Shown here piece by piece: positions 1 to 64,000 of a stretch of DNA of 64,000 bases; the stretch's first letter is position 1; every line of letters starts with the position of its first letter. A program made the translations under genes and the position numbers. Location: assembly GCF_038432375.1 (NCBI RefSeq), contig NZ_JBCAUS010000007.1, positions 186,001-250,000 of the forward strand. Reading direction: 5' to 3'. Source of the DNA: Methanococcoides sp. LMO-2 (GTDB lineage: Archaea > Halobacteriota > Methanosarcinia > Methanosarcinales > Methanosarcinaceae). Under the pieces are notes generated by a model. It searched no databases. It was not told the origin of the DNA and saw only the letters and a program-made list of their open reading frames with translations.

Positions 1-513
1 GATACCGAGGAAGGAATTGACGTTGATGAGCTCAAGGAGATCAGTGAAAAGAACAAGAACTTCCTGCAACTGTACATCGGGGATGTCGAACAGAAGCTCA
101 GCGTCTTTGATGAGCTTACCCGGAGGATAGACCTCCTTATCAGGATCATCAATTGCAGGTTCCTTTACAAGAAATTATCCGTGAACAAAAAGGATGGTTT
201 CATATTCACAACCTCAGAGGACATGCGCCTCTCCCCTACCAAACTATCTTCAGGAGAACAGCAGGAACTTGTCCTGTTCTATGAACTGTTGTTCCATGTA
301 GACCCTGAATCCCTGATACTCATTGACGAACCTGAGATCTCACTGCATGTCCTGTGGCAGCAGCAATTCCTCAGGGACCTGCAGTCAATAACAGAACTAG
401 CTGGCTTCGACATCCTCATTGCTACGCATTCGCCACAGATCATACATGACCGCTGGGACCTCACCGTCGAACTTAGAGGACGTGACGATGAAGAAATACC
501 TGACAGCCGATGA
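1..513 (+). CDS. ABC-type AAA ATPase, C-terminal part (PARIS AriA-like), cut by window edge
   Basis: The frame is open from base 1, so the 5' end lies outside; 170 residues are visible. They hold the C-terminal half of an ABC/SMC-like ATPase: signature LSSGEQQ (about residue 82), Walker B LILIDEPEISLH (about 105) and the H-loop ATHSP (about 141). These are typical of OLD/AriA-type AAA proteins of defence systems. The next gene, a DUF4435 protein, starts inside the end of this one, in another frame. An ABC ATPase paired with DUF4435 is the composition of the PARIS anti-phage system (AriA/AriB). The N-terminal Walker A is not visible, so the family call rests on the C-terminus and the partner. 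Confidence 0.8.
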   Translation, partial: DTEEGIDVDELKEISEKNKNFLQLYIGDVEQKLSVFDELTRRIDLLIRIINCRFLYKKLSVNKKDGFIFTTSEDMRLSPTKLSSGEQQELVLFYELLFHVDPESLILIDEPEISLHVLWQQQFLRDLQSITELAGFDILIATHSPQIIHDRWDLTVELRGRDDEEIPDSR

Positions 514-1339
514 TATAGCCAATAGCGCCAGAATGATGCGAACCCAGTATAGCGGGAGCATCGTGATAATCGAAGGCAGCACCGATATGAGGCTGTACAA
601 GCGCTTTGTGGATGACAGGAAATGCAGGCTTATTCCTGCCAACGGCAAGGAGAACGCTATTAAGGTCGTTAATATCCTTGAAAGATCGAATTTTGAAGGG
701 ATACTGACGATAGTTGATGCCGATTTCTGGCGACTTGACGGAGTTGATTTTGAAGAAAGGAATGTTCTTGTCACCGATACACACGACCTTGAAACAATGC
801 TCATCGAATCGGAAGCACTCGACAGGCTCCTGGAAGAGTTCGCAGCACCTTTCAAACTCCAGAAAATAAAAACTCCTGTGAGAGAGTTACTCCTTGAGGC
901 GGCTATGCCCATAGGACTTTTCAGATGGCTTTCCTCATCCTCAAAGGATAAGCTATCACTAAGGTTCAAGGACATGCATTTCGACAGCTTCATGGAGAAG
1001 TTCCCGCTATCTGTCAATATCAGGCACATGATCAGAGAGGTCAAGGAGAACTCACATGAGTACTCACTGAACGAAAAGAAGGTCAAGAAAAAGATCATCG
1101 GCCTTCTTAAGGAAGAACACGATCCCTGGCAGGCATGTTCGGGTCATGATATAGTAGAGATACTTGCATTCGGACTACGAGAGGTTTTCGGCAACTCCGA
1201 TTCCCGCTATGCTACAGAAGGTATCGTTGACAGGAGCCTGAGGCTCGCCTATGACATAACGATGTTCCGGGAAACTGAGCTTTACCGATCGATACAGGAA
1301 TGGGAAGAACAGAACCAGCCCTTTGTGGTACTTCAGTAA
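488..1339 (+). CDS. DUF4435 / TOPRIM-like protein (PARIS AriB-like)
   Basis: 283 residues from ATG 488; an in-frame GTG at 482 is an alternative, and a GGA element lies just upstream. The start overlaps the ATPase gene, so the two are probably translationally coupled. The N-terminal half shows the TOPRIM-like pattern of DUF4435: VIIEGSTDM (about residue 25), where the Glu would bind metal, then IVDADF (about 75) carrying the DxD pair, and THDLETML (about 98). In PARIS, AriB is a nuclease held inactive by the ATPase AriA until an anti-restriction protein is sensed. That role is inferred here from domain content and gene order only. Confidence 0.75.
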   Translation: MKKYLTADDIANSARMMRTQYSGSIVIIEGSTDMRLYKRFVDDRKCRLIPANGKENAIKVVNILERSNFEGILTIVDADFWRLDGVDFEERNVLVTDTHDLETMLIESEALDRLLEEFAAPFKLQKIKTPVRELLLEAAMPIGLFRWLSSSSKDKLSLRFKDMHFDSFMEKFPLSVNIRHMIREVKENSHEYSLNEKKVKKKIIGLLKEEHDPWQACSGHDIVEILAFGLREVFGNSDSRYATEGIVDRSLRLAYDITMFRETELYRSIQEWEEQNQPFVVLQ

Positions 1340-1347
1340 AAGCGATC

Positions 1348-2319
1348 TCAAAGCCTGGTCATGTTTCCATAATCAAGGACCATAGAAACAGGAGATGTTG
1401 TTACAGGAATACCAGCTTCCTCAACTGCAGCCACAAGGTTCACACCCACAGCCACCAGTACGCCGGCCATTCCTTCTTCCACAGGGGCACCCACCATAGA
1501 TTCAGAGCCTCCAATGCCCAGTACACCCCCAATGCCGGAATTCTCCAGATCTTTCAGGACCTCTTTTGTTTTTTCAACTGCCGAGGAGGGTATGTTCCGC
1601 ATGTTGGCAAGAATGCGACCATTACCGGTATCCAGTACATCAAGAACAGATGTCGACTGGCGTATCAGGAATATCTTGACAGGGTCGATGGATGTACCTG
1701 AATATGAGATCATATCAAGGAACTGAACGGGGTCGTTGTGCTCCATCTGAATTAGACCACCATAGGCAGGTTTGATAGGAATTCCGCTCTTGAGAAGCAG
1801 ACCATCGAAAGTCATGCTGCAAACGGTCGCGATGTTCACACATCCGGGAGGCACATATACCCTTGAGTCAGAATCCTCTTCAAAGACCTTTATGTAGGGA
1901 CTAATGCTGACACCGCCTGAAGAAGCGTACTTCATGACATCAATGGCATTATCAAAATCGTCCTTGTCCACCGTGGACAGGTTCACTATGACATTGCCTT
2001 TCTTTGATAGGGGATCGTAATCTGTCTTATAGATCAGCTCCTCTATCCGGGTGATCACAAAATCAAGCCTGTCACCTATCAGGGCATCTTCAAGTTCCTT
2101 TTTCCCGGAGGCGGTGATGGTACGTCCGTTATAACCGTGCTTTTCCGTAAATCCCCTCTCATCGAGGATCCTTAAGTGATAACGGACAGCACGCTCTCCC
2201 AGATTATAGCCACGGTTCTGCAACTCATCGGCAATGTTCCTGGCACCTATGGGCTTATCACTTTCACTGATAACGCGCATTATTTCAATGAGCTTACGTT
2301 CTATCTGAGGATCGGTCAT
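1348..2319 (-). CDS. nrpR: NrpRI-type global nitrogen repressor
   Basis: 323 residues: an N-terminal winged helix (about 5-70, with the motif RAVRYHLRILDERGF) followed by one NrpR effector-binding domain (about 85-320, rich in the Gly motifs GIGGVLGIGG and VAVGVNLVAAVEEAGI). NrpR represses nitrogen fixation and assimilation genes and is released by 2-oxoglutarate. Methanococcus NrpR has two NrpR domains, whereas Methanosarcina splits them into NrpRI (HTH plus one domain) and NrpRII. The layout here fits NrpRI; no NrpRII is in the window. The gene is convergent with the DUF4435 gene, with 8 bases between. An AGGTG element precedes the ATG. Confidence 0.85.
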   Translation of the reverse strand: MTDPQIERKLIEIMRVISESDKPIGARNIADELQNRGYNLGERAVRYHLRILDERGFTEKHGYNGRTITASGKKELEDALIGDRLDFVITRIEELIYKTDYDPLSKKGNVIVNLSTVDKDDFDNAIDVMKYASSGGVSISPYIKVFEEDSDSRVYVPPGCVNIATVCSMTFDGLLLKSGIPIKPAYGGLIQMEHNDPVQFLDMISYSGTSIDPVKIFLIRQSTSVLDVLDTGNGRILANMRNIPSSAVEKTKEVLKDLENSGIGGVLGIGGSESMVGAPVEEGMAGVLVAVGVNLVAAVEEAGIPVTTSPVSMVLDYGNMTRL

Positions 2320-2432
2320 CTGTCTGCACCTGATACGAATAATAAGAGCAATGGTTAACTCGTTAATACTGCCTATTTAAGAATAAGCAACGTATGTACA
2401 GCGGGTATAAATTTATAATTTGCTATTGCCGG

Positions 2433-4112
2433 TTATATCTTTCCTGTTTTTAGTATATAAACCATGAGCCATACGCCCATAAATGCGGCTATAACAAACC
2501 CGGCGACCCCAAAGAGAGGTACACCTCCGATGTGGGGATGCATCCCAGTCTGGATGATAAGGGAGGAGCCCAGAATGATAGAAGAGATAATTAAACTGAA
2601 TGATAATCGATTGCTGGCTGCATTGAGCTCAGCAACGATACGATCCATTCCTTTGTGTTCAAACCTTAAGTTAAGGTATCCTTTCTCTGCAATTGACAGT
2701 ATATGTGATATCTGCAGCGGCGCCTTGTGGAGCATACGCGTCGTATGCCACAGGTCAGTGTAGATATTATCCGCAATATTGCGGGGCTTGAACCTGGTAC
2801 GCATGATGTTGCGGGCATAAGGTTCAGCAATGACGGTCACATTGAAGTCAGGAACCATCTGGAGAGCAAAGCCACTCACGGTCATTACTCCTTTGAAGAG
2901 CAACGCAATGTTTGGAGGGATCCTTATCTTGAACTTCCTCAGCAGAGTCATCATTTCCGCGATCATGAGCGGAGTGTCCAGCTGCTTCAGGGACCTGCCG
3001 TAATATTTGTTCAGAACGTGCTCGTAATCGATCTTAAAGGCGTGAACATCAATATTATCCGGGACCATTCCAAAGTCCTTCAGTACTTCCAGGTACTGGT
3101 TCACATCCCCCCTTGTGATGGCGATCAGCGCATCTATCAGCAGGTTCCTTATCTCGTGGGAGATATGCCCGACCATCCCGAAATCAAGAAGGGCAATCCT
3201 GCCGTCCTCAAGGATCAGGACATTGCCTGAATGCATATCCGCATGGAAGAATCCATCCTCGAATATCTGCTTCATGAAGGCTTCAGTACCGTGCTCGGCC
3301 AGCATGTCCCGGTCCAGTCCAAGCTCATCGATCTTTTCGAAATTATCACTCTTGATCCCGTCTATGTAGTCAAGGGTCAATACCCTTCTACTGCTGTATT
3401 CCCAGTAAACGCCCGGGATCACGATGTTCGGATCGTCCCTGAAATTGTTCTGGAACCGCTCGATATTACGGCCTTCCTGAGTAAAATCCATCTCCAAATA
3501 TATGGATTTTTGAAGTTCATCCACAACCTCCACGGGACTGTAGAGCTTTGCTTCCTCCACATGTTCTTCTGCAAAACCAGCTATACTATAGAGAATGTCA
3601 AGATCAGAATCAATAACCTTCCGGATACCCGGCCTCTGGACCTTCACAACGATGTCCGCACCACCAAGAAGTTTTGCGCGATGCACCTGAGCAATGGATG
3701 CTGCAGCAATCGGGGTTTTTTCAAAGGATAGGAAGAGGTTCTCCACCTTGTCCCCTAATTCTTCTTCAATGATCCTTTCAACTTCCGAATAATCGAAGGG
3801 TGGAACATCGTTCTGGAGTTTGGCAAACTCTTCTGCATATTCCTTCGGGATAAGGTCCTGACGCATGCTCATGAGCTGACCGAACTTAACATAAGTTGGA
3901 CCGAGCTCTTCAAGTACCATACGTGCCCTTGCAGGACCTGTTCTGGGCTCATGCCCTCTGCCTAAACGGTCCTTGAACCGGGACCGAAGAGAACCAAGGG
4001 ACCTTATGCCCATCTGGTCCACGAAGTATCCAAAGCCGTACTTGACTAGTGTATCAATGATAACTCCATAGCGTTTCACTATGGAATACCTGCGTACTAT
4101 CTTGGAAACCAT
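2433..4112 (-). CDS. ABC1 (UbiB/AarF) family atypical kinase
   Basis: 559 residues, full length for the family. Visible kinase-like motifs are the ATP-site lysine in VVKVQRPG, the catalytic loop HADMHSGNVLI and the metal-binding LLDFGMVG. The last about 50 residues form two hydrophobic membrane segments, as in UbiB/Coq8. The N-terminal KxGQ-like motif of the family is present as YVKFGQLMSMR. Family members support isoprenoid quinone synthesis or membrane lipid homeostasis by an unclear ATPase activity. In a methanogen the partner could be methanophenazine, but that is a guess. No operon partner is obvious. Confidence 0.85.
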   Translation of the reverse strand: MVSKIVRRYSIVKRYGVIIDTLVKYGFGYFVDQMGIRSLGSLRSRFKDRLGRGHEPRTGPARARMVLEELGPTYVKFGQLMSMRQDLIPKEYAEEFAKLQNDVPPFDYSEVERIIEEELGDKVENLFLSFEKTPIAAASIAQVHRAKLLGGADIVVKVQRPGIRKVIDSDLDILYSIAGFAEEHVEEAKLYSPVEVVDELQKSIYLEMDFTQEGRNIERFQNNFRDDPNIVIPGVYWEYSSRRVLTLDYIDGIKSDNFEKIDELGLDRDMLAEHGTEAFMKQIFEDGFFHADMHSGNVLILEDGRIALLDFGMVGHISHEIRNLLIDALIAITRGDVNQYLEVLKDFGMVPDNIDVHAFKIDYEHVLNKYYGRSLKQLDTPLMIAEMMTLLRKFKIRIPPNIALLFKGVMTVSGFALQMVPDFNVTVIAEPYARNIMRTRFKPRNIADNIYTDLWHTTRMLHKAPLQISHILSIAEKGYLNLRFEHKGMDRIVAELNAASNRLSFSLIISSIILGSSLIIQTGMHPHIGGVPLFGVAGFVIAAFMGVWLMVYILKTGKI

Positions 4113-4212
4113 CCGACATACTGCCTGCCATTAGATACTATATGGCAACCTAAGTTAGCAATAAAAGGTCATTTGGACCTTACAAAAATAAATGGAGGAA
4201 ATGATCAAAGGA

Positions 4213-4524
4213 TCATTCTTCTTTGTCTTTTTCCTTTAACAGCGCTTCCAGATCTTCGATCTTTTTCTGAAGGGCCTCAATTTCCTCTTTAGAAGCAAGG
4301 TCAGATTTACCAAATACATCCTGGACCTTTGAAGATATCTTATCTTCGAGGTCTTCCTGCTGTTGTTTCTGTCTCTCAAGCAGGTCCTCTACGAACTTCT
4401 TGCCTTCCTCTTTGTTGAAGTCACCGTTCTCAACAAGCTCTTTTACGTATTCATCGATCTTCTCTTCAGTGATCGCATACATACCAAGGCCAAAAAGTCC
4501 TAACTTCTTCATAGTGTCTATCAT
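4213..4524 (-). CDS. Phasin-like small coiled-coil protein
   Basis: 103 residues from ATG 4524 (a TTG lies directly before it), with GGGAGGT upstream as ribosome binding site. The protein opens with a short hydrophobic stretch (KKLGLFGLGMYAI) and is otherwise highly charged, with a long helical coiled coil (about residues 45-100, rich in E, K, Q). This matches the small phasin / polyhydroxyalkanoate-associated family found in many archaea and bacteria that make no PHA. Function is unknown; a scaffold or membrane-associated role is plausible. A TATA-like box (about 4563-4571) indicates its own promoter. Confidence 0.6.
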   Translation of the reverse strand: MIDTMKKLGLFGLGMYAITEEKIDEYVKELVENGDFNKEEGKKFVEDLLERQKQQQEDLEDKISSKVQDVFGKSDLASKEEIEALQKKIEDLEALLKEKDKEE

Positions 4525-4639
4525 CAAAATTAAACCTCCCTTAATAGAGGTTAACTTTTTTAGGATATATAGTTTATGAAAAATAGTTTAAAAAAGAATA
4601 GCGGAAAAGCACATAAAAGCCATTTTCAATGTCGATCGC

Positions 4640-6355
4640 TTAAGATGCAAGCTCTTCGATGGTGTGCTCGAGATATCTTGCGCCACTCATTTCGATGAAC
4701 TTCTGGCATACTTCCCTTGCATCGCCATCCATAATGATGGAACCGTTATCGAAAAGGACTGCCCTGTGTGCCACTTCCTTTACGAAGTCCATGTGATGGC
4801 TCACAAGCACAATGGTCGTACCAAATTTTGCATTAATCCTCTTCAGGGAATTGGTCACATCCCTTAATGTTACAGGATCAAGGTCACCGAACGGCTCATC
4901 CAGCATGAGTATTTCAGGAGATGTTGCCAGTGCAAGTGCTATGTAGGCCCTGACATGTTCACCGCCGCTTATCTGGTAGGTTGTCTTGTCAAGCACTTCC
5001 AGTGGAAGATCAAGTGCTTCAAAGATAGGACCTGCATACTTGTCCACATCAGTGCTCAGCACACCAGGGAACAACTGCGGGAAGATATCCATTGAAAGCC
5101 GCATCTGGTTGAGCGACTGTGTCCTTTCATCCTCACCCATGTCCGGGAGCTTGTAGATGATATCCAGCATCTCATCGGAAATGTTCAGTTCCTCTGCCTT
5201 CTGTCTTGCATGCTCAAGTGCACCGTGCATTTTCATGCTCAGCCTGAAGCCTATCTGCTGGCGTATGGTCGAGTGAGGGGAAAGAGAGAACTCCTGGTGC
5301 ATTATGCTGATCTTTCTCCACAGGTCAAGGCGCTGTTTTGTGAAACTGGACATGTCCACCCATTCGCCTTCATGGTAGTAGGCAACTTCACCCTCTTTTG
5401 GCTCTTTCAGGCCTTCCATGATCTTCAAAAATGTGGTCTTTCCTGCACCCGATGAACCAATGAAACTTACGATCTCGCCCTTATTGATCTCAAGGGACTG
5501 GTCCTTTATGTTCAGGACCTCACCCACACGTATCAGCGCAAGCCTCTTAGAGATGTTAATTGCCTTGATACAGGGAACCTTTTCCTTTAGTTCTGATAGC
5601 TCTTCCTTTGGATTAAGGTCCTTAAGGAAGTTTTTCAGGACAACTTCGGGTTCACCATCTTCAACAACCTTTCCATCCTCGAGATAGATGACACGGTCTG
5701 CAAGGTATGTGTGGACCTCCGGCAGGTGGGATACCACGATAATAGGGATATTAAGCCTGTCCTTAAGCTGAAGGATGACATCCATGATCTCCTGCTTGGT
5801 ATCAGGACCTGTCATGGTCATAGGCTCGTCAAGAAGTAAAAGTCGCGACTGGGCAGCAAGCTGGCGGGCAATGATCAAACGCTGTTTCTCACCACCGCTA
5901 AGTAGATTGGACGAATGGAGAGCTTTTTTCTCAAGGCCCACAAGTCGCATGTATGCCATGGAACGCTCATAGAGTTCGTCATAATGGGGTGCGTCCGGTT
6001 CAGGAAGGCCCTCATATCCAATATAGTGGCTGTTCAACCTGCGGATCAGGTTCTCGATGGCCGGGCCGTTCCAGAGACCGAAATTACGCTGGAAATGGAT
6101 AGCCGTATTCCTGCCAAGAAGTTTAGAACCATCTACCGAATCATTTGTGATCACTGAGCCGTCAAGCTCGATACTACCACCATTGAAAGGCTCAACGCCC
6201 CTTAATATCTTAAGAAGGGTTGTTTTTCCACTACCACTCTTACCTGTAATACCGAGGATCTCACCGTTGGATACTTCGAAACTGATTCCATCCAGGACAC
6301 GTATATCGCCTGAAGATGTCTCATAATCTTTCACAATATCGGAAACTCTGAGCAT
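4640..6355 (-). CDS. atwA: Methyl-coenzyme M reductase activation ATPase A2 (AtwA)
   Basis: 571 residues with two complete ABC ATPase domains. The first has Walker A GKSGSGKTTLL, signature LLSGGEKQRL and Walker B LLLLDEP. The second has Walker A GSSGAGKTTF, signature ISGGEHVRAY and Walker B ILMLDEP. No membrane segments are present. Component A2 is the ATP-dependent factor that helps reductively activate methyl-CoM reductase. I chose ATG 6355, which has GGGGG 7 bases upstream, over the in-frame ATG at 6379. It lies just downstream of the GGGP synthase gene and is probably co-transcribed with it and L40e. Confidence 0.85.
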   Translation of the reverse strand: MLRVSDIVKDYETSSGDIRVLDGISFEVSNGEILGITGKSGSGKTTLLKILRGVEPFNGGSIELDGSVITNDSVDGSKLLGRNTAIHFQRNFGLWNGPAIENLIRRLNSHYIGYEGLPEPDAPHYDELYERSMAYMRLVGLEKKALHSSNLLSGGEKQRLIIARQLAAQSRLLLLDEPMTMTGPDTKQEIMDVILQLKDRLNIPIIVVSHLPEVHTYLADRVIYLEDGKVVEDGEPEVVLKNFLKDLNPKEELSELKEKVPCIKAINISKRLALIRVGEVLNIKDQSLEINKGEIVSFIGSSGAGKTTFLKIMEGLKEPKEGEVAYYHEGEWVDMSSFTKQRLDLWRKISIMHQEFSLSPHSTIRQQIGFRLSMKMHGALEHARQKAEELNISDEMLDIIYKLPDMGEDERTQSLNQMRLSMDIFPQLFPGVLSTDVDKYAGPIFEALDLPLEVLDKTTYQISGGEHVRAYIALALATSPEILMLDEPFGDLDPVTLRDVTNSLKRINAKFGTTIVLVSHHMDFVKEVAHRAVLFDNGSIIMDGDAREVCQKFIEMSGARYLEHTIEELAS

Positions 6356-6382
6356 AATTAAACCCCCAACAGCATCCACGGA

Positions 6383-7126
6383 TCATCTTTTGATAGCTGA
6401 TACAAGCTCTTCGATCTTGTTCCTGACATCTTCGGTCTCTTCGACGATCGTACCGGTAACGATCATATCAGCACCGGCATCTGCACAGATCTTTGCAGTC
6501 TTACCGTCGCGGATACCACCACCGACGATCAGCTTATTGTCTCCGAGAACGTGTTTTACCGCACCAATGGTAGCGGGAGTCACCGGCTGGTCTGCGCCTG
6601 AGCCAGCCTCAAGATAGGTATAATGCATTCCCATGTATTTTCCCGCAAGGGAATAAGCTACTGCAAGCTCCGGCTTGTTGCGGGGAATGAGCTTTGCATC
6701 GCCCACCCATCCAACAGTTCCTCCGGGCTCGGTTATAATGTATGCCATGGAAATGGGTTCTATTCCGTACTTGTAAACAAGTGGAGCCCCCATTGCCTGA
6801 TTCGTAGTGACATAGTTGATGTCACGGGAATTCAGGAGGCTCATGAAAAGGACGGCATCTGCGTGGATGCTTAAGCCGCCGGCATTTCCCGGGAAAAGAA
6901 TAGTAGGAACATCTGTCTGTTCCTTTATCTTCAAAAGGGTCTGATCCAGTGCCAGACCTCCGGCTCCAGTGGAACCACCGATCATGATAGCATCGGTACC
7001 CCCTTCCACTGCAGCTTTTGCAATATCTGCAGCAACTTCGGGGGGCTGTGATGCCGGATCGATAAGAGTTAAGTGAACTGTACCTTCGCGTTCTGCGATA
7101 TCGTTGAGGTACTCTTCCACTTTCAT
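6383..7126 (-). CDS. Geranylgeranylglyceryl phosphate synthase
   Basis: 247 residues, a TIM barrel of the PcrB/GGGPS family. Visible motifs are HLTLIDPA near the N-terminus, the Gly-rich IMIGGSTGAGG, LFPGNAGGLS, TYLEAGSGA and the phosphate-binding C-terminal LIVGGGIRDG and IVTGTIVEE. The enzyme makes the first ether bond of archaeal membrane lipids from sn-glycerol-1-phosphate and geranylgeranyl diphosphate. It starts 8 bases after the L40e stop, and AtwA follows directly. The enzyme for the second ether bond is encoded at 28722-29567. Confidence 0.93.
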   Translation of the reverse strand: MKVEEYLNDIAEREGTVHLTLIDPASQPPEVAADIAKAAVEGGTDAIMIGGSTGAGGLALDQTLLKIKEQTDVPTILFPGNAGGLSIHADAVLFMSLLNSRDINYVTTNQAMGAPLVYKYGIEPISMAYIITEPGGTVGWVGDAKLIPRNKPELAVAYSLAGKYMGMHYTYLEAGSGADQPVTPATIGAVKHVLGDNKLIVGGGIRDGKTAKICADAGADMIVTGTIVEETEDVRNKIEELVSAIKR

Positions 7127-7134
7127 TTTTTAGA

Positions 7135-7284
7135 TCAGCTCTTTCTTGCTTCCTTGGATTTTACACGCAGGTTAGTGTAACCGCATTTTCTGCACCTTGT
7201 TGCCCTTACAGCATTTCGTGCACTGCATTTCATACAGATCTTTTTGTTAAGGATCCTTTCCTCTGCTTCTGGAAATCTTGCCAT
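7135..7284 (-). CDS. rpl40e: 50S ribosomal protein L40e
   Basis: 49 residues, highly basic, beginning [15 protein letters not shown]. Two Cys pairs, CMKC and CRKC, form the four-Cys zinc finger of archaeal L40e; length is normal for archaea, which lack the ubiquitin fusion of eukaryotes. A GGTGAGAAC element precedes the ATG. It is the first gene of a minus-strand operon with GGGP synthase and AtwA. Confidence 0.95.
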
Positions 7285-7357
7285 GTTCTCACCTTGATTA
7301 ATAGTATAATAATATGTTATTTGAAACTGATAGTTATCAGCAATACAGGCTGGCTAC

Positions 7358-7537
7358 ATGCATTTCAAAACATATAACTGTTTTGGGATAGGGGATGACA
7401 TTTCCAAAAAAGAAGATGAGCTTCTTAGACAGAAGAAGATGAGGAAGAACAATAGCAAGAGATGCATTCCAGATAAGCCATTAAGACTGATGAAAAATAA
7501 AGCCCGGGCTGAGAGAACAACAATAATAGAAAAGTGA
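7358..7537 (+). CDS. Possible small basic protein, unknown
   Basis: An open frame of 59 residues from ATG 7358 to TGA 7537, rich in Lys and Arg, with stretches such as KKEDELLRQKKMRKNNSK. It reads like a genuine basic nucleic-acid-binding tail but has only a weak ribosome binding site. I recognise no family. It lies between the divergent L40e gene and a structured RNA candidate whose minus-strand 3' end would run into it, so only one of the two may be real in its full extent. Confidence 0.35.
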   Translation: MHFKTYNCFGIGDDISKKEDELLRQKKMRKNNSKRCIPDKPLRLMKNKARAERTTIIEK

Positions 7538-7542
7538 GTTAA

Positions 7543-7701
7543 TGGCAGTGATCAGGGGCCATCTTATCGACCTCTCCGGGCGACCCTGCCCCGATTCTCC
7601 CCATCTCAGGTCGACCTAAAAGGTTTACAAATGCCAGATTAACCTTGTATGGTCATGGGATCTTACTCCCAATGGCATTCCTACCTTCTGACTCACTGCC
7701 A
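7543..7701 (-). ncRNA. Candidate structured RNA with pseudoknot potential
   Basis: A 159-base segment is closed by a perfect 9-bp helix (7543-7551 with 7693-7701). Inside are 7555-7559/7588-7592, 7567-7573/7608-7614, 7620-7625/7641-7646, 7631-7636/7673-7678 and 7655-7659/7666-7670. Two of these pairings cross others, so pseudoknots are possible. The minus strand is preferred: a TATA-like box lies at about 7764-7772 in that direction and a T-rich tract follows the 3' end. I see no RNase P RNA, SRP RNA or known riboswitch core, and no tRNA. Confidence 0.45.
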
Positions 7702-7761
7702 CACCGTACCATTTGTGATACGGTAATAGAGAATTTGTTTTAAAAATATTAATTAATTTTG

Positions 7762-7773
7762 ATATATAACCTG
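7762..7773 (-). promoter_or_regulatory. TATA-like box for the 7543-7701 RNA candidate
   Basis: On the minus strand GGTTATATATC occurs with an AT-rich stretch after it, placing a start about 25 bases downstream near 7740. The transcript would then read through a small hairpin (CCGTA/TACGG around 7705-7727) into the structured element. Confidence 0.35.
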
Positions 7774-7852
7774 GTCACAAAAAAGAATGTAAGAGTCTGC
7801 AAAAGAAAAATGGAAAAAGAAAAAGAAAAGTAAGAAGGACAAGACCGAAGCC

Positions 7853-9274
7853 TTAGTCCTTAAGAGCAGCAATAAGCAGCTCACGGGCCTGGCGTGCATC
7901 GGCACGGCCCTTTGTCTTCTTCATGACCTGGCCTACAAGGAAATTGAGGGATTTCTCAGTTCCTCCAAGGTAGTCCTGAACAGCCTCATCGTTCTCTGCA
8001 ATAGCTTCGGAGACCGCCTGTGTCACAATATCACCTTCGACCTTAAGGAGACCTTTCTCCTTTACGATGTCCATTGGACTTCCACCTTCATCAAGGACTG
8101 TCCTGATAACATCCACCGCACTCTTCTCGGTGATCTTTTCCTCCAGCACAAGGTTGATGATATCAACAATATCATCGGTTGCGAAAGAAGTGATAGCAAG
8201 GTCCCTGTAGTTGAGCTCACCCCTGAGCACATCGGCAACCCATGTCCCTGCTGCACGGGGGTCGACCTTTGAAGCGACTACCTCAAAGAAGTCTGCCACG
8301 CGAATGTCAGATGTCAATGCCTTTGCGTGCATCTCGGTGATGCCATACTGCTCGACAAAGCGGTCACGTTTTGCATCAGGCAGTTCAGGAAGGGTTTCCT
8401 TTATAGCAGGTCCCCAGTCAGATACCCTCATCGGAACCAGATCCGGTTCAGGGAAGTAGCGGTAGTCGTGTTCCTCTTCCTTTGTACGCATGGAGATCGT
8501 TACACCCCTTGCCTCGTCGAAGTGACGGGTCTCCATAACGACCTTTCCACCTCTTCTCAAAAGGTTCTTCTGGCGCATGATCTCAAAGAGAATGGCACGT
8601 TCTGCTCCCTTGTGAGAGGAAATGTTCTTGACCTCTACCCTCTGGCCACCCATGATGGATACATTGGAGTCCACCCTCATGGAACCCTCAAGGCTGCCGT
8701 CGAACACATCCAGATACTCGAGGATATTCCTCAGCTTGTCAAGGTACCTGCGGGCCTCTTTCGGGCTTCTCATGTCAGGCTCGGAAACGATCTCGATAAG
8801 TGACATTCCGGAACGGTTGTAATCAATAAGTGTTCCCTTGGACTTCTCAATGGTTCCCATGTGCATCAGACGACCAGGGTCCTCCTCCATGTGTGCACGG
8901 GTGATCCTTACCACATGCTCCCCGTCCTCGCCTTCAATGACGATCTTACCGTTTCCGACAATAGGGAAATCATACTGGGTGGTCTGGAAACCTTTTGGAA
9001 GGTCAGGATAGTAATAGTTCTTCCTGTGGAACTGTGTCTGCTCCACGATCTCACAGTTAAGTGCAAGTCCGATCTTCATGGCAGCTTCCACTGACTTCTT
9101 GTTGATCACAGGCAATGCACCCGGAAGACCAAGACAGACAGGACATACATGAGTGTTTGGCTCTGCATCGTGGTATTTTGTAGAACATCCGCAGAACATC
9201 TTGGTGTTAAGCTTGTTCAGCTGGACGTGGACCTCAAGTCCGATCATTACACCATCGGGATTATCGTATACCAT
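7853..9274 (-). CDS. gatB: Asp/Glu-tRNA amidotransferase subunit B
   Basis: 473 residues, full length. The N-terminal cradle domain begins GLEVHVQLNKLNTKMFCGCS and carries the zinc Cys set (CGCS and CPVC) near residues 28-48; the C-terminal about 150 residues are the YqeY-like tRNA-binding tail. GatCAB converts Glu-tRNA(Gln) and/or Asp-tRNA(Asn) to the amidated forms. The ATG abuts the gatA stop, with GAGGTGATC inside the gatA end as ribosome binding site, so the two are translationally coupled. Confidence 0.96.
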   Translation of the reverse strand: MVYDNPDGVMIGLEVHVQLNKLNTKMFCGCSTKYHDAEPNTHVCPVCLGLPGALPVINKKSVEAAMKIGLALNCEIVEQTQFHRKNYYYPDLPKGFQTTQYDFPIVGNGKIVIEGEDGEHVVRITRAHMEEDPGRLMHMGTIEKSKGTLIDYNRSGMSLIEIVSEPDMRSPKEARRYLDKLRNILEYLDVFDGSLEGSMRVDSNVSIMGGQRVEVKNISSHKGAERAILFEIMRQKNLLRRGGKVVMETRHFDEARGVTISMRTKEEEHDYRYFPEPDLVPMRVSDWGPAIKETLPELPDAKRDRFVEQYGITEMHAKALTSDIRVADFFEVVASKVDPRAAGTWVADVLRGELNYRDLAITSFATDDIVDIINLVLEEKITEKSAVDVIRTVLDEGGSPMDIVKEKGLLKVEGDIVTQAVSEAIAENDEAVQDYLGGTEKSLNFLVGQVMKKTKGRADARQARELLIAALKD

Positions 9275-10702
9275 TTAGATCACCTCTGAAGGACGTGCTT
9301 TATTGTGATCGGTATTTTGTTCGAAGGCATATGCTGCACGCATGATAGTAGCTTCGTCGTACTGTTTTCCTATGATCTGCAGTCCAACAGGCAATCCATC
9401 GGAAAGTCCGCATGGCACTGATATGCATGGAACTCCGGAAAGGTTCATCGGGACAGTGTTCACATCGCTCAGGTACAGGGACAGTGGGTCCTCTACCTTC
9501 TCACCGATCTTGAACGCAGGCATTGGCATTGTTGGTCCCATCAGGACGTCCACACTGGATAATGCCTTCTCGAAATCCTGTTTGACAAGGGTGCGTACCT
9601 TCAGTGCCTTGAGATAGTACTTGTCCTGGTATCCGGCAGATAGGGCATATGTTCCAAGCAGCACCCTGCGCTGTACTTCCTTTCCGAAACATTCGGCACG
9701 TGTCCTTGAAGCCATTACATGCCAATTCTCACCATCATATCTTGGGCCGTAGCGAGTACCGTCAAACCTTGCAAGGTTGGATGATGCCTCGCTCATAGCA
9801 ATGGTATAGTAAGCTGCAAGAGCATATTTTGTATGAGGCATGGAGACCTTCTCCCATGTTGCTCCCATTTCCTCGTACTTGCCGATAGCATCCATAACAG
9901 CCTTCTCGACGCCTTCGTCCACGCCTTCACCGAAGTACTCTTCGGGAACTCCGATCTTAAGGGCCTTTACGTCATCAACAAGTGAATCGCGATATTTCAT
10001 TTCCCTGTCCATGGAAGTACTGTCACGGGGATCATACCCTCCTATGACATCCATTACAGTGGCGATGTCCTCAACACATGTTGCCATGGGACCGATCTGC
10101 TCAAGGGAGTTAGCATAGGAGATAAGACCAAAACGGGAAACAGCTCCGTATGTTGGCTTGAGTCCCACAACACCGCAGAATGCGGCAGGACAGCGGACAG
10201 AACCGCCTGTGTCAGAACCAAGTGAGATCGGGGCCTCACCTGCTGCCACAACAGCAGCACTGCCACCGGATGAACCTCCTGGCACTCTTTCAGTGTCCCA
10301 TGGATTCAATGTGACACCATAACAGCTTGATTCTGTAGATGTGCCCATTGCGAACTCGTCCATGTTGGTCTTGCCGAGTATGACAGCTCCTTCTGCTTTC
10401 AGACGCTCGATCACATGTGCGTCATAGGGAGGGACATAGCCTTCCAGTATCTTTGAACTGCAGGTTGTAGAAAGTCCCTTTGTGGAAATGTTGTCCTTAA
10501 TAGCGATAGGTACACCGGCGAGAAGTCCTTCACCCTCGCCCTTGTCGGCTTCCTTTGCCATCTCAATAGCACCGTCATAGGTGCATGTGTAACCATTGAT
10601 GCTGCTTTTTGCGATCGTTTCAAGATAAGCAGCGGTAACCTCTTCTGCAGAGGTTTTAGAGATCTTCCTTTTAACATCAGATATGCTCAGCCATTCAGCC
10701 AT
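9275..10702 (-). CDS. gatA: Asp/Glu-tRNA amidotransferase subunit A
   Basis: 475 residues, an amidase-signature enzyme. The Lys of AIKDNIS (about residue 70) and the Ser residues of GGSSGGSAA (about 145) plus GSDTGGSVR form the Ser-cisSer-Lys triad. It releases ammonia from glutamine or asparagine for transfer by GatB. A GAGGTGG element precedes ATG 10702, in the short gap after gatC. Order in the operon is gatC-gatA-gatB. Confidence 0.96.
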
Positions 10703-10711
10703 GATTCCACC

Positions 10712-10993
10712 TCAAATGATCCTCGGTGCCTTGATGTAGCCATCCTTCTCGGATGCAGTGTTCGCAAGCACATCTTCCTGGTCAAGGGATGGTGTGACAA
10801 CGTCTTCCCTGAAGACGTTCATGATATCTGCCACGTGATAGGTAGGCTCGACACCCTCGGTGTCCACCTCATCCAGCTGACCGAAATAATCCAGTACAGA
10901 ACTTAACTTCACAGCGTAGTCCTCAGCATCCGCATCATCGATATCGATGCGGGCGAGCCATCCTACGTGTTCTACCTCGTCTTTTGTGATCAT
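10712..10993 (-). CDS. gatC: Asp/Glu-tRNA amidotransferase subunit C
   Basis: 93 residues from ATG 10993, chosen over an upstream in-frame start at 11026 because GAGGA sits at the right distance and family members begin MITKDEVEHV. The pattern is that of GatC: an N-terminal helix with WLARIDI, then the segment VEPTYHV, and an acidic C-terminal region with LDQEDVL. It holds GatA and GatB together. First gene of gatCAB. Confidence 0.92.
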   Translation of the reverse strand: MITKDEVEHVGWLARIDIDDADAEDYAVKLSSVLDYFGQLDEVDTEGVEPTYHVADIMNVFREDVVTPSLDQEDVLANTASEKDGYIKAPRII

Positions 10994-11218
10994 ATTAGGT
11001 TCCTCAGATAATTGGGATAATAACATAGTGTGTTCTAATATGACTGATAGAAATCAAGTACTTAATATTAATATGTTGGGTTGTCAGGGCAGGTCAACAG
11101 TATCTGGCTGTGGGGTATAAGGAAAAGATGAAAAAAGAGAGAACTCCACAAGGGAGGGGATGTGCAGTAGAGGATATTATGGGACCCTTGTGAAGACAGA
11201 CAGGAACACAAGTTGTAT

Positions 11219-11623
11219 TTAAAGCAACTTTTCTCCTGCATTGGGACCCGGAGAGCAGTCATAGACATCTGTGATCTTCATCACAAGAAGGCTTTTTGCC
11301 GGTGCCTGTGCCATCTTGGAATGGACGATCTCCTGCATCTTCTCGAAATCCGGTCCGCTGGTCTTTAACTCAACATCACCTTTGATCTGGAAAGATCCTT
11401 TTGTTTTTGGACCCCATATATAGATAGAAACCTTCGGGTTCTCCATTACGTTGGAAAGGGACTTTTTCATGAAGTTGTCCGCTATCCATATAGTACTGTC
11501 ATCGACCAATGAGACAAAACCGATAGGAACAACGTTTGGGACACCGTCCTTTGAGGCAGTTGCAACAGGGAATACCTGTATTGTGCTGATCGCTTCTTTC
11601 ATTTCTTCTGTAATTGTTACCAT
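11219..11623 (-). CDS. PPOX/FMN-binding split-barrel protein
   Basis: 134 residues from ATG 11623, with GGTGATC 3 bases upstream; an upstream GTG at 11635 is less likely. The sequence matches the pyridoxamine 5'-phosphate oxidase-like split barrel: FPVATASKDGVPNVVPIGFV, then IWIADNF, NPKVSIYIW and KGSFQIKGDVE. Such small single-domain proteins bind FMN, F420 or haem. The substrate cannot be told from the sequence. It is divergent from the ArsR-type regulator at 11751, about 130 bases away, which may control it (inference). Confidence 0.75.
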   Translation of the reverse strand: MVTITEEMKEAISTIQVFPVATASKDGVPNVVPIGFVSLVDDSTIWIADNFMKKSLSNVMENPKVSIYIWGPKTKGSFQIKGDVELKTSGPDFEKMQEIVHSKMAQAPAKSLLVMKITDVYDCSPGPNAGEKLL

Positions 11624-11750
11624 GTTGATCACCACAGGTACTTAATACATGCATGTTAATATAGAAAACCGTTACAAAAATATACTGAAACTCATCAAAG
11701 TACACATTTCTAACTGAAAAAGAGAAAAACAGTTGCAAGAGCGTGAAAAT

Positions 11751-12521
11751 ATGACCGAACAGAAACTGATCGTAGAAGAAATATCCCTGATTCATGAGGA
11801 AATTTCCGGGCTTCGTAGTGAGCTGAACCGTTTCAGGGGGGAAGTTGCAGGTAGCCAGACCAATTCATTGCTCTATGAGTTCAGGAACCAGTGTGCTGTG
11901 GAGATGGTCAATGGATCCCTGGAGAATGCCTATGAACTCATCGGGAACGAGAAGAAGGAATGTCCTATGCAGACAAAATGTATTCCGCATTTAGTTCATT
12001 TTTTTGAAGAGCTGGCAGACTATACCAAAAATGACCAAATCACCGGGGAAAATATTGAAAAGATGCGCCAGGGTTTTGAAAAATTAAGAGAAATGGCACC
12101 ATACGACCATTGTTCCAACTGTATACAAAAGGCTGAAGGATACTTCGATCAGCAGGTGGGAATGTTACAGACAATAGGAGTCTACCAGAACGAGAGCAAC
12201 ATGCAATTGCAGGTTCAGAACCTCCATGAAGATAAGGTTGCCAACCTGATAGGGGACCCTCTGAGCAGTTCAGTGCGTATCCGTATCCTGAAGGCACTGT
12301 ATGAGGAAGGAAAGACTTTTACCGAACTCTCAAAGCTCACAGAGCTCCGCGGTGGGAACCTCCTCTTCCATCTGGAAAAACTCCAGAACAAAGGAATGAT
12401 AAGGCAGCGTGGTGAAAGAGGTGAATACCAGATCAGTTTACAGGGTTATGAAGCCCTCAATGCCATGGCTGAACTTGTGGAGAAATTAGGTGTGAACTAC
12501 AGCAAGACAGGATCTATCTGA
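11751..12521 (+). CDS. ArsR-type winged-helix regulator with Cys-containing sensor region
   Basis: 256 residues from ATG 11751. An N-terminal coiled coil (about 1-35) leads to a middle region with several Cys (ECPMQTKC about residue 70 and CSNC about 120), then a C-terminal winged helix (about 165-240: SSSVRIRILKALYEEG, then GGNLLFHLEKLQNKGMIRQR). Family members of this layout are common in Methanosarcinales. The Cys pairs suggest metal or redox sensing, which is inference. The neighbour on the other strand is the flavin-binding-type protein at 11219. Confidence 0.75.
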   Translation: MTEQKLIVEEISLIHEEISGLRSELNRFRGEVAGSQTNSLLYEFRNQCAVEMVNGSLENAYELIGNEKKECPMQTKCIPHLVHFFEELADYTKNDQITGENIEKMRQGFEKLREMAPYDHCSNCIQKAEGYFDQQVGMLQTIGVYQNESNMQLQVQNLHEDKVANLIGDPLSSSVRIRILKALYEEGKTFTELSKLTELRGGNLLFHLEKLQNKGMIRQRGERGEYQISLQGYEALNAMAELVEKLGVNYSKTGSI

Positions 12522-12782
12522 CCTCCTAACCGCAGAAGCCATTTTGAGTCAGGGCAGATATTGCAAGTCGAAAATAAATATGGAAAGGAATTGGAAGATC
12601 ATAGCATATTTCCAGAGGAGATCTATTGGAAATGCGTAAAACCACATCTTTTAAAACTATTTTTAATTAGATGTTTATTTTTGATTTTTGAGAATATCGG
12701 GCACATAAGACATCATAAATGATAGCAATTTTAAATAAAACAATAAATATACATGTAAAGATTAGTATGCTATTTTTATTAA
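12522..12782. other. Non-coding AT-rich stretch
   Basis: Between the regulator's stop and the promoter of the 34-residue gene I see no open frame with expression signals. The segment around 12650-12700 is T-rich on the plus strand and could end the regulator's transcript. Confidence 0.4.
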
Positions 12783-12822
12783 TGGTCATATATAAATACC
12801 AGTATGACCAATTTTTAATTGG
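12783..12822 (+). promoter_or_regulatory. TATA box embedded in two inverted repeats (operator-like)
   Basis: TGGTCATA (12783-12790) and TATGACCA (12803-12810) form a perfect 8-bp inverted repeat around a strong TATA box (CATATATAAAT, 12787-12797). A second repeat, CCAATT-TTT-AATTGG (12808-12822), overlaps its right arm and covers the expected transcription start near 12820. A protein bound here would block TBP or RNA polymerase, so repressor control of the small gene at 12844 is likely. Confidence 0.55.
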
Positions 12823-12843
12823 GAATAAAGGAAGGTGGTACGT

Positions 12844-12948
12844 ATGAGACTTAGTTCAAACTTCAGGTTGGAACTCTCGAGCTCACCTTGGGGAACGATC
12901 TCAATTTCCTTTGTCGAGATCGATGAGGATCCTGAAAAGCCCCCCTAA
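12844..12948 (+). CDS. 34-residue peptide gene with strong expression signals
   Basis: ATG 12844 to TAA 12948 encodes MRLSSNFRLELSSSPWGTIS followed by ISFVEIDEDPEKPP. A strong ribosome binding site (AGGTGG, 5 bases before ATG) and a strong TATA box with operator-like repeats precede it. The peptide is Ser-rich in the middle with one Trp and has an acidic, Pro-ending tail. I recognise no family. It could be a modified-peptide precursor, a small regulator or a structural peptide; no obvious modifying enzyme is adjacent. Confidence 0.5.
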   Translation: MRLSSNFRLELSSSPWGTISISFVEIDEDPEKPP

Positions 12949-13164
12949 CGTATTTTTAATTCAGGGCAGACAAGCTTCCCTACAGGACAGTTAAATTACT
13001 GCAGTTTTTGATATTTTCTACTTTAATTTTTTCGTTTTTGATCTTTTATTTTCTTAGCCGGAATATGATAACTACAGCAGAACTGTGATGCCAGGACTAC
13101 CAAAAAAAGCCAGTTCGAAGTAACATTGGAAGCAATAGAAATTAAAATAGAAAAAGACAAATAT
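12949..13164. other. T-rich intergenic stretch
   Basis: After the 34-residue gene come several T-runs (about 13008-13052) suitable as an archaeal terminator. No further coding or RNA signal is evident up to the hairpin at 13165. Confidence 0.4.
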
Positions 13165-13192
13165 ATCCATTCAGGAGAATCCCTGAATGGAT
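13165..13192 (-). terminator. Hairpin terminator of the small-gene operon
   Basis: ATCCATTCAGG (13165-13175) and its perfect complement (13182-13192) form an 11-bp stem with a 6-base loop. On the minus strand a T-rich run (TATATTTGTCTTTTTC) follows it, 36 bases beyond the stop of the gene at 13229. Confidence 0.65.
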
Positions 13193-13228
13193 GGTTTCAC
13201 AGGATGAATCTTAAAAAACAATGGAGGT

Positions 13229-13372
13229 TCAGGAGTCATCCTGCATGTCCATATCTATTTTTAACAGGTTACTGCTATCAATTCTGCCATCTGCACCAAT
13301 GCTGATGGAAAATGCAATTGCAGAAGATTCTTCTGCGCTGGGCTGTACATAGAGTAAAGTTCTGTTATCCAT
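13229..13372 (-). CDS. 47-residue small protein, unknown
   Basis: ATG 13372 to TGA 13229, with GAGGT 7 bases upstream. The protein starts MDNRTLLYVQPSAEE, then has a hydrophobic strand-like stretch SSAIAFSISIGADGRIDSS and an acidic end (DMDMQDDS). It follows the 13407-13620 gene by 34 bases, so both are probably one transcript, closed by the hairpin at 13165. No family recognised. Confidence 0.55.
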   Translation of the reverse strand: MDNRTLLYVQPSAEESSAIAFSISIGADGRIDSSNLLKIDMDMQDDS

Positions 13373-13406
13373 ATTTAGACCTCATTTGTTCAAAAATTTA
13401 GATGTT

Positions 13407-13620
13407 TTAAGCTGCTTTTCCGGGATCAGTTATGACGGTTATACCCATGCCCGGAATAGATACGATAAAGGCGCCTTCTTTTGATGGTACCGTCATCGTT
13501 CACTATCGAAGAAAAAACGACTGCAGGGTCTATACCAACCTGTGGTTTGTATAAGACCATGTTACTCAAAAGATATCCGTACTTATATGCATCTACTATA
13601 TTCTCAGTTGTATCTGCCAT
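13407..13620 (-). pseudogene. 70-residue small protein gene with a one-base frameshift
   Basis: As it stands, ATG 13620 gives 64 residues ending at 13426. After NDDGTI the frame turns into an Arg/Tyr/His-rich tail. Removing one A from the run just after this point gives KEGAFIVSIPGMGITVITDP and then GKAA, stop at 13407, which looks far more like protein. The N-terminal part is MADTTENIVDAYKYGYLLSN and then MVLYKPQVGIDPAVVFSSIV. So the gene is frameshifted, by mutation, by a sequencing error or by a programmed slip. Family unknown. A TATA-like box (about 13767-13778) precedes it, and a 22-residue open frame (13666-13734) lies between. Confidence 0.5.
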
Positions 13621-13849
13621 ATTCTTCAGTCCCCAAATATTTACACATTATATTCTTTAACCGGGTCAATGCATGCCAGCAGAATGGAGACCGTTGTTGA
13701 GAACCCCCACGAGGACCCAATCTGCAACCCCCATACACAGACCTTGTTACTATGTTGGCATTTTGAGTATAAATAATATTGCATCTGGATAATTAGTATT
13801 ATCTTTGAAACTAACTAAGTGGTTTAGTAATAACAAAAAACTTCAACAC

Positions 13850-14695
13850 TCACAAAGAGATCAATACTATCGCTGCCAAAGCAAGCACAACCCCGATCCA
13901 CTGAATTGAAGACAACCGCTCTTTCAGAACGATCCATGCAAGCAGCACCGTGCTTCCCGGATACAGGGATGCAACAACTGTTGCGATATCCAGTCTGCCA
14001 GCCTGGGAAGCCAGTGCAAAGAAAAGATTGCCACTGGCATCAAGAATTCCTGAAATAATTATTACGGGGAGAACGCTTTTTGAAGGTAAACTTGCTGACT
14101 TTTTCAGCAGGGCAAATCCAAGAATAACGATGACAGCAGAGACCTTTGCAACCGTAAGTGGCCAGAAGACCGCGGATTCACTGAAAAGGTCGACAGATAT
14201 GAAGAAAATTCCAAACCCTACCCCTGCAAGCAGCGGATAGACAACGTCCTGTCGTTTTATCTCATTTTTCTCACCGGTACTGCTGATCATCCACATGGCA
14301 GCAATAGCTACCACAAAACCTGCTATCTGATATCCTGCCGGGAGCCCTTCATTGAAAATGCTGTAGATCACAGGCAGGCCAACGGTTACAACCGCAGAGA
14401 TCGGCGCTGCGACTCCCATCTTGCCCTTGGAGAGTGCATGATATAGTAGCAGAAGACCTGCACTTCCTGAAACACCTGCAACAAATCCCCAGAACATGCC
14501 ACTCATTGGAGGGAAGTCTTCCGAGAAATATACCGCCAGAAATGGAAGAAGAACAAGACCCACAGCCTGTGTGATTATGACAACCGAATAGACACTGGCT
14601 CGTCTTGTAGCAAAACCGCCTGAAAAATCCGCAGCACCCCAGGTTGCAGCTGCTGCAAGACCGAAAAAGGTTACAAGGATCTCAGGGGGGATCAT
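13850..14695 (-). CDS. EamA/DMT-family transporter
   Basis: 281 residues with about ten hydrophobic segments in two homologous halves, as in EamA drug/metabolite transporters. The C-terminal repeat ends with the typical ATVVASLYPGSTVLLAWIVL and LKERLSSIQWIGVVLALAAI. The substrate is unknown (family members move amino acids, nucleotides or drugs). It stands alone, divergent from the hybrid cluster protein gene. Confidence 0.85.
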   Translation of the reverse strand: MIPPEILVTFFGLAAAATWGAADFSGGFATRRASVYSVVIITQAVGLVLLPFLAVYFSEDFPPMSGMFWGFVAGVSGSAGLLLLYHALSKGKMGVAAPISAVVTVGLPVIYSIFNEGLPAGYQIAGFVVAIAAMWMISSTGEKNEIKRQDVVYPLLAGVGFGIFFISVDLFSESAVFWPLTVAKVSAVIVILGFALLKKSASLPSKSVLPVIIISGILDASGNLFFALASQAGRLDIATVVASLYPGSTVLLAWIVLKERLSSIQWIGVVLALAAIVLISL

Positions 14696-14830
14696 TATGT
14701 TTGCTCCAGGACAAAGAATGAGATTATTTTCGGGTAAATTTGCTCATTTCTATAAATAGGTTCTCACGCAGGACAAAACATTACTTCCGGAAGAATTGTT
14801 TTTTGAGGAGGTATCGAACAAGAAACTGGG

Positions 14831-14841
14831 ACTATATATAC
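14831..14841 (+). promoter_or_regulatory. TATA box of hcp
   Basis: ACTATATATAC lies about 80 bases before the hcp ATG, giving a start near 14866 and a leader of about 50 bases. Confidence 0.5.
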
Positions 14842-14918
14842 GAGTATCATTAATCTACTAAATATCCTAAAGATACTATATTCGAGCACCCCCCACAAAA
14901 AAGGAGAGATAAAAAACA

Positions 14919-16607
14919 ATGTATTGCTATCAATGTGAAGAAACTGTGAATGGTCAGGCATGTACCAAAGCAGGTGCCTGCGGAAAGAAACCGGAAGTTG
15001 CAGACCTGCAGGACCAGCTTACCTACATACTAAAAGGTATTGCATACTACAATGCAAAGGCACGTGAGAACGGAATCACCGATGAGAAAGTGGATCAGTT
15101 CATCATGAACGGACTTTTCTCAACCATCACTAATGTGAACTTCAGCGCAAAAGACTTCCAGAAATACATCCGGGAAGGACTTGAAATAAGAGATGGCGTC
15201 AAGCGAAATCTTGTCACAAGGAACATCGACCTCGGAGAAGCAAAGGACATCTCATTCGGTGATAAGATCAAGGCCACACTCGGCATGTCCGATCCGGAGA
15301 CCAGATTTGAGATCCCTGCTGCTGCTATTGTAACACCTGAAGTTCTCAGGACAACCAACACCGGAATCCTTGCAACACAGAACGAAGATATCAGGTCATT
15401 GCGAGAACTGCTCACCTACGGACTTAAAGGTCTTGCAGCCTATGCCCATCATGCAAACGTCCTGGGATACAGCGATGACAAGATATTTGCATTCACAGAA
15501 AGAGCGCTTGCTGCAACACTTGACGATACGCTTTCAGTTGACGACCTTGTCGGAATGGTCCTCGAATGTGGGGAATACGGTGTAAAGGTCATGGCTTTGC
15601 TGGACGAGGCAAACACTACCACCTACGGTAACCCTGAACCCACCGAGGTCTACCTTGGCGTCAGGGAAAATCCGGGAATACTCATCAGTGGACATGATCT
15701 TAAGGACATGGAACAGCTGCTGAAGCAGACTCAAGGAACAGGCGTTGATGTTTACACCCACGGTGAAATGCTGCCTGCAAACTACTACCCTGCATTCAAG
15801 AAGTATGACAACTTCGTCGGAAACTATGGTGGTTCCTGGTGGGCACAGAAGAGCGAGTTCGAGAAGTTCAACGGTCCCATACTGATGACAACCAACTGTA
15901 TCGTTCCACCAAAGGAAAGCTACATTGACAGGATCTACACAACAAGCATTGTCGGTTTTGATGGCGTAAAACACATCGATGCTGACGAGAACGGTGCGAA
16001 GGACTTCTCTGCACTCATTGAGCAGGCAAAGAAGTGTAAGTCTCCGGAACAACTGGAAGATGGCACCCTTGTCGGAGGATTTGCCCACAGTGCAGCCCTC
16101 TCCGTTGCTGACAAGATCGTAGAAGCGGTCAAGGGCGGAAAGATCACACGCTTCGTGGTCATGGCAGGTTGTGACGGAAGACACAAGGAAAGGGACTACT
16201 ACACCAAATTCGCTGAAGCTCTCCCTGAAAGTGCTGTCATCCTCACAGCAGGTTGTGCAAAATACCGCTACAACAAGCTTGACCTTGGAGACATCGACGG
16301 GATACCAAGGGTCCTCGATGCAGGACAGTGTAATGATTCATACTCCCTTGTGGTCATCGCACAGAAGCTTGCAGAGGTCTTCGGACTTGATGACATCAAT
16401 GAGCTGCCGGTATCATACAACATCGCATGGTATGAACAAAAGGCAGTCCTTGTCTTGCTTGCACTGCTCTACCTTGGTGTTAAGAACATAACACTTGGTC
16501 CGACACTGCCTGCATTCGTCTCCCCGAACGTCCTCAACGTCCTTGTTGAGAACTTCAACATAGCACCCAACACAACCGTCGACGAGGATCTGGAAAGGCT
16601 GCTCTAA
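14919..16607 (+). CDS. hcp: Hybrid cluster protein (hydroxylamine/NO reductase type)
   Basis: 562 residues. The N-terminal Cys set (CYQCEE, then C15 and C21) binds the cubane cluster. Later conserved sites for the hybrid Fe-S-O cluster are visible, for example the His/Glu/Cys-bearing regions [37 protein letters not shown] and DAGQCND. Hcp reduces NO or hydroxylamine and protects anaerobes from nitrosative stress. GGAGAG is 9 bases before the ATG. Monocistronic by context. Confidence 0.95.
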
Positions 16608-16750
16608 AGCCTTTCTTTTACCCTCCTTTTAATTTTCCTCCTGATCCCCTCAATTCTGATATTCATCCTGTGAACTTTTTCTTTTTTAGCTCAAGGATCA
16701 TCTGATTAGCAATAGAGATAGTACTAAAAATTCTTTTATAGCATCATCAA

Positions 16751-16765
16751 ACAACATATTGTTGT
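16751..16765 (+). promoter_or_regulatory. Perfect inverted repeat at the start of the 16764 gene
   Basis: ACAACA-TAT-TGTTGT spans the expected transcription start, about 25 bases after a TATA-like TTTATA (16735-16740), and touches the GTG start codon. It could be an operator; the message would be nearly leaderless. Confidence 0.4.
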
Positions 16766-17111
16766 GGAGAACCGGAACAAACCAAAAAGCGACCAGAACA
16801 GAATCTGGAAAATACTTCTTATAATTGCTTCAATTGCCTTTCTGATAGTTGCCGGAGCAATGATAATCGTTGACCAGCAATATTACATCGGGATACTGTA
16901 CCTGATCACATCTATATTGTACATCATCTCTGCCTATCTCATTGCCACCGGCAGGGCCAACATAACGAACAGTTCATCAAATGAGCAGATAGCCCTGGCA
17001 CTTGGTTTTACGATCATCACTATAGGATTGGCCCTGAGGGGACCTTTATGGGGACTTGGATTCGTCCTTTTTCTGGCAGCCATACTATCAATGCGCAAGA
17101 ACAATGATTGA
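16764..17111 (+). CDS. Small four-helix membrane protein, unknown
   Basis: 115 residues starting with GTG. After a charged N-terminus (about 1-16) come four hydrophobic segments (about 18-36, 42-62, 73-90 and 92-108), ending RKNND. There is no ribosome binding site; a TATA-like box about 25 bases upstream suggests a leaderless message. Family not recognised. It sits between hcp and the radical SAM gene on the same strand. Confidence 0.6.
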   Translation: MENRNKPKSDQNRIWKILLIIASIAFLIVAGAMIIVDQQYYIGILYLITSILYIISAYLIATGRANITNSSSNEQIALALGFTIITIGLALRGPLWGLGFVLFLAAILSMRKNND

Positions 17112-17230
17112 CAGAGCATTGTAAAAGTGGCAAAATCTACCGGAAAGAAGCATATATAATAGGCAAATGACAATCTGTCAGCTATAAAAAATTTAATCCA
17201 ATTGACACCCGGAAAAAGATGGAGACACTG

Positions 17231-18220
17231 ATGAAACCAGAAACAAAAGCCGAACTGATAGCCGTAGGCAGTCTAGACATCGAACCGTCCCTGCTGGGAA
17301 AAATAACCGTTCCGACCGCGGGACCAGGAGCCGGGAAGACAGCATTTTTCTTCCGGTCCGGCAAACAGAGGGTCAGGCTTGCCCTGAACAAGGACTCACC
17401 CCTTAAAGCAGTTGCAGACGGTGATGAGATCGTCATAATGAGAGATGGCAAAGAGATCGTAAGGGGACAGATCGAAGACGAACTGATCCACTGCCCTGAG
17501 CAGGCCTACATAAACATGACAGAGAAATGTATCTTCGATTGCAAGTTCTGTCCTGTCCCAAAGCTCGACGGCAAGGTCAAGACCATTGAAGAGGTCCTGA
17601 AACTCATAGAGGATGCAAATGCCACCGGTAAGATGAAAGCCATATCCATCACATCCGGTGTGGATGAATCAGTGGAAAAGGAATTTGAAAGGGCCATGGA
17701 AGTCGTCAATGCTGTGAAAAAATATGGCGTACCCATTGGTGTTGCAGTCTACCCTACAGCTGATTCCAACAGGCGGATGAAAGAGGCAGGTGTTGACGAG
17801 ATCAAGTACAACGTTGAGACCATGGACAGGGAACTCTACGGGAAGGTCTGTGCCGGACAGGATATGGAGGAGATATTGAAAGCCCTCAGGGAAGCCGTTG
17901 AGATATTTGGGAAAAACAAGGTTTGCTCCAACTTCATCATCGGACTTGGTGAAACAGATGAAGCCGTAGAGAAAGGTATCCGGGAACTGGTCTCCCTGGG
18001 AGTGGTACCAATACTCAGACCTGCAAGCAAGCATCCGTTGCGTGAAGGCGAGGTTTTCATTGAAAGGCCTTCAAAGGAAAGGCTTCTTAAGCTTACCCGG
18101 CTGCTTCGGAAGATACTGGATGAGAATGGACTACGTGCAGATGTGTTCAAAACCATGTGCCTGCCATGTACCGGTTGTGACATGAACCCTCACACAGATC
18201 TCTGTGAGGACGAGGACTGA
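17231..18220 (+). CDS. Radical SAM protein, substrate unknown
   Basis: 329 residues from ATG 17231 (GGAG 6 bases upstream); ATG 17219 is an in-frame alternative. An N-terminal domain of about 85 residues precedes the radical SAM core, whose cluster motif is CIFDCKFC (about residue 100). Later come ISITSGVDES, YNVETMD and SNFIIGLGET, typical of the barrel. The C-terminus carries a second Cys group (CLPCTGCDMNPHTDLC, five Cys) that may hold another iron-sulfur cluster. It is not the MCR-arginine methylase Mmp10 as far as I can see. Two short genes follow closely on the same strand. Confidence 0.8.
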   Translation: MKPETKAELIAVGSLDIEPSLLGKITVPTAGPGAGKTAFFFRSGKQRVRLALNKDSPLKAVADGDEIVIMRDGKEIVRGQIEDELIHCPEQAYINMTEKCIFDCKFCPVPKLDGKVKTIEEVLKLIEDANATGKMKAISITSGVDESVEKEFERAMEVVNAVKKYGVPIGVAVYPTADSNRRMKEAGVDEIKYNVETMDRELYGKVCAGQDMEEILKALREAVEIFGKNKVCSNFIIGLGETDEAVEKGIRELVSLGVVPILRPASKHPLREGEVFIERPSKERLLKLTRLLRKILDENGLRADVFKTMCLPCTGCDMNPHTDLCEDED

Positions 18221-18248
18221 AAGGATATAAGTGTTCAAAGGAGGCTAA

Positions 18249-18578
18249 ATGGAAGGAACAGGAAATGAACCCGGATTCGAAGCCTCCATTGAAATGACCG
18301 GGATAGACTTTGAATTTGCAACTGCTCCGATGTCAAAGGATTTCGTAATCAGTACCTTTGAGAAATACGACCTGAGGTCAATCGTTTTTTTCGGGGAAAA
18401 CATGTTCTATCTGGCTCAGCAGGACATGCAGCCCTACCATCCTATCTATGCAAACAGCTTCTACCCAAATGATATTGAACTCATATTCGATTTCATGGCC
18501 ATCGAAAGGATACGTAAGATAGAATATATTGATGGAATTCTGAAACGAACTCCCATTGAAGAACATCCGGACATCTGA
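18249..18578 (+). CDS. Hypothetical protein following the radical SAM gene
   Basis: 109 residues, acidic, with AAGGAGG upstream of ATG 18249 and only 28 bases after the radical SAM stop, so probably in one operon. No membrane segment or Cys pair; the centre (DLRSIVFFGENMFYLAQQDM) looks like a folded alpha/beta domain. No family recognised. It could be the substrate-binding partner of the radical SAM enzyme (inference). Confidence 0.6.
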   Translation: MEGTGNEPGFEASIEMTGIDFEFATAPMSKDFVISTFEKYDLRSIVFFGENMFYLAQQDMQPYHPIYANSFYPNDIELIFDFMAIERIRKIEYIDGILKRTPIEEHPDI

Positions 18579-18630
18579 TCATGGACAACAGTAAAATAGG
18601 ATATAACAAAATAGAGGGTGGCGATGAAAT

Positions 18631-18840
18631 ATGATTGAAAAATTCTATAAGGCCCCGATTGTCTACATCATTCTGGCAGGAATACTGATCACTGCCTTCC
18701 TTTTCAACAGTCTCATGAACTATGCAGATGAAGGAAATGCAGTTATGGTCATCCTTTTAGGAATATCCATAGGCATTGTTGCGATCTTCATCACAAGGGC
18801 TTTGGCATACCAGAAAAATAGAGGCCTTTTCCCAAAATGA
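18631..18840 (+). CDS. Small two-helix membrane protein, unknown
   Basis: 69 residues with two hydrophobic segments (about 8-26 and 38-58) and a basic end (AYQKNRGLFPK). GGGTGG upstream of ATG 18631 serves as ribosome binding site. It is 52 bases after the previous gene and likely ends the radical SAM operon. No function can be named. Confidence 0.6.
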   Translation: MIEKFYKAPIVYIILAGILITAFLFNSLMNYADEGNAVMVILLGISIGIVAIFITRALAYQKNRGLFPK

Positions 18841-18872
18841 TACTTCAATAAAAATACACTTACAAGACAGGA

Positions 18873-19892
18873 TCAGGCTGAACGCACAGCCCGATCTATC
18901 TCATTTTTCCATTCCCTGGAATCAGCTACTTCAAATATATGCTTTTTTGCACCCTCACGTACCTCAGAGATAACAAGCTTCTGCCTGCTGAACATCCCCG
19001 AGCCCGTTACTTCCGAACCAACGATATCCTTTAACCTGAGCTCCATTCCTTCTTTCTCCCCTGATGAAATGGTAGTAAGCCTGCGATTGGTCAGAATTAT
19101 CAGGTCGTTCTTTACCTGCTCCAGCCTGAGAAGTGATTCGCCCCTCATATAATCGGTCCTAAGCTGTTCAAGGACATTCAGGACACCAGCCATATCCTTC
19201 GGACGGACCCGGACAACCTCGAACCTCTTCTTGCCTGTCACCAGAAGGATGTCCTTCCCTGACCGTGAAAACCCAACAAGGTCTTTTACCTCTATGCGAC
19301 GTGAGATCTCCTGCTTTTTAGAGAACAGGCCGCCTGAGTTCTGTTCGAAGTAGATGTTCCTGTTCGTAATTACAAGGTTCAGGCGCTTATTGTCAACACT
19401 TACAGCTTCCCTGAGATGAACAGATTCGCCGGTCTTGAGAACAACCCCTCCTGAGGGTGTGGTTTTCTTTTCGACCCCGCCTGAAACGACGCATGGAGCA
19501 TCACCACAATAGTGATTGAGCATCGAAACAAGCAGCTGCCCCTCGATGAGTTTCACATTATGTTCTGCAGCTTCCCGGTATGCATCTTCAGTGAAAGTGG
19601 AAGTTGTGACAATTATAACACCATCGACCCTCTCCCGGTACCGCAGGCTGCTGTATTCCCTTACCTCTTTTACGCCTACGGGATTGAGATAGCGTTTTAC
19701 CTGGACAAGCCAGCGATGTGAAAGACCAAAATGCTCAAGTTTTACATCCACGTCCACTCCGCCGTCCTTTGAACGTGAAGTTACATCTGCCTTATAGCCC
19801 ATTTTGCGAAAAAGAGAAGCCACGAGGTTCTCAAGATCATAGGGGTCGGTCTCAAGAAGCTGGTCCAGGGACCAATTAGCCTTATCATTCAT
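18873..19892 (-). CDS. Mrr-like restriction endonuclease fused to PH-like domains
   Basis: 339 residues from ATG 19892. Residues about 8-115 are a PD-(D/E)xK nuclease of the Mrr type: ENLVASLFRKMGYKADVTSR, then the catalytic Asp of DGGVDVDVK and QVKRY, and VDGVIIVTTSTFT. The rest contains two beta-rich segments (about 140-225 and 235-335) that resemble bacterial PH-type domains, for example LVITNRNIYFEQNSGG and LIILTNRRLTTISSGEKEG. The start overlaps the stop of the zinc-ribbon gene (ATGA), so translation is coupled. Possible roles are modified-DNA cleavage or membrane-linked surveillance; the latter is inference. Confidence 0.75.
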   Translation of the reverse strand: MNDKANWSLDQLLETDPYDLENLVASLFRKMGYKADVTSRSKDGGVDVDVKLEHFGLSHRWLVQVKRYLNPVGVKEVREYSSLRYRERVDGVIIVTTSTFTEDAYREAAEHNVKLIEGQLLVSMLNHYCGDAPCVVSGGVEKKTTPSGGVVLKTGESVHLREAVSVDNKRLNLVITNRNIYFEQNSGGLFSKKQEISRRIEVKDLVGFSRSGKDILLVTGKKRFEVVRVRPKDMAGVLNVLEQLRTDYMRGESLLRLEQVKNDLIILTNRRLTTISSGEKEGMELRLKDIVGSEVTGSGMFSRQKLVISEVREGAKKHIFEVADSREWKNEIDRAVRSA

Positions 19893-20053
19893 TTGTCGAC
19901 CGTATATGTAAGCCCGCATTCAGGGCAGGAATAGGTGATGGTCGTAACTTCATTCACTTTGTTTTCCGTACTTACCATCCATGTACCACATGTTACACAT
20001 TTCTGGTCAAAGAGTGAGCGATCCGTCTGTTTTTTTTCAGCCCTGTCTTTCAT
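19889..20053 (-). CDS. Zinc-ribbon protein coupled to the Mrr-like nuclease
   Basis: 54 residues from ATG 20053, chosen because GGTGA lies just upstream; an in-frame ATG at 20098 would add 15 residues. Two Cys pairs (CVTCG and CPECG) separated by about 20 residues make one zinc ribbon. The stop overlaps the nuclease start by four bases. The pairing suggests joint function, perhaps nucleic-acid binding. Confidence 0.65.
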   Translation of the reverse strand: MKDRAEKKQTDRSLFDQKCVTCGTWMVSTENKVNEVTTITYSCPECGLTYTVDK

Positions 20054-20275
20054 GAGGTCACCGTGCCCGATCATTGTAAGTGTTGTTGAAACAGCCATCG
20101 TGAATATGTTCAGATGGTTTTGTGTAATTTACGGAAAACCATACAAAACTTTAAATCATTTCACAACATTAATCTGCATACGCCCAAAAGTATATGGTAG
20201 ATTATAATACCATATCAAATATTAATGTTATTATAAAATTTAGGACAGTCCTCACAAACAGGCCAGGTGAGCACA

Positions 20276-20668
20276 ATGGATGATTTAGAAAAGATCAGGC
20301 AACAACGATTGGAACAGATCAAAAGTAACCTTGAGTCAAGGTCATTCCCGGACAGCCCCTTACATGCTACAGATTCTAACTTTGATGAGCTTGTATCAAA
20401 ATACCCTGTGGTGGTCATCGATTGCTGGGCAGAATGGTGCGGACCCTGCAGGAAACTGGTACCTGTTATCGATGCTCTTGCAAGGGAAATGCAGGGCAAG
20501 ATCGTTTTTGCCAAACTGAACACTGATGAGAACCAGATGACTGCAAGGAATTTCAACATCACGGCCATCCCCACTCTCCTTGTATTCAGTAACGGAAAGC
20601 CGGCCGGACAGATAGTAGGTGCTCTCCAGAAAGAACAGCTTGTTGAAAGACTGAACAAATTTATCTGA
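20276..20668 (+). CDS. Thioredoxin
   Basis: 130 residues from ATG 20276, with GGTGA upstream (in-frame GTG at 20267 as alternative). It shows a thioredoxin fold with active site WCGPC (about residue 54), the cis-Pro segment AIPTLLVFSNGKPAG and FAKLNTDEN. An N-terminal extension of about 25 charged residues precedes the domain. It is 21 bases before the marker 14 gene and probably co-transcribed, which hints at redox control or maturation of that protein (inference). Confidence 0.9.
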   Translation: MDDLEKIRQQRLEQIKSNLESRSFPDSPLHATDSNFDELVSKYPVVVIDCWAEWCGPCRKLVPVIDALAREMQGKIVFAKLNTDENQMTARNFNITAIPTLLVFSNGKPAGQIVGALQKEQLVERLNKFI

Positions 20669-20689
20669 TAATTACCGGAAGATGATACA

Positions 20690-22126
20690 ATGGCACATAA
20701 ACCAAGATTTGCAGCAAATCCCGGGGTCAGGCTCCTTGACCTGAAATCAAGCTCAAAACCTTTCTTCATCGTAGCTTCAGTGGAAGTCGGTAACACCACA
20801 ACCAAGTGTATCCTGACAGCCACCAATATGGATGAAGGAAAGACTTACCACGTCACAAAGACGGTCAGGATGACAAGAGATGTCAGACCTCCGAAGGCTG
20901 AGGAAACGGTCTTTGGAAAGACCCTCAACGGCGTAGAACTGACACGTGAATCCGTGGCCGAACTTGTAAAGGACACACTTGTGGAAGCTGTGAAACAGGC
21001 TCACCTTGACATCGAAAAGGACGTGAACTTTGTTGTTCGCTCAACAGGAGTTGTTGCCGGATTCGATGCACCCGAAGAAGTAGGTGAATTCATCAAGGCA
21101 CTTGCAGAAGGATGTCTGATTGCAGGAGTACCACCAAAGAACATGACACCCCCTATGAACGTGGAAAACCTTCCTGAGAAGTTCCAGAAGCACACCAAAC
21201 TCGACAAGGTCTTCTTTGACGGGGCTGTTGCCAGTGTTCTGCCACCTACCGGTGCCACAGGTGTTGAGATCGTTGCCAATGAGATGGAAGGAGAACTTGC
21301 GACCGCCGGTATCAAGGAAGGTGCCAAATGGGTGGATGTTGACTTCCGTAACCCATGCCTTTCCATGGACTTCGGAACAACCCTTGATGGCAGGATCATC
21401 AGCCATGATGAACCCTACGCAAAGACTATCGGAAACTTCTGCGGATATGCAGGAGCAATACCGGATGCGCTTCTCAAAGGTACTGACCTTGTTGATAACA
21501 AGCTTGGTACTGCTCTTGATGTCTTTAAGGACATACACACTGACAGGCTTACACTGATGCTCAAGGGCAAAAAGATAAGGGAATATGCAGACAAGGTCCT
21601 CGATTATATCATCATAGAAAAAGTACCGGAAAGCCGGAACAGGTATGGTAGCGTTCCTGTAAACCCAAAGGCTGCAAATGAAATCGGAGTTGTGCTTATC
21701 GGATGCGATGTCGGAGATAATGGATCCGATATGGACAAGCTTTCAATGCTAGGCGGCGAGATCTACAAAAAATTCGGTCTCAAAGTGCTTTTCGCAGTGA
21801 TCGATGAGGTCATGGCCCAGGTGATCTACCGTCTGGTGAAGGTCGCAAAAGATGAAGGACTTGTATTTCCCGAAACCGCCATTGGAATCACCGGACGTGC
21901 CGGTATCAGTGGTGACAAGGCAAAGCTGGCATTGAAGTACATGGAAGAGCTCGGCATGAACAGCAAGATCGAGGAGAATGTTGTTTTCGTAGACGACGGT
22001 CTTGCAAGAGGAGCTGCTGTCATGGCCAGATGTATGAACTCCCTGGGAACCACTTTCAACCCACTTGGAGGTCATCGCGGCGGAAAGTGTATCCTCGGAC
22101 ACCGTATGAAACTTCAGAACAAATGA
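20690..22126 (+). CDS. Methanogenesis marker protein 14
   Basis: 478 residues. The N-terminal SVEVGNTTTKCILTATNMDE and the central LSMDFGTTLDGRI look like the phosphate-binding motifs of the acetate/sugar kinase-Hsp70 (ASKHA) superfamily. Overall the sequence fits methanogenesis marker 14, a protein of unknown function found almost only in methanogens; recognition is by recall of the family. It directly follows thioredoxin. GATGAT before ATG 20690 is a weak ribosome binding site. Confidence 0.75.
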   Translation: MAHKPRFAANPGVRLLDLKSSSKPFFIVASVEVGNTTTKCILTATNMDEGKTYHVTKTVRMTRDVRPPKAEETVFGKTLNGVELTRESVAELVKDTLVEAVKQAHLDIEKDVNFVVRSTGVVAGFDAPEEVGEFIKALAEGCLIAGVPPKNMTPPMNVENLPEKFQKHTKLDKVFFDGAVASVLPPTGATGVEIVANEMEGELATAGIKEGAKWVDVDFRNPCLSMDFGTTLDGRIISHDEPYAKTIGNFCGYAGAIPDALLKGTDLVDNKLGTALDVFKDIHTDRLTLMLKGKKIREYADKVLDYIIIEKVPESRNRYGSVPVNPKAANEIGVVLIGCDVGDNGSDMDKLSMLGGEIYKKFGLKVLFAVIDEVMAQVIYRLVKVAKDEGLVFPETAIGITGRAGISGDKAKLALKYMEELGMNSKIEENVVFVDDGLARGAAVMARCMNSLGTTFNPLGGHRGGKCILGHRMKLQNK

Positions 22127-22220
22127 TCAAAAGAGCAGTCTTTATGGCTTGCAGACCTTTTCTTTTTGTTTTAAAAAAGTGAGATGTCTTTCACTTTACT
22201 TCACTTGACGTTATTTTGTT

Positions 22221-22904
22221 TTAATTTTCGGAAGAAGCCAGTTTCCGCTTTATGGCCGCTTCGATCTCCTGTTTGTGTAGTTCCGAAGACTCATGAATTC
22301 CACCCATCTGCCCCCTGACAGCACGGCAAGGATACTGGGACACCAGTAGGCCTGCCTTTGGTCCGGCCTCTCCTATCGGGGTTCCAACAAGGGATTCTGC
22401 CATGTACCAGGTACTCCCACATGGTGCACCACGGATCACATTGACCTTTGAGACCTTGCCATCCTTTATTTCAACATCAAGGACCGGGTTTCCAAAGAAG
22501 CAGGTGAAATCGTCCGTTGAGGGATCGGATTCTACATTGCAGCAGATCTCATCTACCTCTATAAAGATGCCATATTCTTTCGAAATATCTTCCAGTTCCT
22601 TAACAGGAGCCTTTGAGGCACCTCCGGGCACTATCAGTGCACGCACCCCTGCCTTGCCTGCCATACGTGCTATTTCAGGAGTGATATCAGGATGCAGGGA
22701 ATAAGTGATAATAATGTCAGCATCGAACACTTTCATATCAAAGTCCAGCGTGGAAAAGAACTCATCCGGCTCATCGATGAAATCCGGAAGATATGTGGGA
22801 ATCTCGGCGGCGATGACCTCCATATCTGTCTTTGAACGCACGGTCTCCACAAGCCTTGACCCGTATTTTCCGCGCAGTATAACTCCTATTTTTGTCATTT
22901 TCAA
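22221..22904 (-). CDS. DUF166 family protein
   Basis: 227 residues. An N-terminal Rossmann-like half (KIGVILRGKYGSRLVETV, then ADIIITYSLHPDITPEIA and ALIVPGGAS) is followed by a Cys-bearing half (EICCNVE, TCFFGNP, GAPCGSTWY, QYPCRAVRG). This fits the archaeal DUF166 family, some of whose members have been annotated as thymidylate synthases. I cannot confirm that activity. A thymidylate kinase gene is close by (23201), which is at least compatible with it. Confidence 0.7.
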   Translation of the reverse strand: MKMTKIGVILRGKYGSRLVETVRSKTDMEVIAAEIPTYLPDFIDEPDEFFSTLDFDMKVFDADIIITYSLHPDITPEIARMAGKAGVRALIVPGGASKAPVKELEDISKEYGIFIEVDEICCNVESDPSTDDFTCFFGNPVLDVEIKDGKVSKVNVIRGAPCGSTWYMAESLVGTPIGEAGPKAGLLVSQYPCRAVRGQMGGIHESSELHKQEIEAAIKRKLASSEN

Positions 22905-23010
22905 TACCTGCCTGTGCTATTATTGGAACAGCGGTATATTAATATTGTTTGTTGTTCAAGATTAGTATAACTGCTAAAATATTAAGGTAACAGAATTTAA
23001 GGTGAGATAA

Positions 23011-23139
23011 ATGGAAGATATTGATCAGTCAATGGTATATTTCAGGTGCAATGTTTGTGAGTTTGTATTTCAGGCAGATCCGAATTTCTTCCCCATAACA
23101 TGCCCTCAGTGCGGTAGCGAGGATACCTCAAGGACATGA
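23011..23139 (+). CDS. Small zinc-ribbon protein
   Basis: 42 residues from ATG 23011, with AAGGTGAG upstream. Two Cys pairs, CNVC and CPQC, 22 residues apart form a rubredoxin-like zinc ribbon; the end is SEDTSRT. Such tiny zinc ribbons are frequent in methanogens. It lies 61 bases before thymidylate kinase on the same strand. Confidence 0.7.
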   Translation: MEDIDQSMVYFRCNVCEFVFQADPNFFPITCPQCGSEDTSRT

Positions 23140-23200
23140 ATGAGCTAATAAGAAGTTAAGAGAACATAAAGTTAAGAATATAGCAGTACATCTGACCTTC

Positions 23201-23806
23201 ATGAAAGGAAAGCTCATAACACTGGAAGGTATCGATGGATCCGGGAAATCCACCGTCACCCGTTTTTTGAACTCCCATCCTGCCTTTTCAGATGCAGTGT
23301 TCACAAGGGAACCAACCCGAAGCTGGATAGGGGATGCCGTCTACAAAGCCATTGAATCAGATACTGACGACCTTGCAGAACTGATGCTGTTCACTGCGGA
23401 CCATGCGAACCATATCGCAACCCTGATACGCCCTGCACTTGAGGAGGGGAAGATCGTCATCTCGGACAGGTATTCGGACAGCAGGTATGCATACCAGGGC
23501 GTGACCCTCAGGGACAGGTTCGAGAACCCAATGGAATGGGTACAGCAGATCCATGAAGGATGGACGGTAGTCCCGGACCTTACGATACTCTTTGACATCG
23601 ATCCGGAAATATCGGTTCAGCGATGTGGTAAAAGAGGGGAACAGACAAAGTTCGAGAAGATCGGCCTTCTAAGCGGCGTAAGGGAGAACTACCTCAGGCT
23701 TGCAGAGAAAGAGCCGGAAAGGTTCGTAATAATAGATACAGACAGGGAACTTAAAGAAATAGAGAACGATGTGTTGCAGGCAATCACATCGATCATCGAA
23801 AGTTAA
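23201..23806 (+). CDS. tmk: Thymidylate kinase
   Basis: 201 residues, normal length. It has P-loop EGIDGSGKST at the N-terminus, the DR motif in ISDRYSDSRYAYQG, TREPT for dTMP binding, and LTILFDIDPE. It phosphorylates dTMP to dTDP. The stop codon overlaps that of the convergent 77-residue gene. Confidence 0.95.
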   Translation: MKGKLITLEGIDGSGKSTVTRFLNSHPAFSDAVFTREPTRSWIGDAVYKAIESDTDDLAELMLFTADHANHIATLIRPALEEGKIVISDRYSDSRYAYQGVTLRDRFENPMEWVQQIHEGWTVVPDLTILFDIDPEISVQRCGKRGEQTKFEKIGLLSGVRENYLRLAEKEPERFVIIDTDRELKEIENDVLQAITSIIES

Positions 23807-24036
23807 AGACCGTTTGAATCAGCGAACTTGATGAGGGTCTCGCCAAGCTGGCGTACATACTTAGGGTTCAGGTTAAAGCGGCTCCTTTTCTGACCACTTC
23901 TTTCCTTTGCGACCTCAACATATTCGCTATCATACTTTTCACTTTTTGCGAGTGTCATGGTAAGATACCAGCCGCCTGCCATCTTTATTTCCATGTACTC
24001 TTCGCCTTCAGAAACATTTTCATTATCTTCTGCCAT
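23803..24036 (-). CDS. Hypothetical protein, possibly ssDNA-binding fold
   Basis: 77 residues. An acidic N-terminus precedes a compact domain with three likely strands (MEIKMAGGWYLTMTLA, SEYVEVAKERSG, SRFNL) and a C-terminal helix (NPKYVRQLGETLIKFADS). This strand-helix order recalls PC4/whirly-like single-strand binders, but I cannot assign the family. The stop overlaps that of tmk on the other strand. Confidence 0.6.
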   Translation of the reverse strand: MAEDNENVSEGEEYMEIKMAGGWYLTMTLAKSEKYDSEYVEVAKERSGQKRSRFNLNPKYVRQLGETLIKFADSNGL

Positions 24037-24151
24037 ATTATCACCAGATATGTAGTTGTCAGTCAGTACAAGTTATTGTCAGTAATTGTCAGTTAGTACC
24101 AGTTATGCCAGTTTTTTTCGTAGATAGGATGATCCGCTTAATAGGAACCTC

Positions 24152-24859
24152 TTATTGTAACATTGTAACAGGGATAGAGCCATTATGCAAAGCCGTAGCC
24201 ACCAGTGCACCTTTGATACCAATGTCCTCAAGCTGCCTGATGTCCTCTGAACCCCTTACGCCTCCGCCAAGAAGGACGTCGTGTTCACAAACATCCGCTA
24301 TAAGACTTAAGAATTGTGCATCGAAGCCTGCAGAGGTACCCACCATATCCATATCAAGGAAGATCACATCATTGATATCAAGTCCGTTAAGAAGTTCTAC
24401 GATCTCGAACGGATCAGCGGGCATTGAAGAATCGGATGACAGGATAGAACCATCTTTCTTGTCAATGCTCACATTGACCCTGGAAGGATACTCCGAAGCT
24501 ATCTTCGAGATAGTGTCCAGGGAAGCAGTCTCAGTACCAAGTACCGGATGAGCTGCAAGGTCAATCACAGGCAGAATGTCCTCAAAAGAAGTAATTCCCG
24601 CATCCAGCATGGTCTCAGCCTGTGCTGAAACACCCCTGATAACATCAAAGTTGATATCAGGCACTCCCTGACCCTGAAGGCGGTTAAGGTCTGCAATATA
24701 CACCTCTTTGGGCTTCAGGTCCTGGACGATCTCCACAGGGTCCGATGTTGTGCATATGGAACTGAACTCATGTACCGGTCGGTACTTCCGGCGATCCCCG
24801 CCCTGAGCATGGACAGCATTATGATTATATACATCAAATACAAACACAGTTCGAAACAT
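24152..24859 (-). CDS. HisA/HisF-like TIM-barrel protein
   Basis: 235 residues from ATG 24859. The sequence is a (beta/alpha)8 barrel of the HisA/HisF family: FVFDVYNHNAVHAQGGDRR near the start (HisA has D8 and K/R in this area), VYIADLNRLQG, VIFLDMDMVGTS and the phosphate-binding LLGGGVRGSEDI and GALVATALHNG. It is a methanogen-type paralogue rather than histidine HisA (no other his gene is near). It is divergent from mfnB 46 bases away, so it may act in methanofuran or a related cofactor route (inference). The message looks nearly leaderless. Confidence 0.75.
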   Translation of the reverse strand: MFRTVFVFDVYNHNAVHAQGGDRRKYRPVHEFSSICTTSDPVEIVQDLKPKEVYIADLNRLQGQGVPDINFDVIRGVSAQAETMLDAGITSFEDILPVIDLAAHPVLGTETASLDTISKIASEYPSRVNVSIDKKDGSILSSDSSMPADPFEIVELLNGLDINDVIFLDMDMVGTSAGFDAQFLSLIADVCEHDVLLGGGVRGSEDIRQLEDIGIKGALVATALHNGSIPVTMLQ

Positions 24860-24905
24860 ATTTAATCGATACTTTATTTTCATCTTATAAAAAAGAGGCT
24901 AATAC

Positions 24906-25598
24906 ATGAAATTACTGGTAAGTCCTATTAACACTGAAGAAGCAATGTCTGCACTCAACGGCGGAGCAGATGTAATTGATATCAAGAATCCAAAGGAAGG
25001 TTCACTGGGTGCAAATTTCCCATGGGTCATCAGGGATGTAAAGGAAGCAATCGAGGGTAAAAAGCCTATCAGTGCCGCACTCGGTGACTTCAATTTCAAG
25101 CCAGGTACCGCAGCACTTGCTGCATACGGAGCTGCATCTGCTGGTGCAACCTATGTGAAGGTCGGACTCTACGACGTAAAGACCGAAGAACAGGCATTTG
25201 AAATGATGACAGGTATCGCCGAATCTGTAAAGGGAATGAATGTTAAGGTCGTTGCCTGCGGATATTCCGACTACGAGCGTATCGATTCCATCGATCCGAA
25301 ACTTCTCCCTGCTATCGGAGAGAAAGCAGGTGTGGACCTTGTAATGGTCGATACCGGTGTCAAGGACGGACGTTCCACCTTCGAGTTCATGAATGAAGAT
25401 GACCTCATCGAGTTCGTTAATGATGCACATTCCCGCGGACTTGAGACCGCAATTGCAGGTACCATTAAGTTCGATGACATTCCTGCATTGAAGCGCATCC
25501 AGCCTACCATCATTGGTGTGCGTGGAATTGTTTGTGGCGGAGACCGCAGCACTACCATCAGACAGGAGCTTGTTGAGAAATTAAAGAGTGAGATCTGA
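24906..25598 (+). CDS. mfnB: (5-formylfuran-3-yl)methyl phosphate synthase
   Basis: 230 residues of the DUF556 family. MfnB makes the furan precursor of methanofuran, 4-(hydroxymethyl)-2-furancarboxaldehyde phosphate, from two glyceraldehyde-3-phosphate molecules. The N-terminal VIDIKNPKEGSLGANFPWVI contains Lys27, which corresponds to the Schiff-base lysine described for the family. The C-terminal GVRGIVCGGDRSTTI fits the phosphate site. Followed by a clear hairpin terminator. Confidence 0.92.
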   Translation: MKLLVSPINTEEAMSALNGGADVIDIKNPKEGSLGANFPWVIRDVKEAIEGKKPISAALGDFNFKPGTAALAAYGAASAGATYVKVGLYDVKTEEQAFEMMTGIAESVKGMNVKVVACGYSDYERIDSIDPKLLPAIGEKAGVDLVMVDTGVKDGRSTFEFMNEDDLIEFVNDAHSRGLETAIAGTIKFDDIPALKRIQPTIIGVRGIVCGGDRSTTIRQELVEKLKSEI

Positions 25599-25621
25599 TA
25601 GGTCTCACATAATCCTCTTTT

Positions 25622-25639
25622 TGCAGTAGCACTACTGCA
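25622..25639 (+). terminator. Hairpin terminator after mfnB
   Basis: TGCAGTAG and CTACTGCA form a near-perfect palindrome with a tiny loop, followed by TCATCTTTTATTT, 24 bases beyond the mfnB stop. Confidence 0.6.
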
Positions 25640-25747
25640 TCATCTTTTATTTATACTATTACCGTCGATTTTAATCTGTAGAGGATCCTGCAGTTCTTAG
25701 CGCTCTGTTACTGCCTTTCCTTTGATGTTCCACTACAGGTGATCAAT

Positions 25748-27952
25748 ATGTCAGAAGACCTTATTGTCCGTGTTGCAGAAGCAAACCATCGTGATGCAGG
25801 AAGAGGCATTGCCAGGCTTTCCAACGACCTTATGCAGAAGATCGAAGCAGTAAGCGGTGACATTATCGAGATCAAGAGTAAGAACAAGAAAAAGACCTAT
25901 GCAAGGGTCCTGCCTGCAAACCTTGATGATGAAGGGAAGAGCATAATCCGCATCGACGGTAACCTGAGAAGCAATGCAAGGGTAGGGATAGATGACCAGG
26001 TCTCCGTCAGGAGAGTCATTGAGAAGGAAGCTGAAAAAATAACCCTTGCGCCTACACGCGCCTTCCCCCAGGAAAGACTATCACGCTCCATACACCGTAA
26101 TCTGGAAGGACGACCTCTGGAAAAAGGCCAGAAGATAAGGATAGAGACCGTTAACAACCCCATCACCCTGATAGTCAGATCCACTGTTCCCCAGGGTCCT
26201 GTGGTCGTGAGCCGCACAACTCACATAATGATGGATAAGCCAACTGCAGAAACGGATGCCAGTGAAGAAGTATCCTATGAGGATATTGGTGGCCTGAAGA
26301 GGGAACTGGGACTGATGCGTGAAATGATAGAGCTCCCACTGCGTCATCCGGAGCTATTTGACAAGCTCGGCGTGGACCCTCCAAAAGGTGTACTGCTCTA
26401 CGGGCCTCCCGGAACAGGCAAGACAATGATAGCAAAGGCTGTTGCAAGCGAAAGTGAGGCAAACTTCATACCGATCAGTGGTCCCGAGATCATATCAAAA
26501 TACTACGGGGAAAGTGAGCAGAAGCTACGTGAGATATTCGAAGGTGCGGAAAAGGAAGGACCATCCATCATCTTCATCGACGAGATCGATTCCATCGCTC
26601 CGAAAAGGGACGATGTTGTGGGAGAAGTGGAAAGAAGGGTCGTTGCCCAGTTGCTTTCACTGATGGACGGTTTGAAGAGCAGGGGGAAGGTTATAGTCAT
26701 AGCAGCCACCAACCGACCGAATTCCATTGACCAGGCATTGCGCCGCGGAGGACGTTTCGACCGGGAGATCGAGATAGGGATCCCGGACAGGAGTGGAAGG
26801 CTGCAGATACTTTACGTTCACACCAGGGGAATGCCAATAGAAAAGGGCATGCGTCTCGATATGATCGCTGACATGACCCACGGTTTCGTAGGTGCAGACC
26901 TCTCATCGCTGTGCAAGGAAGCAGCAATGCATGCCCTTCGCAGGATGCTACCCATGATAAGCATTGAAGAGGAGATCCCGCCTGAGATAATGGAACAGCT
27001 GGAAGTCACTGAAGCTGATTTTCTTGACGCTCACCGGAATATCGAACCATCTGCACTAAGGGAAGTGTTTGTGGAGGTCCCGCATGTCACATGGGATGAC
27101 ATTGGCGGGTTGGATCAGGTAAAACAGGAACTCATCGAGGCTGTGGAATGGCCACTGAAATACCCGGAGATGTTCGAAAGCATCAACACTGCTCCTCCAA
27201 GAGGGATCCTGCTTTTCGGACCGCCGGGAACCGGGAAGACACTCCTTGCAAAGGCTGTTGCAAACGAAAGTGAGGCTAATTTTATCAGCATCAAGGGACC
27301 TGAGCTTCTCAGCAAGTTCGTGGGAGAGTCCGAGAAGGCAGTAAGGGAGACCTTCAGGAAAGCAAAACAGGCATCTCCGACGGTTATCTTTTTCGATGAG
27401 CTCGATTCAATGGTCCCAAAGAGGGGGATGGGATTTGACTCACAGGCAACAGAACGTGTTGTCAGCCAGATACTCAGCGAGATCGATGGCATAGAGGAAA
27501 TGAAGGACATTGTGATAGTAGCTGCCACCAATCGCCCGGACATCATCGATCCTGCACTGCTAAGGCCCGGACGTTTTGACAGGCTCATCTATGTCAAGTC
27601 ACCTGAGAAGGAGGAACGTATCCGGATATTCAATATTCATCTTGAAGGAAAACCACTCTCCAAAGACATCAGTATTTCCGAACTTGCTGATATGGCAGAA
27701 GGCTATGTCGGTGCCGACATCCAGGCCGTCTGCAGGGAAGCTGCAATGATGGCATTGAGGGAGAACATCAGGCCAAAAATGACAAAGGAAGAAGTACAGG
27801 AAGCGGCTTCGGGGATCGTGCTTCAAAGATCCCATTTCAGGAAAGCGCTGTCACGTGTCAGGCCATCCACATCCGGCAGTGAAATGGAGATATATGTGAA
27901 AACCGCCCGTATGTTCTCAAGGTCTCCGGCTTCTGAAGATAGCAGTAACTGA
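25748..27952 (+). CDS. Cdc48/VCP-type AAA ATPase
   Basis: 734 residues from ATG 25748, with GGTGATC upstream. It has the N-terminal double-psi barrel domain (about 1-180), then D1 (Walker A GPPGTGKT about 220, Walker [15 protein letters not shown]) and D2 (Walker [15 protein letters not shown] about 490, Walker [15 protein letters not shown]), each with Arg fingers and AATNRP sensor-1 motifs. It unfolds or segregates substrates for the proteasome. The C-terminus ([11 protein letters not shown]) lacks a clear proteasome-docking HbYX motif. Probably monocistronic; HARP follows. Confidence 0.95.
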
Positions 27953-28009
27953 GGGAAAAAGGAATAAGTTCCCGGATACAGATATTTATCATAACAGGGG
28001 GAGTAAACA

Positions 28010-28717
28010 ACGCTAAGGCAGAGATTTGTAATAGACACCAGCGCTCTGACCGATCTCCAGACAAGGGAAATGATGGGGATCGATGAACTTTGTGAGGGGA
28101 TGCGTGCAATACTGGAACTGATAGCTGAAGCAAGACTGCATCTACAGATCAGCTGTTATGTCCCGTTCCCATCCGTATACAAGGAACTCCATGAGTTCGC
28201 AAAGAACAACGACTGTGATGCGGAGGTCATTGCAAAAATAGATACCTGGCTTGTCAAAAAAGCACCTGACAGACATGAGGTGAAGATACCATCCCATATT
28301 TTCCACGAATATGTGGCATATATGCGCGAGCGTATCAATAAAGGTATGAACGTGGCTGAAGACGCCATCAGGGAGGCATCCGTTCAGTGCCTTTCGGTAA
28401 ATCCGGAAACTGATGCCGGCTATGATGTGGATAATGTCATAGACCGTGAGCTTGTCGGGGGAATTGTAGGAAAGTTCAGGAACAAGTATCGTTCAGCCCT
28501 GCGCTATGGTATCCTCGACAGCGCTCCGGACATTGACGTCCTGCTGCTTGCAAAGGAGCTGGACGCTGCGGTTGTGGCAAGCGACTACGGGATACAGAAA
28601 TGGGCAGAGCAGCTTGGAGTCCGCTACGTGCCTGCAACAACGTTCCCCATGATGCTTCAGGAATACCTCAAGCACACACCTTCAGGTAGTAACGGGAACG
28701 ACAAAGACAAAAAGTGA
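28010..28717 (+). CDS. RNA-free ribonuclease P (HARP, UPF0278)
   Basis: A PIN-like metallonuclease of the Aquifex-type RNA-free RNase P family, earlier called RNA ligase partner protein. The conserved start [15 protein letters not shown], with the catalytic Asp, lies upstream of the first ATG (28070). A TAA at 28004 limits the frame, and between the two there is no ATG, GTG or TTG. With GGGGGAG at 27998-28004, ACG 28010 or CTA 28013 are the best-placed starts, giving about 235 residues. Further motifs are [31 protein letters not shown] and [15 protein letters not shown] with more active-site acids. In archaea HARP coexists with the RNA-based enzyme. Confidence 0.85.
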
Positions 28718-28721
28718 GCTG

Positions 28722-29567
28722 TCAGGCTCCAACAATGAACGAGACCAGTGCGAAGAGCATTGCAAACTTGAACAGTTTTGAAGAGCGTGCAGCATCATTC
28801 TTTCCAAGTATCTGGTAGACAGCTATTAGGAAGAATATGTCTGCAATTGCCACCACGAAGAGATATCTCTCATTCAATATCGATTGGAGATACGGGACAG
28901 GGCTTGCAAGCATGGCAATTAAACCAAACGTTGCAGCCACATAGGATGCCTTCTTTGATCCCATCAGGATCGGTAATGTCCTTGCTCCTTCCTTTTCGTC
29001 ACCTTCAACATCCTCGATGTCCTTTACGATCTCTCGGGCAATGGTAGCAAGGGTTGCCAGCAGGAAAAGAATGACAACTGCCTGAAGACCTTCCATTCCA
29101 AAGATCGCTCCACCGAAAAGGAATGTTGAACCCGTGAGGTAGCCCACCGAAGCATTCCCAAAAAAGGGTGTGCGTTTCAGGCTTTTTGCATAGAGTATGA
29201 GAACAATTGAGTTGAGCAATGCAATGAGCCCGCAGAGGACATTTACGAGAAATGCCATTGCGACCCCTGCACCAAAAAGCATGAGTGAAAAGTACAGGGC
29301 ACTTCTCAAGGAGATCCTGCCGGAGGGGATCGGCCTGGAGGGTTTGTTCACCGTATCTATATCGATGTCGAAATAGTCGTTAAGCCCGTTACCGGCACCT
29401 GTCACGAAAAAGACGATGAGGAATACAAGAGCAGTATCATAAAATGAAAATAATGCGGATGATCCTGTCGATGAGAGAATGTTGAAAGCTATCATGACGC
29501 CGACCAGTGCTGCAAAGGCTGCCATTGCACAATTGCCGGCACGCATCAGCTCAAGATAGGATCGCAT
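28722..29567 (-). CDS. Digeranylgeranylglyceryl phosphate synthase (UbiA family)
   Basis: 281 residues from ATG 29567, with GAGGGA upstream. An intramembrane prenyltransferase with about eight or nine hydrophobic segments and the two Asp-rich motifs: [17 protein letters not shown] (about residue 62) and [18 protein letters not shown] (about 180). It adds the second geranylgeranyl chain to GGGP, the product of the synthase at 6383. Downstream of nadA with a 23-base gap. Convergent with HARP. Confidence 0.9.
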
Positions 29568-29590
29568 CTTTATTCCCTCTTCAAACAAAG

Positions 29591-30511
29591 TTACCTGCTA
29601 CGCCTGACCTCTAACATACGGTCGAGAGACCTTTTTGCACCAAGGCGAATGTCTTCAGGAACAGTCACCACATGTTCCATTTTCTCAAGTGAACGCAGTA
29701 CTGCTTCCAGGTTTATCATCTTCATGTCAGAGCAGAAAGCAAATTTTGAAACAGGATAGAACCTCTTTCCGGGGTTCTCAACTTCCAGCTGGTGCATTAT
29801 TCCCTGCTCTGTGGAAATGATGAAGTCATTGCATGAGGAATCCTTTGCATACTTCAGCATACCTGTGGTACTGAACACATGGTCTGAATCCTCAAGTACC
29901 TTGGAACGACACTCTGGGTGTGCCAAGACTTCAGCATCAGGATGTTCGTCCATGGACTGAACTAAGTCTTCTTCAAGTATCTGGTTGTGTACAGGGCAGT
30001 AACCATTCCAGGGAATGATCTTCTTGTCAGTATGCTCTGCCACATAAGCTGCAAGGTTCTTGTCAGGAACGAAGATGATCTCATCAGCATCCAGTGAGTT
30101 CACAACTTCGACAGCATTTGCCGATGTACAGCAAATATCACTTTCAGCCTTTACATCAGCCCTGGTGTTCACATAGCAGACTACCATTGCATCAGGGTGT
30201 TCTTTCTTCATTTCACGAAGTGAGAGTACATCCACCATGGCCGCCATGGGGCAATTCGCATCCGCATCCGGCATGAGAACCGTTTTTTCAGGGGAAAGGA
30301 CCGCAGCGCTTTCAGCCATGAAACTTACACCACAGAATACGATCACATCAGCATCCTGATCGACCGCCTCCTGGCTTAAGCCGAGGGAGTCACCTACGAA
30401 GTCTGCAATGTCCTGAACCTCATTGCGTGCATAGCAGTGAGCCAGGATCACAGCATTGCGCTCTTTTTTCAACGATTTGATCTTATTGATGATGGTTTGC
30501 CTGTCCTGCAT
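29591..30511 (-). CDS. nadA: Quinolinate synthase A
   Basis: 306 residues from ATG 30511 (GTGAT upstream); an in-frame TTG at 30547 is an alternative. NadA condenses iminoaspartate with dihydroxyacetone phosphate and carries a 4Fe-4S cluster. Visible features are [20 protein letters not shown], Cys in [14 protein letters not shown] and HPECRSKV, and the [13 protein letters not shown] segment. Downstream of nadX, so the two first steps of NAD synthesis are together. Confidence 0.95.
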
Positions 30512-30633
30512 ATGATCACTTGATTTTTCATTTTTCTTTCCGGTCAAGACTCATTAATTGGTCTGATAATCCCGGATGGACCTGCCTACAATAACGGGAT
30601 AGAGATTAAAACTTTGTGTCCTTTTCAGGGATC

Positions 30634-31449
30634 TTATGTACCTACCTGAAGAGGATCTGCGATCTTCTTCAATGTGGAGATCGCTGACAGGGCCGCCAGG
30701 TAACTTGTTTTCGGATTTGTGGGTGAAGGGACGTTTTCCACACGGGTTGTGAAACTTCCAAACTCACCTTCGACGTTAATTTCATGAATGTTCCTTGAAA
30801 GAGCAGGATTTGCAACGATCTTGACCTTTGTCCTGTCAAACCCGATACCTGCAAGGCTAAGCGATGCTGCGACATTGACATTGGCAGGGAAAGCTTTGAC
30901 GGCTTCGGTTGCCATCCCCTCGAATATCACGGTCTTTCCTGTTATGGCATCCAGATCAATGTTGTTCTGGATGATATAAGGTGCTCCTGCAAGGCTTCTT
31001 GGATGCTTCTCGGTTGTCAGGGTAACTGAATAGATACTGGTTGAAGATGCAGATTTGAGACCATCAAGACCGGCGATAGCTCCGGAAGGAAGATACACCT
31101 TGCAGTTATACTCCTTTGCAAGGTCAGTTGTGGTCTTTAGAAGGTTCTGGTCAGCAAAAGCTCCCACACTTATGGACATGACATCACATTTTGCATGGAG
31201 GGCAGCAGGAACAACCTCATAGACAGCCTGCTGCGAAGCGCACTCTACCACAAGATCAACGTGCTTTACCATATCTACAATCTCAAGAACCTTCGGATCA
31301 GTGTTCCTGAGCTTGTCTTTCAAATCAACTGTTGCCTGTTCGTGTCGGTCATATATTGCATATAGTTCGACATCAATGTGGCCTGAATCGATAGCTTTGC
31401 AAAGTTCGGCACCGATAGCACCACATCCGAACACTCCGATCTTTAGCAT
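30634..31449 (-). CDS. nadX: Aspartate dehydrogenase
   Basis: 271 residues from ATG 31449 (GGGAG 6 bases upstream). It begins MLKIGVFGCGAIGAELCKAI, a Rossmann NAD(P) site, and contains CASQQAVYEVVPAALHAKCD, LPSGAIAGLDGLKSA and ANVNVAASLSLAGIG, typical of aspartate dehydrogenase. It oxidises aspartate to iminoaspartate for NadA and replaces the oxygen- or fumarate-dependent NadB. Divergent from nadC. Confidence 0.92.
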   Translation of the reverse strand: MLKIGVFGCGAIGAELCKAIDSGHIDVELYAIYDRHEQATVDLKDKLRNTDPKVLEIVDMVKHVDLVVECASQQAVYEVVPAALHAKCDVMSISVGAFADQNLLKTTTDLAKEYNCKVYLPSGAIAGLDGLKSASSTSIYSVTLTTEKHPRSLAGAPYIIQNNIDLDAITGKTVIFEGMATEAVKAFPANVNVAASLSLAGIGFDRTKVKIVANPALSRNIHEINVEGEFGSFTTRVENVPSPTNPKTSYLAALSAISTLKKIADPLQVGT

Positions 31450-31576
31450 TCTGAACTCCCTGGACATATTATGGATTATGATTATAAGATATCAGTCGAC
31501 CTGCAGGTTCGACCATGGTATTTCCAAATACGCTAAAAGCATATAAACCTCTTGAGGCATTAATATATGTGGTAAT

Positions 31577-32413
31577 ATGATACTGAACTGTGAGATAGAA
31601 CGATTCATCAGTGAAGATCTGGGAGCTAACGACATATCCTGCACCCTTGTGCCTGAAAAAGAGGTCAGTGCAAGGATCTTTACAAAAGAGGATTGTGTTG
31701 TCGCAGGGACAGAAGTTGCACAGAAAATAATGGAATACTTCGGGATCCAGGCAAATACCAGAGTCGTTGACGGGGACGAGATAAAAGCGGGGGATGCAAT
31801 ATTTGAAGTAACCGGGAATTCTGTAGCCGTACTGCGTGCCGAACGCCTTGTACTGAACTTCCTGGGACACCTTACCGGAATTGCAACGCAGACACACAAA
31901 TATGTGGAAACGGTCAGACAATATTCAGACGCAAAGGTAGCCGGAACCAGGAAAACAACCCCGGGTATCCGAAAGTTCGAAAAGCTTGCCATCATTGCAG
32001 GGGGAGGAGACCCTCACAGGTTCGATCTCTCAGATGCGATCATGATCAAGGACAACCACAGGAACGCCATGGGACTTGAGAATGCCATTGAAGCTGCCAG
32101 AAGAATGGGCGGCTTCACGCAGAAGATCGACGTGGAGGTTGAGACAGCAGAAGATGCGATCACAGCAGCACAAATGGGTGTTGACATCATCATGTTCGAT
32201 AACATGTCACCGGGCCAGGTGATCCGAACACTGGAAGAACTGAAGCACGAAGGTGTCAGGGATGACGTTATCATTGAGGTCTCCGGAGGCATAAACCTTA
32301 GCAACATCTCAGAATATGCCAAGACCGGTGTTGATGTGATATCTGTGGGTTCACTGGTTCACAAAGCGGAATGGACCGATGTCAGTCTTGAATTCATGGA
32401 CACAGATCATTAA
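31577..32413 (+). CDS. nadC: Quinolinate phosphoribosyltransferase
   Basis: 278 residues, full length. Typical motifs are VAGTRKTTPGIRKFEKLAII, HRFDLSDAIMIKDNH (substrate Arg/His/Lys), DVEVETAEDA and EVSGGINLSNI. It makes nicotinate mononucleotide. It starts 127 bases from the divergent nadX; a TATA-like CATATAAACC at about 31538 puts the transcription start almost at the ATG. Confidence 0.96.
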   Translation: MILNCEIERFISEDLGANDISCTLVPEKEVSARIFTKEDCVVAGTEVAQKIMEYFGIQANTRVVDGDEIKAGDAIFEVTGNSVAVLRAERLVLNFLGHLTGIATQTHKYVETVRQYSDAKVAGTRKTTPGIRKFEKLAIIAGGGDPHRFDLSDAIMIKDNHRNAMGLENAIEAARRMGGFTQKIDVEVETAEDAITAAQMGVDIIMFDNMSPGQVIRTLEELKHEGVRDDVIIEVSGGINLSNISEYAKTGVDVISVGSLVHKAEWTDVSLEFMDTDH

Positions 32414-32521
32414 AACCGTTATCACAAACTATTTATTGGATTCTCATATTGTATTGATGCTGGTAGAGTATATACTATAAAATACTAATAAATAGCAATT
32501 TACTTCTGCGTCGAGGGAATT

Positions 32522-33769
32522 ATGTTTCGGTCTAAAAATTTGTTTGTGACGATAGTGGCAATAGCAATGGTAGCTTTGATTTTCACGTCGAACGCTTCTG
32601 CCAAAGATATCCTGTACAATGGGAGCATAGAAGAAGGGGACGGATACCAGATCAATAACATTGTTATTGATGTAGCAGAGGTCTTTGTGGATGCCGGAAC
32701 CTGTGTGTTCAAAGTATATGACCAGGATGAGCTGATCCACGACAAAATGCTCAATGAGGAGGATTCGTACTCTTTTGAGGTGGAAGAAGGAACGATCGAG
32801 TTTACACTAAATAGTGTACTCGGAGGAATGGTACCTCGTGCAACAATGTCAATCACCATCGATGATGATGATGCAGTATATCTGGATAAAGTGATCGATG
32901 GCGGTCATGATAAGGCTGAGTTCTCTGGTACTCCTGAGCTGAGGATCACAAAGGAAATAAGTTCCTATACTGTAGAACAGGGAGAGGTCATCACCATCAA
33001 AGTGATGGTCAGGAACGACGGTGACGGAATGGCTACAGATGTCCGATTCACCGATCCTAAGCCTGCAGGGTTCATCTTGCAGGAGATAACTCTTGAAGAG
33101 GCCGGACCGATGTCAATAGACAAGTATGAGGAAAGGACCATCTACCTCTACAAGCTTCAGGCAAATGAACCGGGTACATTTGAACTGAAACCAACCACTG
33201 CAACATTCTCCAATGAAGCAGATCTGGACTTCCCACAGGCTACCTCGAACAGACCTGTAATAACGGTCACAGGTGAAGAAAAGGTTCCGGAGCTCGAGTT
33301 CTCTACCACAATGAATGCTAGAAGCGTACAACGAGGCGATGATGTCGAGGTCACTATCAATGTCAGGAACATCGGGGAGGCATCTGCAAACGGTGTCGTA
33401 TTGAACATCCAGGTACCCGAAGGACTTGATTTTGAAAGCAACAGTGATAACATCGAAATGATCAACAATGTACCAAAAGTGTATATTGAGAACTTCGGCC
33501 TCAACCAGGAAAAAGAGATAAAATACAACATCAAGCCAACTGAAGTGGGAACATACACAATCACTACAGAGTATTCATACCAGTATGATGCCGGAAGCTC
33601 AGGATCGGAAGTTGTCAGCGGGGATTTCACAACGAACACGCTGACCGTTGCAAGAGGAGATACGGATTTCCTTTTCGAACAGCCATTATATGTATACGCG
33701 GTCCCGTTAGTGATCATTCTTGCAATCGGAGGATGGATCTTCTACCGTTCCAGGCAATACAAATACTGA
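32522..33769 (+). CDS. Secreted CARDB/COG1361-type surface protein with C-terminal anchor
   Basis: 415 residues: signal peptide (about 1-27, ending NASA), an N-terminal beta domain, then two CARDB/DUF11-like Ig domains (about 135-250 and 255-375, each with VRNDGDGMATDV or VRNIGEASANGV), and one C-terminal membrane helix (about 387-408) with a basic tail. It is exposed on the cell surface or in the pseudoperiplasm; function unknown. Standing alone before cetZ. Confidence 0.8.
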   Translation: MFRSKNLFVTIVAIAMVALIFTSNASAKDILYNGSIEEGDGYQINNIVIDVAEVFVDAGTCVFKVYDQDELIHDKMLNEEDSYSFEVEEGTIEFTLNSVLGGMVPRATMSITIDDDDAVYLDKVIDGGHDKAEFSGTPELRITKEISSYTVEQGEVITIKVMVRNDGDGMATDVRFTDPKPAGFILQEITLEEAGPMSIDKYEERTIYLYKLQANEPGTFELKPTTATFSNEADLDFPQATSNRPVITVTGEEKVPELEFSTTMNARSVQRGDDVEVTINVRNIGEASANGVVLNIQVPEGLDFESNSDNIEMINNVPKVYIENFGLNQEKEIKYNIKPTEVGTYTITTEYSYQYDAGSSGSEVVSGDFTTNTLTVARGDTDFLFEQPLYVYAVPLVIILAIGGWIFYRSRQYKY

Positions 33770-33824
33770 TCATCATTACTTCATACATGAAGGTTTCAAG
33801 AGAGATTAAATTTGGAGGAATTAT

Positions 33825-34931
33825 TTGCTCAATATACTGATCGTAGGAAATGGTCAATGTGGTAACCGTATCCTTGATGCGATAAACAAAGAGGCTTTTG
33901 GTGGTAAAGGCAAACTTGCAAAGTTCTACTCACAACAGAAATACAAGAGCAATGTTGAAACAATCGCCATCAACACTGCAATGAACGACCTGAAAGAGAT
34001 GAGGTTCACCAAAGCAAAGGACAGGGTCCATATTCCCCACCTTCATGGAGTTGGTGCAAACCGCAATGTAGGCAAGCATGTTTTTGAAGAGAACAAAGCC
34101 AATATAATGCGTCAGGTTGAGGAAAGAGGCAACTTCGATATCGGTTTTGTGATCACATCCGCATCCGGAGGAACAGGTTCATCCTTCACCCCTCCACTTA
34201 TTGAAGAGCTCAAAAGGAACTATGACTTTCCTATATATGCCATCGTTGTCCTTCCATTCAGGGAAGAGGGGACACTCTACCTGCAGAATGCAGCATTCTG
34301 CCTGAAAGATATCCGTGAAAGTGGTGTGGACGGCATAATCCTTGCTGACAACCAGTTCCTCAAGCAGATGGGCGGAGACGTGCAGTCAGCATACAACACC
34401 ATCAATGATATGATAGCAAAGCGTATCCTGTTCCTGATCGATGCACTGGATAGCGAGATGATGATGGTTACTGATCTTGGTGACTTCAAGACCGTTATGA
34501 GTGGTGGTGCAGGAGTTGCAACAATCGGTTTCTATGAAGCTGATAAAGGGACACCCATCAAGTCAGCAATACAGAAAGCGGTATCACCATCCGGACTCCT
34601 GTTCTCAACTGATGTATACAAGGAAGGCAGCAGGGCAATGGTGATCATAAAAGGAGACAAGTCATACCTGAGCATTGATGAGATCTCTACCGAAGTTGAA
34701 AAGCTTTCATCTTCTGTTGGCCACGTCTTCAAAGGTATCATTGTCAGGAAAGGCGAAACCCCTCAGGTACTTGCAGTGCTTACACTTGAAGTTGCAGAAG
34801 AACTTGAGAACCTTTATTCTGTTGCTGTGGATGCGATACATCAGGAGCGTGAAAAGAAGGCGAGGGTAGAGGAGGAAAAAGGCATAGATAAGGCTTTTTC
34901 CCAGATAGAAGGTCTTGAACCTGGCTATTAA
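33825..34931 (+). CDS. cetZ: Tubulin/FtsZ superfamily protein, CetZ type
   Basis: 368 residues starting with TTG, 7 bases after GGAGG. GTPase motifs are NGQCGNRI at the start (T1), the tubulin signature SASGGTGSSFTPPLIEELKR (about residue 108) and DNQFLKQ. It lacks the FtsZ C-terminal tail and ends in a charged helix. CetZ proteins shape archaeal cells; a division role is not expected. A hairpin terminator follows at 34941. Confidence 0.85.
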   Translation: MLNILIVGNGQCGNRILDAINKEAFGGKGKLAKFYSQQKYKSNVETIAINTAMNDLKEMRFTKAKDRVHIPHLHGVGANRNVGKHVFEENKANIMRQVEERGNFDIGFVITSASGGTGSSFTPPLIEELKRNYDFPIYAIVVLPFREEGTLYLQNAAFCLKDIRESGVDGIILADNQFLKQMGGDVQSAYNTINDMIAKRILFLIDALDSEMMMVTDLGDFKTVMSGGAGVATIGFYEADKGTPIKSAIQKAVSPSGLLFSTDVYKEGSRAMVIIKGDKSYLSIDEISTEVEKLSSSVGHVFKGIIVRKGETPQVLAVLTLEVAEELENLYSVAVDAIHQEREKKARVEEEKGIDKAFSQIEGLEPGY

Positions 34932-34940
34932 CACACAAGT

Positions 34941-34961
34941 AATATCCCTTTGTGGGATATT
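34941..34961 (+). terminator. Hairpin terminator after cetZ
   Basis: AATATCCC and GGGATATT form an 8-bp perfect stem with a 5-base loop, followed by CCTAACTTTTTTGCTTT, just after the cetZ stop. Confidence 0.7.
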
Positions 34962-35125
34962 CCTAACTTTTTTGCTTTATTCTTAGCTCATTGCAGGCAA
35001 TCACTATCAGATTGCCGATGGTTCTGGAGTCAGGGCGTTGATGGACTGAACATGATCACAAAAACAACCGTATCATAGGTTCAGTAGATGAAAAATATTC
35101 AATGATAATTAATAACGGTGGAAAT

Positions 35126-35560
35126 ATGGAATATAGTAAAGGTAACATCGGAAGGGTCTTTACCGTAAGGATAGACACGGGAGAGGACCTGCTTGAAGAA
35201 CTCGAAGGACTTGCTGAAAAGGAACAGATCACATCCGCAGCCTTCATACTGCTGGGCGCGGTTTCCAAAGCAAACCTTGTTGTCGGTCCGAAAGAGAATG
35301 CAATTCCGCCTGAACCCATGTGGGCGAACTACTCCGAACCTCATGAGGTCATAGGCATCGGAAACATCTTCTCAGAGGAAGGAAAGCCGAAGATACACCT
35401 TCACACTGCTGCCGGTCGTGGCGATAATGTGAATGTCGGATGTCTGCGCGGTGAAAGTGAGGCTTTCATGGTACTGGAAGTTTTCATACTGGAAATATCC
35501 GGAATGGATGCAGTCCGTGCGTTCGATGCCGCAAAAGGATTTGCCCCGATTAATTTCTAA
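35126..35560 (+). CDS. PPC/DUF296 domain protein
   Basis: 144 residues from ATG 35126, with GGTGG upstream. A single PPC (DUF296) domain: RVFTVRIDTGEDLLEELEGL, SAAFILLGAVSKANLVV, PKIHLHTAAGRG (His residues of the putative metal site) and VFILEISGMDAVR. Prokaryotic members form trimers and their function is unknown; plant members are fused to AT-hooks. Confidence 0.85.
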   Translation: MEYSKGNIGRVFTVRIDTGEDLLEELEGLAEKEQITSAAFILLGAVSKANLVVGPKENAIPPEPMWANYSEPHEVIGIGNIFSEEGKPKIHLHTAAGRGDNVNVGCLRGESEAFMVLEVFILEISGMDAVRAFDAAKGFAPINF

Positions 35561-35601
35561 GTAGCCGGATAACAAGATCCGGAATTTTTGACTAATCCAG
35601 A

Positions 35602-35955
35602 TCAAAAATCCATTTTCAGGAGATCATCAATGATCTCTAACTTTTTTTCGTTCATTTTCAGTATCCTGGATTCGTAGACCTTGATTATATCTGCAAAATC
35701 CACTTTTAGGGAATAATATTTTGCAGGTCTTCCCCTGCACTTCGTCCTTTTATCATCCCTTTCATCGATCCAGCCGCGTTCGTAGAGCGAGCGCATGGCA
35801 ACACTTACTTCCGGTTGTCTCAAGCCTGTAGCTTTTTCAATGTCCTGCGAGCTCAGTTCAGGAGAACTGAAAAGACAGGCGATTGAAAGGGCTTCGATCC
35901 TCGGAACATCAATACTCTGCAAAAGGGATGCTACTTCATATCCACGATCATCCAT
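35602..35955 (-). CDS. Winged-helix transcriptional regulator
   Basis: 117 residues from ATG 35955. The in-frame extension to 36138 is rejected because it is hydrophobic and unlike protein. The helix-turn-helix is PELSSQDIEKATGLRQPEVS, then MRSLYERGWIDER and a wing rich in basic residues (KRTKCRGRPAKYY), ending in a coiled coil. It belongs to the TrmB/MarR-like methanogen regulators. Divergent from enolase with about 180 bases between, so it could act on eno or itself (inference). Confidence 0.75.
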   Translation of the reverse strand: MDDRGYEVASLLQSIDVPRIEALSIACLFSSPELSSQDIEKATGLRQPEVSVAMRSLYERGWIDERDDKRTKCRGRPAKYYSLKVDFADIIKVYESRILKMNEKKLEIIDDLLKMDF

Positions 35956-36136
35956 TAAAGTAATATTTTGACCCCCTAGAAATAATAATACTACGTTTAT
36001 CAATATAAATTTATGCTGTTGTTGCGTACAACTATATAAGAAAACTATACGTTCAAAAACCTGAAAAGAACAAATGCGGTAACGATATATACTGTAATGT
36101 ACGATTGGTTCATAGAACGTTCTAATGGTGGAAAAC

Positions 36137-37411
36137 ATGAGCTACAAAGGCGAAGAAGCAAAGTATACAATTGAAAAAGTACATGCCAGAGAAATACTGG
36201 ACTCAAGAGGAAATCCTACCGTTGAGGTCGATGTCTACACCGGAAACGGGTTCGGAAGAGCAAGCGTACCTTCCGGAGCATCTACCGGCAGCAACGAAGC
36301 ACTTGAGCTCAGGGACAAGGACGACCGCTACAATGGAAAAGGCGTACTTGATGCAGTTGAAAATGTGAACTCGACCTTTGCAAAAGAGCTGCTGGGAATG
36401 GACGTTCGAAATCAGCGTGAGATCGATGAGCTGATGATCGCACTGGATGGAACTGACAACAAGATGACATTTGGTGCAAATGCGATCCTTGGTGTTTCCA
36501 TGGCTGTTGCAAAAGCAGCTGCCGATTCCCTTGGCATGCAGCTTTACCGCTACCTTGGCGGAACCAATGCATTCGCACTGCCTGTACCTACCATGAACGT
36601 GCTTAACGGTGGAAAACATGCAGGTAACGATCTCTCCATACAGGAGTTTATGATCCAGCCAAAAGGAGCTGAGACATACTCAAATGCCCTGAGAATGGGA
36701 GCTGAGACATACCATGCACTGGGCAAGATACTTGAAGATAAGTATGGTGGCTCCGCAACTAACGTCGGATATGAGGGAGGCTACGCACCAAATATCTCCA
36801 TGACAGCCGATGCACTGGATGCCCTTGTGAGTGCTATTGATGAAGCAGGATACACCGAATCCGAAATCACTATCGGACTTGATGCTGCTGCATCAGAGTT
36901 CTTTGAAAATGGAAAATACTCCATTGACGGTAACATGCTCACACCTGCTGAACTTGTGGACTACTACCTTGAACTGGTCGATACATATCCGATCCTTTCC
37001 ATCGAGGACCCATTCCACGAGGAATCATTCGAGGACTTTGCAGCGCTTACAAGTGAAGCATGGGACACCATAATTGTAGGCGATGACCTGTTCGTGACAA
37101 ACGTGAACCGCCTCGCAAAAGGTATTGAAATGGATGCTGCTAATGCACTCCTTCTCAAGATCAACCAGATCGGTACGATCTCAGAGTCATTAGATGCCGC
37201 AAACCTTGCAATGCGCAACGGATACAGCGTTGTGGTAAGCCACAGGTCCGCTGAGACAGAAGATGCAATGATCGCAGACATTTCCGTTGCATTAGGTGCT
37301 GACCTTATCAAGACAGGAGCTCCTGCAAGAAGTGAGCGTACTGCAAAATACAACCAGTTACTCAGAATAGAAGAAGATCTCGGAGACTCTGCACGTTACG
37401 TGCAGCTCTGA
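36137..37411 (+). CDS. eno: Enolase
   Basis: 424 residues from ATG 36137, with GGTGG 6 bases upstream; ATG 36125 is in frame. It has all enolase motifs: AREILDSRGNPTVEVDV, ASVPSGASTGSNEALELRD, the proton-shuttle Glu/Lys regions, LSIEDPFHEE, KINQIGTISE and the signature SHRSAETED. It interconverts 2-phosphoglycerate and phosphoenolpyruvate, in methanogens mainly for gluconeogenesis. Confidence 0.97.
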   Translation: MSYKGEEAKYTIEKVHAREILDSRGNPTVEVDVYTGNGFGRASVPSGASTGSNEALELRDKDDRYNGKGVLDAVENVNSTFAKELLGMDVRNQREIDELMIALDGTDNKMTFGANAILGVSMAVAKAAADSLGMQLYRYLGGTNAFALPVPTMNVLNGGKHAGNDLSIQEFMIQPKGAETYSNALRMGAETYHALGKILEDKYGGSATNVGYEGGYAPNISMTADALDALVSAIDEAGYTESEITIGLDAAASEFFENGKYSIDGNMLTPAELVDYYLELVDTYPILSIEDPFHEESFEDFAALTSEAWDTIIVGDDLFVTNVNRLAKGIEMDAANALLLKINQIGTISESLDAANLAMRNGYSVVVSHRSAETEDAMIADISVALGADLIKTGAPARSERTAKYNQLLRIEEDLGDSARYVQL

Positions 37412-37499
37412 TCTTTTTTTCTTTACTTATTTTTTAAAAAAAAGGTTTAAAGGTCAGGTTTACTTTAAACCATTTCAATTTTAACCTTGAACTTAATTT
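37412..37499. terminator. Convergent T/A-rich terminator between eno and polB
   Basis: CTTTTTTTCTTTACTTATTTTTT follows the eno stop; the A-rich part after it reads as T-rich for polB on the other strand. Confidence 0.5.
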
Positions 37500-40235
37500 T
37501 CAGAAATCAAAGAGTGAGCTCTGCGTTTTCTGGTCCGCCTGCTGGGAAGGCTGTTCGCCTGTCCTGCAAACCCTCTTGACGGTCTCGACCTTTTCCTCGG
37601 AAGAGGTATCAAAATCAAAGAGCCCTTTTTGTTTTGAATCGTGATTCAGTGTGGCCACATCAACCCCGAAAACCCCAAGGATACGCTCCACAGGCGGCAA
37701 CATCTGCTTCTGTATATAGTAGTCCACATCCAGTGTAATATTGTGCTCACGCACATATTCAGGATCCTCTGCACGATCTACGAAAAGACCCTTGCCTGCG
37801 GTTATGACAAAAGGTATTCTCTCACCAATGGAAGGCCGCACACCTGTGCGCCTTTCGATATTCTCCACCACGGTAAGGTGGGGTTGCTTGTTCTTGTAGC
37901 TTGACGGAGACTTTGAGAAGCTCTTTGTAAGCACCAGGTCTTCAACAATATCGACATCCTTCTGAACATCCAGGTTGCGTACCCTGTCAACAAGTTCGCG
38001 CACGTGATGAACGGAGCCGTCAATGTCACCTTCCTTTAGCACAAGTTCCAGTACCCTGTTGAGCATCTTTGAGGTCAGCTCACACCAGTCACGGCGCACC
38101 GTTTCAAGGCCCTTTACCTTTATCTTGTCCTTCCAACCGTCGTTCGTCGGCTCAAAGAGCCACTGTGCATACCTTTTCTTGGCTACCAGAAGGACACGCT
38201 TGGCAGCTGCCTCGAATTCGAGTTCCATTGGATCAGGCAATGATGCTGTGACAATACTTGCAACCTTTCTTCCCACCAGTGCTGAATCTTCAAGTGAAAA
38301 CTCATCCTCTGCAAATTCCTCATCGCAATCGTTCTTGCAATGGACAAAAACACTGTCCGTATCTCCATAGGCCACAGAGAGCTTCACGACCTTATCGCCT
38401 TCCCTGATTTCACCGGCCTCGTCTGTGAGATAGGCTGCATTGTCCCTGAGGACCACAGTACCGATCCTGTTACAAACAATATCCTCGGTCCTTGCTATGT
38501 TATCCCTGCCTATGCTCGTTACAGAATTGGCCATCTGGAGGCTGTAGAGCCTTGCACGTGCATAGCCTGAATAACCATAGAAACTGTTGAGCAGGATCTT
38601 CAGGGCAAGCTGTGTTGCATCAAGGACGCGATATTCCCCTTCATCACCTGCCTTTTTCATCAATTGCTTTGTCTTGACCCTCTGATCAAGCAGGTATTCA
38701 AGAACTGAGGGCACCACACCTTTGAATATATCGGGTTTAACAAATTCTCCTTTTGAAGGAGATCTGATAATATCATTTTCAGGATATGAACCTGGCTTCA
38801 CAACAGTCGTGTAGCAAAGGTTGTGAGCCATCATGATAGTAGGATAAAGGGATTTGTAGTCCAGAACGATCACATTCTCATGGAGCCCTTTCTCCGGCTC
38901 AAGGACAGCACCGCCTTTAAGGCTCTCGTTCTGCTTGCGCCTGTAGGCTGAGGTCTCATCATCCGGCTTTGTGGACATTACCCTGCCCTGTTTGCCGAAC
39001 TCGGTCATCAGGATATGTTCCACCATATTGGTCTGTCCACCACTGACCGTATCCTGAAGCAGGATACCGCTGACCCTTGACAGAGCAATATACTTGTCAA
39101 GAAGCTTAAGTTCGAGCAAAAGTTCAAGAGCAAGCTCGGAGTCACGCCTGGCATAATCGACGAACTTCCTGATCTTCTCACCGTTATCGTTCCAGTGCTC
39201 TTGCATATCAGCCGGTGCAACATCGAGCTTTTCCCGATCAAGCAGCTCCTTTGAAACATTACGCAGGGTGTACCTTTTCAGGCTGAACTGCTGCCTGATA
39301 AGTGGAAGCGCATCCACGACCACCCTTCCGGGAATGGATACCATTGTGCGGCTTATGATCTTACGGTAGCTTAAGTTTCTGGAGTCCCTTCCCACGATCG
39401 GTTTGATACCTGCCCCGGATTCATTCAGGACGTTCACCCTGTCAACAATATAGGGAACATCAAAATCATTGATATTATAGCCGGTGATCACATCAGGATC
39501 GTATTCAGTAATGATCTCAAAGAAACGATTGAGGAGGTCTGATTCTTTCGTGAACATCTCAACGTCATCGTCAACCCCTTCCACCTCCTTCTTGACAAGC
39601 ACAATGGTGCTGTGACCCTTGTAGGCTGGCTCAAAGGCAAAACTGACCATTATGATAGGTGACACATCGGGAGTGGGCATACCTCCATCATGGGGCAGGC
39701 ACTCAATATCAAAGGCCATATACTTCAGTGGTGAGTTGGCGATCCTGTCAACCTCAGTCAGTTCTGAAGACCTTACGACATGGTCACATAGCAGATCGCC
39801 TTTAGCTACATCAGCATCTTCTCCGGCGGACACCCATCCCATGCCCTTGAAACCTTTGTCAATAAGGAACCTGTTCCTGAATAGGATATCCGTTTCATAG
39901 ATCTCCCTGACACCGATCATTCCTGCTACTTCGTCCCTTATCTCAGGAACGTTGCGTGGGTCGAATGTGGTGACCTTTAACATGGGCTGTTTTGTTTCCT
40001 GATAGCCTATAGGCTCGAACCTCTCCACAACTTCAATGTCCTTAACAACATCAAACCGGTCCTTTATTTCCTGACCCAGCTTCTTAAGATCGCCTGATGC
40101 ACTAAGATAAAAATAAGGCTCAAATCCCGGAACAAGACAGCAAACGCTCTCCCCATTGTCAGACCTACCAAAAAGGCGTACTACAGGTCGTTCATTTTCA
40201 CGGAAATAGTCTGCATCCAGGATCTGGAAATTCAT
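37500..40235 (-). CDS. polB: DNA polymerase, family B
   Basis: 911 residues. The 3'-5' exonuclease carries Exo I (AFDIECLP), Exo II (GYNINDFDVPYI) and Exo III (YARRDSELAL). The polymerase carries motif A (DYKSLYPTIM), motif B (KILLNSFYGYSG) and motif C (YGDTDSVFV). The C-terminus ends QSSLFDF, a PCNA-interacting (PIP) box; an earlier QKGLFDF is a second PIP-like motif. Replicative or repair polymerase of the archaeon. No intein. Confidence 0.96.
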   Translation of the reverse strand: MNFQILDADYFRENERPVVRLFGRSDNGESVCCLVPGFEPYFYLSASGDLKKLGQEIKDRFDVVKDIEVVERFEPIGYQETKQPMLKVTTFDPRNVPEIRDEVAGMIGVREIYETDILFRNRFLIDKGFKGMGWVSAGEDADVAKGDLLCDHVVRSSELTEVDRIANSPLKYMAFDIECLPHDGGMPTPDVSPIIMVSFAFEPAYKGHSTIVLVKKEVEGVDDDVEMFTKESDLLNRFFEIITEYDPDVITGYNINDFDVPYIVDRVNVLNESGAGIKPIVGRDSRNLSYRKIISRTMVSIPGRVVVDALPLIRQQFSLKRYTLRNVSKELLDREKLDVAPADMQEHWNDNGEKIRKFVDYARRDSELALELLLELKLLDKYIALSRVSGILLQDTVSGGQTNMVEHILMTEFGKQGRVMSTKPDDETSAYRRKQNESLKGGAVLEPEKGLHENVIVLDYKSLYPTIMMAHNLCYTTVVKPGSYPENDIIRSPSKGEFVKPDIFKGVVPSVLEYLLDQRVKTKQLMKKAGDEGEYRVLDATQLALKILLNSFYGYSGYARARLYSLQMANSVTSIGRDNIARTEDIVCNRIGTVVLRDNAAYLTDEAGEIREGDKVVKLSVAYGDTDSVFVHCKNDCDEEFAEDEFSLEDSALVGRKVASIVTASLPDPMELEFEAAAKRVLLVAKKRYAQWLFEPTNDGWKDKIKVKGLETVRRDWCELTSKMLNRVLELVLKEGDIDGSVHHVRELVDRVRNLDVQKDVDIVEDLVLTKSFSKSPSSYKNKQPHLTVVENIERRTGVRPSIGERIPFVITAGKGLFVDRAEDPEYVREHNITLDVDYYIQKQMLPPVERILGVFGVDVATLNHDSKQKGLFDFDTSSEEKVETVKRVCRTGEQPSQQADQKTQSSLFDF

Positions 40236-40341
40236 GGAACTACTTAACGTGAAGGCATAATATATGCTTTGTTGTCAAAGAACAATAAACAACTCAGAAA
40301 TCAAAATTAAAGAAATGTTAAAAAAGCAATGAAAGGCAAAG

Positions 40342-40450
40342 TGCCCGGAGCGTGACTCGAACACGCGACCTCCAGATTTCTCAGGAGATTTGGACGCTCG
40401 GTTAAAAGTCCCTATGAGTCTGGCGCCCCAACCAACTAGGCTATCCGGGC
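40342..40450 (-). tRNA. tRNA-Met (CAU), elongator type, with intron
   Basis: The minus strand folds as a cloverleaf: acceptor GCCCGGA/TCCGGGC, D arm GCCT...GGC, anticodon stem CCAGA/TCTGG with loop CTCATA-A (anticodon CAT) and T arm GCGTG-TTCGAGT-CACGC, discriminator A. A 35-base intron (40378-40412) follows position 37, the usual archaeal site, and itself pairs GGAC/GTCC. CCA is not encoded. Confidence 0.92.
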
Positions 40451-40534
40451 ATTGCAGCACCTAAATGGGCATAGTGATATTAAAGTGTATCGATTGGGAG
40501 CTGCGTCCTTTTTAATTTTTAAAAAGGGACCGGA

Positions 40535-41074
40535 TCAGAATCCGGTCGCTTCAGCGAGTTCCAATAAGGTCCCACTGTCTTCAGTACTACCTCTGACGAC
40601 GAACACGAAGTTCTCATTGGCCCATATGTAATGATAACGTGGAACCTGCTCACCATTCAACGTGATATGTTTTGTGATAAGCGTTGCATCATGCCCATTG
40701 AAGTAATCTGTTACGAACCTTCCAATTACTGCACTCGGGAAGCTATCCTTGTATTGGGTAACAAACTCTTCTGCAGCTTCAGGGTCCTCTAGCTCAACAG
40801 CTATAATATAATGGTCTACAGAATCAAGCTGGTATATACCTTCAGAAGCCTGGACAATACCATCTACATCAGCATAGTCTGCCTTTACATCTTCTATATC
40901 AACAGAGTGAACACCAAGGTATTCAAAACTTTCAGGAATGTTTTCCAGAACCACCCCATCAACACTTAGATCGGCAGTTGTTACGGATTCTTCCGGCTCA
41001 GCCGGTTCTGTACATCCTGACATTGCAACAAGAAGTAATGCAACGAGAGAAATCATCAATACCTTCATTTTCAT
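40535..41074 (-). CDS. Secreted lipoprotein, unknown
   Basis: 179 residues. A signal peptide with lipobox (LLLVAMSGC, Cys about residue 21) is followed by an acidic linker (TEPAEPEES) and a domain of about 145 residues with YHYIWANENFVFVVRG near the end. Located outside the membrane, anchored by lipid. No family recognised; it lies between the tRNA and the S-layer gene on the same strand. Confidence 0.7.
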   Translation of the reverse strand: MKMKVLMISLVALLLVAMSGCTEPAEPEESVTTADLSVDGVVLENIPESFEYLGVHSVDIEDVKADYADVDGIVQASEGIYQLDSVDHYIIAVELEDPEAAEEFVTQYKDSFPSAVIGRFVTDYFNGHDATLITKHITLNGEQVPRYHYIWANENFVFVVRGSTEDSGTLLELAEATGF

Positions 41075-41167
41075 ATTAAATACCTCATTGTTCTGAATTG
41101 GAATGAGATATAATAAGCTTATAGGTATTTTAATTTATCGAAAAACTTGACAAAAAAAAGAAAAGTT

Positions 41168-41187
41168 AGAAGGGTTTGCACCCTTCT
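41168..41187 (-). terminator. Strong hairpin terminator of the S-layer gene
   Basis: AGAAGGGT-TTGC-ACCCTTCT is a perfect 8-bp stem; on the minus strand AACTTTTCTTTTTTTT follows. It begins 14 bases beyond the S-layer stop. Confidence 0.8.
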
Positions 41188-41201
41188 TAGATTTTAGTTA
41201 T

Positions 41202-43241
41202 TTAGTTCCTTCTGACAAGGTATGCTACTGCAAGGAGACCTGCAATTGCGAAGACTGCTTCAAAACCAGGTACTGGCTCATCTGCTGGCTCTTCGACTGG
41301 TTCCTCAACAGGCTCTTCGACTGGTTCCTCAACAGGCTCTTCTGTTTCGTTGCCAGCTGGCTCCTCAACAGGCTCCTCGACTGGCTCCTCAACAGGTTCC
41401 TCGACAGGTTCCTCGACTTCCATTTCGCCATCGACTGTTACTTCGACGAATGGGAAGTATCTGAGGTCTGTAGTACTGTCTGCGACCTTGATGCTGATCT
41501 CATCAGTAACCTCATATGAGTCATCTTCATCGAGTGTGATGGACTCATCGAGATCCATTGTGATTGTATCTGTGACGCTGTCTACGACTAACTTACCGAA
41601 TTCATCGTCAACTTCAATCTCCATTGCATCGTCAGAAATCTGCCAGATACCTTCGACTACAGCAAGGCTGTCTACCTGACCCTGGAATACTTCATCAATC
41701 TGGACAATGATGATGATTACATCTTCTCCAAGGACTTCCTCTTCGAAGAACCAGGTCTTGTCTGCCATGCTAGCATCAGCGGTGCTGATAACTTCATCAT
41801 CGACAAACTCACCGTCTTTGGTAAGCTCGAGCCAGACCTTGTTACCATCAACATCGATCTGCTTTGGTGTAAGAGCGTAGCCTTCACCGAGTTCGAGGGA
41901 CTCGCCGGTCCTCATGGTGTAACTCTCGTCATCGTCCATGAGAAGCTTGGTGAGCATGGATGCATCGCCTTCAACAATAGGTACGTATTCCTCTGCGAGG
42001 AAGCCGATCTTCTCATACTCGACAAGAGTTCCTGCATCATCTAATTCGAATGGGAACTCAGGTGCGATTCCTGGGATGATGGTTGTAGTGTAGTTAAGCT
42101 CTACAGGATCATCATTGATCTTCCTCTCAGTGGTGTCAACTCCGGTTATGGTCAGTGCTTCGGAGGTTTCATCTTCATCAAGATCATACCAGAAGCCAGC
42201 AAAGGAGTATTCCTCGCCATTTGCGGTCCATACAATTACATCACCGTTTGCAGGATTCTCGACAACACTACCACGAACCTCATAGGTACCTGGCTCTGTG
42301 ATTGTCTTAGCAAGGTAGAACCTGAGGTTGTCAGAATCGTCTGCGACAACAAAGCTGAGGTCTTCCATAAGTTCGTATGTGTCATCCTCATCGAGGGTGA
42401 TGGACTCATCAAGAGTCATTGTGATTGTATCTGTGATGCTGTCGACGATCATCTTACCGAATTCATCATCAACTTCGATTTCCATTGCATCGTCAGAGAT
42501 CTGCCAGATACCTTCGACTACACAAAGGCTGTCGACCTGACCCTGGAATACTTCATCGATGTGGACAATGACTGTAATTACATCATCTTCACCGAGAACT
42601 TCCTGGTCAAAGTACCAGGTCTTGTCTGCTTTGTCAGCATCAGCGGTGCTGATAACTTCGTCATCGACAAACTCGCCGTCTTTGGTGAGCTCGAGCCAGA
42701 CCTTGTTACCATCGACATCGATCTGCTTTGGTGTAAGTGCATAGCCTTCACCGAGTTCGAGGGACTCACCGGTCCTCATGGTGTAACTCTCGTCATCATC
42801 AATGAGAAGTTTGGTGAGCATGGATGCATCGCCTGTAACAATAGGTACGTATTCCTCTGCAAGGAAACCGATCTTCTCATAGGTAAGAGCTGTGTTTGCA
42901 TCGCCTGGAATACTGAAATTGAACTCAGGTGCGATTTCTGTCTGAATCTCTGCTTCGTAAACGAGAGCGTCTGTGTCATCGACAAGCTTCCTGTCACCAT
43001 CTGTGAAACCACTGGCAATTGTTGCATCGATAGTAATTGTTTCACTGGACTTGCCGTCATCGATATCATACCAGAAACCAGCAAAGTTCTGTGCGTTTAT
43101 TTCCCATGTGTCGTCGAATGCATCAAAGTCAGTATCGTTAAATACTGGGCCTCTGATTTCGACGGAGTCTGCTGCACTTGCTACTGATACAAAGCTCAGT
43201 ACCATGAGAGCAGCCATTATGATTGCTAAAAAGCTTTTCAT
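41202..43241 (-). CDS. S-layer protein with two tandem DUF1608 domains
   Basis: 679 residues, very acidic. Signal peptide about 1-23, two tandem S-layer domains (about 27-325 and 326-600), a Glu-Pro-Val repeat stalk (about 609-656) and a C-terminal PGFEAVFAIAGLLAVAYLVR, a PGF motif plus helix plus basic end, as processed by archaeosortase in PGF-CTERM proteins. It is probably the major S-layer subunit of the cell envelope. GGAGG lies before the ATG and the leader appears long. The two domains are almost identical over about 80 residues (about 145-220 and 433-508). Confidence 0.93.
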   Translation of the reverse strand: MKSFLAIIMAALMVLSFVSVASAADSVEIRGPVFNDTDFDAFDDTWEINAQNFAGFWYDIDDGKSSETITIDATIASGFTDGDRKLVDDTDALVYEAEIQTEIAPEFNFSIPGDANTALTYEKIGFLAEEYVPIVTGDASMLTKLLIDDDESYTMRTGESLELGEGYALTPKQIDVDGNKVWLELTKDGEFVDDEVISTADADKADKTWYFDQEVLGEDDVITVIVHIDEVFQGQVDSLCVVEGIWQISDDAMEIEVDDEFGKMIVDSITDTITMTLDESITLDEDDTYELMEDLSFVVADDSDNLRFYLAKTITEPGTYEVRGSVVENPANGDVIVWTANGEEYSFAGFWYDLDEDETSEALTITGVDTTERKINDDPVELNYTTTIIPGIAPEFPFELDDAGTLVEYEKIGFLAEEYVPIVEGDASMLTKLLMDDDESYTMRTGESLELGEGYALTPKQIDVDGNKVWLELTKDGEFVDDEVISTADASMADKTWFFEEEVLGEDVIIIIVQIDEVFQGQVDSLAVVEGIWQISDDAMEIEVDDEFGKLVVDSVTDTITMDLDESITLDEDDSYEVTDEISIKVADSTTDLRYFPFVEVTVDGEMEVEEPVEEPVEEPVEEPVEEPAGNETEEPVEEPVEEPVEEPVEEPADEPVPGFEAVFAIAGLLAVAYLVRRN
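41274..41417 (-). repeat. Glu-Pro-Val repeat stalk of the S-layer gene
   Basis: Twelve-base units encoding VEEP are repeated about ten times, interrupted once by AGNETEEP with a possible N-glycosylation site. It forms the spacer between the S-layer domains and the membrane anchor and is prone to length change. Confidence 0.85.
41517..42017 (-). repeat. Second copy of the S-layer internal duplication
   Basis: Encodes about residues 409-575. Its counterpart is 42372-42881 (about residues 121-290). Long stretches, such as LGEGYALTPKQIDVDGNKVW, are the same in both, and the DNA is also closely similar, so recent duplication or gene conversion is likely. Confidence 0.8.
42372..42881 (-). repeat. 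First copy of the S-layer internal duplication
   Basis: Encodes about residues 121-290 of the S-layer protein; partner of 41517-42017. Confidence 0.8.
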
Positions 43242-43773
43242 TATTTTCCTCCATTATTTTAAATAATACAAGAGTGAGAATCAAGATAAACGTTTTAACG
43301 TATATCAATCCCCCAACAAAAAACGAAGTTTCGTCCATTGCCGAAGGAGGCATCATCACCCTCTTAATCCCGTCATATTGGATTACAACTGACTAATAAG
43401 TTAATTGGCTTTTAAATCTTTTGTGGTCTCTTTAAGACAATTTATCGCAATGCACAGGTAAATATCGATGCAAATAACGGTAAATGTCGAAGAAAAACCG
43501 TGGGATTTAATATAAAATCTTCAATAATCGCACAATATAATTCGTAAATTGTCGATTTGAACAACATTCAAACTTTTATCTTAATTATCAATGCTGCAAT
43601 AATGGGGTATTGAAATCCATCCTCAATAAATTTATATGTACAGCGTGTTAATTATTATAATAATGACAGTGTAACTTTGTCATAGCATCATATAATAATC
43701 AGTGGTTCAATTCGTCCCATATTGACAAATCTTAACCACGTGCACAATAATATAATGAGGAGTGAAAAGATAA
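43242..43773. promoter_or_regulatory. Divergent intergenic region of S-layer and KaiC-like genes
   Basis: 532 bases, AT-rich, no coding frame. Near the S-layer gene lie the palindrome ACGTTTTAACGT (about 43290) and the inverted repeat ACGAA-GT-TTCGT (about 43323), both able to act in the mRNA leader or as protein sites. Several TATA-like boxes occur. GGAG lies 11 bases before ATG 43774. Nothing else is recognised. Confidence 0.45.
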
Positions 43774-44553
43774 ATGTTCGAAGGGTCAGCCTCTGAAGAG
43801 ATATCAATGGAAGATGAAATGAACAGGGTCAAGACCGGTGTTCCCGGATTTGACGAACTTTGCGGAGGAGGACTTATCCGCGACCGTTCCTACCTTGTAT
43901 CCGGTACATCCGGTGCAGGTAAGACAAACTTTTCCGTCCAGTACATCTATAATGGTATCACAAAATACGGTGAGAACGGTATCATCGTCGCAACGGAAGA
44001 AAGACCTGAGCAGATCAGGGAGAACGTATTGAAGTTCGGATGGGACCTGCAAGCACTGGAAGATGAAGGCAAGCTTGTCATCATCGACGCATGCTCCACC
44101 AAGATCGGCATTCCTTCACAGGAAAAATATGTCGATGTCAGGCCTTTTGATACCCGCTCCATGATGGACCAGATCATTGCAACCCAGGAAGAGATCGATG
44201 CTAAGAGATGCCTTGTCGACTCAACAACTTCCATCAGTTTCTACCTGCACGATCCTGCAAAGATCCGTGTGGAACTTCTCAAACTCAGTACGACACTGGA
44301 AGTGATAGGACTGACCTCACTGATGACATGTGAGATCGTCAATGAAAAAGAACCATCAAGGTTCGGTGTGGAGACATTTGTAACAGACGGTACCTTTGTA
44401 CTTCACTACGACATGCGTGAAACGGTCCGCACCCGTACCATCGAGATATTCAAGATGCGTGGTTCAGACCACAGTAAGAAACTGCACCCATACGATATCA
44501 CATCAGAGGGTTTCGTCATACACCCACACGAACAGGTGTTTGCTCCATTCTGA
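43774..44553 (+). CDS. Single-domain KaiC/RadA-like ATPase
   Basis: 259 residues with one KaiC-type RecA fold: KTGVPGFDELCGGGLIRDRS, Walker A GTSGAGKTNF (about residue 46), GIIVATEERPEQIREN with the catalytic Glu pair, and Walker B-like KRCLVDST. Such KaiC-like ATPases are widespread in methanogens, often with signalling or motility roles. The specific role is unknown; it is divergent from the S-layer gene. Confidence 0.85.
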   Translation: MFEGSASEEISMEDEMNRVKTGVPGFDELCGGGLIRDRSYLVSGTSGAGKTNFSVQYIYNGITKYGENGIIVATEERPEQIRENVLKFGWDLQALEDEGKLVIIDACSTKIGIPSQEKYVDVRPFDTRSMMDQIIATQEEIDAKRCLVDSTTSISFYLHDPAKIRVELLKLSTTLEVIGLTSLMTCEIVNEKEPSRFGVETFVTDGTFVLHYDMRETVRTRTIEIFKMRGSDHSKKLHPYDITSEGFVIHPHEQVFAPF

Positions 44554-44608
44554 AGCTTATCGACACCATAATGGTGTAAAACAGTTTCAGGAAAAATCAA
44601 AGGAATAA

Positions 44609-44646
44609 CTCGGGCATCTCTACTTTTTTTCTTAAAGATGCCTGAG
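44609..44646. terminator. Bidirectional hairpin terminator
   Basis: CTCGGGCATCT and AGATGCCTGAG pair over 11 positions (one G-T on one strand) around a T-rich loop. It sits between the convergent KaiC-like and zinc-ribbon genes. Confidence 0.65.
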
Positions 44647-44673
44647 AATCTCAACAATACAAAAACAAAAATA

Positions 44674-44817
44674 TCAGAGATCTGGATAGGTCTCTTCGTG
44701 ACCACATTCTATACATTTGTAGATAACAAGTGTACGACCAAAATTGTCGTGTCTCTTTATAGTAGGATATCTCCAGCGGTTCATCCTTCCTTCACAAACT
44801 GGGCATCTATAGTTCAT
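44674..44817 (-). CDS. Small zinc-ribbon protein
   Basis: 47 residues from ATG 44817, with GAGGT upstream. CPVC and CIEC about 30 residues apart form a zinc ribbon; the middle (GRMNRWRYPTIKRHD) is basic, suggesting nucleic-acid contact. It lies 92 bases beyond the P-type ATPase stop on the same strand. No specific role known. Confidence 0.7.
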   Translation of the reverse strand: MNYRCPVCEGRMNRWRYPTIKRHDNFGRTLVIYKCIECGHEETYPDL

Positions 44818-44909
44818 TTTACCTCACTCACAGGATTCCAGATCTTCATTCAGACATGTTCTATATTGAGTGCATCTATATATTAGACTTACTCTGATAT
44901 TAAATTGAA

Positions 44910-47588
44910 TCATATTCCGCTGCTTGCTACTATTTTCTTTATCGCTTCAGCAATAAAAAGTGTTGTAAAGGCTGCTGAGACAGGAATTACCCATTCCACA
45001 GGCCCAAGAGCTACAAGCTCGAATATATTAGCAAGATATGGGACATACATTACTGTCAGTGTCAGCAAAAATGTACTGGCCACTCCTACAAGCATCAGCT
45101 TGTTGCTGAAAATTCCAACGCTTAACGCTGATACTGTCAATGACCTGAACACGAACGGGATGAACAATATCATACTCAAAATGGTGGCGAAGGTCATTGT
45201 ACGTGCCCTTTCTATATTGCCCATGGGATCTGAGAACATGAACACCAGGAAACATACCAAACCCATTGTCAGAGCAATGCTGACCATGAGTACCAGATTT
45301 CTCTTTTTAAGTATTCTTTCTCCTCGTTTGCGTGGGGTTTCAAACATTACTTCATTCCTTATGGGATCAAGTCCCAGTGAAATTGCTGGCATGACCTCTC
45401 CGAACAAATTGATGAACAGGATCTGTAATGCCAGAAGTGGTATCAGTTCAAATCCCAGGAGCGTTATGCCCAGCATGATGAGTATCACCTCGGTAAAGTT
45501 CCTTGAGACCAGATAGGTCGTGAACTTCTCAATGTTCTCATAGATACCACGACCACGTTTTACAGCTTCAACAATGGTCTCGAAATTATCATCCTGAAGG
45601 ATCATAAGACTGGATTCCTTTGCAACATCGGTACCTTTGATACCCATTGAAATACCAATATCTGCTTTCTTCAGTGCCGGTGCATCGTTGACCCCGTCTC
45701 CGGTCATTGCAACAACATGACCACGGTTCTGCAATGCCTGCACTATCCTGAGCTTTTGCTCAGGCATGACCCTTGCATAGACACTGATACCCTCTACAAC
45801 AGAATCGAATTCCTCATCATCGAGGGTCAGAAGCTCACTTCCTGTTACGGCCCCATCATCAATGATGTGTCTTAGCTTTCCACCCATCTGCTCAACAGAA
45901 CCATTATAATCAGGAGACAAACCTATCTTCTTCCCGATAGCCTTTGCAGTCTCCTCATTATCACCGGTTATCATAACGACCCTGATCCCCGCCTGGTTGC
46001 AAAGGGCTATCGCATCCTTTGCTTCTTTCCGTTCAGGATCTATCATGGCAACAAGTCCAAGGAATGTGAGTTCGCTCTCTGATTCTTCCACAGGCAACCC
46101 TTCGGGAAGCTTCCTGTATGATATACCAAGAACACGATACGCAGAACTTGCAAGCTCTAAGTTCTCACTCAATATCCTTTCAACATCACCCTCACCTAGA
46201 TCACTTACACCATCATCGCTCTCAATGGATACGCATTTTTGAAGGATAAATTCAGGTGCACCTTTGCAGAAAGCTATCCTGCCCTCAGCACTACTGTGGA
46301 TCGTGGTCATCAACTTCCTTTCGGAAGTGAACATTATCTCATGAAGTTTTTCATATTCAGTATCAAGATCATCTTTCCAGACATCAGCTTTTGAAGCTGC
46401 AACGATCAATGCAACTTCAGTAGGATCACCGACAACATCCCATTTTCCCTGCCTTTGTACCATGGAAGAATTATTACACAATGATGCTGCCTTCAGCAGC
46501 ATATCAAGAGTTGGATTCTTTTCCAGATCCACAGTCTCTTCATTCTTTAACAGAGATCCTTGTGGATCATAGCCTATCCCAGTAAGATCAAAGTACTTGT
46601 TTCCTGTGTATATCTTCTGAGCGGTCATCTCGTTCTTTGTCAGGGTTCCGGTCTTATCAGTACAGATAACCGTTGTGGAACCCAGTGTCTCGACACCCAG
46701 CATTTTCCTTACTATTGCGTTGTGTTCTGCCATCCTGTGCATACCATATGCAAGCGTGATCGTCATGGTCAGGGGCAAACCTTCCGGAACCGCAGCTACC
46801 GCCAGAGCAAGGGCTATGATCATCATTTCCTCAGTAGGTGCACCGGTAAAGTATCCAAGCATGAAAGTGAGACCTGAAGCAACAAGAGCGATCACAGCAA
46901 GGCTTTTGGAAAGTTCTGCTATCTTTTGCTGAAGAGGTGTCTTTACCTCACTTTCCTGTATCATACCAGCTATCATTCCGAGCCTGCTCTGCATGCCCAC
47001 AGCTGTTACAACAGCCCTACATTTTCCATGAACGATCTGTGTTCCTGAAAAGATCATGTCTCCTGCAATCTTTTCTATGGACATGCTCTCCCCTGTTATC
47101 GCCGATTCATCAACTTTGAGGCCGTGCAACTCAAAAACAAGTGCATCAGCTGCTATCTTGTCACCGGTTTCAAGTACCAGTACATCACCAACAACAACGT
47201 TTTTTGTGGGAACCTCTGTCACGACACCGTTCCTTAGAACATGGGTTACCGGCTGGACCATTTTCTTAAGGGCTTCCATGGCTTTTTCGGCCTTGAACTC
47301 TTGTATAAAACCCAAGAATATGACGAAAGCTATGGTGCCGATAATTACCCAGAAATTAACGATCTCATCTATCGTTAGTGACATGATAGCTGCTGCCAGC
47401 AGAACCCACACAATAAAATTAGCGAACTGCCGGACAAGAACATTGAAAGGAGTTACTTTCGTTCTTTCCTGAAGCTCATTGAAACCATATTCAAGCAGCC
47501 TTTTTGCCGCATCCTCTTCTGAAAGACCTTCCCTTGATGTTTTCAGGTCCTCAAGAACAGAATCTATATCAGCATTTTCATAATCCAT
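44910..47588 (-). CDS. P2-type cation-transporting ATPase (Ca2+ or Na+ type)
   Basis: 892 residues from ATG 47588 (an in-frame GTG lies at 47600). P-type motifs are TGES in the actuator, PEGLP in helix M4, phosphorylation site DKTGTLT (about residue 315), TGDNEETA and TGDGVNDAPAL in the hinge. There are about ten membrane helices, including the C-terminal six typical of P2 pumps. PEGLP points to a Ca2+ or Na+ exporter; the ion cannot be fixed from motifs alone. Confidence 0.9.
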   Translation of the reverse strand: MDYENADIDSVLEDLKTSREGLSEEDAAKRLLEYGFNELQERTKVTPFNVLVRQFANFIVWVLLAAAIMSLTIDEIVNFWVIIGTIAFVIFLGFIQEFKAEKAMEALKKMVQPVTHVLRNGVVTEVPTKNVVVGDVLVLETGDKIAADALVFELHGLKVDESAITGESMSIEKIAGDMIFSGTQIVHGKCRAVVTAVGMQSRLGMIAGMIQESEVKTPLQQKIAELSKSLAVIALVASGLTFMLGYFTGAPTEEMMIIALALAVAAVPEGLPLTMTITLAYGMHRMAEHNAIVRKMLGVETLGSTTVICTDKTGTLTKNEMTAQKIYTGNKYFDLTGIGYDPQGSLLKNEETVDLEKNPTLDMLLKAASLCNNSSMVQRQGKWDVVGDPTEVALIVAASKADVWKDDLDTEYEKLHEIMFTSERKLMTTIHSSAEGRIAFCKGAPEFILQKCVSIESDDGVSDLGEGDVERILSENLELASSAYRVLGISYRKLPEGLPVEESESELTFLGLVAMIDPERKEAKDAIALCNQAGIRVVMITGDNEETAKAIGKKIGLSPDYNGSVEQMGGKLRHIIDDGAVTGSELLTLDDEEFDSVVEGISVYARVMPEQKLRIVQALQNRGHVVAMTGDGVNDAPALKKADIGISMGIKGTDVAKESSLMILQDDNFETIVEAVKRGRGIYENIEKFTTYLVSRNFTEVILIMLGITLLGFELIPLLALQILFINLFGEVMPAISLGLDPIRNEVMFETPRKRGERILKKRNLVLMVSIALTMGLVCFLVFMFSDPMGNIERARTMTFATILSMILFIPFVFRSLTVSALSVGIFSNKLMLVGVASTFLLTLTVMYVPYLANIFELVALGPVEWVIPVSAAFTTLFIAEAIKKIVASSGI

Positions 47589-47796
47589 CAGTAAACCCAC
47601 TAAGAAGGAGATATGTTAACAATAGTATTTCTTAATTTGCCACCAGATCAAATACAGAACTTTGCGATCAATGTTAAATGATCTTCTGATCATCCCTGAA
47701 AAAAATGCTTCAAAAAAGGATTTTTGGTAATATTAAATTTTGTTTAATTTGAAAAAAATAAAGGGAACAGCTTAACCTTAGATTGAGGTTTTAAGT

Positions 47797-47821
47797 AACG
47801 AAGTCGATGACAGACTTCGTT
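47797..47821 (+). terminator. Hairpin with T tract between P-type ATPase and PAS genes
   Basis: AACGAAGTC and GACTTCGTT form a 9-bp perfect stem with a 7-base loop, followed on the plus strand by TTATTTT. The nearby genes are on the minus strand, so it may instead work as a 3'-end hairpin for the PAS gene. The rest of 47601-47870 shows no gene. Confidence 0.4.
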
Positions 47822-47870
47822 TTATTTTAACTTTAAACCTATACTACAACTTTTGCTTTCGAATTTTCAA

Positions 47871-49166
47871 TCAGCAGCCCTTTTCCTTACGTTCCGTGAT
47901 GTCCTGAATTACTCCCTGATAGTCGGTCACAACACCTTCATCATTGCGCTGTACAAAGGTCTGCTCTTCAACCCATCTCTCTTCTCCGGACTTTGTCCTT
48001 ATCCTGTACTCCTTGACAAAGACCTTACCACCCTCATTACAGATATCCGAAAGTTCCATCTGCACTTCGGGAAGGTCTTCCGGATGGACTATATTACCAT
48101 ACAAAATATCCCCCGAGAGGAACTCATCAACAGTATATCCGAACTGGGCAATGTTATCTGACACGAATTCGACCGGCCAGAGCTCTTTTTCATCCTCAGC
48201 TCCTGCCTTCCAGAGGAAAGCTATAACTGGGCTGTGATTTACAATTGTCTCAAGGGCCTGTTTTCTCTCCAGCAGTTCAGCCTGCTTCTCAAGTGAAACC
48301 TTGAGTGCGATCTCACTTTCTTTCTGCTTTGTGATGTCCTGAACAATTCCCTGGAAGTGGGTAGGTTCTCCATTTTTGTCCCTGAGAATAAAGGTCTTCT
48401 CATTTACCCACAATAACTTCCCATCCTTTGTTATCACACGGTATTCCTGTGTGTAGTTGTCACTGCCATCATCACATTTCTCTCCGAGTGTATCCCTGAC
48501 CCTCTCATAATCATCAGGATGGACCAGATCCCCATAAACGATGCGCCCGAGCATGAAATCCTCGGCTGAATATCCCAGCTTTGAAACATTCTCAGAAGCA
48601 TAATCTGCAGGCCAGAAATCTTCTGCTCTCCATAGGAAGACCATGGTGGAACTATGGTTAATGATATCTTCCAGAGCTTTCTGTTTCTTCAGGGATTCCT
48701 CAAAGGCAATATCGTTGAACTTCTGCTCCGTTATATCAAAGATGGTACCCTGGTAATGTGTTACGTTCCCGGCATCATCCCGCTGGATATAGGTTCTCTC
48801 ATCGACCCAGCGTACATCACCGGACTTTAAGACGATCCTGTATTCCTGATCGAAGAAATCTCCTCCCTGTATACAGCGCTGCCTGAGAGTATCTTCCACC
48901 ATCTTCAGGTCATCGGGGTGGACTATATCAGCATAGTGGAGGCGGCCTGAGACGAACTCCTCAACTGTGTAACCAAGAAGGCTCACATTTCCAGAAACAT
49001 ATTCCACAGGCCATTTTTCTTCGGGAACATCTTCTGCCGTCCAGAGAAAAGCAATAACCGGACTGTTATCAATTATCCTTTCAAGCACTTCTTTCCTGTC
49101 CAGTACCTTACCCAATGCACTTTCAGAACCACTTGCAACATTTTTACCTGATATGTTAGATTCCAT
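47871..49166 (-). CDS. PAS-only sensor with three tandem PAS/PAC domains
   Basis: 431 residues made of three PAS plus PAC units (about 28-155, 160-285 and 300-425), each with a SPVIAFLW- or STMVFLW-type start, a GY(T/S)xExF segment, HPDD or HPED, and the PAC ending DITEQK, DITKQK or DITERK. No histidine kinase, cyclase or DNA-binding domain follows; the protein stops just after the third PAC (KEKGC). It is either a stand-alone sensor that acts on a partner or a truncated kinase. Confidence 0.85.
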   Translation of the reverse strand: MESNISGKNVASGSESALGKVLDRKEVLERIIDNSPVIAFLWTAEDVPEEKWPVEYVSGNVSLLGYTVEEFVSGRLHYADIVHPDDLKMVEDTLRQRCIQGGDFFDQEYRIVLKSGDVRWVDERTYIQRDDAGNVTHYQGTIFDITEQKFNDIAFEESLKKQKALEDIINHSSTMVFLWRAEDFWPADYASENVSKLGYSAEDFMLGRIVYGDLVHPDDYERVRDTLGEKCDDGSDNYTQEYRVITKDGKLLWVNEKTFILRDKNGEPTHFQGIVQDITKQKESEIALKVSLEKQAELLERKQALETIVNHSPVIAFLWKAGAEDEKELWPVEFVSDNIAQFGYTVDEFLSGDILYGNIVHPEDLPEVQMELSDICNEGGKVFVKEYRIRTKSGEERWVEEQTFVQRNDEGVVTDYQGVIQDITERKEKGC

Positions 49167-49218
49167 GTACTATCCCCATTAAGTTGACACTTTTCAATTT
49201 ATTATTTGTTTATTGAGT

Positions 49219-50391
49219 TTAAGTATTGATCGATTTTGTTCTCTCTTTAGACTGTATTACCATTTTCAAAAGTACAGGTGATACGAAAATAGAGACTGCG
49301 ACCATCAGGACAATGGCTGAAAAAATCTCATCACCTATGATACCAAGCTCCTTTCCAATGGATATCAGCACCAGCTCTACTCCTGCCCTTGGCATAACTC
49401 CCACACCGAATATAAGGCTGTCATAATTATCAAAACCGATAAGTCGACCTCCTGCAAAACCTCCTACCAGTTTACCCACAAGGGCCAGGAAAACCACGGC
49501 CAATGAAAACAGGCCAACTGTTTGCAAAGTGGCAACATTCATGGAGAGACCGATGTAAGCGAAGAATATCGGTACAAAGATACCGTACGCAACTCCTGTA
49601 ACCTTACTTTGCACATGCTCGATCTTTGCATGGGAGATATCCGAGATCATGACACCTCCAATGAAAGCTCCGATCACAGCATGCAGTCCGAAGAGCTCTG
49701 CAAGGTAGGCAGAGAACAGGGCTACCATAATCACAAATGCAAATATGGACTCCCTGATATGCATTTTATGTACATATGCGAAGAGTTTCGGGAAGAACCA
49801 GACCCTGAAAATGAGCATTAATACCACAAAAGCAACGATCTTGAACATAATGAACAAAATCTGCACAGCTGAAGGGAACTGGTCATATGTTGCCATGGTA
49901 ACTACGATCGAGAGAAGGAATATGCCGATGATGTCATCGAAGATGGACGATGTGAGCATCATGGAACCGGGTTTGCTTGAAAGGTAATCCATATCGATCA
50001 GTGTCCTGACAACCACTCCGATGCTAGTAGGACTGAACGCCACACCCATAAAAACGCTTACGAGGGTGCTGAACTGGAAATACATACCCAGCAGGAAGCC
50101 TGCAAAAAAGGCTACAAATACCTGGCATACACTTGCTATTAATGCTTTTTTGGATGATGATGTCAGGTCGCGAAGATGAACTTCCTTATAACCTGCTGTA
50201 AACAAAAGGAAAATGGCCCCCATTTCAGCAAGGAATGTGATGACCTCTGAGCTCTGATGTATAAGAAATATCCCAAGAACCACACCGGAAAGCAATTCAC
50301 CAAGGATGGAAGGAAATCCCACTCTTTCGAACAGTTCACCAAAGATCTTTGCCAGAAGAAGTATCATCAGTATATAGAAGAGAACTTCCAT
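49219..50391 (-). CDS. Na+/H+ antiporter, CPA2 type
   Basis: 390 residues with about twelve hydrophobic segments. The sequence fits the CPA2/KefB-NapA group: ILGELLSGVVLGIF, FSPTSIGVVVRTLIDM and SIFDDIIGIFLLSIV, the last with the DD-like pair in the transport site. It exchanges a monovalent cation for protons. Its start overlaps the stop of the CBS gene (TAATG), so the CBS protein is likely its regulatory partner. Confidence 0.87.
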   Translation of the reverse strand: MEVLFYILMILLLAKIFGELFERVGFPSILGELLSGVVLGIFLIHQSSEVITFLAEMGAIFLLFTAGYKEVHLRDLTSSSKKALIASVCQVFVAFFAGFLLGMYFQFSTLVSVFMGVAFSPTSIGVVVRTLIDMDYLSSKPGSMMLTSSIFDDIIGIFLLSIVVTMATYDQFPSAVQILFIMFKIVAFVVLMLIFRVWFFPKLFAYVHKMHIRESIFAFVIMVALFSAYLAELFGLHAVIGAFIGGVMISDISHAKIEHVQSKVTGVAYGIFVPIFFAYIGLSMNVATLQTVGLFSLAVVFLALVGKLVGGFAGGRLIGFDNYDSLIFGVGVMPRAGVELVLISIGKELGIIGDEIFSAIVLMVAVSIFVSPVLLKMVIQSKERTKSINT

Positions 50392-50879
50392 TACTCATAA
50401 CCTCTTAACTTGTATACCTCTTTAAGGATATCGGGTTTGCATATGATACCTACAAGTTTCCCATCTTCAACAACACAAACACGATCCATCCTGTGCTTGA
50501 GCATCATGTCAGCTGCTTCACAAAGAGGCTCATCTGAAGATATCGATACCGGATGAGGGATCATTATGTTCTTTGCTGTCTCACCCTGGGCTACCACTGC
50601 AGCATGATGTGTGTGATCCAGTCTTGGAGTTCTCTCCACAAGAAGGATACGAAGCATTACATCCTGATTGATTATGCCCACAATTTCATAACTTTTATTC
50701 ACCACAGGATATGTATGAAAATGATGTTTGCTAAAAATTTCCAGGATCTCATCTAACGGATCATCTTCATGGATTGTTACAACATCTTTTGTCATAACCT
50801 GTTCTATCAACTTCTCGTTACAACTTTCAGAAAAAGACCGAACGCATTTCGCACAATCTCCACTTCCAGCATCTTTCAC
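50391..50879 (-). CDS. CBS-pair regulatory protein
   Basis: 162 residues from GTG 50879 (GGGGGAT upstream). A short Cys-bearing N-terminus (DCAKCVRSFSESC) precedes two CBS domains: MTKDVVTIHEDDPLDEILEI and then MIPHPVSISSDEPLCEAADM. CBS pairs bind adenine nucleotides and regulate channels and transporters. Translationally coupled with the antiporter. Confidence 0.87.
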   Translation of the reverse strand: MKDAGSGDCAKCVRSFSESCNEKLIEQVMTKDVVTIHEDDPLDEILEIFSKHHFHTYPVVNKSYEIVGIINQDVMLRILLVERTPRLDHTHHAAVVAQGETAKNIMIPHPVSISSDEPLCEAADMMLKHRMDRVCVVEDGKLVGIICKPDILKEVYKLRGYE

Positions 50880-51024
50880 AGCTTTATCCCCCTTGAAGCT
50901 ATAATGCGTGGGAAATACCCATACAAACTATTTCTTTTATTCTACAAATATTAAATGTATCTGCAAAGCTATCACTACGACCAAAATAAAATAAAAAAAT
51001 CGAAGAAAAAAGATGAAAGCGAAC

Positions 51025-52347
51025 TTAAAGGTCCAGTTCGTCCTTTTCAACGTTCGAAAGGGACATTTGAATAGCAATTCCACTGTTCTCGGCATACTCG
51101 TCGATACGCTTCACAGCATGTTCCACCATGCCGCCGGAGGTCAGTATCAGGCATCTCTTTCCACAAAGTGCCATCAGTATAGACTTATCGATGACGCCGG
51201 AAGTGATCTGAAGGTCGATGAGGTTATTTTCAGCAAGTGTTTTGCTTTTCTTACCCATTGCACCGATATTGTCGATATCCTCTTCAGCGACGATCTTACG
51301 GAAGGATGCCTCGTCATACTTGTCAGTATCATAGATAACAATCCCTCCTGACTTTATACCATGCCTTGTCATTTCTGCAATGGCATGCCCGTCCGGATGG
51401 ATATGCAGGACCCTTGCATTGACTGCCTCATAAGGACTGCTGATAGCATAGCTCCCGTGCATGACACCGAGATTGATAATGTCACCTTCTTTTACATCGG
51501 GGGATACTTCTATCCACATCAATTCAGGAGGCCTCAGTGAATTCACAAGTTCAGGAACACTTGTTGGGAACCTGTTGTGGATTGCAAGGTTCCTTCTTTC
51601 AAGTTCACTGTATATCTCCAGTGTGCGAGGCTGTCTGAGATATGATTTTCTCAAAAGATCAGCATCCCTGAATACATCTTCAGGTTTTCCTTCACCTATC
51701 AGATTACCTTCTGTCATGAAATAGACATAGTCTGCCCAGCTATATGCAAGCTCCACATCGTGAGTTGAAATTATCATGGTGGTACCATTGTGGTTCAACT
51801 CATTCAGCAGGTCAAGGATCTCATCCGCTCCCACGGGGTCGAGGTTAGCCAGCGGTTCGTCAAGGATCATGACCTCAGGGTCCATTGAGCAGACACCTGC
51901 AATGGCGACCCTTTTCTTCTGCCCGCCACTCAAATGGTGTGGAGGTTTGTCCTTGAATTCGGTTATGCCGATATATTCGAGAGTATTATTGACCTTCTCC
52001 TCAACTTCCTCTTTCGAATAACCAAGGTTCGTAGGACCAAAACCCACATCTTGGTATACTGTAGGAGCAAATATCTGATCATCAGAGTTCTGGAAGACGA
52101 TGCCCACACTTTTTCTTATCTCACGCAGGGATTTTGCATCGTACTCCATGGGTTTCCCGTGGAAATACACAGTTCCCTCTTTGGGTTTGAGGGTACCGTT
52201 CAATAACATGAAAAGAGTTGATTTACCGGAACCGTTCTTTCCGACAAAAGCGATCTTCTTGCCCTTTTTTATTTTTACATCAACGCCTTTTATGGCCTGG
52301 GTCCCATCATGGTAGGAATATTTCAAGCCTTTTGTTTCCAGTATCAT
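51025..52347 (-). CDS. cbiO: Cobalt ECF transporter ATPase CbiO with long C-terminal extension
   Basis: 440 residues. Residues about 1-235 are the ABC ATPase: Walker [12 protein letters not shown], signature [10 protein letters not shown] and Walker [21 protein letters not shown]. Usual CbiO proteins end near 280, whereas here about 160 further residues follow ([20 protein letters not shown], then [20 protein letters not shown]), apparently an added alpha/beta domain I cannot name. It energises cobalt uptake with CbiM, CbiN and CbiQ. GGAGGT before the ATG. Confidence 0.88.
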
Positions 52348-52367
52348 AATTTTTACCTCCGAGACCT

Positions 52368-53150
52368 TTAGAATATAGATATATCATTAGTCAGGTACCA
52401 TAGTGCCAGAATAACGGAAAAGTAGGCACCTGTAAGTATAAGTTCAGTTGCCCTGACGGGCCTTTTTTCCTCAAAGAAGAGTATTCTTCCGTCATAGCAA
52501 CGTGCACTCATGGAAATAAAGATCTTCTCTCCCTGCTCCCATGATCTTATGAAAAGGGTCGTTGCCAGCATGGCAAGTGAATTCAGGCCGGTTCTCCAGT
52601 CCTTGTATCCAAGCCTTACTGTCTGTGCATACTTGATACCCCATGCGACCTCAAGGAAAACAAAGATGTAACGATACATCATCATGGAAAGTTCAATTAA
52701 GGAATCAGGCAGCTTTGTAGCTTTCAAGACTGAGAAAAGCTCTACCATCGGTGTGGTCAGAGCAAGGAAGAACAGGCATGACATACCGCTGAGTGTCCTT
52801 GAAAATACCAGCAATGCCATATCAAGTCCACCGGTGTTCACACCAAGTCGGTAACCAAAGACATCAAATCCAAAAAGTTCAGTTCCTGAACCAAAGAAGA
52901 ATGCTATGATAATAACACTTAAGATAACGAAAACAGCCGGAGCAGACAGTAGCTTCAGATAAAAACCGACAGGGATCTTTGCGAAGTAAACCGTTGCAAA
53001 ACTCATGCAAAAAGCTACAGTAAAGGGTAGTATGAATGATTGTGAAGATACTCCCATCAACAGACCAAAAGTAATGATCGAAAGTTTTAGCCAGTTGTTT
53101 CGGTACCTTAACGGACTTACCAGAGCATAGTCATCAAGAATATTTGTCAT
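52368..53150 (-). CDS. cbiQ: Cobalt ECF transporter membrane subunit CbiQ
   Basis: 260 residues with several hydrophobic segments and the coupling helix motif ARCYDGR (about residue 215), by which CbiQ contacts CbiO. Located in the membrane. It lies 20 bases before cbiO and 118 bases after cbiN, with a hairpin between. Confidence 0.9.
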
Positions 53151-53220
53151 ATTATGTTCACGCCGTTAATTTCGTTTTTTAATGTGATATGGTGTCATTA
53201 AGGACAACAACATAAAAAAG

Positions 53221-53243
53221 AGTGATCCTTAATAAGGATCACT
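53221..53243 (-). terminator. Hairpin between cbiN and cbiQ
   Basis: AGTGATCCTT and AAGGATCACT form a 10-bp perfect stem with a 3-base loop, followed on the minus strand by CTTTTTTATG. It sits inside the cobalt operon and would lower cbiQ/cbiO expression relative to cbiMN. Confidence 0.65.
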
Positions 53244-53268
53244 ATAAGGTGGAAAAAAATGGACAATC

Positions 53269-53571
53269 TTATTCAGATTGCTGTTTGCCCTTGTAGTATC
53301 CGAAGAAGTAACCAAGGACAATTGCACCGATAGCTGCCTGAAGTGCAAAGAGAAGACTCTCAGTCTCTCCTCCAGGAGGCTCGAACTTTACGGAGTTGAC
53401 CCATGAATCAGCTGTCCATTCTTCATACTGACCATCTGTGATCTCAGCGATGACGTCTTCTGCCTGACCGTCAGCGCCACCAAACTCAGAGTCCGGGTTT
53501 GCTGCCATTCCATAGAAGAATGATGCTATGAAAAGTATAGCGATCACTGCAAATATTGCTTCACCTTTCAC
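53269..53571 (-). CDS. cbiN: Cobalt ECF transporter subunit CbiN
   Basis: 100 residues: one helix near each end (about 5-22 and 74-92) with an extracytoplasmic loop between, rich in Asp and Glu. This is the CbiN layout, which helps CbiM load cobalt. Its start overlaps the cbiM stop by four bases (ATGA). Confidence 0.9.
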   Translation of the reverse strand: MKGEAIFAVIAILFIASFFYGMAANPDSEFGGADGQAEDVIAEITDGQYEEWTADSWVNSVKFEPPGGETESLLFALQAAIGAIVLGYFFGYYKGKQQSE

Positions 53572-54263
53572 TGGCTGGTCCCCCTGATCTTGTTAAGGAC
53601 TGATTCTGTAATAACATTGAGCTCTACAAGTGCATCGCTCTTTACCTGTATCACATACTTGAAGATAAGAGCTGTCAGTGCACCCTCCATGATAGCCAGA
53701 GGAACCTGGGTTGTTGCGAACACAAGCATGAACGCCTTGAGTGATGCTGCAAATCCGCCGACCTCTGCCGGGAAAGCTAAAGCAAGCTGAAGAGAAGTTA
53801 CCACATAGGTGAACCAGTCTGCAAATGTAGCTGCAAGGAACACTACCACATAGAAGTTGATGTTAGCTTTCATACCAGCCTTATAGATAGCATATGCCAC
53901 AACAGGGCCAATGATACCCATTGATGCTACATTTGCGCCCAGTGTTGTAAGACCGCCGTGTGCAAGGAAAATAGATTGGTAAAGCAGTACAATTGTACTC
54001 AGGACCGCTGCAATTGCAGGACCGAAGAGAATTGCTGCCATTCCTGTTCCTGTTGGGTGTGATGAACTGCCCGTAACAGATGGCATTTTCAAAGATGAAA
54101 GTACAAAGATGAATGCTCCCGCTACTGCCAGTAAAGGCAATAGTTCGCGCTTTTCAGATACAAGTTTGTTCAACCTGTAGATACCAAAGAATATTATTGG
54201 TATAGAGAACACAAACCACAGTTGCCACCATGGTGATGGTAAGAATCCCTCAAATATATGCAT
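53568..54263 (-). CDS. cbiM: Cobalt ECF transporter substrate-binding subunit CbiM
   Basis: 231 residues. The N-terminus MHIFEGFLPSPWWQLWF carries His2, which binds the metal in CbiM/NikM; six or seven hydrophobic segments follow, with VTGSSSHPTGTGMAAILFGP supplying another metal-site His. First gene of cbiMNQO. Confidence 0.93.
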   Translation of the reverse strand: MHIFEGFLPSPWWQLWFVFSIPIIFFGIYRLNKLVSEKRELLPLLAVAGAFIFVLSSLKMPSVTGSSSHPTGTGMAAILFGPAIAAVLSTIVLLYQSIFLAHGGLTTLGANVASMGIIGPVVAYAIYKAGMKANINFYVVVFLAATFADWFTYVVTSLQLALAFPAEVGGFAASLKAFMLVFATTQVPLAIMEGALTALIFKYVIQVKSDALVELNVITESVLNKIRGTSQ

Positions 54264-54359
54264 TTTAACACTCCATTCCTAATTTTATAATGAATTATGA
54301 ATCTAGCTAGATGAATGTCCTAAATCAATAACACTTGATTTAGATATTCCTACAATGAA

Positions 54360-54376
54360 AACTTTATATAAATACC
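54360..54376 (-). promoter_or_regulatory. TATA box of cbiMNQO
   Basis: On the minus strand GGTATTTATATAAAG lies about 105 bases before the cbiM ATG, leaving a leader of about 75 bases. I see no cobalamin-riboswitch-like core in it. Confidence 0.5.
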
Positions 54377-54481
54377 TTGAGATTAGGTATTTTAGCTTAT
54401 ATGGTAATAGAGTATTGTTTTCCACTTAAATATTATCAAAAAAAGAAAGGAATGGAATGTAAAACAATCAAAGTTAACTAA

Positions 54482-55066
54482 TTATTGCCTTACAACTACA
54501 ACACAATGTAAAATTGATTCTGCCTTTGGAGGTAAGTCCACTGTTCCGCCTGCAATGCGCTCTTCAGGATAACCGAAGTTCTCGCAAACGTAAAGTCCGG
54601 CTTCGACACCCATTTCCTTTAGCACTTCAGCAACCTCAGCAACACCAAAAGTGTCAGCAGGGAGCATGAAAATGTCCTTACCCAATTCGATCTCCTGGAT
54701 AAATGCCTTCTTTGCAGGTGCAGGGTCACGGCCATGCGCCGTTATTGCAGCTATGTTCGACATGCTGACACACAGGCGGGAACATGCCACCTGAATTGAA
54801 GAGATGCCCGGGATGATCCTGTCACCCTCCCCGGCAAACTTGCCAAGCCCGGAGAACATTGGATCGCCTGTGGAAAGTACCACCGCATCATCAGGCAGCT
54901 CGTGCAGGGCCTTGTAGTTCTTGATGATCTTTGCCTCACATTCAATGTAAGGTTCTGCAAGCTCAAGGGAGCGCTTTGAGCCATAGACCACCGATGCATT
55001 GCGTATTGCTTCGATGGCTTCCAGTGTCAACATGTTCGGCCCGACACCGACCCCTGCGATTATCAT
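54482..55066 (-). CDS. cbiE: Cobalt-precorrin-7 (C5)-methyltransferase
   Basis: 194 residues with the tetrapyrrole methylase fold: [20 protein letters not shown] at the start, the SAM loop [14 protein letters not shown] and [14 protein letters not shown]. The length fits CbiE alone, without the CbiT domain. Its start overlaps the cbiD stop by four bases (ATGA), so translation is coupled. Confidence 0.88.
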
Positions 55067-56091
55067 TTATTTTCCCCGCTGTCCATGAGGACGGTTCCGT
55101 CCCTGTCAACTACCACAATGCGTGCACCCTTGCCTTTCTCCACTGTTTTGGCAAATGCACGTTTGATGTGCTCGCCTTCAGGTTCCACCTCGATCATCTC
55201 TGAGACAGTTGCATAACCGCTGTCCTTGAGCATTTCAGGATCTCCCCATTTCAGGACCAAGCCCGGCAGGCCGCAAATGGCTACTTCACCGGTTGTTGAA
55301 TCCAGGAACTCGGAGATACGGCTTCCGGCAAGAACAACCGTATAGTCAGGGAAAAGCATGGTAGAATAGCGGATACCGATACGACCGGTGGTCAGGACGA
55401 CCTTTGAAGCATCGCGTACGAGATCGCTCTTCATCTCACCAAGGTGGTCGTTCCAGGGCTCAACAAAACCTGTTGTTCCGAGAATTGAGATGCCACCCTC
55501 AACGCCGATACGGCTGTTCAGGGTCTGCTTTGCGATCTCAGCGCCTCTGGGCAGGTATAGCTCCACATCAACACCTTTGATTCCGATCTCTTCCACGGCC
55601 TCTGCCACAGCGTCCTTGATCTGCTGCATTGGCTTTGGGTTGATGGCAGGATAGCCCTTCTTGGACTGCAGGCCGCCTCTTGTGACGATACCTATTCCCT
55701 CTCCGGCAGTGATATTGATCTTGTCAGACTCGACTGCCTTTGCCTCGAACTCAAGGCCACGGGTGATATCAGACTCATGGTCGTTTTTCAGTTTAATAGC
55801 AACAGCATGACCGTCCTTTGCCCTGACATCCATGACAGCGCGAAGTCCTACAGGTGTGGGTACTGAGACCCTGTCCACATCTTTCTTCAATGAAAGGACT
55901 GCTGCCTTGGCCGCAACGGTAGCAGTGGTTCCTGTGGTATATCCTCGTCTGAGAACCGAACCATCACTAAGAACCACCAGCATCCCGCTTTTTATGCCTT
56001 CTACAAGCTCATCGCGGGACATTGTTGATTTATTGATCCACTCTTCCGGGATCTTTGATTTATTAACAGGATCGATAATTGACATTGCCAT
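55063..56091 (-). CDS. cbiD: Cobalt-precorrin-5B (C1)-methyltransferase
   Basis: 342 residues. CbiD motifs are [20 protein letters not shown] near the start, [13 protein letters not shown] and [19 protein letters not shown]. It methylates C1 of the corrin ring in the anaerobic pathway. A TATA-like CTTTTATAACT about 25 bases before ATG 56091 suggests a leaderless message; ATG 56085 is an alternative start. Confidence 0.94.
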
Positions 56092-56139
56092 TTATTGAAT
56101 AGCTTATAGTTATAAAAGTTACCGACCAACAGGGTGAAC

Positions 56140-57999
56140 TTATCCCGTCCTCTTGAACAGTTTGTCAAGTTCCGCCCGACTAAAAGATATCATGGTCGGA
56201 CGACCATGCGGACAGGTGTACGGATTATCCGCCATATCCAATTGCTTCAGGAGACTTTCCATCTGCCCTATGCTGCACTCTGCACCCGCCTTTATCGCTG
56301 CACGGCACGCCATGGTCTTGCAAAGGTTATCGAACATCCCTGTATCGTTCCTCACCCTGCCTGTTGAAAGCAGATCTATTATTATATCATGTACCAGCTC
56401 AGTGCTCTCCATCTTTCCGAGAAGTGCTGGAACAGTGGTCACAACATAGCTGTTCGGGCCGAATTCTGATATTCCAAAGCCCATCTCCTCAAGGTAAGGT
56501 ATGTACTCCTCAAGCAGGACCTTCTCCTTGGAGGTAAGATCAAGTGTTACAGGTGTAATCAGTTCCTGCCAGCCGGAACTGCTGATGTCACATATCTGCT
56601 CGTACATGACCCGCTCATGCGCAGCATGCTGGTCAACTATGACAAGGCCATCATCCAGCTCCACTATAATATAGAGCTCATTGACCTGCCCTACGATCCT
56701 TGCCCTGTCAAGACCTGTAGCTGCCCTTTCAGGTTTCTTAGGAGTATTTGCCAGTGTCCTTTCAGAACGCTTAAGTCGCTTTTCCGTATCCCTTGCAGTG
56801 TAATGATAGGTCTCTTCGTCTTCCTTTACCAGAGGCAGGGTCTTTTTCTCAGTAACAGGAAGCTCTTCCTGAGGAAACTCAACAGGACCACCTTCGTAGA
56901 TCGCATCAGGAACTTCTTCCCTGCTCTCTTCGACCTGCTCCACAAGAACAGCCTGTGCCAGCTTCTTTTCCGGCAGGCTTACCTCAGGTACAAGCTGTTC
57001 GACCTTCAATGCATTTTCCACAGCAAGAGTGACTGCATCACATACCTCCCGCTCATGGCTCATCCTCACATACCTCTTTGCAGGGTGGACATTGACATCC
57101 ACCTCAGTGAGGTCCAGTTCCAGATCAAGGACAGCCACCGGGAAGCGACCCTTTGGGATCAAATTGTAGTACCCAAGCCTCACTGCATTGCTGATGCTCT
57201 TTGAGGCTATGCCCCGACCATTTATGAAAAAGTACTGCTGATCCGTACCGCTGCGGCTCAGTTCCGGTTTTGAGATATAACCGTTTATTTTCACGATGTC
57301 CGACTCGAACTCCACAGGTATGAGCTTCTTCGCGGATTCGCTTCCAAGCAGGTAGACGATGCTGTCGAATATCTCACCCGAGGTTGGTGAGCGCACCAGC
57401 ACCTTGCCATCGCTTATTAGAGTAAACGAGATCTCAGGATGACCAAAAGCGTGTCTTGTAACGACATCGGTGATATGCGCAAGCTCGGTGCGCATGCTTT
57501 TCAGGTACTTTTTCCTGGCAGGCGTATTATAGAACAGTGACTCCACTGCGATGGTGGTTCCCGGAGCAGCACCGACCTCCAGCACGTTCTCAATGGCACC
57601 GCCGCTGACAACTACCTTCGTTCCGGAGATGCTGTCCTTTTCACGAGTGGTCAGGTAGACCTTTGCAACCGCTGCAATGGAAGAGAGAGCCTCGCCCCTG
57701 AAACCCAGGGTGAGCACTTTTTCGAGGTCATCGATATGACCTATCTTGCTCGTGGCGTGTTTTGTGAATGCAAGAGTGGAGTCCTCCCTGGACATTCCTT
57801 TGCCATTGTCGGTAACTGTGATCAGTTCCGTTCCGGCCCCCTTCACTTCCACTCGAATATCGGTAGCATGCGCGTCAATGGAATTATCCAGAAGCTCTTT
57901 CACAACCGATGCCGGGCGCTCTACTACCTCGCCTGCGGCTATCTTGTTGATGGTAGCCTCATCCAGCACACGGATCCTGTTGCCGCTCACTTCTGACAT
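56140..57999 (-). CDS. mutL: DNA mismatch repair protein MutL
   Basis: 619 residues from ATG 57999, chosen because GGAGG lies at the right distance. The N-terminal GHKL ATPase has ELLDNSIDAHATDIRVE, VTDNGKGM and GFRGEALSSIAAV; then a linker of about 100 residues rich in Glu and Pro. The C-terminal domain has the endonuclease motif DQHAAHERVMYE and CPHGRP, so this is the nicking type. Gene follows mutS by one base. Bacterial-type protein (see findings). Confidence 0.95.
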   Translation of the reverse strand: MSEVSGNRIRVLDEATINKIAAGEVVERPASVVKELLDNSIDAHATDIRVEVKGAGTELITVTDNGKGMSREDSTLAFTKHATSKIGHIDDLEKVLTLGFRGEALSSIAAVAKVYLTTREKDSISGTKVVVSGGAIENVLEVGAAPGTTIAVESLFYNTPARKKYLKSMRTELAHITDVVTRHAFGHPEISFTLISDGKVLVRSPTSGEIFDSIVYLLGSESAKKLIPVEFESDIVKINGYISKPELSRSGTDQQYFFINGRGIASKSISNAVRLGYYNLIPKGRFPVAVLDLELDLTEVDVNVHPAKRYVRMSHEREVCDAVTLAVENALKVEQLVPEVSLPEKKLAQAVLVEQVEESREEVPDAIYEGGPVEFPQEELPVTEKKTLPLVKEDEETYHYTARDTEKRLKRSERTLANTPKKPERAATGLDRARIVGQVNELYIIVELDDGLVIVDQHAAHERVMYEQICDISSSGWQELITPVTLDLTSKEKVLLEEYIPYLEEMGFGISEFGPNSYVVTTVPALLGKMESTELVHDIIIDLLSTGRVRNDTGMFDNLCKTMACRAAIKAGAECSIGQMESLLKQLDMADNPYTCPHGRPTMISFSRAELDKLFKRTG

Positions 58000-58000
58000 G

Positions 58001-60661
58001 TTATTCCTCCGCTTTTTCTCCCGTCTTCTTCTTGAGCTCATAGAGCTTGTTCAGTGCATCCATGGGGGTCATATTGTTGATATCAAGATTCTCAAGCTCC
58101 TCCACCACAGGGTCTTTCTCGGCAGGAGCGGAACCTTCCGGATCGAAAAGCATGAGCTGAGTGTACTGTGCAGACCTTCTCCTTTTGCCACCCTTCGAAC
58201 TGCTCTCCTTGCTGATGGAGCTCTCATCCTCGATATCCTGCAGTATTTCCCTTGCCCTCTGGGTCACCTTGTGCGGCACACCTGCAAGCCGGGCCACATG
58301 TATACCATAGCTCTTGTCAGTAGCTCCGGGTACGATCTTGCGCAGGAACACGAGGTCATCGCCATCCTCCTTCACTGCGATATGATAGTTCCTCACCCTT
58401 TTCAGGTCGGACGAGATATTGGTAAGCTGGTGGTAATGTGTTGCAAAAAGTGAGCGTACGCCCACACGTCCTTTGTTGTGAATATACTCGACCACAGCTT
58501 TTGCAATACTGTAACCGTCATAGGTACTGGTACCCCTGCCGATCTCATCCAGCAGGACAAGGCTCTTCGGGGTTGCGTTGTTCAGGATGTTGGCAAGCTC
58601 CACCATCTCCACCATGAAAGTACTCTGCCCGCTTGCAAGGTCATCGAAGGCCCCGACCCTTGTGAACACCCTGTCCACGATACCCACTGATGCGTGGGAA
58701 GCAGGTACAAATGAGCCTGCCTGTGCCATTATTACAATTAGTGAGACCTGGCGCATGTAAGTGGACTTACCGGCCATGTTGGGTCCTGTTATCAACAGGA
58801 ACTGGTTATCCACACAGTCCATTTCCACATCATTGGGAACAAAACCGCCGGGAACCGACCTCTCCACCACCGGATGCCTGCCCTCGCGTATAAGTATCTT
58901 GCAATCGGATGTGATGTTGGGCCTGACGAAATTATTGTTAACCGAGACCTCCGCAAGGCTCGTGACACAGTCCAGCTGCCCTATAAGGCCTGCAATGGTC
59001 TGCAGCTGTGCTGAATGCGAGGCAACGGTGGAAGTGATATTGGAAAATATCTCATACTCCAGCGCTGTTATCTTCTCATCTGCAGACAGGATGACATTCT
59101 CCCACTCCTTGAGTTCGGGGGTGTAGAACCTTTCCGCGTTCCTCATGGTCTGCTTGCGTATGTAATCATCAGGAACCTGCGAGATGTTCGTCTTTGTGAC
59201 CTCGATGTAGTATCCGAACACCTTGTTGTAGCCGACCTTGAGCGACTTGATACCGGTCCTGTCACGCTCTTTCTGCTGGAACGATGCTATCCATGACTTG
59301 CCCCCACTGGACATTTCCTTGAGCTCGTCCAGGGCCTCGTCATAGCCTGCTTTTATCATCCCGCCTTCCCTGACACTTACCGGAGGCTCCTCCACTATGG
59401 AACCGTCTATCAGCTCCACGATGCTGTCAAGCTGGTCAAATCCGAGGAGGCCGTCCCTGATGTCCTTAAGCATCTCGCAGATGGCATCGCCTTCAAGGCT
59501 TTCCGTTATCATGGGAACTGCCTCAAGGGACAGTTTCAGTGCAACAAGGTCACGTGCATTGGAATTACCATACATGATCCTCCCGATCATGCGCTCGATG
59601 TCCTTCACAAAGGAAAGATGGGATCTGATATCGAAGCGGAGCATGGTATCGTTCGCCAGCGCCTCCACGGCATCAAGACGGTTGTTGATGGAATCCACAT
59701 CAATAAGCGGCTTCAGGAGCCATTTCTGGAGCAGCCTGCCGCCCATTGGTGTTTTGGTATCATCCAGGACCTTCAGTATGGACGTGTCATTTCCTTCCCC
59801 GCGCACGTTCTTCACGATCTCAAGGTTTCTCAGGGTGATGGAGTCCAGCACCATGAACTCGGAGTCGGAATACGTCTTCAGCTCGCTCACATGCCCGAGT
59901 TCCCTCATCTGGGTGCTCACCGCATAATCGAGGGCAGCTCCTGCAGAGGATACTGCGTAGGGCAGGCCATCACAGCCCATTCCCTCAAGGGTTGATACCC
60001 TGAAGTGCTCCTTGAGTCTCTTTTCAGATGCAGGGATATCAAATGCCTCTTCCTCGAACTCGTGCACAACGATCCTGAGCTCTTTGAGCCTGTCAATAAT
60101 ATGAATATTAGAATACAATTCAGAAGGCAGGATACATTCCGAGGGCCTCATTCTTGCAGCCTCACTGGCGATCCTGTCATACGGAGGTGAATCGGCGAAC
60201 TGTGTGGTCAGGAACTCACCTGTGGAAACATCCAGGAATGAGATGCCGTAGTTTCCGTCCCCGCCTGCAACAGACATGAGATAATTATTGGAAGAATCCG
60301 TGAACATTGAGCTATCAATGGCAGTGCCCGGTGTAACAACTCTGACGACACCGCGCTTCACAACACCCTTTGCCTTCTTCGGGTCCTCAAGCTGTTCACA
60401 GATGGCCACCTTGTAGCCCTTTTTGATAAGACGCGGGAGATAGTTATCGATGGCATGATAGGGGATCCCCGCAAGAGGCATCTTCTCGCCGTCCCTGTCC
60501 TTACCCCGCGTGGTCAGCGTTATTTCAAGTTCCTGCGCAATTGTCTTTGCATCTTCCCCGAAGGACTCATAGAAATCCCCCATCCTGAAGAAGATCAGTG
60601 CATCGCTATGTTGCTGCTTGGCATCATAGTACTGTTTCATTGCAGGTGTTAATTTATTCAT
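58001..60661 (-). CDS. mutS: DNA mismatch repair protein MutS
   Basis: 886 residues from ATG 60661 (GGAGC upstream); an in-frame ATG at 60724 is less likely. The mismatch-binding motif is FFRMGDFYESFGEDA (Phe-x-Glu), near residue 24. The ATPase carries Walker A GPNMAGKSTYMRQ, DDLASGQSTFMVEM and Walker B VLLDEIGRGTSTYDG. Full-length MutS1 with clamp and lever domains. Operon with mutL. Confidence 0.96.
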   Translation of the reverse strand: MNKLTPAMKQYYDAKQQHSDALIFFRMGDFYESFGEDAKTIAQELEITLTTRGKDRDGEKMPLAGIPYHAIDNYLPRLIKKGYKVAICEQLEDPKKAKGVVKRGVVRVVTPGTAIDSSMFTDSSNNYLMSVAGGDGNYGISFLDVSTGEFLTTQFADSPPYDRIASEAARMRPSECILPSELYSNIHIIDRLKELRIVVHEFEEEAFDIPASEKRLKEHFRVSTLEGMGCDGLPYAVSSAGAALDYAVSTQMRELGHVSELKTYSDSEFMVLDSITLRNLEIVKNVRGEGNDTSILKVLDDTKTPMGGRLLQKWLLKPLIDVDSINNRLDAVEALANDTMLRFDIRSHLSFVKDIERMIGRIMYGNSNARDLVALKLSLEAVPMITESLEGDAICEMLKDIRDGLLGFDQLDSIVELIDGSIVEEPPVSVREGGMIKAGYDEALDELKEMSSGGKSWIASFQQKERDRTGIKSLKVGYNKVFGYYIEVTKTNISQVPDDYIRKQTMRNAERFYTPELKEWENVILSADEKITALEYEIFSNITSTVASHSAQLQTIAGLIGQLDCVTSLAEVSVNNNFVRPNITSDCKILIREGRHPVVERSVPGGFVPNDVEMDCVDNQFLLITGPNMAGKSTYMRQVSLIVIMAQAGSFVPASHASVGIVDRVFTRVGAFDDLASGQSTFMVEMVELANILNNATPKSLVLLDEIGRGTSTYDGYSIAKAVVEYIHNKGRVGVRSLFATHYHQLTNISSDLKRVRNYHIAVKEDGDDLVFLRKIVPGATDKSYGIHVARLAGVPHKVTQRAREILQDIEDESSISKESSSKGGKRRRSAQYTQLMLFDPEGSAPAEKDPVVEELENLDINNMTPMDALNKLYELKKKTGEKAEE

Positions 60662-60814
60662 TCTTGCTCCACGCTGAATTGGTCTGGTGAATTTATCAGT
60701 TTGTTGGTATTTTTGTTTTTGCATTGCAGATGAATTCTCAATCCACTTCGACCTGCGAAAAATGTCTACAATCTACCCCCCGATGTACATCAATTCCTGC
60801 ACATAAGGATCACT

Positions 60815-60973
60815 TTAAAGATGGGTATCAATGCATTCTTCGAAAACGGAAATAATCTTTTCTATAAACGAGTCAATTTTATCGTTATCAGAATGGGCAA
60901 AATTAATCAAAAATTGCTCACCTGTTATCTGGAGCTGGAAGCTTGAAATGAGATATGGAGGCGTTTTAGCCAC
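60815..60973 (-). pseudogene. Possible gene remnant of 52 residues
   Basis: From GTG 60973 to TAA 60815 the frame reads VAKTPPYLISSFQLQITGEQ and then FLINFAHSDNDKIDSFIEKI and on to HL. This looks like the C-terminal part of a larger protein. Two in-frame stops lie directly upstream and there is no ribosome binding site, so a truncated gene is likelier than a small one. No family recognised. Confidence 0.35.
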
Positions 60974-61167
60974 ATATAGCTATCAAATGACATAATTTCA
61001 CTATGAAGCTAAAATTAGCGAAGTACTGAAGTAGGATGTTATTTCGGTTTCCTGATTTCTACCACAATTTTACTGTAAAAATAGGATGTTCTTGTGTTTT
61101 CAACTGTTCTCTTTCAGTTCGATGATGTGGTCAGAACATATTTAAAATGTGATAACGCTAGGAATAT

Positions 61168-61255
61168 AATGATACATCTTAAAGATGTTAGTGGGGTTCA
61201 GCCAGTCTTGACGGAATAACTGAAACCCCGTGCCCGGAGGCAGGTTAGTCTTGTT
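61168..61255 (+). ncRNA. Candidate small RNA with three hairpins
   Basis: A TATA-like ATATTTAAA (61138-61146) predicts a start near 61168. Three hairpins follow: ACATC/GATGT (61174-61188), GGGGTTCAG with CTGAAACCCC (61193-61201 with 61220-61229, one bulged A) and TGCC-CGGA-GGCA (61231-61242); then a T-rich tract (GTCTTGTTGTTTG). The next gene has its own TATA box (about 61261-61269), so this is not just its leader. I recognise no known family. Confidence 0.4.
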
Positions 61256-61258
61256 GTT

Positions 61259-61269
61259 TGTACTATATA
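61259..61269 (+). promoter_or_regulatory. TATA box of the secreted PLC-like gene
   Basis: GTACTATATAA lies about 50 bases before ATG 61312, leaving a leader of about 20 bases with GAGGT as ribosome binding site. Confidence 0.5.
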
Positions 61270-61311
61270 AGCGTAGCTTTGCCTCTGTAGTTTATGAAAT
61301 GAGGTAAAAAA

Positions 61312-62412
61312 ATGAAAAGAAAAGACGGATTATTAGTGGTATGTATTGCCATGGTCTTGTGTCTATGTCTGATACCATCAGCAATGGCTACAACCGAAGA
61401 GCAAGAAGTCGTCCCAATTAAAGACGCTGCTCAGTTAAAGATGGAAGAATTGGAAGCTGAACTGGGTGAAGAAGGTATGCAAAAAGTTGAGAGTTATTTG
61501 GCTTTGCAAGCTTCTTTGCCAGATGTGGTTAAAAATATGCCTTATAGAGCACTTGCTTTTGCTGGAACTCAGGAGGAAAGTAGATCTGTCACTTTTAAGT
61601 ATATCGATGGTTTCGATGTTTCTGAAAAAGAGAAAGAGCTTTATAAAGCTGGCATTGAAAACATCTGGAATAGGTATCCAGAAAAAATTACAAAAGATGA
61701 TTATAAGTTTATGAGTGAGATAGGTCCTATGTTAGTTGCAGAGTCTTTAGAGGGGTACGAACCTGTTTCTGTGAAGTGGGCTTCTTCGGCACATCAAGAC
61801 TATGCTTACTATGCTTGTGATGGGTCCAGTTATAGAAGCTATGCACAAGATGCAGCAGATGATCCTGATAATGGTATAATGGATCCACTACCGGTATTGA
61901 GATACTACAATCACTATGAAGATGGAGCATTGCATGTGGGAGGAGCCCCAGGTAGATGTGATGAGTTTGCTGACAGTGCGATTTTTGCAAAAAATAATGG
62001 ATACCAAGCAACTGCTCACCAAAGATTTGGTTACTCAAGCCATTATTTAACTGATCCAGGCATTCCTTTCCACAGTACGGGTGTGGTATATCAAGGTGTT
62101 GATACTGTTTGGAATGGTTATGAGAATTCATACCATTACAACTATGAGAATTATGTGAGCGGCAATTGGACTTCAGGATATGATTTCCAGTATTATGTGA
62201 GAAACAACTATCAATCCAATACAGTGACTGATCCACAAACTGCAGTCGAAGATAATGCTGAACACAGTAGTCAGTATTTTGACTATATATGGACTGAAAT
62301 GTACAACGACCCTCAGAACTTTGGAAGCGATATGTATGTAGCCTATTATACTGCTCAGTGCGTTCAGGAGACTGCAAAATACACGCATGGGTTATATGAC
62401 TACATAATGTGA
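61312..62412 (+). CDS. Secreted zinc phospholipase C / P1-nuclease-like protein
   Basis: 366 residues. Signal peptide about 1-26 (LCLIPSAMA), a charged N-terminal part (about 27-150), then a domain with SAHQDYAYYACDGS, ALHVGGAPGRCDEFADSAIF and AHQRFGYSSHYLTDPGIPFH. The last motif matches the zinc-site helix of the bacterial phospholipase C / S1-P1 nuclease superfamily (GxxxHYxxDxxxPFH). Likely substrates are phosphodiesters in lipids or nucleic acids outside the cell (inference). Codon use is AT-rich compared with the rest of the window. Two membrane protein genes follow. Confidence 0.7.
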   Translation: MKRKDGLLVVCIAMVLCLCLIPSAMATTEEQEVVPIKDAAQLKMEELEAELGEEGMQKVESYLALQASLPDVVKNMPYRALAFAGTQEESRSVTFKYIDGFDVSEKEKELYKAGIENIWNRYPEKITKDDYKFMSEIGPMLVAESLEGYEPVSVKWASSAHQDYAYYACDGSSYRSYAQDAADDPDNGIMDPLPVLRYYNHYEDGALHVGGAPGRCDEFADSAIFAKNNGYQATAHQRFGYSSHYLTDPGIPFHSTGVVYQGVDTVWNGYENSYHYNYENYVSGNWTSGYDFQYYVRNNYQSNTVTDPQTAVEDNAEHSSQYFDYIWTEMYNDPQNFGSDMYVAYYTAQCVQETAKYTHGLYDYIM

Positions 62413-62423
62413 GGTAATCTTGG

Positions 62424-63011
62424 ATGAGAAGTGAAATTAAGAAGGTGCCTTGGGAGGCATCTCTTTTCTTTATTGGATGGATTTGGCTAGGATGGTCAAT
62501 GTTCGGAATGACTTTAGCCAACATGTACTTGTCTGATCCCATTTTAGATATTTATCACCTAGTCATACGCGTTATTTACTTGCTTCCATTGTTTGTTATT
62601 GGATTTAAAGTATTTAAAAGTAGAAACATTATGGGTCTGCCGTTGATTATCTGTTCTGGAATAATTGGAATTTGGGCAATCGACCTGCACATGAAGATAA
62701 ATCTGGGATTTGACTATTTCGGACAGGTCAGCGAGATACTACAGATGGCATTATTGCTAGTGTTGCTAGTAGCCGTACCGGTAAGTTTCTACATTTATGC
62801 TCGTTCTGTCGGATGTGATTACACTAGAAATTTAAAGATTATTTTGTTTTTTTCTGCAGTAAACGGTATAGTGCTTGTTTACAATGGGCTATTTGGAACA
62901 TTTGGTATTAATAGTGAACTCGTTGGAATTCAGATGTTCTTTTTCTTGTTAGTGTTAGGACCGGTATTAGGGGGGTTGTATATCTGGGAAGTTATGCAGA
63001 GGGATAACTGA
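62424..63011 (+). CDS. Multi-pass membrane protein, unknown, paralogue of the 63250 gene
   Basis: 195 residues with about six hydrophobic segments. It starts MRSEIKKVPWEASLFFIGWI and is 11 bases after the PLC-like stop, so it is probably co-transcribed. The N-terminus, KKVPWEASLFFIGWIWL, resembles KKMPLEALLFFLYHIWL of the gene at 63250, which indicates a family duplication. No known transporter motif is seen. Confidence 0.7.
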   Translation: MRSEIKKVPWEASLFFIGWIWLGWSMFGMTLANMYLSDPILDIYHLVIRVIYLLPLFVIGFKVFKSRNIMGLPLIICSGIIGIWAIDLHMKINLGFDYFGQVSEILQMALLLVLLVAVPVSFYIYARSVGCDYTRNLKIILFFSAVNGIVLVYNGLFGTFGINSELVGIQMFFFLLVLGPVLGGLYIWEVMQRDN

Positions 63012-63249
63012 ATAATAATCAAATTGGAAACTTAACCTCTAATAAAATACAATGCTAATAATCAGGACCTTAAGATCCACACCGGGCTTGGTGCACTGGA
63101 TGGGATCACGGTGCATCAATTGTTTTTGATATGAACAAACACAAATTAAAATATTTAAAAGTGGATTAGGTGTCCTGATCAAAATTCATCTCTTAGTTCT
63201 AGTAACCATGGGCTTTATGGATTATATCTTGTAAGATTCGGAGATTTGT
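63012..63249. other. Intergenic stretch with no clear gene
   Basis: A short plus-strand frame around 63063-63135 (reading like DLKIHTGLGALDGITVHQLF) could be a decayed gene piece, but it has no start or ribosome binding site. A TATA-like AAATATTTAAAAG at 63149-63161 may serve the following gene. Confidence 0.3.
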
Positions 63250-64000
63250 ATGAGTTTGTTTAGTGAATTCGTGTCGAAAGCTAAGAAGAAGATGCCTTTA
63301 GAGGCTCTTCTTTTCTTTTTGTATCATATTTGGCTTTCTGTTATAGGTTTAACGATGATTGTCGTGATTGGAACAGGAATCCAGTATGGACTACATACAT
63401 ATACATTAGTAGTGACGCTAGGATTATTTGTTCTGTTTTTTGTGCCGATCGCCGCCATTGGGCAGAACATTGTAAAAAACATGAAGGATGTTAGGAGGGT
63501 TTGGTGCGGTATACCTTTGCTAATTGTTGGTATAATTCAAACTGTGGCAGCTATAATTGGACACGCTAAAGTCATGGTCTATGAGACTCATCCTGATTCG
63601 TTGATATATGCCTTGATGTCCCCCATCCAGAGATTTGCACAAATTGCAATTGATCCTATAATTGAGGATATATTCTACATGGGCTTCCCGTATAATCAGC
63701 TGCCTCTGATTATATTCTATATTATCCTTCTTCCTCTCAGTCTGTTTATTTACTTGCTGCCTTCCATAGGCTATGATAGGATGAGGATTACAAAAGAGAT
63801 GAAACTAATTGCCCTATTACCATTTCTTTGTATTGCTATCCCAGTAATTATACAGACAATTCGGATGAGTTTAGGATTGATCGATGAAATTATGATCAAA
63901 TTTTTCTGGGTTGAGATATCCTCAAATATTATCCGAATTGGCTTCCTGTTAATGCCTGTCCTCGGCATCTTGTATATTAAACATTACAATAAGATGAGCA
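63250..64000 (+). CDS. Multi-pass membrane protein, 3' end beyond window
   Basis: ATG 63250 opens a frame that runs to the window end without a stop (250 residues seen). After a basic N-terminus (SKAKKKMPLEALLFFLYHIW) come about six or seven hydrophobic segments, including the stretches around LVVTLGLFVLFFVPIAAIG and LPLIIFYIILLPLSLFIYLL. Related to the 62424 protein by its N-terminal motif and layout. Family unknown. Confidence 0.65.
   Translation, partial: MSLFSEFVSKAKKKMPLEALLFFLYHIWLSVIGLTMIVVIGTGIQYGLHTYTLVVTLGLFVLFFVPIAAIGQNIVKNMKDVRRVWCGIPLLIVGIIQTVAAIIGHAKVMVYETHPDSLIYALMSPIQRFAQIAIDPIIEDIFYMGFPYNQLPLIIFYIILLPLSLFIYLLPSIGYDRMRITKEMKLIALLPFLCIAIPVIIQTIRMSLGLIDEIMIKFFWVEISSNIIRIGFLLMPVLGILYIKHYNKMS

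What the first reader, a model, noticed from the sequence alone, without database searches (positions are those of the whole stretch)
12783..12948. 34-residue gene under a tightly built promoter-operator
A strong TATA box inside a perfect 8-bp inverted repeat, a second repeat over the start site and a strong ribosome binding site all serve a peptide of 34 residues. This is a large regulatory investment for a peptide and suggests a signalling, toxin-like or modified peptide.
Basis: partly seen in the sequence, partly recalled or inferred. Interest (0 to 1): 0.6.

Follow-up and report, generated by a model that had tools for sequence, protein, structure and literature searches.

The report
Conserved 34-residue microprotein gene in methanogens
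The tiny gene is real and has been kept by natural selection in nearly every sampled Methanococcoides methane-making archaeon, next to two other tiny genes; its promoter is ordinary, the "operator" repeats are no more than chance would give, and nothing points to a toxin, signal or modified peptide.

Summary
The letters described are all present: the 8-bp inverted repeat around a TATA box (12783-12810), a 6-bp repeat over the predicted start site (12808-12822), a Shine-Dalgarno (12832-12839) and a 34-codon ORF (12844-12948). The ORF is a genuine gene. It occurs in 10 of 11 genomes of its genus (Methanococcoides) at the same place, under purifying selection (pN/pS 0.17 and 0.31 in the two clades), with 18 invariant residues. 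It was found in no other genus. The promoter-operator claim fails. A repeat of that size arises in 22% of shuffles, is perfect only in this genome (3-6 of 8 pairs elsewhere), shows no covariation, and marks no other promoter in the genome. What is conserved is the core promoter, start region and ribosome site. The peptide is soluble, acidic and predicted to be an amphipathic beta-hairpin, with no signal sequence, membrane span or maturation genes beside it. It lies tail-to-tail with two small, mutually related genes (13229-13372, 13426-13620), present in the same 10 genomes and absent from the same one. Best reading: a genus-specific intracellular microprotein that docks on a partner protein, comparable in kind to MtrR of Methanosarcina. 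The partner is unknown.

The parts
12844..12948 (+). pep1: 34-aa microprotein MRLSSNFRLELSSSPWGTISISFVEIDEDPEKPP
   Evidence: Found in 10 of 11 genus genomes at the same locus; 18 invariant residues; pN/pS 0.17 and 0.31 in the two clades, shifted frames >0.5; predicted beta-hairpin, pLDDT 77
12788..12798 (+). TATA box ATATATAAATA
   Evidence: ATATATAA invariant in 10 genomes
12783..12810 (.). IR1, 8-bp inverted repeat with 12-bp spacer around the TATA box (arms 12783-12790, 12803-12810)
   Evidence: Present; chance level (22% of shuffles); not conserved and no covariation
12808..12822 (.). IR2, 6-bp inverted repeat with 3-bp spacer over the predicted start site (12815-12818); shares CCA with IR1
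   Evidence: Present; perfect in 6 genomes, 4-5 of 6 in the other 4; one clade-level double change; start site inferred from the 19-22 nt box-to-start distance in Methanolobus (PMC5378194)
12832..12839 (+). Shine-Dalgarno AAGGTGGT
   Evidence: GGTGG kept in all ten genomes
13165..13192 (.). 12-pair hairpin ATCCATTCAGG...CCTGAATGGAT, likely shared terminator of the convergent genes
   Evidence: perfect 11-12 bp in six genomes
13229..13372 (-). pep2: 47-aa small protein, convergent with pep1, second gene of a likely operon
   Evidence: Present in the same 10 genomes; pN/pS 0.22 and 0.40; related to pep3
13426..13620 (-). pep3: 64-aa basic small protein ending YRIYSGHGYNRxN
   Evidence: Same 10 genomes plus Methanosarcinaceae genera g8 and g13; pN/pS 0.19 and 0.14
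11751..12521 (+). Upstream wHTH (ArsR-type C-terminal domain) regulator; neighbour, probably not the cognate repressor
   Evidence: Pfam HTH_20/HTH_5; truncated in G004 (M. vulcani) and absent at this place in G009 (M. seepicolus) while pep1 stays

Best explanation
A genuine, Methanococcoides-specific gene for a soluble intracellular microprotein of 33-34 residues, transcribed from an ordinary archaeal TATA promoter with a leader of about 26-29 nt and a Shine-Dalgarno, and ending near a hairpin shared with a convergent pair of small-protein genes. Shown: conservation of frame, promoter core and position; co-occurrence with the pair. Inferred: the peptide folds as an amphipathic beta-hairpin (strands 6-13 and 19-26, with F7, L9, L11, W16, I19, I21, F23 on one side) whose exposed apolar face binds a partner protein and modulates it. 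The partner could be one of the two neighbouring small proteins or a larger enzyme, as MtrR binds Mtr in Methanosarcina. The inverted repeats are mostly incidental.
For: Presence in 10 of 11 genus genomes at a syntenic locus; no convincing hit elsewhere in its order (186 genomes), a four-locus, genus-only result in the genome-contig scan, and none in viral contigs. pN/pS 0.17 and 0.31 in frame, higher in shifted frames. ATATATAA, start region and Shine-Dalgarno conserved across both clades while flanking DNA is not. IR1 at chance and without covariation. The only other perfect copy of the repeat core in the genome lies between convergent genes as a terminator-like hairpin. Hairpin model pLDDT 77; pI 4.4, GRAVY -0.44, no membrane span. 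pep1, pep2 and pep3 present or absent together in the genus. MtrR precedent: 49 aa, Methanosarcina only, no membrane span, binds MtrA (PMC13370731).
Against: No transcript or peptide data were available. pLDDT 77 and pTM 0.33 for a 34-residue chain from 9 similar sequences is modest. pep2/pep3 occur without pep1 in other genera, so pep1 cannot be obligatory for them; profile comparison finds no homology of pep1 to either. Co-occurrence rests on one shared absence (G003), so it is weak.
Confidence: 0.7

Rival explanations
1. The repeats are a true operator: a dimeric repressor straddles the TATA box (IR1) and the start site (IR2) and shuts pep1 off.
For: IR1 half-sites are 20 bp apart centre to centre, two DNA turns; 5-6 of 8 pairs kept in the near clade; IR2 kept with one compensatory clade-level change.
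Against: IR1 at chance in shuffles, no covariation, 3 of 8 pairs in two species; no second promoter site in the genome; the adjacent wHTH is lost or truncated in two species that keep pep1.
Confidence: 0.15
2. Toxin, secreted signal or modified (RiPP) peptide.
For: Small size; a strong ribosome site; clustering with other small genes.
Against: Acidic, hydrophilic, no signal sequence, membrane span or Cys (and the sequence itself); no maturation enzyme or dedicated exporter in the syntenic neighbourhood gatCAB-PNPOx-wHTH-pep-EamA-hcp; nothing in PADLOC, PHROGs, Pfam or NCBIfam; fixed vertical synteny, not mobile.
Confidence: 0.05
3. Dual-function or non-coding RNA of about 375 nt (predicted start site to hairpin 13192) in which the ORF is secondary.
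For: Long 3' stretch before the first clear hairpin; dual-function sRNAs are known in M. mazei (PMC11456600).
Against: Constraint follows codon positions; the 3' stretch is not conserved; no Rfam family.
Confidence: 0.08
4. Chance ORF.
For: 34 codons is short.
Against: Conservation with pN/pS 0.17 and a codon-sized indel between clades that keeps the frame.
Confidence: 0.02

Closest known systems
MtrR of Methanosarcina mazei (49 aa; PMC13370731)
   Same: Soluble small protein without membrane span, restricted to one Methanosarcinaceae genus
   Different: Function shown for MtrR (binds MtrA, H2 response); none known for pep1; the MtrR sequence was not compared here
MtrI of Methanosarcina mazei (68 aa; PMC12774963)
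   Same: Stand-alone small gene of the Methanosarcinales
   Different: MtrI is helical and broader in range; pep1 is predicted beta and genus-only; sequences were not aligned here
Unannotated sORFs of M. mazei found by Ribo-seq (PMC11456600)
   Same: Class of short, often genus-restricted translated ORFs
   Different: No pep1 relative found in Methanosarcinaceae outside Methanococcoides; no translation data for pep1

Membership tests
Repressor-controlled promoter with TATA operator | Dyad symmetry above chance | tested here: not met
   22% of shuffles contain such a repeat
Repressor-controlled promoter with TATA operator | Dyad kept in orthologous promoters | tested here: not met
   IR1 3-6 of 8 pairs elsewhere, no covariation; IR2 alone inconclusive
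Repressor-controlled promoter with TATA operator | Binding by a regulator | not testable with these tools
   Needs footprinting or pull-down
RiPP precursor | Maturation enzyme encoded nearby | tested here: not met
   Syntenic neighbours are gatCAB, PNPOx, wHTH, pep2, pep3, EamA, hcp; in G009 PNPOx and wHTH are missing there and pep1 stays; enzymes elsewhere in the genome were not searched
Type I toxin-like small membrane peptide | Hydrophobic membrane-spanning segment | tested here: not met
   GRAVY -0.44, charge -3.5, beta-hairpin model
Translated small ORF (microprotein) | Purifying selection on the reading frame | tested here: met
   pN/pS 0.17 and 0.31
Translated small ORF (microprotein) | Ribosome footprint or detected peptide | not testable with these tools
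   No Ribo-seq or proteome data at hand

The most novel reading that the evidence does not exclude
pep1 with the convergent pep3-pep2 pair forms a new three-component module of small beta-rich proteins (acidic pep1 and pep2, basic pep3) that assembles and regulates a process special to Methanococcoides, with pep1 as a later genus-specific addition to an older pair.
Probability: 0.15. Interest if true: 0.55.

Novelty: new member of a known kind. Interest (0 to 1): 0.3.

Why it matters
It adds a well-supported microprotein gene, matched by no Pfam or NCBIfam model, and two related small-protein families to a genus of methylotrophic methanogens in which small proteins appear little studied. In the related genus Methanosarcina such proteins have turned out to tune methanogenesis enzymes. 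It also shows that eye-catching promoter repeats in AT-rich archaeal intergenic DNA need a chance and conservation test.

Tried and rejected
Shared operator elsewhere in the genome: the only other perfect GGTCAT-N14-ATGACC lies between convergent genes followed by T-rich DNA, terminator-like. Shared motif in the pep3 promoter: none seen. Adjacent wHTH as the repressor: lost or truncated in two species. Homology of pep1 to pep2 or pep3: none by profile comparison. A 35-aa ORF on the + strand at 13669-13776: pN/pS 0.74, not supported as coding. A frameshift first suspected in pep3: relatives end in the same frame, so none. Phage or viral relatives: none. PDB by sequence: only chance-level hits. 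Rfam: nothing credible. AlphaFold of pep3: too poor to interpret (pLDDT 53). Fold search not run: a lone hairpin matches anything.

Full report
Observation. The arms of IR1 are 12783-12790 and 12803-12810 with a 12-bp spacer holding most of the TATA box; IR2 is 12808-12813 and 12817-12822 and shares CCA with IR1. The Shine-Dalgarno is AAGGTGGT (12832-12839) and the ORF runs 12844-12948. A dinucleotide-shuffle test of the intergenic region 12522-12843 gave one or more perfect repeats (arms of 8 or more, loop 20 or less) in 22% of shuffles, so IR1 is not remarkable.

The gene is real. A search of 100 relatives found the peptide in nine of ten other genomes of the genus. A scan of named genome contigs gave four loci, all Methanococcoides: M. 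vulcani, M. seepicolus, M. alaskense and an unnamed species. The two clades differ by a one-codon indel and share 61-65% identity with the window's peptide, with 18 invariant residues overall. Pooled pN/pS is 0.17 in one clade and 0.31 in the other; shifted frames give higher values. A profile search of the order (186 genomes) found no convincing member outside the genus, and viral contigs gave none. The one genus member without it, G003, also lacks pep2 and pep3 and has other genes beside its EamA homologue.

The promoter. Alignment of the ten upstream regions shows an invariant ATATATAA, a conserved start region and a conserved GGTGG. In Methanolobus psychrophilus the promoter elements lie about 19-22 nt from the start (PMC5378194), which puts the start here at about 12815-12818, inside IR2, with a leader of 26-29 nt; this is inference. 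IR1 is perfect only in this genome; pair counts show 72.2% of cells paired against 71.8% in shuffles. IR2 does better (98.1% against 94.3%), but G-U counts as a pair there, which has no meaning for a DNA operator, and the compensatory change is a single clade-level event. A genome search for the IR1 core found one other perfect site, conserved in one relative, lying between convergent genes before T-rich DNA: a terminator-like hairpin, not a promoter. The upstream wHTH gene is reduced to its C-terminal part in G004 and missing at this place in G009, yet pep1 is intact in both. The operator reading therefore has little support, although a weak role for IR2 cannot be excluded.

The neighbours. 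Convergent with pep1, and separated from it by a hairpin (13165-13192), lie two small genes on the minus strand: pep3 (64 aa, basic, ending YRIYSGHGYNRxN) and pep2 (47 aa, acidic). Both are under purifying selection, both are present in the same ten genomes, and they are related to each other (profile comparison E 1.7e-6, probability 90). A 47-aa form of pep3 occurs in a second genus, g8 (my guess from genome size: Methanohalophilus), and the pep3-pep2 pair in genus g13. It was not found with confidence in other genera of the class (238 genomes) or in a sample of the phylum. None of the three matches Pfam or NCBIfam (one sub-threshold chance hit for pep3), PADLOC, PHROGs or PDB sequences.

Mechanism. 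pep1 is soluble-looking and acidic (pI 4.4) and is predicted as a beta-hairpin, strands 6-13 and 19-26, pLDDT 77. The alternation of F7, L9, L11 and I19, I21, F23 around W16, kept as apolar in both clades, gives one apolar face that a free 34-mer cannot bury, hence the inference that it docks on a partner or self-associates. MtrR of Methanosarcina (49 aa, genus-restricted, without membrane span, binding MtrA; PMC13370731) is a precedent in kind, not a homologue: its sequence was not compared. Nothing supports secretion, toxicity or modification.

Verdict. A real, well-conserved microprotein gene with an ordinary promoter. The operator is not supported, and the function is inferred only at the level of a protein-binding hairpin.

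Noticed in passing
window 13426-13620 and 13229-13372: Pair of related, unnamed small genes (pep3, pep2); the pep3 family ends YSGHGYNR and occurs as a 47-aa form in genus g8, and as the pair in g13 before an Xaa-Pro peptidase-like gene.
   Followed up: partly
L020 (G004, M. vulcani) and L025 (G009, M. seepicolus): The PNPOx and wHTH genes between gatC and pep1 are missing (L025) or reduced to the wHTH C-terminal part (L020), while pep1-pep3 stay.
   Followed up: partly
window 13621-13780, minus strand: About 150 bp upstream of pep3 is well conserved in the near clade, possibly a long structured leader.
   Followed up: no
L099 1988-2013 and L100 2005-2030: GGTCATAG...CTATGACC hairpin between convergent genes, conserved in two genomes; terminator-like, resembling IR1 probably by chance.
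   Followed up: yes
window 13669-13776: 35-aa plus-strand ORF open in six genomes but with pN/pS 0.74: probably not coding.
   Followed up: yes
L078 (G003): The one genus member lacking all three small genes has sensor-kinase-like and other genes around its EamA homologue.
   Followed up: partly
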